44,293 nucleotides of DNA, from positions 1-44,293 of the IMG/VR virus record IMGVR_UViG_3300050821_009382; one strand, given 5' to 3'. The DNA is from a virus. Within the stretch, counting starts at the first letter, position 1; each line of letters starts with the position of its first letter. Of the stretch, positions 1 to 44,293 are shown in pieces. Under the pieces are notes generated by a model. That model worked only from the letters and a program-made list of their open reading frames with translations. It ran no database searches and was not told where the DNA came from. A program made the translations under genes and the position numbers.

Positions 1-667
1 TGGTGACCCAACCGACGAATGTTGAGCGGACGACTGCACCGCCCGCTTTGACGAGGTACGTGTTTCCGACTTCGAGGTGTTGCCAGTTGCTGTCGTGGAC
101 ACGTTCGTACTTGCCATCGCCTCCCGTCGCCTCACGTAGCTTATTTTCGCCGATGCGCGAGCCGTGCTTTAGGACGACAAATCCCCTGTCATCTACGTAG
201 AGGCGACCGCTCTCACGGAACGCCTTCTTCACAGCTTGTTCCGTGGTTCCGAGGTACGAAGTGAGCGCCGCAGGAGTCACTCCCCCGGTCTCAGCGTCTA
301 AGCTCAGCTCGTACCAAGCATGCTCAAGTTGGTCTGCCGACACGCGCTCACGGGTCTCACGTACCCTGTTCTCCTTAGTCGCTCTCAACGTCACCGTCTT
401 GGGTTCCTTCTTTGGAACAGGAACGTATGAGCCCGGTGATGAGACCATGTTTTCCAACATCTTCTCGAGCTCGGCCATGTGTGGAGTGACCGCGTTGATG
501 GCGGCGTGGGGAGCCTTTGCCTTGAAGGCTTCGACCGCTGCGAGCAGTTTGCTGGCCACGGTCACAATCGAATTGATGCCCTTGTGGTCGACAGCTTCAT
601 TGACTGAAGCCATCTCCTCATTGATGATTGAGCGGAGCCTGATGAGGCTAATCTTGGGTTGATTCAT
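1..667 (-). CDS. Unknown phage protein, C-terminus cut by window edge
   Basis: An open minus-strand frame runs from the ATG at 667 to the left edge (about 222 codons) without a stop; it was found by translating by hand. I do not recognise the family. The N-terminus reads MNQPKISLIRLRSIINEE, a short basic amphipathic segment ending in I-N-E, like the leader of the kinase-like gene at 12563-13129. A helical segment follows (about residues 20-75), then a lysine/arginine-rich linker, then a region around residues 120-160 that could be a small winged helix (LTSYLGTTEQAVKKAF). It lies 83 bases after the terminase stop, with a modest AAGAAGG ribosome site. The reading frame is convincing; the function is not known. 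Confidence 0.75.
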   Translation of the reverse strand, partial: MNQPKISLIRLRSIINEEMASVNEAVDHKGINSIVTVASKLLAAVEAFKAKAPHAAINAVTPHMAELEKMLENMVSSPGSYVPVPKKEPKTVTLRATKENRVRETRERVSADQLEHAWYELSLDAETGGVTPAALTSYLGTTEQAVKKAFRESGRLYVDDRGFVVLKHGSRIGENKLREATGGDGKYERVHDSNWQHLEVGNTYLVKAGGAVVRSTFVGWVT

Positions 668-750
668 CGTGAGGCCTTCTTTGCTGTAAGTATTCATCAC
701 CGAGTGCCGAAAGCACGAAGGTGCATTCAACGCCCGGCGCGGTGAGACGA

Positions 751-2376
751 TTATCGCATCAACCAGCTGAAGTCACTTGCGTCACGTAACATCGGACTCG
801 TGGATGACACTTGTGACGGGTCACGAGGTCGATAGACGCTCTGGGCATTTGCTCCCCTAATGTTGGGATTGACGAGGGGTTGAGCGTCATTGATGCCACC
901 GGGCATCTGGTTAAAATCCTTACGCTGGACTCGAGTGGCATTCATGTTTGCATATGCCATGGCGACAGCGCTCTCACTGAGGCCTGAATTACCTTCTACA
1001 AGCCAGCATCCGATGGCCAATGACATGACCAAGTCGTCAAAGCTGTCCTTACCCGCCATCGGCTTGTTACCATTCCAGACGAATGATTGCAATTGGTCAT
1101 ACGTCCGACGCGAATACAACTTCAGAGCCTTCGTGCGAATCATCTCTTCGAGCTTGGTCAAAATTTGGACGCGAGTCTTTTGGTCAGTCTGAAATCCAGG
1201 TAACTCTGCAGGGTCGATGGGGATGTAGTTCCATGGGTCTCCCCTGTTGTTCTTAAAGAACAATTTCTTGTAACCCGTGTCACGGAGCTTGGTGTTCACA
1301 AAGTACCCGAATGAGTTGTTTTCGGGAGCTATCAGGGCTTCGTTGTATTTCTTCCCCCACTCCGATAACATGTCAGCAAAGCGTTCAGGCGGAATTTTTC
1401 CCATGAACTCAGCGGCAACTTCATTATCATCTGTATCAATGACATGAAACGTCGAATAGTCATGGGCGTCGCCCCGGGCGACGTCAGCAGAGATGACATA
1501 CTTGTGTCCGAAGACGGGCGGAGACCAAATCCACACTTGACCCACCTTTTCCATTGGGTCTTGAATTTGTGCTCGAAGTTCATCGAGCACTTCGGGCGTC
1601 AAAAATGTGTCACCCGAAGTCGTGAAGTCACATTCGTATTCTTGCGCAATTTTGCGGCGACCAAATCCTCGAGTTTCTTTTTCAAACCACGCCTGGTCGT
1701 GTTCCGGGTGCACGTCCCAAGGAAGCCTGATGGGATTGAAATCGTTCTGTCCCGCTTCGGCCTGCGTCCACAGTTTGTAATATTGTCCACCGACGCCATG
1801 AGGAGACGACAGAATGATGGCGCTACCACCCGTAGAAAACGTAGGCGCGAGACCCGTCCAAATGTGGTCGAAGTCACGGATGAACGCTGCTTCATCGATA
1901 ATGAGAAGCGACAGCGCTTCTGAACGCCCCGCGTCTTCGGATGTCGGGATGGCGCCAATCTGTGAACCGTTATTGAAAGTGATGATTTGTTTGGTGGGTT
2001 CAAACTTCGTCAACAACAACCAAGGCGGCAAATTCTCAAGAATGACACGAACTTTTTTGATGAAGTTCATGGCCGTGGGAAGTTTGGTTGCAATGACTAA
2101 AATGTTTTTATCACGGTGAAAAATTGCAAACCACGTGGCATAAGCTGCACACAGAGTTGACAGTCCCAACTGACGTGACTTCAACACAATGTTTAGACGA
2201 TGCTCTATAAACTTTTTGAGACATTCATCTTGAAATGGATATGTGGTAAAAGGAATCGTCCCGCGGGTGGCGTGCTGAATCTTGACGTACGTTCGAATGA
2301 AGTACTCAGGGTCACGGCCACACTTTAGAATTTCAGCAACTTGTTGCTGGCGTGAAAGAGGTTTGACTGCCAGCAT
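751..2376 (-). CDS. terL: Terminase large subunit (T4 gp17-like)
   Basis: Motor ATPase and headful nuclease that pumps DNA into the prohead through the portal. In the 541-residue product the N-terminal ATPase has a variant Walker A (SRQLGLST, about 67-74), Walker B with catalytic Glu (LLIIDEAAF, about 157-165) and the coupling motif SSPHG (about 190-194). The C-terminal RNase H-like nuclease has its acidic residues at about D298 (ISADVARGD), E352 (APENNSFG) and D447/D448 (DSFDDLV). Length and motif order fit the T4 gp17 family. A TTG at 2379 is possible, but the ATG at 2376 overlaps the upstream stop as TGATG and is the better start. No small terminase gene is recognisable nearby; the unknown gene just upstream is the only positional candidate. 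Confidence 0.95.
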   Translation of the reverse strand: MLAVKPLSRQQQVAEILKCGRDPEYFIRTYVKIQHATRGTIPFTTYPFQDECLKKFIEHRLNIVLKSRQLGLSTLCAAYATWFAIFHRDKNILVIATKLPTAMNFIKKVRVILENLPPWLLLTKFEPTKQIITFNNGSQIGAIPTSEDAGRSEALSLLIIDEAAFIRDFDHIWTGLAPTFSTGGSAIILSSPHGVGGQYYKLWTQAEAGQNDFNPIRLPWDVHPEHDQAWFEKETRGFGRRKIAQEYECDFTTSGDTFLTPEVLDELRAQIQDPMEKVGQVWIWSPPVFGHKYVISADVARGDAHDYSTFHVIDTDDNEVAAEFMGKIPPERFADMLSEWGKKYNEALIAPENNSFGYFVNTKLRDTGYKKLFFKNNRGDPWNYIPIDPAELPGFQTDQKTRVQILTKLEEMIRTKALKLYSRRTYDQLQSFVWNGNKPMAGKDSFDDLVMSLAIGCWLVEGNSGLSESAVAMAYANMNATRVQRKDFNQMPGGINDAQPLVNPNIRGANAQSVYRPRDPSQVSSTSPMLRDASDFSWLMR

Positions 2377-2756
2377 CAACCAATCTCAAAGACCGTGCGT
2401 CTGCGGTAATACGCGGTTCGGCGAGGGTTATGAACGTTGAATCCAATAATTTCCAAGTTGTCAACTGAAGACAATTCTTTGGCCGAAAGAGATTCACCTG
2501 CAAGTTCTTTGTAATTCGACTTTACGCTCTTCATCACTTCATCAGTGATGCCCACGCTCTCTTCAGAGTAGCGGCGCTTCATGTCAATCATTTGACGCTC
2601 TGTGCCAAAATTGACGACCGCGGCATAAGATGCCAGCAATCGGTCAGGACCCATCATCGTCAGTTTTACTGAGTATGATGCTGTCTTAGGCGTAGATGAA
2701 CGACCCCACGTCGTGTCAATCGCCTGGCCCAGTGCATTGTAATCGATATCAGTCAT
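2376..2756 (-). CDS. Unknown phage protein upstream of terL
   Basis: A 126-residue protein translated immediately before terL; its stop overlaps the terL start (TGATG), so the two are probably translationally coupled. I do not recognise it. It is soluble and mixed alpha/beta, with a basic, tyrosine-rich C-terminus (RRTAYYRRRTVFEIG) and no membrane segment or cysteine motif. Position alone makes a packaging or neck role conceivable, including a diverged small terminase, but nothing in the sequence proves that. Its ribosome site sits inside a hairpin (2761-2776). Confidence 0.75.
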   Translation of the reverse strand: MTDIDYNALGQAIDTTWGRSSTPKTASYSVKLTMMGPDRLLASYAAVVNFGTERQMIDMKRRYSEESVGITDEVMKSVKSNYKELAGESLSAKELSSVDNLEIIGFNVHNPRRTAYYRRRTVFEIG

Positions 2757-2760
2757 AGGT

Positions 2761-2776
2761 GACGAGGCTCCTCGTC
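2761..2776 (-). promoter_or_regulatory. Hairpin covering the ribosome-binding site of the 2756 gene
   Basis: The minus strand reads GACGAGGAGCCTCGTC, a six-base-pair stem (GACGAG/CTCGTC) with a GAGC loop that ends four bases before the ATG at 2756. The only good Shine-Dalgarno match, GAGGAG, lies within the stem and loop, so folding would hide it. The structure is seen directly; regulation is inferred. Confidence 0.45.
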
Positions 2777-2798
2777 TAACTATGGGGACACGAATAGC

Positions 2799-3101
2799 CT
2801 AATCGACAGCAAATAACAAGGTCAACGGCACCCGGTCATCTTCCGAGGCTTCAATCTGTCGAACGGTCGGTCGCCAACCATCTTTCCAAGCTGATTTTCG
2901 AGACTGAGCCCAGAGTCGCGCGCATCGGTCACAACATCCAAATTCGTGATGAGCGAGTTCATCATCGTGGGAACGCATCACAAATTTACACAATTGACAC
3001 GCTAATGGAACTGGCGGCGATGCTCCGACGGGCACGATGACAACGAACCCCTCAGGCATGTCTTCTATCAAGCGATTGCGCAAATAGGGCCGCGGCGGCA
3101 T
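2799..3101 (-). CDS. Small zinc-ribbon-like protein, unknown function
   Basis: A 100-residue protein with two cysteine pairs, CQLC near residue 36 and CCDRC near residue 57. Their spacing fits a zinc ribbon or a small treble-clef fold. A conserved-looking WAQSRKSAWKDGW segment follows. The ATG at 3101 overlaps the stop of the Rad50 gene as TGATG, so it is coupled to the recombination pair; a TTG at 3104 is less likely. Possible roles include a protein adaptor or nucleic-acid binding, but neither is demonstrated. Confidence 0.75.
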   Translation of the reverse strand: MPPRPYLRNRLIEDMPEGFVVIVPVGASPPVPLACQLCKFVMRSHDDELAHHEFGCCDRCARLWAQSRKSAWKDGWRPTVRQIEASEDDRVPLTLLFAVD

Positions 3102-5692
3102 CAAAGGTCACCATAGGTGATTTTGGCGTCTTTTTCAACCTTGGCAATTTCAATGACGTAATCGGCAATGTCTTTGACGCCCTCGACGTGAGTGATGACA
3201 ATGATTGTTCTAAAGTAACGCTTCAGTGAAGTCAACAGGCGATTGCACGCCTCTACGTTTGCAGGGTCGAGCGCGCCGAAACTTTCATCAATGATGAGCA
3301 TGTCCGTCTTGGGCAACGACGACACGTTGATGAGCGCGACCCGGATTGCCATCGAGGCAATCATCTTCTCCATGCCAGAACCCAATTCAATGATGCGTTT
3401 GCTGTCACCGTAATCGATGTAAACCTCCATCGAGTCGCTGTCATCATCTTGTTCAAGCTCAACAGTGAAATTGACGATACCATTCAAGATGGCAGCAATC
3501 TCAGCGTTAATGAGAGGAAGCTGTGAAGCGACAATCATGCTCGGGATGCCGTAGCGAGAAAATGCAGTCGAAATCAGTTCATGAACTTTCATCTGTTGTA
3601 ACAGGTCGCTGCGGCGCTTGCGGTCAGATTCAGTCTTGTTGTGGTCAGATTGCACGTGTCCCATTTGAGACGCCAGTACTAACCGCTCACTGTCGAGTTT
3701 CTTAATGATTCTTTGCAAATCATCAAGCGAATTCCTCAATGCCACAACTTCAACATTTTCTTCATTTTTCAGAGCTTCTTTGAGCTCGTCGAGGCGCTGG
3801 CGAGCTGGTGTCAATTCAGTTTCAACGTCCTTCATAGCAGCCTGCAACCTGACAACTTCCACTTCCCGCGTTGAAATGTTAACTTTTAACTTAGACAACA
3901 TGTCAGTGAGCTGTTCGACCTTGGTAACCTTTGCAGCGAGGTCCTCTTTTTCAAGTTCAGCTAGCGCCTGTTCAGCCTTCTGCAATTTTTCTTGTGCACG
4001 AGCCACTTTTTCACGCTGAGGTTCAACTTTATCCTTCACTTTGAAAGCATCTTTGATGAATTTGCACCCGGGAAAAGTGTCACCGCAAGGTACTTCATCC
4101 AAAATCTTCAATGACCGTTCTTGTGACTTTAAGCGCAGTGCATCAGCTTCATGGACTAATTGCAGACTTTCAAATGATGACTTCAAAATCCGATATGAAT
4201 CTAACCGTCGCTTAAGCTCTTGCAAGTCGTGTTCAGATTGAATTGCTTCGATGGAGGCAATTTTTGCAGACAATTTGTCAATATCGTCTTCAGCAAGCAC
4301 CAGCTTGCCTCGAGCAGTCACTAACTTGTCTAACAGTGACGTCACTCGAGCTTGTTGCGCTTCAACTTGCGATTGCGTCACCGCCGTAAAATCTTTGAAA
4401 TCGACCAGAGCACGCATTTTGTCGTGCAACAACTGCTGCACGTCATTCAACAGGTGTTCTTTTTCTTTAATGTCTTCAGCGAGAGTCTTCAACTGCTCGG
4501 TGCACGACTTTTCAAGAGCCTTCCAGTCACGTTCAGGAAATGCCTTAAGGGTGCTCCTATTGACCTTGACGTCTTCGTTAGCAAGTAGGTGCATTTTGTC
4601 AAAGACGTCAAGGTCAAGAAATCGTGACAAATCCTTGCGGCGCTTCGTCGTTCCCTGACTAATGAACAACTTGACATCGTCCTGGGCCGCGACGGACGTC
4701 AACAGACAATCGTCAGAATTGCCAATCAATTTTCTCAACATCTTTTCAGTATCGTTGCGTTGTTCACCAGCTAAATCAATAGCCTCGCCCTCTTCATCAA
4801 TTCGAAATACATTGAGTGCAGTGTTAGCATGAACTTGCCCGCGCTTCGATTCATGCTTTACTGTCTGACGTTCAACAACGTAATTAATTCCATTGACGTT
4901 GACGATGGCTTTGGCATAACAATACGGGTGCCGAACGTTGACCACGTGAAGATTTTTAACGCTGCCGCGGTCCGTCGTATTGAACAAGCTATACATGATG
5001 GTGCCAACGACCGATGACTTGCCAGACGTATTTGCTCCAAAGACACCGATGATTCCGTTCAATTGGTCAAAATTGATGTGATTGCCTTCGCCGTAACTGA
5101 AGGTATTGTCAAATTTCAAGTGGCGAAGCGACCATTTGGTGTGCCTCACGGTATCGTCAACGTCCAACGCCTGTTGCAGGTACGACCCGACCTGTTCACG
5201 GATAGATTCCCACTCCATTTCTGTAACATTAGTGCTATTGTGATAGCTTTTCAACAGTCGCAATAGCACTTCAGGATTGCGTAAATCCTCTCTCATCAGT
5301 GTCGCGCCGCCAGTGTTGATGACGTCACGGTTGACTTGGCGGTCGCTCTTGTAGGTGACCTCGACCGCTTTCAGTTCTTGCCGAAGTGCACCCGTGAGTT
5401 GTTGAACTTCCTTTTGCGTCAACACTTCTTTGTTACGAACGCGGAACCTGGCCGAGCGAGGATGTTGACGAGCGACTGCAAGCGTAGCTTCGACTGACCC
5501 AGCCCATTCAATAGTGATGAATGGTTTAGGGTTGGGCAATGCACAAAACTCCACGTCAAAGTGGTCACGATTGTCAATGTCCCACAACAAAAACCCGTGG
5601 TCACGGCCCTCGGCATAATTTTGTTGCACTGGCGGGCCTGGATATGCCATCCAAGGCTTGTCAACCTTGATGCGCAATCTATCGGAACTCAC
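3101..5692 (-). CDS. Rad50/SbcC-like recombination ATPase (T4 gp46-like) with an N-terminal Mre11 C-domain
   Basis: ATPase partner of the Mre11/gp47 nuclease in end resection and recombination-dependent replication. Of the 863 residues, about 190-863 are an SMC/Rad50 protein: Walker A GANTSGKSS (about 219-227), long coiled coils around a CGDTFPGC hook-like element (C536, C543), signature LGSGMEK (about 770), Walker B LIIDESFGALDP (about 799-810) and the H-loop His at about 835. The first roughly 185 residues are not Rad50. MAYPGPPVQQNYAEGRDHGF and the segment after it look like the second half of an Mre11 protein, which is missing from the adjacent Mre11 gene. Translation starts at GTG 5692, overlapping the Mre11 stop as GTGA. 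The hook has CxxxxxxC rather than the usual CxxC. Confidence 0.92.
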   Translation of the reverse strand: MSSDRLRIKVDKPWMAYPGPPVQQNYAEGRDHGFLLWDIDNRDHFDVEFCALPNPKPFITIEWAGSVEATLAVARQHPRSARFRVRNKEVLTQKEVQQLTGALRQELKAVEVTYKSDRQVNRDVINTGGATLMREDLRNPEVLLRLLKSYHNSTNVTEMEWESIREQVGSYLQQALDVDDTVRHTKWSLRHLKFDNTFSYGEGNHINFDQLNGIIGVFGANTSGKSSVVGTIMYSLFNTTDRGSVKNLHVVNVRHPYCYAKAIVNVNGINYVVERQTVKHESKRGQVHANTALNVFRIDEEGEAIDLAGEQRNDTEKMLRKLIGNSDDCLLTSVAAQDDVKLFISQGTTKRRKDLSRFLDLDVFDKMHLLANEDVKVNRSTLKAFPERDWKALEKSCTEQLKTLAEDIKEKEHLLNDVQQLLHDKMRALVDFKDFTAVTQSQVEAQQARVTSLLDKLVTARGKLVLAEDDIDKLSAKIASIEAIQSEHDLQELKRRLDSYRILKSSFESLQLVHEADALRLKSQERSLKILDEVPCGDTFPGCKFIKDAFKVKDKVEPQREKVARAQEKLQKAEQALAELEKEDLAAKVTKVEQLTDMLSKLKVNISTREVEVVRLQAAMKDVETELTPARQRLDELKEALKNEENVEVVALRNSLDDLQRIIKKLDSERLVLASQMGHVQSDHNKTESDRKRRSDLLQQMKVHELISTAFSRYGIPSMIVASQLPLINAEIAAILNGIVNFTVELEQDDDSDSMEVYIDYGDSKRIIELGSGMEKMIASMAIRVALINVSSLPKTDMLIIDESFGALDPANVEACNRLLTSLKRYFRTIIVITHVEGVKDIADYVIEIAKVEKDAKITYGDL

Positions 5693-6336
5693 TCGATGAC
5701 CTCAGCGCCAGCGTGCTTGTTGATGTCACTTGAATCAATTTCAATTTCAACGGGCCTGCCCGCGAGGTACTGCGTTCGATGGATATCGCCGAGCATGCAA
5801 AAGTCCCAAGCTTTGAAATAATCCACGGTGATGCCCTCTTCAATCAACCAGTCTGTCTCGGTGTGAGCTCCCCACACAGGTCCATGATAGCACGCAATGT
5901 TGACTTTTCCAGGAACGGGTTTAACATTGTCCCAATTCTCTTCGTCAAACATGCTGAAAATTCCCCACACGTAGCCCGGAGCGAATTCATACGTACCGCT
6001 CTTTTTATAAAGGTGAATTCGCGGATTTGCGAGCGCAGTGATGATGGGAGAAATGGCATCCTGTCGAGTGAGATTCTGACAGTTCAAATCGTGATTTCCC
6101 AGCATGAGATGAACATCACATACTGAAGCTAGTTCTGTGAACCACCAGTGCATAAAATCAATGCATTCTGGTGACATGCCCGCCGTCTTGGTATGAAAAA
6201 TGTCCCCAGCAATGAAGATGTGCTGCACTCTTTTCGCCTTGCACTGTTGCGCAAAAGCAGTGAACACTTCGACATATTCTGAGTGACGAGATAAACTTCT
6301 GATATGGATGTCAGCTGTGTGAGCTATTCTGAGCAT
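5689..6336 (-). CDS. Mre11/SbcD-like nuclease, catalytic half only (T4 gp47-like)
   Basis: Calcineurin-like metallophosphoesterase that works with the Rad50 ATPase. The 215 residues hold the metal ligands in order: TADIH (D9, H11), AGDIFH (D45), GNHD (N81-D83), ACYHGPV (H151) and GDIH (H186). It stops soon after the last ligand, whereas T4 gp47-type proteins continue for well over 100 residues. The missing region, including the PG...QQNYGE-like segment, is at the start of the next gene. The genes overlap by GTGA, so reinitiation would make the two polypeptides together. I saw no slippery heptamer at the junction that would support a fused frameshift product. Confidence 0.9.
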   Translation of the reverse strand: MLRIAHTADIHIRSLSRHSEYVEVFTAFAQQCKAKRVQHIFIAGDIFHTKTAGMSPECIDFMHWWFTELASVCDVHLMLGNHDLNCQNLTRQDAISPIITALANPRIHLYKKSGTYEFAPGYVWGIFSMFDEENWDNVKPVPGKVNIACYHGPVWGAHTETDWLIEEGITVDYFKAWDFCMLGDIHRTQYLAGRPVEIEIDSSDINKHAGAEVIE

Positions 6337-6383
6337 GCAGCTAATCTGAACTGTATGCCATCACCACTTGCTGTACAATTGAG

Positions 6384-7355
6384 TCACCTCAGCGACATAG
6401 TTGCCACTACATCCAGCCGATCCAAGAATGAACTGCTCCAATCGAATGGATGAGCCAATTTCAATGCTTCCTTGAATTCTTGCTTAGTCATGGCGCCCGG
6501 ATCGGTGATGACATCAACAATCAAGACTTCTACATTGTAGGCCTGCAATTTTTTAGCCAGCCGCGGCATCTTAGTCGTCTTCATGTCAGCGTCCATCGCA
6601 AGAGCGACTGGCGTGTTATGCGCCACGATGGCATTGAACAGCGCGCCTTCCGTGTTCAAGTCACTGCCCAACAGCGGAATTGCGTTGTCGCCGCACTTGA
6701 CGACGTCGAGAGGTCCCTCGCACAGGACAAGTTGTTTGTTCCAATCAATGTTGAGTTCATTGAAAATGACGTGTTTTCTATCGCCCGCGGGCATTTCATA
6801 CTTTGGTTTGCGATACTTGTCAATCGCACGTCCAACGTAGAGATTAAGTTCACCGCTAGCGTCAAACGAAGTCATGATTGCCCTTCGCCGCCACACCGGG
6901 TCATTGCTGTAGCCCATCTTATAGAACCACATGTCACGCTCAGTGACATTTCTACCCATCAAATAACTGCGAATTGCCATCGCTTCACGGTCAGAAGAGG
7001 GCGCAGTGACCAACAATCTAAAATCGTCAGGTAGTGAAACTTTTTCAGTGGGTGAAGCTTCGACGAGCATTTGACTGTCACGCCGAGCAGAAGGCGGCAT
7101 GAATCGGTCGCGGTACTCGACCAGCTGTTCGTGCGCGCCGTGGTCACGAACCAATCCCCACAACGAGCGCCCTTTGGCGCCGCAGACCCAACAATGCCAG
7201 GCATCGCTCTCAACGTGGATGGAAAGCTTTTTCTTGCTGGCGTCTTTGGGCGCACAGATGGGACACCGCACGTCAAAATTGCGCGAATTACGCGCCATTC
7301 CACCCGCTCCAAAGACTGATTGATAAAATCGCACCTTGTCAGTGAGTGTGAGCAC
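6384..7355 (-). CDS. DnaG/T4 gp61-type DNA primase
   Basis: Synthesises RNA primers for lagging-strand replication. The 323-residue protein has an N-terminal zinc-binding domain (CPIC at 31-34, CWVC at 55-58) and a TOPRIM core: Glu at about 213 in LVLCEGPLDVV, and Asp at about 255/257 in ALAMDAD. The length suits a phage primase without a fused helicase. Translation starts at GTG 7355, preceded by AGGTAAGG at good spacing. It lies between the resolvase and the Mre11/Rad50 pair, making a replication-recombination block. Confidence 0.88.
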   Translation of the reverse strand: MLTLTDKVRFYQSVFGAGGMARNSRNFDVRCPICAPKDASKKKLSIHVESDAWHCWVCGAKGRSLWGLVRDHGAHEQLVEYRDRFMPPSARRDSQMLVEASPTEKVSLPDDFRLLVTAPSSDREAMAIRSYLMGRNVTERDMWFYKMGYSNDPVWRRRAIMTSFDASGELNLYVGRAIDKYRKPKYEMPAGDRKHVIFNELNIDWNKQLVLCEGPLDVVKCGDNAIPLLGSDLNTEGALFNAIVAHNTPVALAMDADMKTTKMPRLAKKLQAYNVEVLIVDVITDPGAMTKQEFKEALKLAHPFDWSSSFLDRLDVVATMSLR

Positions 7356-7388
7356 GCACGTTCACCTTACCTCAATTTGAGCAGATGG

Positions 7389-8228
7389 TCATGCCTTCGC
7401 CTTACGTGGCTTCTTCGGCGCAGGTTGTACAGGGCCGTTGACAGCTGCGGCGCGCGCGATGACATATGCATCTGTAGCGTCACGAGACCAGTCTACGACC
7501 TTACCGCTCTTCTTCAACGGCCACACGACGTGCTTTAAATCGTTCACGGCCATGTACGAAAAAACTTGTTCTTTTTGAGGACCACCCAACGCCGTTCGTT
7601 GAAGTTTAATCCCACATAATTTTCGCGCGTGAGCTGAACCAATGTACTCAGGTTCACATATTGTGATAGTGAATGCGTTATGTGGCATGTATTCGTGTTG
7701 CGTTCGAACATCACGGTTTCTTACTAAAACTGCTCCTGGAAATTCCCGTAGTTCACTTCCTCTATCAAAATATGACCGACTTCCATGCCACATTTGCCCT
7801 AGTTCATAGGGTTTATGCCCTAAAAATTGAAGTAAAATTTCTACGTTGGACCAGCTTTTCCATCCAAAATGCATTGCAAGACCACTGGGAACCCATTCGT
7901 ATGTTCGCCGACCGACTTCCCATCGTGCAACTTCACTTACAATTCCATTAAATCTAACGAGTGTTGAAATCGTTTGTGCAGATGACATACCCGGCCGAAA
8001 CGCAGTTAAAGGTTCTTCAACGACTATTCTGTCAACATCAATCAGAAATTGATTATGGAAAAAGTTTTGAATTTCTTCTTCTTTTCTCTCCAAGGTTTTA
8101 AATTTCGCCAATTCAATTGCCTTCAAAAACAAAATGTGACTACCTTTATTATCAGGTTCAATATTATCATCAACGACACAAATCCCAGTACAAGAAGTTG
8201 AAACATCTAATCCAAGAATAATTGGCAT
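7389..8228 (-). CDS. RuvC-like (RNase H fold) Holliday-junction resolvase with an in-frame insertion
   Basis: Probable junction-resolving nuclease clearing branched DNA before packaging. RuvC-type acidic residues are visible: D8 in ILGLDVSTSCTG, E71/E72 in IVVEEPL, and D250/D253 in SRDATDAYVIARA. The conserved block PEYIGSAHARKLCGIK lies at about 193-208. Between SEVARWEV (about 105) and CEPEY (about 191) are some 85 residues I would not expect in this family (7659-7916). ATG 8228 follows GAGGG at five bases and overlaps the end of the endonuclease gene upstream; ATG 8231 is an alternative. The tail is Lys/Pro/Ala-rich. The first two thirds are AT-richer than the neighbouring genes. Confidence 0.8.
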   Translation of the reverse strand: MPIILGLDVSTSCTGICVVDDNIEPDNKGSHILFLKAIELAKFKTLERKEEEIQNFFHNQFLIDVDRIVVEEPLTAFRPGMSSAQTISTLVRFNGIVSEVARWEVGRRTYEWVPSGLAMHFGWKSWSNVEILLQFLGHKPYELGQMWHGSRSYFDRGSELREFPGAVLVRNRDVRTQHEYMPHNAFTITICEPEYIGSAHARKLCGIKLQRTALGGPQKEQVFSYMAVNDLKHVVWPLKKSGKVVDWSRDATDAYVIARAAAVNGPVQPAPKKPRKAKA

Positions 8229-8866
8229 CATTTCCCTCGCATGAACCAATCATAAGATTTTCTTTTCAGTCGTTGAATGGCACGGAGCTTTTTCATTGAC
8301 AATGAAATATTTTTACGATGTTCATTGGGTAAATTACGACCCGTATTAGATTTGTTGCCTAATCCTCGTTTATTACCTTTTGAAGCTATTGCCAATTTTG
8401 CTCGAGTTTGTTCCGTGACAATATGTCCCATCATTGCAACTGAGGTTGCAACACTAATTTTATGACGAACTTCATAGGAAACAATATGTCCCAACGCATT
8501 TTGATTACCAATATTTCGATGTTGAATTTTCAAAAGTGCTTCAGAAGTGTGTTTATATCCTTCTGAACCTTCACCACCACGTGTAAAATTGCATCTGATG
8601 TCAGTCGGGTCATCATGTGAATGATTTGTAGTGAAAGCATCGGTCTCAGCGATGGTCGCAATTTCCCATGCACAGGCCTCTTCGTTGGTCACTGGGCCGA
8701 TGCAGATTTCAACACGGAGACCGTGTCGTTTGACTATCGCATGCCACTTATGGTTGCGTTTACCGCGACTTTCAGCACGACCCTTGATACCTTTACCCAC
8801 GTTGAGCTGACGAGATGGCTCTTCAAGCGTCCAGTGTTTGTAGCCATAATAGCGCACAGAACCCAT
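8228..8866 (-). CDS. GIY-YIG homing endonuclease with NUMOD3-like repeats
   Basis: A free-standing mobile endonuclease. The N-terminal GIY-YIG nuclease shows SVRYYGYKHW, then LNVGKGIKGRAESR (the catalytic Arg region), then NEEACAWEI (the catalytic Glu region). The C-terminal half has repeated NUMOD3-like DNA-binding elements (HTSEALLKIQHRNIGNQN, VRHKISVAT, EQTRAKLAIASKGN, EHRKNISLSMK). The start is uncertain: ATG 8866 places the domain at the N-terminus, while a GTG at 8929, directly after the preceding stop, would add 21 residues. It is AT-rich relative to neighbours and wedged between the gp4-like and resolvase genes, overlapping the resolvase start. Confidence 0.78.
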   Translation of the reverse strand: MGSVRYYGYKHWTLEEPSRQLNVGKGIKGRAESRGKRNHKWHAIVKRHGLRVEICIGPVTNEEACAWEIATIAETDAFTTNHSHDDPTDIRCNFTRGGEGSEGYKHTSEALLKIQHRNIGNQNALGHIVSYEVRHKISVATSVAMMGHIVTEQTRAKLAIASKGNKRGLGNKSNTGRNLPNEHRKNISLSMKKLRAIQRLKRKSYDWFMRGK

Positions 8867-8929
8867 GAATAATGGTATCCCATCTGAGTTACTTGTAAAG
8901 CTCACCCGGTGGCACGAGACTATTTGCAC

Positions 8930-9328
8930 TCAAAGCAAACCTAGTACCTTCAATTCTCGCTCAGTGATGACGACCAAGGTGACACCGTGGACACTGCACC
9001 ACACCTGGGCGCCCTTCAGCTTCTTCTGGACGGTGACGTGGTCAACTTTGCGCAGAGGCTTAATTTCGACCAGTTCCCGAGACCCATCAACACGAGTGAC
9101 CAACAGGTCAGGAATGTAACCTCGTAACCTACCCGAACGGACGTTGCTAACGTATGGAAGTTTGAACGGTTCATAAACGTATGCGACGACACTCGGGTCA
9201 CCGTCGAGGTGTTGCATGTACTTTTGCTCCCACCCGGAACGATAGCGACACACTTGGCCTGTTTTCAACGCGACATGGTCGCCGCGCATGTAGCGACCCC
9301 TTCTGCGGCGCTTCTTTTTCGTAGGCAT
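8930..9328 (-). CDS. Head-completion nuclease-like protein (T4 gp4/TnsA-type fold)
   Basis: A 132-residue protein with a very basic N-terminus and a TnsA-like PD-(D/E)XK core: Glu34 in RYRSGWEQKYM, Asp74 in YIPDLLV, and E88-x-K90 in LVEIKP. The order Y-R-S-x-W-E, predicted beta strands, x-PD, then V-E-I-K-P matches T4 gp4 (gp50/4) head-completion proteins, which trim or protect packaged DNA ends and allow neck joining. ATG 9328 overlaps the upstream stop as TGATG. A small TnsA-like repair nuclease is the alternative, but the position after virion genes favours head completion. Confidence 0.65.
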   Translation of the reverse strand: MPTKKKRRRRGRYMRGDHVALKTGQVCRYRSGWEQKYMQHLDGDPSVVAYVYEPFKLPYVSNVRSGRLRGYIPDLLVTRVDGSRELVEIKPLRKVDHVTVQKKLKGAQVWCSVHGVTLVVITERELKVLGLL

Positions 9329-12087
9329 CAAAAATCGTATTTGATTTTGAATAGGATTTTATCGCCCGGGCGCTTTGCAATGGGCTGGGCCAACGAAGTC
9401 TTGGCAACTACGTTGAGGTCAGTGTCGTGGAAGTTGATGCCAGTGATATAGACGAAATCATTCTCAACGTCGTTCGGGTATCCATTGACGGGCACCGACA
9501 CAAAGTTTGGATTGCTCGATGAATTCAATGTGTTATTGGGAGCAAAGACGTCAATTTTCATCACGTGAACGTGTTGTTCGCCACGCAAGTTCAATGCGTA
9601 CTGATTTTGTCCAAAGAAGTACAAGTGTGGACTCTTTAGGCAAATCAAGCCCTCATCATAGTACACATTACCAACAGAGTTCCATGTTGATTGTGGGGTC
9701 AAGCAATCTGCTCGATAGACGTTGCCCATGCCGTCATCGGCCAGCGTCACCTGCACTGGACCGTGGCTGTTAACGTTCGTCAATGGAATGTTCGAACCGA
9801 GCAGGCTGGACGCTAAGATGTCAGAATCTTGTAGGAACAGTGACTTGGGTTGCATCCTGAAACCATAGAACAAGTTGCTGATGTCAAAGATGACAATTTC
9901 ATTCGATGATGGGTCCTGCGTACGCTGGAACACAGTCAACGGGGCACCCGCTTCTACGTCGCTGCCAGATGAAACGGTGTTCGAATAGTTCACCAGAGCA
10001 GGTCCTGCTGCCGTGAACGGCGACTCGGGCGTCGCACCAATTTGTATGTTGGCGAATTGATTGACTTGCGCATCGGGTTGGGTGCCATCATCTGACGTAC
10101 CCGCACCAAATAACAAGGTGCTGGTCATCACCAAATTGTCGATGTTGATGAAGCTCAATTCTTCGAGTCCCAAATCGTCCACGGCTCGCGTCAGCGTCTC
10201 AGACGCCAACAATTGAAAACTGGGAACGAACTGCCCATCATCACATGGAAGGATGCTCAAGTTGCGCTTGACGACGAAGGGCTGTGCATACAAAAATTCA
10301 TTGCACGTTTCAGCGTCAGTAGTGTTCTGAATCGCGACGCCCGTCAGGTGGTGTAACAGCGGAAATTGTTCACTGGCAAAATCTTTGACGAAGTTCTCAA
10401 GGTTGATGTAATGACCGACGACGCCGAACGACAGTGCCACGCTGAACGGTGCAGTTGTGGCACCATCGACTTCTTCAAATGGGGTGACCAAGATTCCGCC
10501 GTGGTCATTGACAAATTGTCGATACGGCGATTGCTCTACGAAGAACGGCGGCACGTACAAGGCAAAGGTCTTGTCAAGGAACGTGGGGCCGACGCTGGCC
10601 GAGGCCGCGATGTCATAGTCTGACACATAGCACCGTCTGATTGCGACGTCGTGTAGTTCTGCGTTCAATGGATGATTGAACCTGTATCCGATGGGCTCAT
10701 CTATTCCAGTCTCAGGCGTCAGGACATTCAGGCCGTCGCGCAGCGCCGGGTCGCCTGCAAAAAAGTTGGCCTGTTCATAATCACCGTGATTGGGTCCTTC
10801 AAAAAAGTTGCCCATCGCCAGGACGGTGGGACCGTCTTGAATGCCGCCGTACGCCAGCGGAGTGATTGTTGAAGATGGAATTACGAACGTTCCGCGGTCA
10901 ATCAAATCAATATTGAACGACCCTGTACCGTGGTTGATTTGGTCAGTGCCCCATCGAACGACTACGTGGTGCCAGTTGTTCCACTGCAGCGAGTTATCGT
11001 CTGACACGAAAATGAGGTCTGTTGACGCCGCGCGCGGGCCGGGCATCGAATTCGGCAAGACGGTCGACGGAGAAACGTCCGCAGAGTGTGACAATTGCAA
11101 TTGCAATCGGAAGCCCACAGTTCGACCGTTTTGGTCCTTGGCTGAACCGCTGATAAGCGACAAGGCATAGGTCGACGACAAGTGCAAAATAGTTCCTGCT
11201 TTGAAGTGCCCGTCGCGCTGGCTGGGTTGATAGCGCGGATTGATGTGAAAATCAAAGCTGAACGAACCGCTGGGGGTGTACGTACCGCTGCAATATCCTT
11301 GGTGAAAAATCAGGTCGCCGTTGCCGCCGTCGATGTTGGGATACAACAGCGCTGTATCAGTAGGAACGGATGATGCAGTGAAGAAATTGAGCGTGTTATA
11401 GTTGGTGTACGCCCAATGCGCAGTCGGATATGAAGTACGATAGTACGTCTGCAACATGTCCTTGATGGCCAATTTTCGCAAAGTGTTGCTGTTAAAGACG
11501 GGAGGCGGCGAAAATCTGATGGGGTCGAACACCACTTTCAACCGTTCAGCTTGCCCCTGTGCGGTGCACCCTGACATGTATTGCGAGAGCACGGCCGTAA
11601 AATCCGCCGCAAGGTCAGCGTTGTTGAACTGAAATGAACCTGACGTAAGGTAATTTCCAGTCGTTCCTGTCAACACAGTGCTGCCAGAAACTAAAAATGA
11701 ACCTGAAGCAATGGGAAAAACGACGCTGGCCGTCACAGGTCGCAGGAATGGGTCATTGACCTGCGGAAATCCGACGCTGAAGAGCGAACCGCTGGCGAAT
11801 CGAGCGGTGAATGACCCGGTGGCTGAAGTGAAGCCCGTGGTGTTGCGAATGTCCTTGCCCACCATCTGCGCGGCCTGTAACAGCGACGAGAGGTCGGCGT
11901 CATCGTGAGCGCTTTCAACGAACGATGAATCAGGTTGGACGTCCTTTTGCGTGGACGACCTGTGAGCGAACAAAAATACAGAACCCGTTGAACCCTGCGT
12001 AGAGCTCGATACGTACGTCCTGATTGGATTCGTGACTACCGTGAACGTCTCGACGTCGCTCGGGTCAACTTTGAAAATCGAAGGCAT
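9328..12087 (-). CDS. Large virion structural protein with LamG/concanavalin-like region
   Basis: A 919-residue protein, Ser/Thr/Gly-rich, without signal peptide or membrane segments. The middle (about 270-400) resembles a laminin-G/concanavalin jelly roll: SGSFSFDFHINPRYQ, then strands leading to NNWHHVVVRWG, typical of LamG-like domains that bind glycans or proteins. The last 40 residues (VYITGINFHDTDLNVVAK to the terminal KYDF) resemble the end of the protein at 13136-14425. GGAG lies five bases before the ATG. A tail, baseplate or fibre-associated role is inferred from size, domain and neighbours. Confidence 0.8.
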   Translation of the reverse strand: MPSIFKVDPSDVETFTVVTNPIRTYVSSSTQGSTGSVFLFAHRSSTQKDVQPDSSFVESAHDDADLSSLLQAAQMVGKDIRNTTGFTSATGSFTARFASGSLFSVGFPQVNDPFLRPVTASVVFPIASGSFLVSGSTVLTGTTGNYLTSGSFQFNNADLAADFTAVLSQYMSGCTAQGQAERLKVVFDPIRFSPPPVFNSNTLRKLAIKDMLQTYYRTSYPTAHWAYTNYNTLNFFTASSVPTDTALLYPNIDGGNGDLIFHQGYCSGTYTPSGSFSFDFHINPRYQPSQRDGHFKAGTILHLSSTYALSLISGSAKDQNGRTVGFRLQLQLSHSADVSPSTVLPNSMPGPRAASTDLIFVSDDNSLQWNNWHHVVVRWGTDQINHGTGSFNIDLIDRGTFVIPSSTITPLAYGGIQDGPTVLAMGNFFEGPNHGDYEQANFFAGDPALRDGLNVLTPETGIDEPIGYRFNHPLNAELHDVAIRRCYVSDYDIAASASVGPTFLDKTFALYVPPFFVEQSPYRQFVNDHGGILVTPFEEVDGATTAPFSVALSFGVVGHYINLENFVKDFASEQFPLLHHLTGVAIQNTTDAETCNEFLYAQPFVVKRNLSILPCDDGQFVPSFQLLASETLTRAVDDLGLEELSFINIDNLVMTSTLLFGAGTSDDGTQPDAQVNQFANIQIGATPESPFTAAGPALVNYSNTVSSGSDVEAGAPLTVFQRTQDPSSNEIVIFDISNLFYGFRMQPKSLFLQDSDILASSLLGSNIPLTNVNSHGPVQVTLADDGMGNVYRADCLTPQSTWNSVGNVYYDEGLICLKSPHLYFFGQNQYALNLRGEQHVHVMKIDVFAPNNTLNSSSNPNFVSVPVNGYPNDVENDFVYITGINFHDTDLNVVAKTSLAQPIAKRPGDKILFKIKYDF

Positions 12088-12264
12088 GGGCTCCGTGGGA
12101 GTAACTATGCAGGTGGCGAGTCGCTCATGCCAACTATACCCCTTCGATGAGTGTCAAATCTGACATCGTTCATCGAACCAAATAATCGCTCGCAGTGATG
12201 GCATATCACCACACCATCGATGACACAAGAAAACGTGGGTCAACGTGGGATGACAGAAATGGCC

Positions 12265-12465
12265 TCAGTGACCGAGGCTACCGAACCCATGCCACAGTCC
12301 CAGTTTGCTCAAACACAGGAGGATGGCAACGATGATGACGAGGCCTTGAAGCGCTAATTTGAAAAAGCTTCCCAAAAAAGGAGCGCGCTCAAGCAACGAA
12401 ACGATGTATCCCGCAATGATAGCGATGACAAATACGGCGACGAGGGTGATGACGATTGCAGGCAT
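12265..12465 (-). CDS. Small membrane protein with two hydrophobic helices
   Basis: 66 residues with two hydrophobic stretches: about 3-25 (VITLVAVFVIAIIAGYIV) and about 38-57 (LQGLVIIVAILLCLSKLGL), joined by a short polar loop. Size and topology suit a class II-type holin or another small inner-membrane protein, but no lysis enzyme is nearby, so lysis is only a possibility. It stands alone, with gaps of 177 and 97 bases around it and a weak ribosome site. Confidence 0.6.
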   Translation of the reverse strand: MPAIVITLVAVFVIAIIAGYIVSLLERAPFLGSFFKLALQGLVIIVAILLCLSKLGLWHGFGSLGH

Positions 12466-12562
12466 GAGAGTAGGTAGGCCTCTCAGCCCACGTTGAGTTC
12501 GTCTTCAATCATCATTACTAGCACCACGCCGCTCTGATTTGCAGGTGTAAAGCTAACTCAGA

Positions 12563-13129
12563 TCACTCGGGGTCAATGATAACGTATTGTTCGCCACGTT
12601 TCATGACGTTCCGTGAATCTTGATCAATTGACATGGTGATATATTTCTGAAGAAATTCAGTAAGCTCGGTCGATACGTCTAACTGGGCAGGAATCGCTTT
12701 CTTTGTCACGGCTTCGTCAATAATGTCAGCAGCCCAATGAGGTAATGGCGTTAAACGCTCCATGATTGTGTACACCGCAAACACGATGTTTTCTCCACGG
12801 TCTTTGTCATAACCTTCAGCCTTTCCAACGTCATAGATTTCAACGAATAACCCACCAGAAGGTGCATTTTTCATACGCTGGTACAACTCATCAGCTTGAT
12901 TTTTATCGTACTCATACGTGGGATGTAATCTAATGACGCGGTCATGACCAAACGTAAAGACAACAGCTTCAAATCCATACCCAATTTGTTGCCCAATACC
13001 TGACGGAATTGTACCTGATTGTTTCAATTTGGGTACAATATCACTGACGAAATATTGGTCTGCAAAGCCGCGGCGTCCTCCCGGGGCTTCACGAATGAGA
13101 CGTCGTAATTCTCCTATAGAGACGCGCAT
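12563..13129 (-). CDS. Minimal protein-kinase-like fold protein with possible capsid-targeting leader
   Basis: 188 residues. A glycine-rich loop-like segment IGQQIGYGFEAVVF (about 45-58) is followed by a VIRLHPT strand, an IMERLTPLP hinge-like segment (about 123-131), and at the extreme C-terminus DQDSRNVMKRGEQYVIIDPE. The last resembles the catalytic-loop Asn and metal-binding Asp of aminoglycoside-phosphotransferase and phage mini-kinase folds. The protein ends there, so no C-lobe remainder exists, and the usual N-lobe Lys seems replaced by Arg; it may be a pseudokinase. The N-terminus MRVSIGELRRLIREA resembles T4 internal-protein leaders cut after (I/L)-x-E. It is AT-richer than the virion genes around it. 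Confidence 0.6.
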   Translation of the reverse strand: MRVSIGELRRLIREAPGGRRGFADQYFVSDIVPKLKQSGTIPSGIGQQIGYGFEAVVFTFGHDRVIRLHPTYEYDKNQADELYQRMKNAPSGGLFVEIYDVGKAEGYDKDRGENIVFAVYTIMERLTPLPHWAADIIDEAVTKKAIPAQLDVSTELTEFLQKYITMSIDQDSRNVMKRGEQYVIIDPE

Positions 13130-13135
13130 GGTCGA

Positions 13136-14425
13136 TTAAAAATCTAGTCGGACCCTTAACGTGAGGTCCCTCTCGCTCGACTTCTGCACGGGCCTCGAAA
13201 GCTTGGCCACGAAGAGAAGATTGTCATTGGCGTCATAGCCACCAACTGAGGTGATGTAGGTGAACGACTGCTGCGTATCTTCCTGACCTACGTCAATGAC
13301 CACGATGCGATTGGTGCTGTCAGTGTAGGTCGGATTGCTGGAGTAGTTGAATTCGTCAGCCGCGGCCCGACAGAAAATCAACGTGCTGTTGATGTTGGTG
13401 ATGTTCTGGAACGTCATCGCCGTCTGGCTGCCTGAACCCAGGCGCGCTGATGCAATGTGGTCGACGATGTTGTCGATTGAAGCGCTGACGACAAAGTCAG
13501 GGATAAACGCCGAGACAAACTGCGTCTGGGTTCCAGGTCCGCCCAACGTTTGTGCGCCCACCGACGCCATGGCATCGATAGTTCCAGAGACGTACTGGCT
13601 GCCGCTGGTCACCTTAGCCAGGTCGAGCACCAGGATGCCGCGGTCGTAGAACAGCAGGCCGACATTGCGATTGGTGTTAGCGCTGTCGACAACATTGCCG
13701 ACCTGACCGCCGAACGTTGTCAACTTGTTAGTCGCCGCACCGACGTCAGTATAGATAGCGCTGCCTGAAATTGAGGTCGAATTGAGGTTGGACACCCAGT
13801 TAGAACCGCCGCCGACACCGGGCGATTGAAACGGGTCAGTCTGTCCGTTGGGACCGACGGCGGACGCAGTCTGAAAGAACTGCATCGCAAACGTCTCTCG
13901 CTTGATGCTGTCACGAGAAAAGAGGCGCTTGAAAGCGATGAAACACGCAACGTCGATTTGGTCAGAAGGATTGCTGCTGTCAAGGGGCGACGTGAAGACT
14001 TGAGTGCTGTCTCCCAATAGACCTTGAGCGAACTGACGGTAGACGTCCATCTTTTCCCGCATCATCAATGATGAACTGGGAAACAATTCCTTGCCCGCGC
14101 TGTCAATTCCTGTCTGCGACGTGAGTTCAGTGGCGCCGCCAGGTTGCAGTCCCACCGTCATGTCGAAGATGGCGTTGGCTGTCTGCAGAGTAAAATCCTG
14201 GTCGTACACCGTTTGAAACAGCGAACTGGTGATTCCCGGACCGACTCCACCCGTGACGAAGACCTGATACTTGCGTCGCGAGACTGAACCGCTGATGTCC
14301 TCTTGGAGAACATCTATGAGCTGATTCAGGAACGAGCGCGCCGTCTTGATGTCTGACGGTAAAATTTCTTTGAAAGTCGCCGTGATTTCACCCTCCGAGC
14401 CTTGAAACGATGCCTGACCAATCAT
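13136..14425 (-). CDS. Virion structural protein
   Basis: A 429-residue soluble protein, Ser/Thr/Gly/Asp-rich in the middle. I recognise it only as a type of structural protein in the tail block of large T4-like phages. The N-terminal part contains SVSRRKYQVFVTGG and SLFQTVYDQDFTLQTAN, which look well conserved. The C-terminus (FTYITSVGGYDANDNLLFVAK to the terminal RLDF) resembles that of the 919-residue protein at 9328-12087. ATG 14425 lies inside the last 38 bases of the preceding endonuclease gene in another frame, with no clear ribosome site of its own. Confidence 0.8.
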   Translation of the reverse strand: MIGQASFQGSEGEITATFKEILPSDIKTARSFLNQLIDVLQEDISGSVSRRKYQVFVTGGVGPGITSSLFQTVYDQDFTLQTANAIFDMTVGLQPGGATELTSQTGIDSAGKELFPSSSLMMREKMDVYRQFAQGLLGDSTQVFTSPLDSSNPSDQIDVACFIAFKRLFSRDSIKRETFAMQFFQTASAVGPNGQTDPFQSPGVGGGSNWVSNLNSTSISGSAIYTDVGAATNKLTTFGGQVGNVVDSANTNRNVGLLFYDRGILVLDLAKVTSGSQYVSGTIDAMASVGAQTLGGPGTQTQFVSAFIPDFVVSASIDNIVDHIASARLGSGSQTAMTFQNITNINSTLIFCRAAADEFNYSSNPTYTDSTNRIVVIDVGQEDTQQSFTYITSVGGYDANDNLLFVAKLSRPVQKSSERDLTLRVRLDF

Positions 14426-15293
14426 TGGTCTTATGACACGCCATCAGCTCTTCGTCAGTAATCCTAACTAGTCTGTGACCACATGTTCTGAACCATTCAT
14501 CTTGTATGCGGTCTCTATCGTACTGCGACCGTCTGCTTTCATGTAGCTCTTCATACGGCATGTTTAAACCGTGCCAAAAGACACCGTCAGCCTCAACGTA
14601 GGTATCAATAGGTAGAACGTAAAAATCGATGAGCCATGGTTTTCGTCCACCATGTTGGATTTCGACCTGTTGCTGCACGTTATCCACACCGTACCAATGG
14701 TGCAGCATCGTTGTAAGAAGAGCCTCAGGTTTTGAGAGCATTTTATCTCCGCGTTTCAAGATGAGCGCACGGTATCCAGCTTGTCCACCTTTGACTGCCG
14801 CGTCTAGGTCTCGAAATGGTGACCCGTCGCTAAACGGATTATCAACACCGTATCTATCGCGATACGTCCCACGTTTCTTCTCCTTGATTTTAGCTGACTT
14901 TGAAAGGTGTTCGACCCCATGTCTCTCAATCATCGTCGCTTTGAACTGTGCGTTCGATGTGGACTTCGGGTCAGACGGAGCTCGAGCGCCCGTTCTAATT
15001 TCACGCGTCGTAATCATCTTCTCAGCTGCACCAGATACCTGCGATGAATATTCAACGCCATGGCGAGCAAGTTTAGTCTGTTTCCACTTCTGCGCTAATT
15101 GACCCGACGAACGACTCTTTTTATTGCACTTATTCCCACAGAACGTCAAAGCACCGTTCATCTTGTGCGCTGACTTGTGGCCTAAGGCGAATTCAATGTC
15201 GCACTCATCACACTTGAATACGTCTTTATGACGAATGTGCTGCGTATTCCAACGTCGATTGACGTAAAATTCCTCAACAGTACGAAGATACAT
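14388..15293 (-). CDS. VSR-like (PD-(D/E)XK) free-standing homing endonuclease
   Basis: 301 residues in three parts. An N-terminal zinc finger has CDEC at 28-31 and CGNKC at 52-56. Then come repeats of the form T-x-x-x-RHGVE-x-x-S and RDRYGVDNPFSD (about 70-160), which are DNA-binding modules seen in phage homing nucleases. The C-terminal nuclease has Glu190 (SKPEALL), Asp223 (WLIDFYV), E234/D236 (YVEADGVFWHG) and a basic CGHRLVRITDEEL end, as in VSR-like enzymes. It separates two virion genes, and its final 38 bases overlap the start of the next one. Confidence 0.82.
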   Translation of the reverse strand: MYLRTVEEFYVNRRWNTQHIRHKDVFKCDECDIEFALGHKSAHKMNGALTFCGNKCNKKSRSSGQLAQKWKQTKLARHGVEYSSQVSGAAEKMITTREIRTGARAPSDPKSTSNAQFKATMIERHGVEHLSKSAKIKEKKRGTYRDRYGVDNPFSDGSPFRDLDAAVKGGQAGYRALILKRGDKMLSKPEALLTTMLHHWYGVDNVQQQVEIQHGGRKPWLIDFYVLPIDTYVEADGVFWHGLNMPYEELHESRRSQYDRDRIQDEWFRTCGHRLVRITDEELMACHKTNDWSGIVSRLGG

Positions 15294-15331
15294 CTGTCAA
15301 ATCGTAAACCAAATTAACTCGTTCTACAATT

Positions 15332-16048
15332 TTACAGGTTCTTGTCAATGATGATGCCGATGTCTTGCACTGCACCTGACTGCACGCCAGTGACTTTTGC
15401 ATAGACCTTGATTTTTGTCTTGTCAGCAGTGGTTCCGTACACAGTGAACAGCGCATCAGTCAGCGATTTTACGCTGAGGGTGAACTGCACCGAGGAACCT
15501 CCGAACGCATTTTCAGCAGGAGACCGGGTCAGAATGTACGTTGCGCGCTGGTTTCCATCAATGTTCTCAGGAGTGTTCTTCAGCACTTGTACGAACAGGT
15601 TGGGAACGTCAACGATAAACGTTTGGTCTCGCAGCTCTACGTCAATTGTCGTTTCATTTTGAATGGTCTGCTGGATGGTGACATTGGACGTCTGCTGCGT
15701 ATTGCGTCCCAGCGTGATGACATTGTTGAGCGCATTGACGTTGGCGTCGCCGCTAAGGGCCATCACAGGCAACCGTAGGAGGTTGGGATTTGACACCGAA
15801 ATCAACTTGTACTTCTGGGCAATGGCTTGGTTCGTCAGGGCTTCGAAGATGGGTGTGTTCTTTTCAATCTTTTCAGCACCCACGGTGCGTCCGTACTTGG
15901 TGATGACGCCGTAGTTCACCTCATCGTCACCAAGGGCAAACTTGTGGACAGAGAAAGAGCCGTCATTGCGAGCGAGGAACTGACGACCCACATCTGTAAG
16001 GACTGCGTCAAGGATTAAATTATTTGTACTATTGTCGAGGAATCCGAT
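15332..16048 (-). CDS. Virion structural protein, apparent ATC start
   Basis: 238 residues if translation starts at ATC 16048. The first ordinary start in frame is GTG 15991, but the 19 codons before it read (ATC)GFLDNSTNNLILDAVLTD, continuous with VGRQFLARNDGSFSVHKF. That leader resembles the start of the virion protein at 24877-25896 (GILDN...IIDTVITTEGRRQL). GAGGTG lies four bases before the ATC. The frame has no stop between the ATC and the GTG. The protein is predicted beta-rich and is probably a tail or baseplate component. Either a rare ATC start is used or a shorter GTG product is made. Confidence 0.75.
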   Translation of the reverse strand: MGFLDNSTNNLILDAVLTDVGRQFLARNDGSFSVHKFALGDDEVNYGVITKYGRTVGAEKIEKNTPIFEALTNQAIAQKYKLISVSNPNLLRLPVMALSGDANVNALNNVITLGRNTQQTSNVTIQQTIQNETTIDVELRDQTFIVDVPNLFVQVLKNTPENIDGNQRATYILTRSPAENAFGGSSVQFTLSVKSLTDALFTVYGTTADKTKIKVYAKVTGVQSGAVQDIGIIIDKNL

Positions 16049-16056
16049 GTTACACC

Positions 16057-16209
16057 TCAGCCCTGTTCTGCGGGTAGACCGCCTTCAGTAGCATACCGCC
16101 ATATATAACCCTTATGTGAAGCTCGACGACCATAGATGACATCTGAAATACGACCAACTGTCCCGCCCACTGCACGAGCAGCTTCAGTCAATCCTACATC
16201 ATCTGTCAC
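16057..16209 (-). CDS. 50-residue NUMOD1-like helix-turn-helix, probable homing-endonuclease remnant
   Basis: A short open frame from GTG 16209, overlapping the upstream virion gene's stop as GTGA. The product contains LTEAARAVGGTVGRISDVIY followed by GRRASHKGYIWRYA, the pattern of NUMOD1 domains (EAA-x-x-x-G-x-x-x-x-I...G-x-x-K-x-x-x-GY-x-WRYA) that form the DNA-binding C-termini of phage homing endonucleases. No nuclease domain is attached. It may be the surviving tail of a deleted endonuclease, or a real tiny DNA-binding protein kept by coupling. Its stop lies eight bases before the ATC start of the next gene. Confidence 0.6.
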   Translation of the reverse strand: MTDDVGLTEAARAVGGTVGRISDVIYGRRASHKGYIWRYATEGGLPAEQG

Positions 16210-18185
16210 GAGTTGCTCTTTTGAGGTTTCCGCTGTTTGCCGAAGGTGACAGTGGGTGAGGAAATCGGATTTGACGTTATCATCGTCTGGTCATCGATGG
16301 TGATGTCCAAGTCCTGCGTCTTCAAATTGTCAACATTGAGAAATTGCAACTTGTACGAGCCGCCCGTCTGCACCGTCTGCAGAACTCGAGTGTATCGGTT
16401 GCGGTCGTCGTACAAATAGTAGTACTCAGGATTGAAGTACAGACGCATGTGCGTGCTGTTGGGCCCCTGCACTTGGATTGTGTTCACGAACAGGTCACCC
16501 TCGAGGTACAGATTAGGATAGGGCTTCGGGGCACCCGCATGCGACACCAACTTCTTTTGAAGTTTATTTTGAAAGGGGTCGAACCACACTCTATACTGCG
16601 CTGAATAATTCGATGTCAATCCGTGGGCATCGATGGCACACACCGAGTAGATGAGGCCCTTCTTTTCAGAAGTGTTGACAGTGCTATCAAAGTCATCGTC
16701 ACGCCAGTACGCCGCAGGAGAATTCAACACTTCGACCAGCGATGGGTCAGGATTTTCAGCGGATGGGAAAGGAACGACGCTGTCATCGAAGTCATAGACC
16801 TTTTGCAATTCAAAGCAAGTCTGCGTATTTTCACGACGAAAGACTTGAAATTGTTTGATGTCACGTTCGCTCGTCACGGGAAATGCCCACACGACCATCA
16901 ACCCGATGGGTTCACTCGTGTCAGGGTCAACTTCGTAATTCCAGATGAAATTGATGTCACCAGGCGGTGGTGGCGCATCAAGCTTCAACGTGCTGACGTA
17001 CACATTGTTGGAAGGCTTGCTGCTGACTAAGAACTTGACAATTGCAACCGTACCATCATCATCATTGATGGCGGGCATAGTAATTTGCGCAATCGTCCGC
17101 GCGCAGTAACAATAGTTCGCATTGAACTTGACCTGAAAATCGGCGGTGGTGGCGGCGCTGGGACTGTCGACCACGATGGGAGAACAGGCCTGCGTCGTGC
17201 CGTCAGTTAAAATTTCAAACTTGTCGATGACGTAACCTACAATTTCAGCACCGTACTTTTGAGCGTGTGAATTGGTTCCGTACTGCATCACGCTGATGAA
17301 GGGCACGAACGACTTGTAGTCTGACTCTGACACAGCAGGAGAAAATCGAGCATTGGTGGCGTGTTGTGCCTGTGAACTGTACTGGTGCATGTTGACCAGG
17401 TCGCCCGCTGAAGGCGCCGTCGGGTCAGTCATCGTCCTATTGACAAGGTCACTGATGAATTTGTTGTTAATTTGCGTATTGATTTTCACCCGCTTCAAGC
17501 GCTGAAAATAATCGCTGGTCACTCTGGAGCTGTTCGAGGCCGCGGCGAAGCCCGGCTTAGGTCCCTTTGCTTCAGAAGTCGCGGGCGGAACGTAAAATTG
17601 TGCCCCGTACGCTTGGCCGGGAGAAGTCATGGCCTGTAGAACAAAGTGAGGTTGCACGGCGCTGGGAAGCAGAGGAATCAGTCGTTGAGCTGATTTGTAT
17701 GAGCTGTTGTTTCCGTCATTTTCCTGTTGCATGGTCTGCAACAACAACGTCCCTGACACTAACGTGTGAACCTTGTCATCAATTTGTCCATCGTGGAAAT
17801 TGATTGATGTGTAATTGTTGTTCGCAAATGAATCTTCATTAACAATTTTAGTGACATTGTCCAATATCAATGAACCGTTCTGCGCGCCCGTCGTTTTAAA
17901 AGCAGCATCACGCAGCGATTGTTCAGTGACTTGATTTCCAACGTCTGCAATGTGAGGAATTGTCCAGCTGAATTGAACAAATCGCGGGGCTCGAGTGACA
18001 GAATATTGAATGAAATCAGAATTGATTTCTGAACCTGGTCGAGCCAAAATGTTCGCGGGGACTCCTCCCGTTGCATTAACACTTTCGTCAGGGACGAAAA
18101 AATTGTAGTTGTATAACGCCGTGAATTGTTTTATCTCAGGGATGTCAATGACGTAAATTTCGTGTGAGGGTTGTGATATGCTCAT
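16206..18185 (-). CDS. Virion structural protein with fibronectin-III-like region
   Basis: 659 residues, no signal peptide or membrane segment. A probable fibronectin-type-III region lies near 400-545 (FQVFRRENTQTCFELQKVYD, later GLIYSVCAIDAHGLTSNYS). Beta strands dominate the rest. ATG 18185 overlaps the previous stop as ATGA, and the 3' end overlaps the NUMOD1-like frame as GTGA. It belongs to a coupled series of very large genes that must supply tail or baseplate parts; which part cannot be said from sequence. Confidence 0.8.
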   Translation of the reverse strand: MSISQPSHEIYVIDIPEIKQFTALYNYNFFVPDESVNATGGVPANILARPGSEINSDFIQYSVTRAPRFVQFSWTIPHIADVGNQVTEQSLRDAAFKTTGAQNGSLILDNVTKIVNEDSFANNNYTSINFHDGQIDDKVHTLVSGTLLLQTMQQENDGNNSSYKSAQRLIPLLPSAVQPHFVLQAMTSPGQAYGAQFYVPPATSEAKGPKPGFAAASNSSRVTSDYFQRLKRVKINTQINNKFISDLVNRTMTDPTAPSAGDLVNMHQYSSQAQHATNARFSPAVSESDYKSFVPFISVMQYGTNSHAQKYGAEIVGYVIDKFEILTDGTTQACSPIVVDSPSAATTADFQVKFNANYCYCARTIAQITMPAINDDDGTVAIVKFLVSSKPSNNVYVSTLKLDAPPPPGDINFIWNYEVDPDTSEPIGLMVVWAFPVTSERDIKQFQVFRRENTQTCFELQKVYDFDDSVVPFPSAENPDPSLVEVLNSPAAYWRDDDFDSTVNTSEKKGLIYSVCAIDAHGLTSNYSAQYRVWFDPFQNKLQKKLVSHAGAPKPYPNLYLEGDLFVNTIQVQGPNSTHMRLYFNPEYYYLYDDRNRYTRVLQTVQTGGSYKLQFLNVDNLKTQDLDITIDDQTMITSNPISSPTVTFGKQRKPQKSNS

Positions 18186-21100
18186 GTCTCGTCCTCACCG
18201 TACGTCTCAATCGTCACAAAATATTTGTCAGCAATTAGGTCACCTTGACCCTTGTCACGTTCTCTAAATGCATATGAATTGATATTAGGCGCTGTGCTCC
18301 CTTGCGGGAAAGCTCGTCCTTGCAATATTGTTTCAGTGGCCTGCAATTGGTACGCCGCGGTCGCTTGAATCGCTGTGCTGGTAGAATCAATATCGCTGGG
18401 AACGATGTCGCCCGATTGTAACAAGAGGTTCAATGCCGACTGACCGAATGGAGTTGCAATTGTTTTAGCAACATCAACTTGAAAATCACGTGGATCGACC
18501 AACACATTGAACACTCTGTCAAATTGTTTGGGCGTCAACACTTTTGAATTCAATGCATCAGTGTCAGCAAGTGACGTTAACATGTTGGCAAATTGTGAAA
18601 TTGACTGTAAGTGTGCCATCATCAATTCAACGTCATCAGTTCCTAGCGCGTCGAGAAGAGTGTCAACATTTCCTGCAGCTTGTTGTTGTTCGAGCGTCAC
18701 TACCTTAGGATTGGGCATATTCGCACTGCGATACAACGCCGCGGCGGTGACTTGACCCGCAACGCCTGACGGATTACTAAGCATTTTTTTCCGCGTTGTC
18801 GCGGTTGCAATATTTCCTCCTGCTTTTGCGGTAGTCGTTGAAAATAAAATTCCTCCGACTTGTTGAATTGTCAATGAATTTTTAGTTCGAGTGTCAGTGC
18901 CCGAAGCAGATGCATTTTGCACAATTTGAGCAACCAATTGATTGACTAGCGTCGTGATGAAAACACTAGACACTGGCGCAGGAGGAGCGACCATGTCGTA
19001 GTTGTATTCAGCAACATCAATCCCCGTCATCAACTTAATGTAAGTTTCCAACAATTGACTAACGGTGTGATTGTTGAGTATTTGCGCCTTTTCATTCGCC
19101 GTCAAGAACGCATACGACGGGTCGTCAAATGCCGCGATTGCGCCTGTAATTCCTGATGAACCCGCAATCGCCGTGGACGCATATTCAACTCCTGCAGAAA
19201 TTGCAGTAGCTGTGCTGCTGTCTGGGCTTTGACTGTAACACTGAGTTGGAATTGCATTTATGATGTCAGCCAACGTCGGTTGGTCGGGTATGGGCAGCCA
19301 CTGCGACGTACCGTATCGAAGCGGAAATCTCGCCATTTCAAACATGTATCGTAAGGGTTGATAGACGATATCAGAATTCTGAAGGTCAACTTTGTAGATT
19401 GTAACATTGACGATGTCATTCCGTTTGTTCTCAAACGTGGAACGCTTCTGATTTTGAATGCTGACTTTTTGCTTCATCCGTTGCGTAAATCCTAATGGAA
19501 TTCCAACGGTCAAAATACGCTTGTTGAGAGCTTCTGTCGACGCCAAATCACCTTGACCAAAATAACCCAGTACCGCGGCGCGCATGGCAGGGGCCACGTC
19601 AGATTCATCAAGGACAGCGATGTCACTGGATGAATTTGTTGCATTCTTGCTAGGAGCTTGTGTGGCGCTCGGCGCGCTAGCGACCGTCAAGCTAGCGACA
19701 GTCGAAGCCAGTAACATGATTTGTTGTTCATTCAACAACATTCCCAATAATTGTTGGTTGTTAATCGCCAAGGCGATTTGTTGCAATGATGACTGTGTCG
19801 TTGGACTATTGAAAACATTGCTCGCGCCCGTCAGTGACCCGCCCAACCGCCTGAGGACATTGGTGATTGTCATGACTAATTCACGTGTCAAATTTGCTTC
19901 ACCCGCGAGCCGCTGCGTCAATTCATTAAATGACACGCTATGACTCGTGGAGTTCTGCGAGATGACAAATGAAGGTTGCCCAGAAGAACTGTGCACAACT
20001 CCCACCAACGATTGATTGCCATATCGAGCAACAGCAGAAATAACGAAATCAAAAGCTGCCATGGCAATGATTGTGTCCAGGACGCCGCTGTATACCGTGT
20101 AGTTAGCAGCGTTAATTGCGGACGTTCGTTGACGAAATTGTGCCAATATTTCACTCATGTACTGCTCAACAATCGACGTTAACGTGGTACCTGCCGTCAT
20201 CGCTGACACCACGTTATTTGTTGAGACTTGAATGATGGTGATGCTACTGTTCACCTGGAAAACATTTGATGGATTTTGTTTCTCAATCGTGTTTTCTAAC
20301 TGGGTGACCAGCGTATCAATGAGGTAATTGACGAGCGGCGTATTGTCGCCCCGCGCCGACGAAGCCAAAAAGGGCACATTGACTCCATAGGCTCGTGCGA
20401 CCTTGCTCAGAGTGTACAGAAACAGAATAGTCTTGACTGTCGGGTCGGTTCGAGCCTGGTCGTAGATGGCTGCTAATGGGTCATTGATAATTGTGTTCAG
20501 AGCTTGACCAGTGCTGGGATTGATGAGTTGCGAAATCAACGCGTATGCAACATCAGTTCCATTGTTCAGAAAGCTGTCTTGTGAATCGATGGGAACTCCG
20601 GGCGTGGCCTGATTAGGTTGAGCTGGGATGCACATCATGTTAAAACCATCAGCAATGATGGCAAATTGATTCAGTTTTGTGTTTAATGCCGAAGTCAATT
20701 GGTCGAGATTTTTGGTATTGAATGACGTCCCATCCGTTTGCAAAATTTGATCGAAGAAATAGTCTCCCCCAGGCGTTAGAGTGCCCGTATCGCCTTCAAC
20801 GTATTTAGTTTCAAACGTAAGCACACCTGTGGAAGTTGCTGAAGTTTGAGGTTGTTGCTGCGCGAGTCCAGCAAGCGTCCAATTTTCAGCCGAAGAAAAA
20901 TCTGTGATATTGTTACCAAAATTGCCGATGATTGCATCGAAGACTGAAGTGTTTGCTTGCGTTGCCACAGCATAACCAAATGAATTTTGTAACGCAGCGA
21001 TGACAGCAGACCGCGTCAAAGCATATGAATATCTGTACTCTTGTGAAACCAAGTGCGCAAGAGCAGCAATTCGTGCTTCTTCGGTTTTAAACGTAACGTT

Positions 21101-22333
21101 CTGATAAATTGCCGCAAAAGCTGGCACCAATTGTCCTATTGTCGTCGAAGCGTTGGCGGCTTGTAAGCTGACCAGTTCATTGAGAGATGGCAACGAAGGA
21201 AGATTAGAAGAGAGTGAAAAATAACTCACGGGAGGAGTCAATACAGTCGTCGGATTCGTGTCATTATTTTGATACGTGGGCGTGACATCAATGAAACGCT
21301 GAGAATGGTATTGCAAAATTGTCTTCAACTCAACCAAGAGTTGCATCCAAATTTTTGTTGATGCAAATACGTTAGTCACACTGTCAGTCGCATACCCTAA
21401 ATCAGCCAATACGTCAGTGACTGTGAATGTTGCACGACTACCCGCAGAAACCAACAACTGTAGCGCTAACGCTGCATTGGTAGGTGAAATCGACAAATGT
21501 TGTTGACTAAAGTTGGTGACCATGTAGGTCGCCATTTCCTGAGAATCAATGATGTACAAATCATTACGTAAATCGAGTTGACTCTTTTGACTTTCAATGA
21601 TTCGGACCAGATTTAGTAAGAACGACGCATTACCTTGTAACACAGTGAGCGCTTGCGTGAAATCAGCTGAACGTTGGGCTACTTGCTGATTTATGTTCGC
21701 GTACTGAGAGCTAAGACCATTGATGCTCTGGTTGACATTGGCAACGCTGATTGTTCTCATGTTGAACTGTGCATCAACGTACTTGCCTGCGTCAGTCATG
21801 AATTGCGAAAGACCTGCGGCCTCCATGGCATCTTGAAAGTTAGGTGCAGTCGATGAAACGGAAGCATTGAACAACGGTTGTACGTTGGTCAACATCACGA
21901 CTTCTGGGCGCTCTTGTGCAATTCCCGTGAGTTGTTCATAAGGTTGAAATTTCGTTGCCGTGTTGACAAATCCTTGCGTTGTTCTGGGGTCATACGTCCT
22001 GCCAGCGTCCAACGTTAGGCCATATGTTGGCACAATATTTGTGATGGGTAACCTCAACGTCACGACTTTTTTTGTAGCAGCGGGAGTTGTCATCAGCGCA
22101 ACGATAGCTGACAATGACGGATTGATGAGTTGCGTAATTTTTGCAGGTGAAACTGACAACACTTGCACAGGTAATGAAACTTGTCTGACGGGCAAAACGT
22201 CGGAGGCCAACGTAGCCAGAATTGACGTTTGTGTCGTAATTGCGTGTGCAACTGAGGACGTAGGTTGGGGTTGAAGAACTACGCTTCCGAAGTTTGCGAA
22301 CGACCCATTATTTGCTCGAATGGTAGAAATCAT
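18182..22333 (-). CDS. Very large virion structural protein (1383 residues)
   Basis: The largest gene in the window. It is rich in Ala, Gln, Asn, Thr and Ser, with long helical and strand segments, few cysteines and no transmembrane signature. I recognise no enzyme motif. The composition and ATGA overlaps at both ends (with 22330-24873 and 16206-18185) place it in the virion operon. The length is of the order seen for baseplate-wedge or tail-associated proteins in large myoviruses, which is inference. The central part has repeated short Asn/Gln/Ser stretches but no exact tandem repeat that I could find. Confidence 0.8.
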   Translation of the reverse strand: MISTIRANNGSFANFGSVVLQPQPTSSVAHAITTQTSILATLASDVLPVRQVSLPVQVLSVSPAKITQLINPSLSAIVALMTTPAATKKVVTLRLPITNIVPTYGLTLDAGRTYDPRTTQGFVNTATKFQPYEQLTGIAQERPEVVMLTNVQPLFNASVSSTAPNFQDAMEAAGLSQFMTDAGKYVDAQFNMRTISVANVNQSINGLSSQYANINQQVAQRSADFTQALTVLQGNASFLLNLVRIIESQKSQLDLRNDLYIIDSQEMATYMVTNFSQQHLSISPTNAALALQLLVSAGSRATFTVTDVLADLGYATDSVTNVFASTKIWMQLLVELKTILQYHSQRFIDVTPTYQNNDTNPTTVLTPPVSYFSLSSNLPSLPSLNELVSLQAANASTTIGQLVPAFAAIYQNVTFKTEEARIAALAHLVSQEYRYSYALTRSAVIAALQNSFGYAVATQANTSVFDAIIGNFGNNITDFSSAENWTLAGLAQQQPQTSATSTGVLTFETKYVEGDTGTLTPGGDYFFDQILQTDGTSFNTKNLDQLTSALNTKLNQFAIIADGFNMMCIPAQPNQATPGVPIDSQDSFLNNGTDVAYALISQLINPSTGQALNTIINDPLAAIYDQARTDPTVKTILFLYTLSKVARAYGVNVPFLASSARGDNTPLVNYLIDTLVTQLENTIEKQNPSNVFQVNSSITIIQVSTNNVVSAMTAGTTLTSIVEQYMSEILAQFRQRTSAINAANYTVYSGVLDTIIAMAAFDFVISAVARYGNQSLVGVVHSSSGQPSFVISQNSTSHSVSFNELTQRLAGEANLTRELVMTITNVLRRLGGSLTGASNVFNSPTTQSSLQQIALAINNQQLLGMLLNEQQIMLLASTVASLTVASAPSATQAPSKNATNSSSDIAVLDESDVAPAMRAAVLGYFGQGDLASTEALNKRILTVGIPLGFTQRMKQKVSIQNQKRSTFENKRNDIVNVTIYKVDLQNSDIVYQPLRYMFEMARFPLRYGTSQWLPIPDQPTLADIINAIPTQCYSQSPDSSTATAISAGVEYASTAIAGSSGITGAIAAFDDPSYAFLTANEKAQILNNHTVSQLLETYIKLMTGIDVAEYNYDMVAPPAPVSSVFITTLVNQLVAQIVQNASASGTDTRTKNSLTIQQVGGILFSTTTAKAGGNIATATTRKKMLSNPSGVAGQVTAAALYRSANMPNPKVVTLEQQQAAGNVDTLLDALGTDDVELMMAHLQSISQFANMLTSLADTDALNSKVLTPKQFDRVFNVLVDPRDFQVDVAKTIATPFGQSALNLLLQSGDIVPSDIDSTSTAIQATAAYQLQATETILQGRAFPQGSTAPNINSYAFRERDKGQGDLIADKYFVTIETYGEDET

Positions 22334-24873
22334 GGCGCCTCAACAATCAATGAATTGGATGATGATTCTGACCCGACTCGGTAGTCTGAATAGACAGGGA
22401 TGACCACGTAATTCAATGAGCCTACGTCATGCGTAGACAGAGAGTGAACGTATTGGCAAGCGCCATTTGCAAATTCTGAATGAACTTTCCCGATGACGGT
22501 TCTGATACCATGAACTTGTTTCATCACAATGAAATGGTCAACTTGTGACAAGTTTCCTAAAATTTGCCAAGTGATAACGTTGGTCACGCGGTCGAAATTT
22601 GCCGCAGTCAAATTAGTGATTGTCGCAGTGTCATCATCGAATGAAACTTCTGTCGTGGTGATTGAACCCACGACACCAAATGACATGGGGTCTTTTGCCG
22701 TACGTTGACGGACACCATCAGACGTGACAATGACACCTCGTGACAAGGTGTATGGATGCAAAAATTTGGCGGGCGAAAAACTGTAAGATTTTTGCGTCGT
22801 TGAATCAATGGCTGATTTGACCAGTTGGTCGAACATCGTTTCAGCCGCTCTCAACAGAGGATAAATTTCGTATCTGTATCTATGACCGTATTGTAACGGG
22901 CTGACTGACAGTCCTTTTCCCAATGAAACATCGTCAAATTGTGACACGGTCAAAATGCCAAAACTTTCACGGATTCCTGTGCTGAGGTCAACGCGGTCCA
23001 CGCTATGCGCAATCAAGTTCATCAATTGGTCACGTTGGGCCTGCAAGTCTCCTTGAAAAAATTGTGTCATTCCTTGATTGTCCAACATCTGTTTGACAGC
23101 ATCAATATCTGTGTCAATCGTTGACGTTGTTATGTTGAACGTGACGTTTGGAACCGCCGCGGCGTGTGTGACCACAACGTCAACGATTGAAGTGTCAACT
23201 TGACCAGGCGCTGGTTGGACGAAAGCCAACGTTGCGTCACCGTAATCATTGGTCGCGCCATCGCGATAAATTACACGAGCGACGTAACGATAGATATTTC
23301 CATCCGCGACGTCAGTGTCCACTGTCGTCAAAATGTCAGACTGACGGGCGGCATCATCAATGAATGAAACGTCAGTTGCATTTGGCGCATCAGTCGGTTC
23401 ATTCATTGATTGAATTGGAACGCTATCAAAGACAGAAATAACAGGAGCGATGGTAAATTGGTCATCAAACGTCGTCATATTCCACCGTAAAAACATGACT
23501 GCGACCGCGTTCGTTGGCAAATGTCTAACTTCAAGCTGGATGCCTGTGTCAAGCTGCTGTGCAGTCAATGCTACGGCGAGGACAGGCGTATAACGGGCCG
23601 CCCGGGCAATGACATTTGTGAATTCAAACCCTTGAATCGATTGTTGGCCCATCGCAATCGCTCGGTACATGACGGGCGATTTTGTGGGTTGGTCGACGTA
23701 AACCAACAATGATTGGTCACGGGCCGTCACGTTATATGAGCCAATCAACGAATAATCATCTGTTTCTGTCGATGACGTCCAGAACGACTTCTTATAAAGT
23801 TGAATGCCAGTCGCGCCCGGGTCAATTTGTTTAATTTCTAAACTGACAGTCATAGAAGTTGGCGACGAAGAAGCCTTCATCACGGGCGGAACTCTGGGCG
23901 TATAGTACACATGAATGTACTTGGTCAAATCAATCGTTTTTGTGATGGAATCGATTGCCAAATTAGTCTTTGGGTCAATTAGGTTGAAAGTGACAAACAC
24001 TTGCGTGATTGGAGTTGAAGCAGCGAACAATTGTGAATTTGGAAGCGTAATTTGACACGGAATGTCAAGTTCGTCACTAGACACCGTCTGCATCACTTGC
24101 ACCATGTCGGTATCGACTACATCATCGGTTGTTGTGGGCGGTACGTTAGCAGTGGGCGGAAACAAGTAAAAATTGAGTAATTGAGACGCCGGGTCAGTGA
24201 CTAATTCAATGGCCTGTTGAGGATTTGACAAACCGCCGCGTGATGAATCTTCCGAAATTGCTCGGGGCGTCAATTGCAACGCGTATGATGGGTCTAAACC
24301 TTGCCTCGTAATCATATCATGCATCAGTTCCTGAGGAATGACGCTCATTGATGCGGTCAACGTGGTCTGTAAGTCTGGTACGACAGCAGAATTTGCCACG
24401 CGATGTAACACAGGTTGTGAATCATTGTTTCGTTTGACACTTGCGGCCGAAACTGACGTCAGCCTGGGACGATTGAATGATGGAATTTGAGACGTGGGGG
24501 CGCGCGCACGGAGTTGCGGAATTACGTCTGCGTTGATGTATGCAGTGATATCACTGTCACGTGATGCAATCTGATATTTGGTCTGTTGTTGAAGCGTTGA
24601 TTTAGCGTCAGTGATTGCTGTTCGAATGTTCTGAACTAGCGCCGCAGTGTCCACAGCTCCTCTTTGCGAAGCTCCTAACAACTGTTTTTTTGCAATGTTC
24701 CTGCTTTCAACGTCGATTGTAACTTTTTGTGCGTTGTACTTGATGACATCGCTTTGAGAAATTGAATACGTAAATTCGAATTGCAAGTCCCCGTTGTCCA
24801 GCACTGCGACCAATCTGGCAAAATCGTCTTCAACTGTGAGAACTTGCGCTTGATTTTGAAATCTGAAATACAT
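22330..24873 (-). CDS. Virion structural protein with fibronectin-III-like domains
   Basis: 847 residues. At least two fibronectin-III-like regions are visible: about 330-430 (TSMTVSLEIKQIDPGATGIQ, then SPVMYRAIAMG) and the C-terminal 90 residues (NVITWQILGNLSQVDHFIVM, then LNYVVIPVYSD). Such domains are common on tail and baseplate proteins, where they may contact cell-surface glycans. GGGAG lies seven bases before the ATG. It is coupled by ATGA to the next gene. The exact virion position is unknown. Confidence 0.8.
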   Translation of the reverse strand: MYFRFQNQAQVLTVEDDFARLVAVLDNGDLQFEFTYSISQSDVIKYNAQKVTIDVESRNIAKKQLLGASQRGAVDTAALVQNIRTAITDAKSTLQQQTKYQIASRDSDITAYINADVIPQLRARAPTSQIPSFNRPRLTSVSAASVKRNNDSQPVLHRVANSAVVPDLQTTLTASMSVIPQELMHDMITRQGLDPSYALQLTPRAISEDSSRGGLSNPQQAIELVTDPASQLLNFYLFPPTANVPPTTTDDVVDTDMVQVMQTVSSDELDIPCQITLPNSQLFAASTPITQVFVTFNLIDPKTNLAIDSITKTIDLTKYIHVYYTPRVPPVMKASSSPTSMTVSLEIKQIDPGATGIQLYKKSFWTSSTETDDYSLIGSYNVTARDQSLLVYVDQPTKSPVMYRAIAMGQQSIQGFEFTNVIARAARYTPVLAVALTAQQLDTGIQLEVRHLPTNAVAVMFLRWNMTTFDDQFTIAPVISVFDSVPIQSMNEPTDAPNATDVSFIDDAARQSDILTTVDTDVADGNIYRYVARVIYRDGATNDYGDATLAFVQPAPGQVDTSIVDVVVTHAAAVPNVTFNITTSTIDTDIDAVKQMLDNQGMTQFFQGDLQAQRDQLMNLIAHSVDRVDLSTGIRESFGILTVSQFDDVSLGKGLSVSPLQYGHRYRYEIYPLLRAAETMFDQLVKSAIDSTTQKSYSFSPAKFLHPYTLSRGVIVTSDGVRQRTAKDPMSFGVVGSITTTEVSFDDDTATITNLTAANFDRVTNVITWQILGNLSQVDHFIVMKQVHGIRTVIGKVHSEFANGACQYVHSLSTHDVGSLNYVVIPVYSDYRVGSESSSNSLIVEAP

Positions 24874-24876
24874 GCA

Positions 24877-25896
24877 TCAGCTCCCAAAAACCAACGTAAA
24901 GAGGTGCAAAAAGGTATCAGTACCCTTTTCATCAACTTCGACTTTACCCACAAAGAAAATGTGTTCAATGGGTGAACTTTGATTTCCCGTTGAATGAATG
25001 CCGTAATCGATGACGTCGAGCTTGCGAAGTGACCCAGCACTCTTTTCAAAAAATTGTCCGACCAACCTATTACCACCTGACGTAGGGTCAAAGTTGATGG
25101 TTTGCATGTACCCTAAGTTCTGGTAATATTGCAATTCTGACACTGTTTGCGCGTACGTCAGACCATCAACTTGAGTTCGCCCCCAAGGTTTGAAATATCC
25201 TAAAAAATGCGGACTCATCGCCCGAGGGTCGCTTCTGTCCAACGACCGATCTGACAACTTGTTGACTGGCGGCAAGTATTTGAAATTGGGTTGATTGCTG
25301 AAGCGTGGGTCAGAAAATAGACTGTCGAGCGCGCTGATGTGTGTCGCGAATTGTGCAGGGTCTTGAATAGGTCGAGTCGAGTTGATTGTAAAGGCAACTT
25401 GGTTGGGTCCCAGTCCAAACGCATCATCCTCAAAAATTGGATCGACGGACGCAATGATGCGTAATTTGCTAAAGTTGTCAGCTGATGACGCCAGCAATTT
25501 TTCAGATGCGTCAGAAAATGCAGTTCCTCGCAACGTCGTAGTCGTCTGTAGACCTGGTGACCCGGCCGCTATGACAGAACTCGAGATGGCTGCAAACGAA
25601 TAGTCAAGAATTTGGCCGCCTGCTAACGGAATGCTATCACTGTTGCGAAACGTCTGCAGGTTGCCCTGGTCATCCGCCTGAAATGTGATGTCATCCTGAG
25701 GCAATTGACATGATTCAAAGTAGATGCGCTGAGTGGCGTCCTGTGAACCGCTGACGAGGTCAGCCTTGTAGAAAGTCGCTCCGTCAGTAAAAGTGACATA
25801 CTTGATGTCAATGCCACCCAAAGCAAGTTGACGACGGCCTTCAGTAGTGATGACCGTGTCAATGATGCGCTGTTTATTGTCGAGGATGCCAGACAT
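24877..25896 (-). CDS. Virion structural protein, first gene of the virion block
   Basis: 339 residues. The N-terminus MSGILDNKQRIIDTVITTEG followed by RRQLALGG and YVTFTDGATFY is a pattern I associate with tail-region proteins of large T4-like phages. It resembles the leader of the protein at 15332-16048, so the two may share an assembly domain. The C-terminus is a strand-rich segment (EHIFFVGKVEVDEK). The usual ribosome site is missing; the 39 bases upstream are AT-rich on the coding strand, with TTATATTTG. It is followed after three bases by the next virion gene. Confidence 0.8.
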   Translation of the reverse strand: MSGILDNKQRIIDTVITTEGRRQLALGGIDIKYVTFTDGATFYKADLVSGSQDATQRIYFESCQLPQDDITFQADDQGNLQTFRNSDSIPLAGGQILDYSFAAISSSVIAAGSPGLQTTTTLRGTAFSDASEKLLASSADNFSKLRIIASVDPIFEDDAFGLGPNQVAFTINSTRPIQDPAQFATHISALDSLFSDPRFSNQPNFKYLPPVNKLSDRSLDRSDPRAMSPHFLGYFKPWGRTQVDGLTYAQTVSELQYYQNLGYMQTINFDPTSGGNRLVGQFFEKSAGSLRKLDVIDYGIHSTGNQSSPIEHIFFVGKVEVDEKGTDTFLHLFTLVFGS

Positions 25897-25935
25897 TTCA
25901 ACTGCAAATATAACCTGGCTCGCGAACCAAGACCA

Positions 25936-27321
25936 TCACAGAATTTGAGACGCTAACGTTGCCAGCGCGCTGCGCTCACCCTTTATGAGCGTTACGTGCC
26001 CGGAAATGGCATGTTCCTTGAATTTTTCTACTGCATACGACAGACCATTGGTGAAAACATCGACATTAGAATTGTCAATTTGTTCAATGTCACCCGTCAG
26101 AACAATTTTAGTGCCCTCCCCCGCTCGGGTGATGATGGTCTTCAATTCGTGCATCGACAAGTTCTGTGCCTCGTCAATGACAATGAACGCATTTGGAATC
26201 GAGCGCCCACGGATGAACGTGATTGCCTCAATCTCAATGAGGCCTTTTTCCTGCATGATTTCAAGGTACATGTTTTCGTTTGATTTTTCTACGTCCTGTC
26301 CAGAAGACCCGCGCTTACTGCGCTTCGGACGACCACGCTTGTTGTCCATCAAAAAGTTGAGATTGTCTCTCACGGGAGCAATCCAAGGTTCCATCTTTTC
26401 TTCCATCGTTCCTGGAAGAAATCCAATGTCTTTTCCTACAGGCTGAACTGGCCGAGTGACGATGAGCTTGTCATAACGTGCCATTGCGGGTTCGGTAGCG
26501 CCGCGAAGCTGGTCGAGGGCCGCCGCGAGAGCCAACAATGTTTTACCAGTACCGCTTGGGCCCACCAACGTCAGCAACTTGATATTTTCATCAAACAACA
26601 AATCAAGAGAGAAAATTTGTTCCTTGTTTCGAGGTTTCAAACCGTAGGCATGTTCAATCTTGGCGACTGGAATGAGAATTGAACCCGGAGACGTGCAGCG
26701 AGTGATAGCAGATTTTACCGTCTGGTCGCCCAACACATGTTTGATGACCACGATTTGGTTGGGATACAGTTTCTTTCCATTGAGGTACTGCTCAGGAACT
26801 TCGAGCTTGCCCGCCCTAAAGAAACCGTCCATCAGTTCTTCAGGTAGTTCGACGACGTCGACGCCGCGATAAAATTTTTGAGGGTCATCAGCAACCCTCA
26901 TCTTGAGGTAATCTTCACACGGGACATCCAAACTGTCTGCTTTGACTCGAACGTTGAGGTCCTTTGTCACCAAGATTGAACCCGGCAAATTTAGGGCACA
27001 AGCAATGATGAGATTGTCAGGCTTGTCACCTTGAAGGTCGAGAGGGAGCTTCAAAGTCATCACGTGCTTCACGACTTTAAGCGTGCCTCCGTCACGTAGT
27101 TGCACGCCTTTGAACAGACTACCTTTTTCTCGAAGGTCGTCAAGTGAACGAGTGACCAATCGAGCGTTCCGACCCACTTCGTCTGGTCGATTCTTTTGCC
27201 TATCGAGCTCTTCCAACACCACCATTGGGATGACGACGTCGTGTTCTTGAAAAGAAAAAATTGAATTCGGATCGATGAGCAAAACGTTAGTGTCGAGAAC
27301 GTACGTTTTCTTGATGGTCAT
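25936..27321 (-). CDS. PhoH-type protein: PIN nuclease fused to PhoH ATPase
   Basis: 461 residues from ATG 27321, which has AGGAG at ideal spacing; a GTG at 27348 is less likely. The N-terminal PIN domain shows KKTYVLDTNVLLIDP (Asp10) and conserved acidic positions (VVLEELD). The C-terminal PhoH ATPase has Walker A LVGPSGTGKT (about 253-260) and Walker B AFIVIDEAQN (about 373-381), followed by KIVLTGDIEQID. PIN-PhoH proteins (PhoH2 group) are RNA-acting helicase/ribonucleases. PhoH genes are frequent in large phages, but their role in infection is unsettled. It stands just upstream of the virion genes and back-to-back with the sigma-like gene. Confidence 0.92.
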   Translation of the reverse strand: MTIKKTYVLDTNVLLIDPNSIFSFQEHDVVIPMVVLEELDRQKNRPDEVGRNARLVTRSLDDLREKGSLFKGVQLRDGGTLKVVKHVMTLKLPLDLQGDKPDNLIIACALNLPGSILVTKDLNVRVKADSLDVPCEDYLKMRVADDPQKFYRGVDVVELPEELMDGFFRAGKLEVPEQYLNGKKLYPNQIVVIKHVLGDQTVKSAITRCTSPGSILIPVAKIEHAYGLKPRNKEQIFSLDLLFDENIKLLTLVGPSGTGKTLLALAAALDQLRGATEPAMARYDKLIVTRPVQPVGKDIGFLPGTMEEKMEPWIAPVRDNLNFLMDNKRGRPKRSKRGSSGQDVEKSNENMYLEIMQEKGLIEIEAITFIRGRSIPNAFIVIDEAQNLSMHELKTIITRAGEGTKIVLTGDIEQIDNSNVDVFTNGLSYAVEKFKEHAISGHVTLIKGERSALATLASQIL

Positions 27322-27451
27322 CTGCTCTCCTGAAGGTTGAACCTTCACTTAGTGCGTCTCATTTGGTCGTAACGATTTCATACATGTTTCTTGTACACTG
27401 ATTGACTGTAGGATGACTGTATATCAACTGGAGCTGGTGAGGACTATTCTG

Positions 27452-27727
27452 ATGAAAGACAACAAGAAGCACTTGACACTCGTATCATCTAATCGAGTAA
27501 TCGACGGTACGACATGTTTTGTCGCTCATTCACAGCAAAATATCGACTGTCAGAGAAAACGTTGTCCTCACTGGATTGACCACCGCGAAGGTCACAACTG
27601 TGTAATGATTACTGCACAAAATGGTGCCCACACTCTCCAAAAAATCGGTCAGATTTACGGACTGACAAGGATGAGAATTTGTCAAATTGAAAAGAGTATT
27701 TTCGAAAAAATCAGGTCGGTCAGTTAA
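27452..27727 (+). CDS. Small sigma-70 region-4-like DNA-binding regulator
   Basis: 91 residues from ATG 27452, which has GGTGAGG nine bases upstream; an ATG at 27413 in the same frame would add 13 residues but has no well-spaced ribosome site. The C-terminal third (TLQKIGQIYGLTRMRICQIE) closely follows the sigma-70 region 4.2 helix-turn-helix pattern. The middle has a CPHW...HNC cluster that may bind metal. No regions 2 or 3 exist, so it cannot be a full sigma factor; it could bind promoters or bridge polymerase, as T4 late regulators do. It is the only plus-strand gene in the first 33 kb. Confidence 0.72.
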   Translation: MKDNKKHLTLVSSNRVIDGTTCFVAHSQQNIDCQRKRCPHWIDHREGHNCVMITAQNGAHTLQKIGQIYGLTRMRICQIEKSIFEKIRSVS

Positions 27728-28204
27728 TCAGACGACGGGCTTCACGGCCTTTTTAGCCTTGATTTTCTTGCTGCTGGCGAGGACGAGGACGTCTTCACCC
27801 GCCGGGATTTCAGGCAAATCTTCATCCGCTTTTGGAGCGCTTTCGTCAACTTTTTCTTCAACTTCATTCGAAGAAACATCAGAAACGACAGGAACCTCTA
27901 CTTCAATCTTGAGATTGCCAACTGAAACTTCGACTTTTTCTTCGACAACGCCGTCATTTACAACTTTTTCAACTTTGACTTCAGGCTTCGGAAGTGATTG
28001 AGATTTGGTGACATCGACGATTGGTTTGACGACGTCAACGACCTTCGTCGGTTCTTTGACGTGCTTTGTTTCATGAACAACAGTGACACCTGAATCATCA
28101 GAGCGATGACCCAATCGACCGTTGCTGGCAGTTCTCGTGTAAGCAACTGCGGGGTCTAAACCCATGTCGCTGATGTCTCTAAGGATGGCGCGGTTCGATG
28201 GCAT
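27728..28204 (-). CDS. Acidic low-complexity protein, unknown function
   Basis: 158 residues. The first 45 are ordinary; the rest is a Val/Glu/Lys/Pro-rich low-complexity stretch, probably disordered, ending in a basic KKIKAKKAVK tail. AGGAG precedes ATG 28204 with eight-base spacing. It converges with the sigma-like gene, the two stop codons being adjacent. Similar disordered proteins can be scaffolds or inhibitors, but I cannot assign it. Confidence 0.65.
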   Translation of the reverse strand: MPSNRAILRDISDMGLDPAVAYTRTASNGRLGHRSDDSGVTVVHETKHVKEPTKVVDVVKPIVDVTKSQSLPKPEVKVEKVVNDGVVEEKVEVSVGNLKIEVEVPVVSDVSSNEVEEKVDESAPKADEDLPEIPAGEDVLVLASSKKIKAKKAVKPVV

Positions 28205-28300
28205 CTGTAGTATCTCCTGCGAAGTAAATAGGCTGCTTGAAACGACGAAGCCCCAGCATGCTTTGCCAGGGCCTTGTCATCGTGAATTTTGAAAAGTAGG

Positions 28301-28525
28301 TCAGACCGTTTCAGTCTTGACGGGCTTTTCTGCGCGCTTGGCCTTGTCAAGTTCAACAGTAAGCTTGACGAGCTCAGCAGTCTTGCTCTTCAGGTCACGC
28401 ATGCTCTTGCGAGCTCGGACGCCTGCCGCAGCATTTCCCTTTGCGTTCTTGACGATGTCAAGTTCAAGGACGTCCACGAGAGCCTTCAATTCAGTCCACT
28501 TTGCAATCACTTGGTTGTCATTCAT
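28301..28525 (-). CDS. Histone H1-like (Hc1-type) small DNA-binding protein
   Basis: 74 residues, mostly helical and Lys/Ala-rich. The segment NAKGNAAAGVRARKSMRDLK followed by a second helix (SKTAELVKLTVELDKAKR) matches the Hc1 pattern of chlamydial and phage histone-H1-like proteins. A perfect AGGAGG lies ten bases before ATG 28525, suggesting high expression, as expected for an abundant nucleoid protein. It may bind phage or host DNA; that is inference from the family. Confidence 0.65.
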   Translation of the reverse strand: MNDNQVIAKWTELKALVDVLELDIVKNAKGNAAAGVRARKSMRDLKSKTAELVKLTVELDKAKRAEKPVKTETV

Positions 28526-28605
28526 GTTAGGTAATCCTCCTGCAAGTAAGTATACCGCTCGCAGTCACTCGTAAAACTAAAGGGGTCGCAGCGCGCGACG
28601 GTGAA

Positions 28606-29130
28606 CTAACTCAAAGCGTCTGAAAATTCACTCGGAAACATGTTTCGATTCGACCGATAAAAGCGCTGCCAGTCACTGTCGAGAATGTATGAAACAGCAT
28701 GGTCTGTGTCATTACGAACAGAACGTCCTAAGGCTTGAATCACGGCCCTTGCAGTTTGACACGAGTACCAATTTGAATTTTTAGCGGCGCGCAACTGAAT
28801 GACCCGGTCGCCCAAGTATGGAAAAGGGACCTTGCACAAAATTTGAAACCGACTCGCGTCGTCCTTGAGGTCAACGCCCTCTGTCATCGACGGGCTGATG
28901 AGGACGGTCGGGTCCTTGCTTTGCATGTGAAATTCAATCATGTCTTCACGATTTTGTGCATCATGCATCAGCAACCGCGGTGACTTAATCGTGTCCACGA
29001 GGTACTTGGCAACTCGATAATTTACGCAATTGTGCACGACGACACCTGATGCCACAAAATTATGCGTTCGTTCTACTGTGATGTCAAAGACATGACGTTT
29101 ACCCACACTCTTTTTCCCTAGTAACTTCAT
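28606..29130 (-). CDS. Fractured XPD/DinG-type helicase, C-terminal part with C-intein
   Basis: 174 residues from ATG 29130, which overlaps the endonuclease stop as TGATG. Residues 1-34 are a C-intein (VFDITVERTHNFVASG, ending VVVHN). Residue 35 is the Cys that begins the C-extein (CVNYRVAKYL). The remaining 140 residues are the second RecA lobe of a superfamily 2 helicase, with SPSMTEGVDLKDDASRF (motif V) and QALGRSVRNDTDHA (motif VI). After trans-splicing to the product of 29866-31413 the helicase would be about 557 residues. Neither part could act alone, since the Walker motifs and the arginine finger are on different polypeptides. Confidence 0.9.
   Translation of the reverse strand: MKLLGKKSVGKRHVFDITVERTHNFVASGVVVHNCVNYRVAKYLVDTIKSPRLLMHDAQNREDMIEFHMQSKDPTVLISPSMTEGVDLKDDASRFQILCKVPFPYLGDRVIQLRAAKNSNWYSCQTARAVIQALGRSVRNDTDHAVSYILDSDWQRFYRSNRNMFPSEFSDALS
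29029..29130 (-). other. C-terminal half of split intein (34 residues)
   Basis: Encodes intein block F (HVFDITVERTHNF) and block G (VVVHN), with the penultimate His and terminal Asn needed for Asn cyclisation, followed by the +1 Cys. Size and motifs match C-inteins of natural phage split inteins such as the gp41 group. Confidence 0.92.
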
Positions 29131-29864
29131 CACTTTACGCTGATGCCTTTCTGATTGAGCACGTCATTAGTCCAAAGCTGTGAATCGTTTGGATGTTCTG
29201 CATGAAACCATTCCCACTTTTCTTTACCAATACCGAATAATCGACCCTTGATTTCTACCCACGTGTTCGCAAACTCACCAGTTTTGACGAAAGCATCAAT
29301 GATATATTGCCGTTCATCAGGCATCCGATGTGAAATTTGCCAATCAAAATCAATGTGATTAGCGTTACACCAATTGACAAAGGCAAATTCATAGCTACCA
29401 ACACAAATCAATTCTTCACCCGTCAACCAATGAGCGATTTTTTGACTTCGACGTATCACACTTCGAGCCTTTGAATACACCGACGCTGGTCTACGTCGTA
29501 ACTTCAGACAAAGATTCGCACGTTTCGTTGGGTCGGCCCACATCTTCTTCGCAAGAACTGACCTTTGCAATCGACGGAACTGTCGTGTTTCATCAGTTAT
29601 GCCGTTCATGATTGCTTTTCTATATGATTCAACTTGCCACAATTTCTTCGACCGACAACTTCTACACAACCATGGATAATCTTTCATCACCTCATCACGT
29701 AGCATTGTGACATACACGTCTGTACACTCATCACATGCATACTCAATGCGGCGCTTACGCCCTGAACTATCTTTGCGCTGATATGCATGTGTTAATGTGA
29801 ATTCGTCCTTGTTCAGCACGAATTCACCAATCTGTAACAACCGTGGTAAGGCATGGGCCGACAT
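29130..29864 (-). CDS. VSR-like homing endonuclease between the split-intein halves
   Basis: 244 residues. An N-terminal zinc-finger-like region has CDEC at 44-47 and CRSC at 67-70. A basic helical linker follows, then a nuclease domain with GSYEFAFVNWC (about 157-166), YIIDAF (Asp190) and TWVEIKGRLFG (E204, K206), the arrangement of VSR-like (EDxHD-type) homing nucleases. It starts one base after the stop of the N-terminal helicase gene and overlaps the C-terminal gene, so it fills the fracture exactly. Its likely target is the uninterrupted helicase gene. I know the same combination only from fractured split-intein genes in environmental phage DNA. Confidence 0.85.
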   Translation of the reverse strand: MSAHALPRLLQIGEFVLNKDEFTLTHAYQRKDSSGRKRRIEYACDECTDVYVTMLRDEVMKDYPWLCRSCRSKKLWQVESYRKAIMNGITDETRQFRRLQRSVLAKKMWADPTKRANLCLKLRRRPASVYSKARSVIRRSQKIAHWLTGEELICVGSYEFAFVNWCNANHIDFDWQISHRMPDERQYIIDAFVKTGEFANTWVEIKGRLFGIGKEKWEWFHAEHPNDSQLWTNDVLNQKGISVK

Positions 29865-29865
29865 G

Positions 29866-31413
29866 CTAATAGGTACGGTGCACTATGTCAAGGATATCAT
29901 CTTCTTCAGTTAGTTCATCTGCGCATACCCACCCTCGATTTTGAGTGAAAATGAGGTGCTCGGGCGTACACACTAATCGCTCATTCTCGAACTGTAACTC
30001 GATACAATCACGTTCACCATTGTCATAAACCGCTGTAACGGGTTGACCAATAAACTCTTGAACAGCTTCATCCCATGAAACAACGCAATCACCAACTTCA
30101 ATCTCAGAAAGTGGTTTCTGTGAATTGTCAAACATGTGTACCTTCTGTGAACCTTCAACACAATGAATTATGCCCTTTTCAGTTTTGTGTCCTTCGAGAA
30201 GCTGTTGAACGACTTGAGCCATTTTGGGCAAAGTATTGTCAATGTTCGCTCGATTCATGCTTCCTACGTCCAAAAAGTGAACGGGGCGATTTGCCACTGG
30301 AAAGGGCGATGGAATGCGCAAAAACGCAACGTCGTTTGAATTTAACCCTATCGATTTACAGAACGTGTCCTTATCGACGACCGTCGCAGACATCATCACT
30401 ACTCGAGAACCAAATCGGTACAAGTGTTCATTTCCATATGATGATACGTCAACAGGTTTGAATTCGAATTTGCGGCCGCCGCGAGCTTCGCCCGGAGGCG
30501 CCTTCACCGGGTTCATCACCCAATTTGTCGGGTCGTACGCCTCAATGAATCGATTGACCTTGCAGATGTGCTTGTCGAGCATTTCGTATCGCTTGCTGGT
30601 CTCACTCATTCCAGAGGCTTCATGACCTCCGTCAACAAAGCCCTGAGACAACTTTTTCTCCATTTCACGAAGGGCCTTACTGACAGCTTTCTTGTAAGAG
30701 CCTTTTATCCATTCAAAGACTGCTGCGTCGGTGTCCAATTTTGGAATTTTGCAACCGAGCGACCGAGCGAATCGTTCGGAAAATGACACTTCAATGAACT
30801 TTCCTAATTCATTCTCGATATTATGACATTCATCAATGACTAATAACGACCGCGGCGTCAGTTGCTTAGCATACATCGTTTCGGCGAGAAAATACGAAAA
30901 GTTAGTGATGCCGATCGGAAATTCCAAGAACTCTTCCTTGTCGAGTGTGTACGGACATGCTTGGGTGCAACACTTGTGAAATTCTGAACCCTTCAATTGC
31001 TTACCGAGTTGTTTAAGCAATCGACGTGAATCTGAACATCTCATGTCCTCATAGAACCTACAACCATAGTTGTTAGCCGACTTGAGCGACCTCATCAAGT
31101 TTTTCCCAGACGATGGACCAAAGTCATCCATGTACTGTGACTGCAGAATTTTCTGTGTGGTCAGGACGTAGGCACCCGACGTTTCTTGCTTGACGCCATC
31201 AATTTCATCACCGTACGTGGTCCCACCGTGTTCAGCAAGAAACCGCGCTACGGTGATGCCAATCGCTGACTTACCACCGCCAGTGCCAATTTCAAGAATG
31301 ACAAACTTTTTCCCTTGTGCCAAGAACGCATCAAGTGCAAATTCAATCGCCTTACGTTGTTCAGGACGTACAGCATCAAAAGGAAAGTACGCCTTAACGT
31401 CATAGTGAGTCAT
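29866..31413 (-). CDS. Fractured XPD/DinG-type helicase, N-terminal part with N-intein
   Basis: 515 residues. Residues 1-417 are the N-extein: Walker A EIGTGGGKSA (43-49), DEAH-type box VIDECHN (194-197) and motif III VMMSATV (about 340-345). Cysteines at 118, 126, 148/149 and 153 are placed like the iron-sulphur cluster ligands of XPD/DinG 5'-3' helicases. Residues 418-515 are an N-intein beginning CVEGSQKVHM. The break falls in GIIH-C-VNYR, a conserved helicase segment of the second lobe, so splicing restores GIIHCVNYRVA. Function needs the partner encoded at 28606-29130. Start: ATG 31413. Confidence 0.92.
   Translation of the reverse strand: MTHYDVKAYFPFDAVRPEQRKAIEFALDAFLAQGKKFVILEIGTGGGKSAIGITVARFLAEHGGTTYGDEIDGVKQETSGAYVLTTQKILQSQYMDDFGPSSGKNLMRSLKSANNYGCRFYEDMRCSDSRRLLKQLGKQLKGSEFHKCCTQACPYTLDKEEFLEFPIGITNFSYFLAETMYAKQLTPRSLLVIDECHNIENELGKFIEVSFSERFARSLGCKIPKLDTDAAVFEWIKGSYKKAVSKALREMEKKLSQGFVDGGHEASGMSETSKRYEMLDKHICKVNRFIEAYDPTNWVMNPVKAPPGEARGGRKFEFKPVDVSSYGNEHLYRFGSRVVMMSATVVDKDTFCKSIGLNSNDVAFLRIPSPFPVANRPVHFLDVGSMNRANIDNTLPKMAQVVQQLLEGHKTEKGIIHCVEGSQKVHMFDNSQKPLSEIEVGDCVVSWDEAVQEFIGQPVTAVYDNGERDCIELQFENERLVCTPEHLIFTQNRGWVCADELTEEDDILDIVHRTY
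29869..30162 (-). other. N-terminal half of split intein (98 residues)
   Basis: Starts with the nucleophile Cys. Block A is PLSEIEVGDCVVSWD, and block B is LVCTPEHLIFT with the TxxH triad (T66, H69 of the intein). It ends after EEDDILDIVHRTY at a TAG stop. No endonuclease domain is inside; the endonuclease is a separate gene. Confidence 0.92.
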
Positions 31414-31463
31414 TTGTGACTCATCGTACTACGACAATTGACGTTCTACACGGTGATTGTTTG

Positions 31464-32057
31464 TCAAGAACCGATGATTTTGTCAGCGATGCCGAATTCG
31501 AGGGCTTGTTTAGCATCAATGTAGAAATCGAGCATTGGATTCATCACCTTGCCAATCGTTTCCGCGGTCATTTTCGTTTCAGCAATGAGTGCATTGACCA
31601 TTTGATTTTGAAGTCGAGTCAATTCTTGAGATTGATTGGCGACTTCAAATACGTTGCCCACGACTCCTCCCGACGCAGGATGCATCATGATACGTGCAGA
31701 CGCACCAATGAGACGTTTCCCTTTTACACCAGACGCAAGCAATAGCACCCCTGCAGACATCACTTTTCCTAATGCGACAGTGTGAACTGGGCACGGGAGA
31801 AATTTGATGCAATCGTATAAACTGAACATTTCATCAATTGAACCGCCATACGTTGACACAATGAGATGAATAGGCATTTTGCTGACATGTGCTAAGTGCA
31901 ATAATTGCGCAATGACTTGAGCAATGACGTGTTCTGTCACTTCGCCGTGAAGAAATACCATGCGTGAACTGTCTGTCTGAGAAACCGCTGCGGAAATTTG
32001 CTCGACGCCCTGCGATTCATCACCAACGTTTTTAGCTTCAAATGTTTGACGTCCCAT
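31464..32057 (-). CDS. ClpP-type serine protease
   Basis: 197 residues from ATG 32057, with AAGGGAG six bases upstream; a TTG at 32099 is less likely. The catalytic triad is visible: Ser101 in GKVMSAGVLLLASG, His126 in IMMHPASGG, Asp177 in MLDFYIDAKQALEFG. The oxyanion GGSI is at 71-74. ClpP forms barrel proteases that need a Clp ATPase; none is in this window, so the enzyme may use the host's, act alone on unfolded substrates, or serve as a head-maturation protease, as some phage ClpP-fold enzymes do. It overlaps the preceding gene by 20 bases. Confidence 0.9.
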   Translation of the reverse strand: MGRQTFEAKNVGDESQGVEQISAAVSQTDSSRMVFLHGEVTEHVIAQVIAQLLHLAHVSKMPIHLIVSTYGGSIDEMFSLYDCIKFLPCPVHTVALGKVMSAGVLLLASGVKGKRLIGASARIMMHPASGGVVGNVFEVANQSQELTRLQNQMVNALIAETKMTAETIGKVMNPMLDFYIDAKQALEFGIADKIIGS

Positions 32058-32316
32058 CAGGTGCTCCCTTGATTTCTTGGTCAGGTTCTGGATTGCCAAT
32101 CAAGAACATTTCGTTGTCACTTAGCGAACGAACGAGCTGATTGATTGCACGCATATGTGTTACGTTTTCTAATTCGAGGGCCAACAAATGAATGATGAGC
32201 AGCAGTTGTCGTTGACTAAATCCGAAATTGCTAATTTCGTGCACGACTTGCCTACACGCCATATTTTCAGCGGCGCGCTTTTCTGATTGAGCTTCGCCGT
32301 ACAACAGTGTAGTCAC
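32038..32316 (-). CDS. Unknown small protein upstream of clpP-like gene
   Basis: 92 residues, helical, with an FSQRQLLLIIHLLALELENV amphipathic or hydrophobic helix. The GTG start overlaps the previous stop as GTGA, and its end overlaps the ClpP-like start. No motif is recognised; co-expression with the protease is likely from the overlaps. Confidence 0.65.
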   Translation of the reverse strand: MTTLLYGEAQSEKRAAENMACRQVVHEISNFGFSQRQLLLIIHLLALELENVTHMRAINQLVRSLSDNEMFLIGNPEPDQEIKGAPDGTSNI

Positions 32317-32777
32317 TTGACAATTTCCTCTCGAGCGAACGTTTCGATTTTGAACATATTTTCCCCCAAAATGCGAACGTATTTGCCTTGCCTCATTCCG
32401 TCCTCTTCATCAGTCGTTAGGACAACAAACGCTCCCCATTGCTGATTTTCAACAATGAATTGTGCTGCTTCCCAAGTTGATAAGTCAGCATCGACCCCTT
32501 CGAGAGCACTAACAAGTTGTGGTGCCATTCCCATCTTAACATCATCGATGGTCGGTATTGAACTCATGGCTTCACGTGACACGACTTCCGAACGACACAC
32601 GTCGATGACTTTGTGGCATATGCCGCAATTGTTACACTGTGAAAATTTCGGCTGCACGTTGCCAGCGTCATCAATCACAGAAAACACAGTGAATTGATGT
32701 TGAGGAGGATTGGGTGCACGCTTGAACTGCGGAAGCACACACCGACACGTGATGAGATGTTTGAGACCAGTCGACAT
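32313..32777 (-). CDS. Unknown protein with Cys-rich metal-binding N-terminus
   Basis: 154 residues. CRC near residue 11 and CNNCGICHKV near residues 48-57 form a likely zinc site. The rest is an alpha/beta domain with WEAAQFIVENQQWGAFVVLT. GGAG lies ten bases before the ATG. It heads the three-gene run ending in the protease. I cannot assign a function. Confidence 0.7.
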   Translation of the reverse strand: MSTGLKHLITCRCVLPQFKRAPNPPQHQFTVFSVIDDAGNVQPKFSQCNNCGICHKVIDVCRSEVVSREAMSSIPTIDDVKMGMAPQLVSALEGVDADLSTWEAAQFIVENQQWGAFVVLTTDEEDGMRQGKYVRILGENMFKIETFAREEIVK

Positions 32778-32818
32778 TCAAAAATTTCTCCAGACTCGAC
32801 CCAGCACTTCAAACAATT

Positions 32819-33139
32819 TCAATCGTGCTTTTTTTTAGATTTAGTCGTAAGCGATGGAAATGTGGGTGACCCCGAGTCAGCATTGCCCTGTTTCCAAGAA
32901 TCGTCTTCGGCCGCGGCGATAGCAACGTCAACCGACTTCGAAAAAACTCGAGCCGCTCGGTGAAAACCCTCTTCAACCGAAGCATTAATGATTGTCATCA
33001 ATTTCGCGAGGTCGTTTGGTTCTAATTTGACGATTGACCTTGATGCTGTCATGATATTTGCATTCACCGTGTCTTTGATGCTGTCTAAGAACGACAGTGA
33101 TGCCTTGTCAATTTGATTACGAGGGTTCTGCTTGCTCAT
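32819..33139 (-). CDS. Unknown small protein
   Basis: 106 residues, mainly helical, with a disordered Ser/Lys-rich tail (SLTTKSKKKHD). AAGG lies six bases before ATG 33139. It is divergent from the plus-strand gene at 33202, with 62 bases between starts. No family recognised. Confidence 0.6.
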   Translation of the reverse strand: MSKQNPRNQIDKASLSFLDSIKDTVNANIMTASRSIVKLEPNDLAKLMTIINASVEEGFHRAARVFSKSVDVAIAAAEDDSWKQGNADSGSPTFPSLTTKSKKKHD

Positions 33140-33201
33140 GTGGTACCTTCATCAATGGTAGGTACATACTTAGACTCAGTAAACAGCGGAGTGAATTGAA
33201 C

Positions 33202-34257
33202 ATGGCACGAACGCTCAAAGAGAGGTACGAAATCCAACGAATCACACTGGTTCAGGAACGTGCCCAAATAGCAAACCGTCAATTGCTCAGAGAACATCGG
33301 GCGGCGCAGCTGCTCGTTGAAGCAATGAACGACCAAGACCTGAACAAAGTTTCTGCAATCGTGCAAAAATTGAACAGCATCAAAGTCCCAGAATTGCCCA
33401 AGTTGAGTGCGGCCATTGAACAAGCACAGGCCGAAATCAACAAGTACACTGCGGGCGGTCCCATCGCCGCGGCGTGGACGAAAATGAAAAAATTGGTCGG
33501 CATTGACAATCCCATCGTCAAGGTCGCGACCTTCGCTGACGCACTGGAAAAGGGATTTTCACAGATTCCCGTCATTCTCAAAAACAATGGCGTTGACCTC
33601 AAAAACGTTGACTTGAGTAAGAGCCTTGCTACGGTCTTGGCTGCTTCAAAAACGAATGGTGCAGGTTCCAGTGGACAACGAGCAGACGACTCAGTCTTAG
33701 GTTCAAAATCCAACGGAGCAGACCAGCACGAAACTCAAAATGAAGCCGACAATGACGTAGCGATTCAAGGCAAGTTAAAAAACATCGTCGCTCAACTTCA
33801 AAAAGCACTGTCTCCCGGCGGAATTTTTGGAGTCTTCAAAAAGGTTCCATACATCAGCAGCCAAGAATTGGCTCAAGAACTCATCCAAGCACCCATCCGA
33901 GTGTTTTCAACAGTTGCGAAACGCATCAATTCGGGTGCAAAGGCTGCAGAAATTGCCCCTGACTTGAAAGCTTCGGTCGACGGCCAAGGAAACGTAGAAA
34001 CCAAGGGGTCTGCATTTGCAGACCCAACTAAGCAAGCTTCACAGACTCAACCACCTCAACCCGCAACAGACCCGACAGCATCAACCAACAGCGTACCAAC
34101 AGGTCAATCTACACCTCAACCTTCAGGTGGTGGCGCTCAACAAAATTTCGCCGCGGCGAAGACAAAAGTTCAGGACATTTTGAAGCAGAACAGAGGCAAC
34201 ATTGACACTCTGGTCAAAAAGCTCATGGACGCGGGGCTGGACTACAACAAGCTGTGA
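33202..34257 (+). CDS. Unknown protein, helical with Gln/Pro/Thr-rich disordered linker
   Basis: 352 residues from ATG 33202 (GGAG about ten bases upstream). The frame could extend to 33097, but the first 35 codons there have poor support. The N-terminal 60 residues are a charged helix (ERYEIQRITLVQERAQIANR). Then comes a helical domain, a Ser/Gly/Gln/Pro/Thr-rich linker (about 185-330) and a short terminal helix (KVQDILKQNRGNIDTLVKKL). It may be a scaffold-like or virion protein, but this is a guess. Its end overlaps the convergent chaperonin gene by 16 bases. Confidence 0.7.
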   Translation: MARTLKERYEIQRITLVQERAQIANRQLLREHRAAQLLVEAMNDQDLNKVSAIVQKLNSIKVPELPKLSAAIEQAQAEINKYTAGGPIAAAWTKMKKLVGIDNPIVKVATFADALEKGFSQIPVILKNNGVDLKNVDLSKSLATVLAASKTNGAGSSGQRADDSVLGSKSNGADQHETQNEADNDVAIQGKLKNIVAQLQKALSPGGIFGVFKKVPYISSQELAQELIQAPIRVFSTVAKRINSGAKAAEIAPDLKASVDGQGNVETKGSAFADPTKQASQTQPPQPATDPTASTNSVPTGQSTPQPSGGGAQQNFAAAKTKVQDILKQNRGNIDTLVKKLMDAGLDYNKL

Positions 34258-35444
34258 GGAACAAACGCGCCGAGTTGTCTCAGCGTGTTGAAACATCGAC
34301 TTGAGTGAACTTGCGCGGCATATTCGGTGGCCACAAGTTCGCCCTCTGGCGTTACGCCATGGTCGACAGCTGACTTTAGTGCGCGAAGTGCATAGTCAAT
34401 CGCTTGAGAATTAGTGACCAGGTCTTTGTCGTCAGGCAATCTGATGACAACGTGATTGGGAGACAACGATTTGATTCGTTTGTCCAACAAGACACCCACG
34501 TCATCGACATTTTGTTTTGCACGTCTGAGCCGTAGTTCATTGACGTGAGCTTGAACTCTATGTGAAGTGTTGACGTTGGTCACTAACGTACGTCCCCTGA
34601 ATATTGTGACCTGGTCAACGTAAGGGAGTTCATTAAACTTGATTGAGCTAATCAGGTCACCCTTCAAACTTGAAACTAAATCACATCCACTGACGATTGA
34701 AATGTCAATCAACGTGTTCATTCCTTCGAGGTCAAAGCGAACTCCGACGGGTAACACTCGCAAACTGCCACGGTCGTAATTGACTTTCAGGGTGTGCTTG
34801 ACGTCATCACTAATTCCGCGAACGAAGATGATACAAGGTTCCTTTGCGCTCGAGGCTGCCTCGAGCAAGTGATGAATTTCTGAAACATTTTCAATGTGAC
34901 CGTCGATGCATGTCACTCGAGAAGACGTGAAATTGACGTCGATTGGCAATAGTTGTTGCAATTCAAAGGCGTATCCTCTGACGAGTTCTACTGACGGCAC
35001 CGATGATGACGTCTTTTCAATGATGATTCTGCCGCCGAATCCGCCCAACTCCAAGGCTCGTCGCAACATGGCTGAAATTTTCACCCCGCCCCGGGCGCTA
35101 TGTCGCTGGACTAAGTCCATCAATTGAAGTTCAGATGGAACTCGTGAAATAGCGGTGAATTGTTGTAGACATTCATCTTCCGACTTGGCGAATTTTTTTA
35201 GAACCAATTCAAGGGTCCGAGTGAAGCCTCCAGGCCCCAATTTTTCAGCTGCAAGAGCATGGGTCATGACAACTTCGTACAACGAACAATCGATGTCAGC
35301 TGCAAACTTGACGTTGAACAATGATTGCATCCGCGGATGAATGACTGGTCGGCCATCGACCCGGACGACGAATTTCTCCGCATCGCTCAGCGACAACAGG
35401 CACTGGACGATTCTCTTCAATGACGTGTCAATCGCTTCACTCAC
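34242..35444 (-). CDS. Diverged GroEL-like chaperonin, probably ATPase-deficient
   Basis: 400 residues that follow the GroEL order. VELVRGYAFE matches the start of the apical domain. EPCIIFVRGISDD, then VNYDRGSLRVLPVGVRFDLE, then MNTLIDISIVSGCDLVSS match the apical KPLLIIAEDVEGE...NTMRG...KAPGFGDRR...DIATLTGG stretch. VVIRLPDD and SQAIDYALRALKSAVDHGV match the returning equatorial segment, keeping the Asp equivalent to GroEL D398. GroEL's LGPKGRN, TITKDG (D52) and GDGTTT (D87) are not conserved; the last is replaced by LGPGGFTRT. The C-terminal equatorial part is much shorter than in GroEL (about 547 residues). GTG start, weak ribosome site. Confidence 0.82.
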   Translation of the reverse strand: MSEAIDTSLKRIVQCLLSLSDAEKFVVRVDGRPVIHPRMQSLFNVKFAADIDCSLYEVVMTHALAAEKLGPGGFTRTLELVLKKFAKSEDECLQQFTAISRVPSELQLMDLVQRHSARGGVKISAMLRRALELGGFGGRIIIEKTSSSVPSVELVRGYAFELQQLLPIDVNFTSSRVTCIDGHIENVSEIHHLLEAASSAKEPCIIFVRGISDDVKHTLKVNYDRGSLRVLPVGVRFDLEGMNTLIDISIVSGCDLVSSLKGDLISSIKFNELPYVDQVTIFRGRTLVTNVNTSHRVQAHVNELRLRRAKQNVDDVGVLLDKRIKSLSPNHVVIRLPDDKDLVTNSQAIDYALRALKSAVDHGVTPEGELVATEYAAQVHSSRCFNTLRQLGAFVPHSLL

Positions 35445-35456
35445 CGAAACATCGTA

Positions 35457-35894
35457 TCAAGGTTTGAACGCGATGTGTCCTGTGACAATATCATAAAGAA
35501 ATTTGCCGATACCTGTTAGCGTTCCAGTCACAAAAAGAGCTAAGGTCCAAGTGTATATCTTGTTTGACTTAGTAATCCACCGACCATGGTCTTTGACGGT
35601 GACATACATTCCTTTTTCAGGGTCATAAATGAGTGCATGTATGTCGGCGACCTGTGAACTAGTCCCCTTTTGCGTTTCTCGCATTGTTTCTTGAACAGAT
35701 TCAATCTTAGTGACTTTTGCAGTCAAATCTTCGAAACCGCCATTGAGCACGGGAGCATTGAGTTTTTGTTCAAGGCGTTCTAAAATTCTGTCTTGAGAAT
35801 CAAGCTGAGAAAGCATACGTTCTTCAAAAGGCGACGTCACATTCCTACGTGCCTTTTTGAAGGGAGTTTGGGGTGGTCGTGATTCTTTACCCAT
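35457..35894 (-). CDS. Coiled-coil protein with C-terminal membrane helix
   Basis: 145 residues: a basic N-terminus, a helical coiled-coil-like region (about 25-75, RMLSQLDSQDRILERLEQKL), then one transmembrane segment near the C-terminus (IYTWTLALFVTGTLTGIGKF). The layout resembles small haemolysin XhlA-like or holin-associated phage proteins, but lysis is not established. AGGAG lies about nine bases before ATG 35894. It is transcribed just before the chaperonin gene. Confidence 0.65.
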   Translation of the reverse strand: MGKESRPPQTPFKKARRNVTSPFEERMLSQLDSQDRILERLEQKLNAPVLNGGFEDLTAKVTKIESVQETMRETQKGTSSQVADIHALIYDPEKGMYVTVKDHGRWITKSNKIYTWTLALFVTGTLTGIGKFLYDIVTGHIAFKP

Positions 35895-36093
35895 CGCGCG
35901 CGCTCCTACGGGCTCTTTAAGTTCTCTGTTCTTTTAAATCTTAATTTCCTCTAGTCTCTAGACAGATCTAAGCTAGACAGAACAAATGGACATTGAGCGA
36001 GATGCTACAGTGTTCTTAAGTATGACGCATGCGAAGATTCTCAAATTAGTTCTTACAGTGAACAGTCGACAAGGTAGGGTCTAAGATTACACT
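35895..36093. promoter_or_regulatory. Divergent intergenic region, longest gene-free stretch
   Basis: 199 bases between two divergent genes, AT-rich in the middle, so it should hold promoters for both directions. A nine-base direct repeat CTAGACAGA occurs at 35958-35966 and 35973-35981. I could not identify a convincing -35/-10 pair; TTGAGC followed 17 bases later by TTAAGT (plus strand) is a weak candidate. AAGGTAGGG at 36071 may serve the 36094 gene, although it lies 14 bases away. Confidence 0.4.
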
Positions 36094-38130
36094 GTGCAGC
36101 ACTTTGATTTCAACAGCAGCGTCTTCGGAACAAAAATCAACATCCCGGTCACGGCTGAAGTCATTTTCGTTAGTGATTTATTTGTCGAAGATTATGTCGG
36201 AGGCGCGGAACTCACGTCGGAGGCTCTGATAACTTCCAGCCCATATTCAGTCTTCAAATTGCATTCCAAAGACGTCACTCTTGACCTTCTCCAGGAGGGA
36301 CACGAAAAATTTTGGATTTTCGGGAACTTTTCGCAGCTCAACCCACAACTAATCCCCAGCATCGTCGGCAACATGCGATATTCGGTGCTGGAGTACGACT
36401 ACAAATACTGCAAGTATCGCTCGCCTGAAAAGCATTTCAGCGTCGAGGGCACGCCGTGTGATTGCGTGAATCAGGTCAACGGCAAGATGGTGAGCGCTTT
36501 CTACTACGGTTCAATGGGTTTGTGGTGGATGTCACAGGCTCAGATGGACCGCTACGTCACTGCATTTCCATTTCTTGCCGAAAAGTCAAACGTTGTGTTA
36601 TCCAGCGTTTTCAGTTCAGCGACGCTCGACACCATTTGCAAATTGCGACAAAAGACCAGCGAGCGCAAAGGTTGGATTGTCCTGGGTTCGCAGTCGTGGA
36701 TTAAGGGCCTCGACGACGCTGAACGCTGGTGCATTGACACCAACAAATCACATGAAGTCGTCTGGAACATGTCGTATGAAGCATTGCTTGCGAAACTGGC
36801 AACCGTTGAGGGGTTCGTATACCTTCCCAAAGGCGGCGACACGTGCCCACGCATGGTCATCGAAGCGAAGCTCCTCGGGTGTAAATTGCACCTCAACGAC
36901 AACGTCCAACACAAGGATGAACCGTGGTTTGCAACAAATGACATCGATTCAATCCAGGATTACTTGACGCAGGCGCCCGGAATATTCTGGGGAGGCATCA
37001 AGGGCATGATTGAGCACCGTCCCACCATCTCGGGATACGTCACCGTCTACAATGCAGTCAAACAACAATATCCATTCGTGCAGTGCATCAAGAGCATGCT
37101 TGAATTTTGTGATGAGGTATGCGTAGTCGACGGGGGTTCAACAGATGGAACGCTTGACAATCTTGTGTTCATAGCGTATCCTGGAACGCACGGCGTTTCT
37201 GAGGACATCTGTTTGGTCGAAGACATCAGGTGCATGCTTGAATTGACGAAAGCAGTGGGCGAAAAATCATACGAACTGCCTGACACTTTTGGTAAGTGGC
37301 GTCGCGACCCGCGTATCCGTGTTAAAATCATCCCACGCGATTGGACTTCTAAGCGTCATCCCGTCTTCGACGGCATGCAAAAAGCAGAAGCCCGTGCAAT
37401 GTGCACCAAAGAGTTCTGTTGGCAGATGGACGCCGATGAAGTCGTGCATGAGGATGATGCAATCAAAATTGCCAACCTCTGCAGGTCAATTCCGAACAAC
37501 GTAGACGTCTTGTCGTTGCCGTTCGTTGAATATTGGGGAGGGCCTGAAAAAGTTCGCATTGACATACAACCGCACAAGTGGAGGTTGAGTCGCAATAAAC
37601 CACACATCACTCACGGCATTCCAATCGAGCTACGATGCACCGACGTCGATGGAAATACGTACGCATTGCCGGGAACTGACGGCTGTGACATGGTGGACGT
37701 CAGTTCGGGCGAACGCATTCCTCACGCCAATTTTTACACTACCGACGTAGAGAACGCCCGCCAGGCGGCTCTCGGAGGCAATGAACAGGCTCGTTTGGCG
37801 TATGAACAGTGGTTCAACCAAGTCGTCAGCAACCTACCAGGTGTCTTCCACTACAGCTGGTACGACCTCCCGCGTAAAATCAAGTTGTACCGCGACTATT
37901 GGACAAGACATTGGGTTCAGTTATACGGACAAGAATATGTCGACACAGCTGACCAGAATATGATGTTCGGTATTCCTTGGGCTCAAGTTACAGATGAAAT
38001 GATTGGACAACGTGCTGCACAGATGAAACAGTTGTTGGGTGGCTGGATTTGGCACCGCGCATGGGATGGTGTGCAAACCACACCTCACATCACTTGCAAT
38101 CGAACACAACCTAAGGTGATGTTGTCATGA
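36094..38130 (+). CDS. Two-domain glycosyltransferase (GT4-like plus GT2)
   Basis: 678 residues. The N-terminal half (about 15-290) looks like a GT-B fold of the GT4 type, with GGAELTSEAL near the start, GSQSWIKG, and FVYLPKGGDTCPRMVIEAKL, equivalent to the donor-binding E-x7-E region. The C-terminal half (about 310-620) is a GT-A/GT2 domain with CVVDGGSTDGTL (about 341-352) and the metal-binding QMDADEV (about 443). Such fusions can add two sugars in turn. The GTG start is supported by frame; the ribosome site is distant. It is followed by ATGA-coupled small genes. Confidence 0.85.
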   Translation: MQHFDFNSSVFGTKINIPVTAEVIFVSDLFVEDYVGGAELTSEALITSSPYSVFKLHSKDVTLDLLQEGHEKFWIFGNFSQLNPQLIPSIVGNMRYSVLEYDYKYCKYRSPEKHFSVEGTPCDCVNQVNGKMVSAFYYGSMGLWWMSQAQMDRYVTAFPFLAEKSNVVLSSVFSSATLDTICKLRQKTSERKGWIVLGSQSWIKGLDDAERWCIDTNKSHEVVWNMSYEALLAKLATVEGFVYLPKGGDTCPRMVIEAKLLGCKLHLNDNVQHKDEPWFATNDIDSIQDYLTQAPGIFWGGIKGMIEHRPTISGYVTVYNAVKQQYPFVQCIKSMLEFCDEVCVVDGGSTDGTLDNLVFIAYPGTHGVSEDICLVEDIRCMLELTKAVGEKSYELPDTFGKWRRDPRIRVKIIPRDWTSKRHPVFDGMQKAEARAMCTKEFCWQMDADEVVHEDDAIKIANLCRSIPNNVDVLSLPFVEYWGGPEKVRIDIQPHKWRLSRNKPHITHGIPIELRCTDVDGNTYALPGTDGCDMVDVSSGERIPHANFYTTDVENARQAALGGNEQARLAYEQWFNQVVSNLPGVFHYSWYDLPRKIKLYRDYWTRHWVQLYGQEYVDTADQNMMFGIPWAQVTDEMIGQRAAQMKQLLGGWIWHRAWDGVQTTPHITCNRTQPKVMLS

Positions 38131-38258
38131 AGTTCGTCATGTATATGAGCAAGGGTCGTGGATACTTCCACGACATCAGAACGGGCGCCTATGAGGTCAG
38201 ATTCTTGACAGGCTTCCGCAGACTCATGGGGTGGGTCTACGACTTGTTAGGAGGGTGA
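38127..38258 (+). CDS. Very small unknown protein (43 residues)
   Basis: Starts with an ATG overlapping the glycosyltransferase stop as ATGA and ends just before the ribosome site of the next gene. The product (MKFVMYMSKGRGYFHDIRTG and 23 more residues) is basic and aromatic, with no membrane segment. The coupling and the tight fit between neighbours support it; function unknown. Confidence 0.5.
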   Translation: MKFVMYMSKGRGYFHDIRTGAYEVRFLTGFRRLMGWVYDLLGG

Positions 38259-38262
38259 TGTT

Positions 38263-38451
38263 ATGAAAGAATCTTTGTCATTCGATGACCTGGTCACTTT
38301 TTTGTACTTGATGATGCGTGATGCGGCTCCTTCGGGTGAAGTCGTCAGAATTGTTCGGATGATAAAGTGGGGTAAAAGTGAGGAGACGACTTACAGTAGC
38401 CCAGAGCTTCATGCGTATGCGGTACGTTTGGCAAATGAGATGCTCACATGA
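38263..38451 (+). CDS. Small unknown protein (62 residues)
   Basis: AGGAGGG lies seven bases before ATG 38263. The product is helical, with SFDDLVTFLYLMMRDA at the start and HAYAVRLANEML at the end. It overlaps the next gene by ATGA. No family recognised. Confidence 0.6.
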   Translation: MKESLSFDDLVTFLYLMMRDAAPSGEVVRIVRMIKWGKSEETTYSSPELHAYAVRLANEMLT

Positions 38452-38681
38452 AACTGACAATTCGAGCTCGAGTTCTACACCTGTTGTTAAATGCCCAAGA
38501 ACCATTCACCGCCACGATGCTGTGTGAATTGATGTCAATCGGACCTTCGCCCGTACAATTGTCTTCACTGTCAAGCGTCTTGAAGAGGATGCATGACGAA
38601 GGTTTATTGTATCGTGTGAACGGATGGGGCCCTCGAGGAGGTTACGGATACATGTTGACGATGAAAGGATATGACACGTGA
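38448..38681 (+). CDS. Small winged-helix-like protein
   Basis: 77 residues. Helices RARVLHLLLNAQEPFTATML and SSLSSVLKRMHDEGLLYRV, followed by a short beta hairpin (GYGYMLTMKGYD), make a winged-helix pattern like MarR/ArsR-type DNA-binding proteins. It may regulate the cassette; this is inferred from fold only. Overlapped by its neighbours on both sides (ATGA before, GTGA after). Confidence 0.6.
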   Translation: MKLTIRARVLHLLLNAQEPFTATMLCELMSIGPSPVQLSSLSSVLKRMHDEGLLYRVNGWGPRGGYGYMLTMKGYDT

Positions 38682-38935
38682 GTTCAGACCTCATTGATGA
38701 TTTATCAGACGCACACGGAGTGTCACTTGGTCTCGTGATGAACGTACATGGACATGTATTTCTGACATTACACGGTGTAATCAATGACCATGGGCACGAC
38801 CGCGATGCAATTGATTTTGATATTGTCACCCTTCATTTGCCTCCCACCGCTGATGGCCACGCACAAGCAAAAATCATTGAAAATGCCTTACGCGAATGGC
38901 GAGAACACACAACATTTACTGAGGAACAATTATGA
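38678..38935 (+). CDS. Small unknown His/Asp-rich protein
   Basis: 85 residues from GTG 38678 (GTGA overlap). The middle is rich in His and Asp (NVHGHVFLTLHGVINDHGHD), suggestive of metal binding but not a known motif. It is coupled by ATGA to the methyltransferase gene. Confidence 0.6.
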   Translation: MSSDLIDDLSDAHGVSLGLVMNVHGHVFLTLHGVINDHGHDRDAIDFDIVTLHLPPTADGHAQAKIIENALREWREHTTFTEEQL

Positions 38936-39666
38936 AAACTATCGGCATCAAGCAGAAGCTCACTGAAATGGGTGTCGACGTCGACGCTATCGTGATGGGT
39001 GACTTTGACCGCATCGGCGAATTCACCGCCAAGCGAGAACGAGGGCAAAACGACCCGGGATTCAAGAAACACGGCGCCTTCTATCGAAGCAACTACGAGC
39101 GCGGAATCCTCATCTACCACCTCATCCGTCAGAACAATTTGACGTCAATGTTAGAGATTGGCTTCGGTCGTGGTTACGGCACCTTGTGCGCAGCAAAGGC
39201 CTTTCACGACATGGGAATCATCGGCAAGGTGATGACCGTCGACCCTAACTTTGACGAACGATTCATCAATGCTTTGGGTCAGGTCTTCCCCAAAGAATGG
39301 TTCAACTGCATCCAATTTGCACAGGGAACTTCACGTGAAGTCCTCCCACAAATCAATGAAAAATTTGACCTGGTCTACATCGACGGTGACCATTCCTATG
39401 AAGGAACCAAGTTCGATTGGGAGAACACCAAAGATAAATGGAATCGATTCGTCCTGTTTGATGACTATCACATGGCGTCAAAGGATGACCCGGGCATCAA
39501 GTGCAACAAATTGATTGACGAGATTGATGATTCAACGAAAGAACTCATCATAATGGACAGACGCATATTTTTTGACGACCGTCAGACGCCTGATGAACTA
39601 ATCAACTATGGTCAAGTGTTGTTGACGGCTCCTGCTCCCGTGGAGGTCGAACGTGCCGACTGGTGA
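38932..39666 (+). CDS. Class I SAM-dependent methyltransferase
   Basis: 244 residues. The SAM-binding motif I is LEIGFGRGYGTL (about 73-84), an acidic strand end is VMTVDPNF (about 100), and DLVYIDGDHSYEGTKFDW (about 145-162) is characteristic of the Methyltransf_24 family, which includes sugar and small-molecule methyltransferases. Surrounded by glycosyltransferases, it probably methylates a sugar or a sugar-bearing component. GAGGAA precedes the ATG. The last 14 bases overlap the next gene. Confidence 0.85.
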   Translation: MKTIGIKQKLTEMGVDVDAIVMGDFDRIGEFTAKRERGQNDPGFKKHGAFYRSNYERGILIYHLIRQNNLTSMLEIGFGRGYGTLCAAKAFHDMGIIGKVMTVDPNFDERFINALGQVFPKEWFNCIQFAQGTSREVLPQINEKFDLVYIDGDHSYEGTKFDWENTKDKWNRFVLFDDYHMASKDDPGIKCNKLIDEIDDSTKELIIMDRRIFFDDRQTPDELINYGQVLLTAPAPVEVERADW

Positions 39667-39994
39667 TGACAATGACGTGTTGGTGAAGATAATTCAGTTG
39701 CCCCGTGAACCGCGGTCACCTGCTGACGTATTCAAAAATCCTCCTCAATTCGGTCTTGCTGAACACTCTGATTGGCAACCCGCATTTTCACTTTCACGAC
39801 AACAGCGAGAGCAAACGTCTGAATGGATGAATCGTCACGAAATTGAAAAACACCGCCCTGACGGCAGCGTCAGGTACACGGGTGCGATTGGGGGTGCCTA
39901 CACGTGGCAATTCACCCCGACGACGCTCGGCACGGTGACAAAAGTAGTGTGTTCATGTGGGGAGGTGTTGGATGTCTCAGACTATGACTGGTGA
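39653..39994 (+). CDS. Unknown small protein
   Basis: 113 residues from GTG 39653, with GGAGGT at good spacing inside the end of the methyltransferase gene. The C-terminal part (GTVTKVVCSCGEVLDVSDYD) has a CSCG element that looks like half of a zinc ribbon. It overlaps the next glycosyltransferase gene by 23 bases. Function unknown. Confidence 0.6.
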   Translation: MPTGDDNDVLVKIIQLPREPRSPADVFKNPPQFGLAEHSDWQPAFSLSRQQREQTSEWMNRHEIEKHRPDGSVRYTGAIGGAYTWQFTPTTLGTVTKVVCSCGEVLDVSDYDW

Positions 39995-40808
39995 AAATCG
40001 ATTTTGCTTTGTCGCTCCGATGTGGAATGCCACCCGCACAGTGGGTCAGATGTTAGCGTCTATCTGTTGTCAGTCATATACGAACTGGCGCATCATCCTC
40101 ATTGACGACAAATCAGACAGTTCACACTGCATCCACGAGAACGAAGCCATCAATGACTGGCGTGACATGGTTCAGCCCGGGTGGCGTACTTCAGCGGGAG
40201 ATGAACCCAAGCAAACGAAAATTGACGTCATTTGGAACGACACCAAGCAATGGGAGACCGCCAACGTCCTGAAGGGCATCTCAATGTGTGAGGACGATGA
40301 CGTCATTTGCAGAATTGACGCGGACGACTATCTCACCGACCTCGATGCATTGATGTATCTGAATGCATTTTATAACCAGACGAAGGCCGACGCCCTCTGG
40401 ACTGCACACCGCTGGGGCTTCACTGACAAGAACATCAGCGGACCCATACCTCCAGACGCCGACCCCTACGTGCACCCGTGGGTGAGCAGTCACCTCAAGA
40501 CATTTCGCAAGCGACTCATCAACGGCGTTCCTTACGAGAATTTCACCAACATGAATGGTGACCTCGTTCGTCGCTGCGGCGATCAGGCTGTGTTTTTACC
40601 ATGTTTGCATCGTGCTACACGACGAGGATATGTTCCTCGTGTTTTCTACCACTATTCAATTGATGAACAAGATGGTAAAGTGTACCAAACGGACGATGCC
40701 CATTTTCAAAGAGATGAAGCTGACTTCATCAGAAAACGTGGTTACGTGTCACTGGGACAAACGTGGGAAAGCGTGCTACATGAAAGCTCGAAAACCACTT
40801 CAAGCTGA
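39972..40808 (+). CDS. Family 2 glycosyltransferase
   Basis: 278 residues from ATG 39972, with GGGGAGGTG upstream (a GTG at 39957 is also possible). GT-A features: FCFVAPMWNATRTVGQMLAS at the start, IILIDDKSDS (nucleotide-sugar binding) and VICRIDADDYL (DxD metal site, about 115). The C-terminus after about residue 260 (WESVLHESSKTTSS) runs into the start of an inserted HNH endonuclease gene and may be a rewritten tail. Confidence 0.85.
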   Translation: MSQTMTGENRFCFVAPMWNATRTVGQMLASICCQSYTNWRIILIDDKSDSSHCIHENEAINDWRDMVQPGWRTSAGDEPKQTKIDVIWNDTKQWETANVLKGISMCEDDDVICRIDADDYLTDLDALMYLNAFYNQTKADALWTAHRWGFTDKNISGPIPPDADPYVHPWVSSHLKTFRKRLINGVPYENFTNMNGDLVRRCGDQAVFLPCLHRATRRGYVPRVFYHYSIDEQDGKVYQTDDAHFQRDEADFIRKRGYVSLGQTWESVLHESSKTTSS

Positions 40809-41340
40809 AATCATCGAGAAAATCGTAGAACTCTATAAGAGTTTGTCAGCGGTTGATGTTTACAGACGTCTAAAAACTAACGGCGTTGACATCACATATG
40901 GTCATGTATTAGCAGTTCTTCATGGTCGGGTTGTTGTGCGCTCAAGAAGTGAGGCCAATAGAACATCTGTGATGAAGACAACTCGTGCATGTAAACATTG
41001 CGATCAATCATACGTCATCATCAATCCTGCTCAGGTTTATTGTAGGACATGTTGTCCCAGCAACATTCCCCAAGCGTATGATCGTCTCAAATATTACAGT
41101 CTCTCACATCCTGAGTTTGAATCTCTGATTCAAAAACAGAATAACTGTTGTGCTATTTGTGAGAACCCTCTACGACATGGAGGACGTACAGGTCTCAATG
41201 TTGACCATTGCCATATTACAGGAAAAGTGAGAGGCATTGTGTGTCATAAGTGTAACATGATGATTGGGTTTGTTGATGGTGAAGGATGGTTCAATCGACT
41301 TCAACAATTGGGTCAGTACATCGCCGCAGGATACATGTGA
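40780..41340 (+). CDS. HNH / endonuclease VII-like homing endonuclease
   Basis: 187 residues from ATG 40780. An N-terminal helix-turn-helix-like part (EKIVELYKSLSAVDVYRRLK) precedes a zinc-binding segment (CKHCDQSY, CRTC) and a His-Me finger nuclease CAICENPL followed by LNVDHCHITGKVRGIVCHKC, the recombination-endonuclease VII pattern with DH and four zinc Cys. In a glycosyltransferase cassette and AT-richer than its surroundings, it is most likely a mobile free-standing endonuclease rather than the phage's own junction resolvase. It overlaps its upstream neighbour by 29 bases and the downstream one by GTGA. Confidence 0.82.
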   Translation: MKARKPLQAEIIEKIVELYKSLSAVDVYRRLKTNGVDITYGHVLAVLHGRVVVRSRSEANRTSVMKTTRACKHCDQSYVIINPAQVYCRTCCPSNIPQAYDRLKYYSLSHPEFESLIQKQNNCCAICENPLRHGGRTGLNVDHCHITGKVRGIVCHKCNMMIGFVDGEGWFNRLQQLGQYIAAGYM

Positions 41341-41540
41341 CACCTGGTGACTGGTTCGATCAAGCATTGATACGCCCTGGTCTAGTCGTTTCCATGTCAG
41401 ACGAATTTCATGCGTGTGTCCTCACAGAGGCAGGATTGATGTACGTCGCCTGGCATGATAAACCCGTACAATGGATGTGGCATGAAGACATGTCGCTAGA
41501 TGAATGGCACGCCTGGCGCGACAAATTTCTCATCGAGTGA
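41337..41540 (+). CDS. Small unknown Trp-rich protein
   Basis: 67 residues from GTG 41337, overlapping the endonuclease stop as GTGA. The product is rich in Trp, His and Asp (VQWMWHEDMSLDEWHAWRD). No family recognised. An upstream ATG in the same frame lies inside the endonuclease gene and is unlikely. Confidence 0.6.
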   Translation: MTPGDWFDQALIRPGLVVSMSDEFHACVLTEAGLMYVAWHDKPVQWMWHEDMSLDEWHAWRDKFLIE

Positions 41541-41572
41541 AACCGTGCACCATGCTGTGGTAATGTAGTCAT

Positions 41573-41890
41573 ATGCTTCACATCTTAGGTCACAGCGACG
41601 ATGTAGTGTGCATCGAGGGAGATGTCAATGATGAAATCTCTCCAGGTCGCACAATCACGGTGGGAACATCTATGCAGGGGATGTACGTTAAGTTAGCGTA
41701 CTCTCCGAAACCCCACAACAACGCATGCTGGCGCGGATACATCCAACAAATCGGAGAAGGCGTCCCGATGTTCCCGTGTGAGGTTGGCGTAACAGACAGT
41801 GGTTATTCGGTGCTATTCACCATCTATTGTCCTCCAGGAACTCCTGTCACCGTGGGAAAGCGCGTCCTCAACGCAAAGGTTGCACCGTGA
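41573..41890 (+). CDS. Small unknown beta-rich protein
   Basis: 105 residues, predicted mostly strands, with a CPPGTPVTVGKRVLNAKV end. The ribosome site is weak. It is coupled by GTGA to the following glycosyltransferase. No family recognised. Confidence 0.6.
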   Translation: MLHILGHSDDVVCIEGDVNDEISPGRTITVGTSMQGMYVKLAYSPKPHNNACWRGYIQQIGEGVPMFPCEVGVTDSGYSVLFTIYCPPGTPVTVGKRVLNAKVAP

Positions 41891-42816
41891 AAGTCTATCT
41901 CAATCGTCAAATCGTCCAGGGACCTTACGGAGGAGGAAATCTCTTCGTCAAGGCGTACTACGAATTTGCAGAAAAGACGCATGGTGTGAAACTGCAAATT
42001 GACCAGACGATGCGCATCAATCCTGAAGTCATCCTGCTCGCAGGCTTAGCCAATGAAGGGCCGCGTGCCATCAGCGCTGACCAGGCAATCATGTGGAAGA
42101 TGTACAATCCTGGGTGCAAAATCGTGCTTCGGGTCAATGAGAACGACGCCCGCAAGGGCACTCACGGCATGGACGCCATGTTGCTCAAAGTCTCAGAGCA
42201 CATCGATGGAACCGTCTTCGTTTCTAAGTGGCTTCAGGATTACTTCGTCACCCGTGGATGGGCGTGTCCCAATCAGACCGTGATTCACAATGGCGTTCAA
42301 CGGACGGTCTTCAAGCCTGGCGTCAAATTCAATGACGGTAAATCTCACATCGTCGCACATCATTGGAGCGATAACGTAATGAAAGGGCATGCTACGTACG
42401 AACGTATCGATAAGTTTGTCGGTGAGAATCCTGACAAGTTTGCTTTCACCTACATCGGGCGCCACCAGTGCGATTTCAAGCACACCACTGTCGTCCGTCC
42501 ACTTCACGGAAGGGCGTTGGGGGAAGAGCTCGGCAAACACGACATTTACATATCAGCCAGCGTCTTCGAGCCGGGACCCAATCATGTGCTCGAGGCGCTG
42601 GCGTGTGAACTTCCGACCTACGTACACATCAACGGCGGTGGCGCCGCTGAGTTCGCGTGTGTCGACCATGCCTTTCTTGGATGGGAACAGCTTGAATCCA
42701 TCCTGAATAGTGGGGTACACATCCCAAACACCGCCATTGCGCTTCAATCGTGGCCTGACTGCATCAAAGAGTATAATGACTTTTTGGAGCAGACATGGAA
42801 AGCAAACACCCCGTAG
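41887..42816 (+). CDS. GT4-type glycosyltransferase
   Basis: 309 residues from GTG 41887 (an in-frame ATG at 41827 lies inside the upstream gene). GT-B features: GPYGGGNLFVKAYYEF near the N-terminus, TVFVSKWLQDYF, VIHNGVQRTVF, HHWSDNVMKGH (phosphate-binding region) and SASVFEPGPNHVLEALACEL, the C-terminal donor-binding E-x7-E. The NG and GP-E patterns are typical of GT4. It overlaps the next gene by 22 bases. Confidence 0.87.
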   Translation: MKVYLNRQIVQGPYGGGNLFVKAYYEFAEKTHGVKLQIDQTMRINPEVILLAGLANEGPRAISADQAIMWKMYNPGCKIVLRVNENDARKGTHGMDAMLLKVSEHIDGTVFVSKWLQDYFVTRGWACPNQTVIHNGVQRTVFKPGVKFNDGKSHIVAHHWSDNVMKGHATYERIDKFVGENPDKFAFTYIGRHQCDFKHTTVVRPLHGRALGEELGKHDIYISASVFEPGPNHVLEALACELPTYVHINGGGAAEFACVDHAFLGWEQLESILNSGVHIPNTAIALQSWPDCIKEYNDFLEQTWKANTP

Positions 42817-43181
42817 GACACGTTCGATTTGCAGATTTGTTGGCATCGCGCATCAGCGCGGTCGTCAAAAAGCGTCAAGGCGAATCTTTGACGCCTGAAT
42901 TGATGCGTTCAATGCGCGAAGACATCCGCGCAACGATTGGAGGCATCTTCGCCAAAAGTTCAAGAAGTCTTGATGAACGCACAGTGGTGTGGCTCACCAA
43001 CCAGTACTTCAAGGGACTACAAATCAACCAGAACATCAGCATGAATGACCTGGTCGTCATGAACGAGTACAATCTGTCTCAGTTGCCGTATACTGACATT
43101 CAGTTGCTACGCAATCTGTTTGACCAAACGAGCCTTGCGGACGAACTGAACGAAGAGTACAAGCGAAGGAGCGCCTCATGA
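42795..43181 (+). CDS. Unknown helical protein, paralogue of the next gene
   Basis: 128 residues, all helical by appearance. GGAG lies five bases before ATG 42795. Its second half (WLTNQYFKGLQIN and LNEEYKRRSA at the end) parallels the next protein, suggesting duplication. No function assigned. Confidence 0.65.
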   Translation: MESKHPVGHVRFADLLASRISAVVKKRQGESLTPELMRSMREDIRATIGGIFAKSSRSLDERTVVWLTNQYFKGLQINQNISMNDLVVMNEYNLSQLPYTDIQLLRNLFDQTSLADELNEEYKRRSAS

Positions 43182-43558
43182 AGCCGGGAGAAACGCACAA
43201 ACAGATTGCAAAATTGTTAGACGCTCGATTGGCTTCACTCGTCAAGGTCAATCCATCGGAACAACTTGCACTCAATCTGGTCGCCTGTACTGACATCTAC
43301 ACTACCGTCTTTGAGACGTTGGTCGAGGTCATCGAAGAAGCACAGATTCCCATTGACAACGAAGCTATGAACTACTTGGCACAGTCCTACTATGATGGCG
43401 TGCTCATCAATGGGCGACAAGAGCTCGACCCAGACATTTTCAGCCAGCGCGCGAAGCTTGAAAATATCGAGACCAAACAGCTCGCCTTGTTGGCAGTCAT
43501 CTTGTTCGGAACTGACTTTGTCAAGCCCATCATCGAAGAAGTCAAGCGCCGAGCATGA
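43178..43558 (+). CDS. Unknown helical protein, paralogue of the preceding gene
   Basis: 126 residues. It starts by ATGA overlap with a GGAG site. The second half (YLAQSYYDGVLIN and IIEEVKRRA at the end) lines up with the preceding protein. Coupled by ATGA to the following gene. No function assigned. Confidence 0.65.
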   Translation: MKPGETHKQIAKLLDARLASLVKVNPSEQLALNLVACTDIYTTVFETLVEVIEEAQIPIDNEAMNYLAQSYYDGVLINGRQELDPDIFSQRAKLENIETKQLALLAVILFGTDFVKPIIEEVKRRA

Positions 43559-43857
43559 ATCGATTGCCTGGCATTGACTATGATTGCACTGACAGCAATG
43601 TTGATGACATCGACGTAGTCTACGACACCATCGATGAGATGCTGCGTCATGGGAAGAAGCTCGTCCAAATTGATGACCTGCTGGGACGCGTCGACGTTTC
43701 TAAATTGTCAATCGTTTTGATGTTGAGTTATCTGACGATTACGGCGAGCGCAAGTTCACTGTTGCCAAATCGACGCGCGCTGTACGAACGCATCCATGTA
43801 CGTTTGACGATAATTGACCCAGAAAGAGTGGACGATTTGCTCCACGGACTATTCTGA
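43555..43857 (+). CDS. Unknown helical protein
   Basis: 100 residues with an acidic N-terminus (DCTDSNVDDIDVVYD) and helices (VDVSKLSIVLMLSYLTITAS) that look weakly like the two preceding proteins. Coupled at both ends (ATGA before, TGATG after). It could be a subunit partner of its neighbours. Confidence 0.6.
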   Translation: MNRLPGIDYDCTDSNVDDIDVVYDTIDEMLRHGKKLVQIDDLLGRVDVSKLSIVLMLSYLTITASASSLLPNRRALYERIHVRLTIIDPERVDDLLHGLF

Positions 43858-44293
43858 TGCGAATTCACTTTGACAACGTCAACTTTGAGTCAGCGTCAGG
43901 TCCCAACACATTTGCGGGTCGATTGGCTCGTAAGTTGTTTGAGTTAGGTCACGAAGTGGTGTTCGAAAGCACTCTCGCAGACCTGTCGTTGGTCTTCATT
44001 GAACCGACAGGGAAACCGCTGGCGCCCAAAATCGTCCAGCGCCTCGATGGCATCTGGTTTCGCCCACAAGATTTTCACACCAAAAATGTAGGAATCAAAT
44101 CACTGTATGAACGAGCTGACGCCGTCGTGTGGCAGTCAAAGTTTGACCGCTCAATGACGACTAAACATTGGGGAATGCCAGGTTTATCTCGAGATTACGG
44201 GTGTATCGTGCCTGAGATGTTAGACCTTGTTATTAATAACGGAATCGACTGCACGCCCATCAGGGAAATTACCATTCCACGACTGGCTGAGAT
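43857..44293 (+). CDS. GT4-type glycosyltransferase, C-terminus cut by window edge
   Basis: Open from ATG 43857 (TGATG overlap) to the right edge, 145 codons. The N-terminal GT-B pattern is clear: SGPNTFAGRLARKLFELGHE, then SLVFIEPTGK, KIVQRLDGIWFRP and ADAVVWQSKFD. VINNGID near the end corresponds to the hinge NG motif. It is a fourth glycosyltransferase gene of this cassette. The loop before VINNGID is longer than I would expect (GLSRDYGCIVPEMLDL), which may be normal variation. Confidence 0.8.
   Translation, partial: MRIHFDNVNFESASGPNTFAGRLARKLFELGHEVVFESTLADLSLVFIEPTGKPLAPKIVQRLDGIWFRPQDFHTKNVGIKSLYERADAVVWQSKFDRSMTTKHWGMPGLSRDYGCIVPEMLDLVINNGIDCTPIREITIPRLAE

What the first reader, a model, noticed from the sequence alone, without database searches (positions are those of the whole stretch)
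28606..31413. Helicase gene fractured by a split intein with an endonuclease gene in the gap
The sequence shows an XPD/DinG-type helicase in two genes. The first ends in a 98-residue N-intein (Cys1, blocks A and B), and the second starts with a 34-residue C-intein (HN then +1 Cys). The break lies in GIIH-CVNYR, a conserved second-lobe segment, so protein trans-splicing would rebuild a helicase of about 557 residues. This fractured organisation is known for phage-type genes such as gp41, NrdJ and IMPDH in environmental DNA. I do not know it for an XPD/DinG helicase with iron-sulphur ligands, so it may be a new host gene and a new intein family member.
Basis: partly seen in the sequence, partly recalled or inferred. 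Interest (0 to 1): 0.92.

Follow-up and report, generated by a model that had tools for sequence, protein, structure and literature searches.

The report
Phage helicase gene split by intein
A bacterial virus carries its helicase gene in two pieces, separated by the gene of a DNA-cutting enzyme, and each piece ends or begins with half of a self-splicing protein element (an intein) that should join the two protein halves; this kind of arrangement is known, but I found no report of it in this helicase.

Summary
On the minus strand, a 515-aa ORF (417-aa N-extein plus 98-aa N-intein), a 244-aa ORF and a C-half ORF (34-aa C-intein from its ATG plus 140-aa C-extein) lie head to tail. The joined exteins (557 aa) match a phage XPD/DinG-like helicase family end to end (phrog_2488, E 9.5e-112). 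Sixteen relatives at 58-77% identity encode it in one uninterrupted frame, reading GIIH|CVNYR (or T/S at +1) exactly where the window has its 1134-bp insert. Gene order around it is conserved. All splicing residues are present. The middle ORF ends in a PD-(D/E)xK nuclease domain (TnsA / I-Bth0305I-like) shared with free-standing phage nuclease genes. Best explanation: a mobile split intein with its endonuclease gene in the gap, spliced in trans: the 'fractured gene' arrangement of Dassa et al. 2009 in a host gene I could not find reported. The intein is not a new family: its closest relative found (46-48% identity; C-intein 62%) is a split intein in the DNA polymerase III alpha gene of a related 309-kb phage, where that gene is broken several times. 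No splicing or cleavage was tested.

The parts
30163..31413 (-). N-extein: helicase residues 1-417 (Walker A GTGGGKS, four Fe-S type cysteines, DECH box, MSAT motif), ends GIIH
   Evidence: phrog_2488, Pfam DEAD_2 and ResIII
29866..30162 (-). N-intein, 98 aa, Cys1, block B CTPEH, plus stop codon TAG
   Evidence: Pfam Hint 5.2e-07; 46% identical over residues 1-91 to a pol III alpha split intein
29130..29864 (-). Endonuclease gene, 244 aa; residues ~130-244 a predicted PD-(D/E)xK domain with conserved E159, D190, E204-x-K206
   Evidence: starts 1 bp after the N-half stop, stop overlaps the C-half ATG
29029..29130 (-). C-intein, 34 aa from ATG (35 from GTG 29133): block F VFDITVERTHNFVASG, block G VVVHN
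   Evidence: NCBIfam intein_Cterm 1.6e-09; 62% identical to G005 pol III alpha C-intein
28606..29028 (-). C-extein: helicase residues 418-557, +1 Cys (CVNYR...), motif QALGRSVRN, plus stop codon
   Evidence: Pfam Helicase_C_2 2.2e-19; phrog_2488 positions 421-576

Best explanation
A mobile split intein has entered the conserved GIIH|CVNYR segment of the second lobe (about motif IV) of a phage XPD/DinG-type helicase gene. Three tightly linked ORFs are made: N-extein/N-intein, a PD-(D/E)xK homing-type endonuclease, and C-intein/C-extein. The intein halves associate, excise themselves (Cys1 acyl shift, transfer to Cys+1, Asn cyclisation) and join the exteins into a 557-aa helicase. The endonuclease would cut intein-free alleles at or near the site and so copy the cassette by double-strand-break repair. 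Shown: gene structure, intein and nuclease homology, uninterrupted relatives, the site. Inferred: splicing, cleavage, homing, Fe-S cluster, helicase activity.
For: Intein signatures in both halves. Joined exteins match one family continuously. 16 close relatives and a wider set of 80 loci are uninterrupted; in 65 aligned sequences the four residues before the site are almost invariant and +1 is C, T or S in 62. The neighbours (GroEL-like, ClpP-like, helicase, small ORF, PhoH) keep the same order in relatives, so this is an insertion and not a misassembly of unrelated genes. The C-extein is as conserved as the N-extein (77.9% vs 77.3% to L002), which argues against decay. The endonuclease C-terminal domain is predicted with high confidence (pLDDT about 88-97 over 141-240) and resembles TnsA (Z 9.3, 2.2 A over 99 residues) and, more weakly, I-Bth0305I (Z 6.2). 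Its relatives are free-standing phage genes; one pair of contigs (L028/L036) shows the same neighbours with the gene complete and with only a stub. Intein and endonuclease have lower GC3 (0.35-0.43) than the exteins (0.50-0.55).
Against: No experiment. The endonuclease N-terminal 130 residues are unmodelled and match no family. No second intein-bearing allele at this site was found, so homing is not shown.
Confidence: 0.88

Rival explanations
1. The gene is broken and dying: the intein halves no longer splice and the helicase is lost, the cassette persisting only because the endonuclease spreads.
For: Only one carrier was found among about 90 loci; metagenomic contig, no expression data.
Against: All splicing residues intact; both exteins keep open frames, catalytic motifs and similar identity to relatives; three ORFs tightly spaced.
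Confidence: 0.06
2. A group I or II intron, or programmed frameshift/readthrough, joins the halves instead of protein splicing.
For: Endonuclease genes often sit in phage introns.
Against: No Rfam match up to E=1 in 28500-31500; the helicase frame holds 29 stops between the halves; intein blocks A, B, F, G are all present.
Confidence: 0.02
3. The two halves work as an unspliced two-subunit helicase, or the endonuclease is a separate free-standing gene that arrived on its own between the intein halves and does not serve this intein.
For: The endonuclease domain is mostly found in free-standing genes; no other pairing of this endonuclease with this intein was seen; the most similar intein (G005) has no relative of this endonuclease and only a 443-bp gap.
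Against: Joined exteins rebuild an intact conserved protein and the intein is complete; nuclease-like ORFs in split-intein gaps are seen again in pol III alpha of G002 and G005. The second half of this rival (endonuclease a separate arrival) is not excluded.
Confidence: 0.1

Closest known systems
Fractured genes with split inteins and a Vsr-type endonuclease (Dassa et al. 2009; gp41, NrdA, NrdJ, IMPDH)
   Same: Two ORFs carrying half extein plus half intein, similar split (98+34 here; 88+37 gp41-1, 110+46 NrdJ-1 in the table of PMC11766414), endonuclease gene in the gap
   Different: Different host gene; +1 Cys instead of Ser; endonuclease belongs to a divergent group. The 2009 paper could not be read here; cited through others and from memory
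MIJ3 jumbo phage PolB split intein with HNH endonuclease ORF (PMC6892783)
   Same: Same layout in a cultured jumbo phage
   Different: Host gene is DNA polymerase B; endonuclease is HNH
Split intein 5 of pol III alpha in 309-kb phage IMGVR_UViG_3300037010_002844 (G005)
   Same: Closest intein found: 46-48% identity over the whole, 62% in the C-intein; that phage has an intact helicase of this family (L049)
   Different: Host gene is DNA polymerase III alpha; 443-bp gap without a relative of this endonuclease
Free-standing phage endonucleases L021, L027-L035, L132, and the group II intron HEGs with EDxHD/Vsr-like domain (PMC12350094)
   Same: Shared C-terminal nuclease domain with the loci (39-59% identity); several of those have repeated N-terminal modules as that paper describes
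   Different: Not in an intein gap; kinship with the paper's HEGs was not tested by alignment

Membership tests
Fractured-gene split intein | Two separate ORFs, N-extein/N-intein and C-intein/C-extein | tested here: met
Fractured-gene split intein | Complete set of splicing residues (Cys1, TxxH block B, Asp block F, His-Asn block G, nucleophile +1) | tested here: met
   C1, TPEH, FDITV, HN, C+1
Fractured-gene split intein | Intact intein-free homologues at the exact junction | tested here: met
Fractured-gene split intein | Endonuclease gene lying in the gap | tested here: met
   (nuclease by predicted fold and conserved residues; activity untested)
Fractured-gene split intein | Splicing in trans | not testable with these tools
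   needs co-expression
EDxHD/Vsr-type homing endonuclease | Catalytic domain related to I-Bth0305I / Vsr | tested here: inconclusive
   PD-(D/E)xK-like fold; I-Bth0305I Z 6.2, TnsA Z 9.3; no sequence match
EDxHD/Vsr-type homing endonuclease | Site-specific cutting of the intein-free allele | not testable with these tools
   needs a cleavage assay
phrog_2488 phage DNA helicase (XPD/DinG-like) | End-to-end profile match and SF2 motifs | tested here: met
XPD/DinG Fe-S helicase | Four conserved cysteines between motifs I and II | tested here: met
   Cys118, 126, 149, 153 invariant in 65 sequences
XPD/DinG Fe-S helicase | Bound iron-sulphur cluster and helicase activity | not testable with these tools
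   needs purified spliced protein

The most novel reading that the evidence does not exclude
In this group of large phages one family of split inteins hops between non-homologous replication genes (pol III alpha, helicase), into sites with similar flanks (GIFQ|C in the polymerase, GIIH|C in the helicase), pairing with whichever PD-(D/E)xK endonuclease gene is at hand, so that several replication proteins must be assembled by trans-splicing from many genes.
Probability: 0.35. Interest if true: 0.68.

Novelty: new member of a known kind. Interest (0 to 1): 0.47.

Why it matters
It adds an XPD/DinG-type helicase to the host genes of naturally split inteins, gives a Cys1/Cys+1 split intein pair worth testing as a protein-joining tool, and links a split intein in one replication gene to its nearest found relative in another gene of related phages, a case where movement of split inteins between non-homologous genes can be tested directly.

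Tried and rejected
Intron: no Rfam match. Readthrough: 29 in-frame stops. Sequence search of the endonuclease domain in the PDB gave nothing significant; Pfam gave no significant match for P0002 itself. dN/dS could not be estimated because synonymous sites are saturated. CB7_80 helicase intein (PMC7344957) was considered as a precedent: it is a PIF1-like helicase with a LAGLIDADG intein in one reading frame. Vibrio phage helicase inteins (L023, L037) lie in single ORFs of Helicase_C/ResIII proteins. Literature searches for intein with XPD or DinG gave no precedent.

Full report
What is there. On the minus strand three ORFs run head to tail: 31413-29866 (515 aa), 29864-29130 (244 aa) and 29130/29133-28606 (174/175 aa). 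One base separates the first stop from the second start (TAGCATG); the second stop overlaps the third ATG (TGATG). The window is a whole virus record of 44,293 bases, with terminase, SbcC/D, primase, PhoH and ClpP-like genes.

The exteins. Removing 98 residues from the end of the first ORF and 34 (35 from GTG) from the start of the third gives a 557-aa protein. It matches phrog_2488 (DNA helicase) in a single stretch, residues 4-556 against profile 8-576 of 579, E 9.5e-112, more than either half alone (376 bits against 215 and 145). Pfam gives DEAD_2 and Helicase_C_2, and the nearest solved proteins are FANCJ and XPD. Cysteines 118, 126, 149 and 153 are invariant in 65 aligned sequences, which fits an Fe-S cluster domain; binding is inferred.

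Empty sites. A scan of IMG/VR gave 17 relatives, 16 over the whole length at 58-77% identity, each uninterrupted. A scan with their alignment returned the best 80 of 226; those covering the whole protein span about 1570-1680 bp, and none of the 64 that I aligned had a gap or insertion at the junction. At +1 the 65 sequences have C (48), T (10), S (4) or A (3). The DNA flanks align codon for codon once the 1134-bp insert is left out. The gene order GroEL-like, small ORFs, ClpP-like, helicase, small ORF, PhoH is kept in relatives. In 50,697 phage records the helicase family appears in 490, with at least 80% of the query in one place in 434, all below 60% identity.

The intein. Joined, the halves match Intein_splicing above its cut-off and solved inteins. 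The splicing residues are C1, TPEH, FDITV, VVVHN and C+1. The split lies at the usual endonuclease position. The nearest inteins found by direct scan of viral contigs are ribonucleotide reductase inteins, one split (L019/L020) and one contiguous (L117). A closer relative turned up in a related 309-kb phage (G005): 46% over N-intein residues 1-91 and 62% over the C-intein; 64 of 138 alignment positions identical overall, E 3e-40 for that single comparison. That intein sits in DNA polymerase III alpha at GIFQ|CTGQG. Among 24 related records searched, 6 held a recognisable relative of the intein and 18 did not; many are fragments.

The endonuclease. Residues 130-244 are predicted with high confidence as a PD-(D/E)xK-like domain. 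The best solved matches are TnsA (Z 9.3 and 9.1) and, lower, the homing endonuclease I-Bth0305I (Z 6.2, a range where a common arrangement alone can score). E159, D190 and E204-x-K206 are conserved in the eight aligned members. Relatives are free-standing phage genes. L028 and L036 share neighbours but L036 keeps only a stub of the gene, as expected of a mobile gene. Two relatives of the window phage (G007, G008) carry the same domain elsewhere. A 2025 study describes group II intron endonucleases with repeated N-terminal modules and a C-terminal domain distantly related to EDxHD/Vsr (PMC12350094); ours may belong there, but was not aligned to them.

How it works. Most likely the three proteins are made from one message, the intein halves meet and splice the helicase, and the nuclease spreads the cassette by cutting empty alleles. 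Splicing, cutting and homing are inferred. GC3 is lower in intein and nuclease (0.35-0.43) than in exteins (0.50-0.55), which fits later arrival. It is not excluded that the nuclease gene arrived separately from the intein.

Known or new. The arrangement is known (Dassa et al. 2009, not held; MIJ3 PolB). I found no report of it in an XPD/DinG-type helicase in an open-access library; absence there is weak evidence. So: a new member of a known kind, in a host gene that appears unreported.

A by-product that may matter more. In G005 the polymerase III alpha gene, intact at 1263 aa in the relative G003, is spread over at least seven ORFs in about 13 kb, with intein halves at most of the breaks and nuclease-like ORFs in several gaps. 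In G002 the same gene is broken once, at the site of G005's intein 6, with a nuclease-like ORF in the gap. No intron matched Rfam in either. I did not resolve every break: the one near reference residue 746 lacks a clear N-intein start and the next piece lacks a C-intein.

Noticed in passing
L130 (G005:C1:74500-88500, reverse strand): DNA polymerase III alpha gene of a related 309-kb phage is broken into at least seven ORFs, with split-intein halves at most breaks and nuclease-like ORFs in several gaps; one extein piece (SGAPDID) would be only 7 residues. The gene is intact (1263 aa) in G003.
   Followed up: partly
L161/L131 (G002, 340-kb phage): Pol III alpha broken once at the site of G005 intein 6 (71% identical intein), with a nuclease-like ORF (LIVEFDGDYWHG) and other ORFs in the gap.
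   Followed up: partly
window 14388-15293 (-): Second endonuclease-like gene (phrog_3339 homing endonuclease, Pfam DUF7487, weak MTES_1575), free-standing between two probable structural genes; L027 has a different endonuclease next to similar-looking genes.
   Followed up: partly
L028 2089-2880 and L036 near 4001-4111: Same gene neighbourhood with a full-length and a stub copy of the endonuclease, suggesting gain or loss of a mobile gene.
   Followed up: no
L030 1754-3211 and 4339-8333: Endonuclease of the same domain family followed by a 1331-aa ORF with four intein-like stretches, an HNH domain and a T4-type portal domain; the ORF before it starts with a Hint-like stretch, perhaps another split intein.
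   Followed up: no
L020 5143-7279: Ribonucleotide reductase large-subunit gene split by an intein into two ORFs with about 65 bp between them and no endonuclease.
   Followed up: partly
L120 2675-4864: 729-aa phage protein with three Hint/intein-like modules ending in HN, the last at its C-terminus.
   Followed up: no
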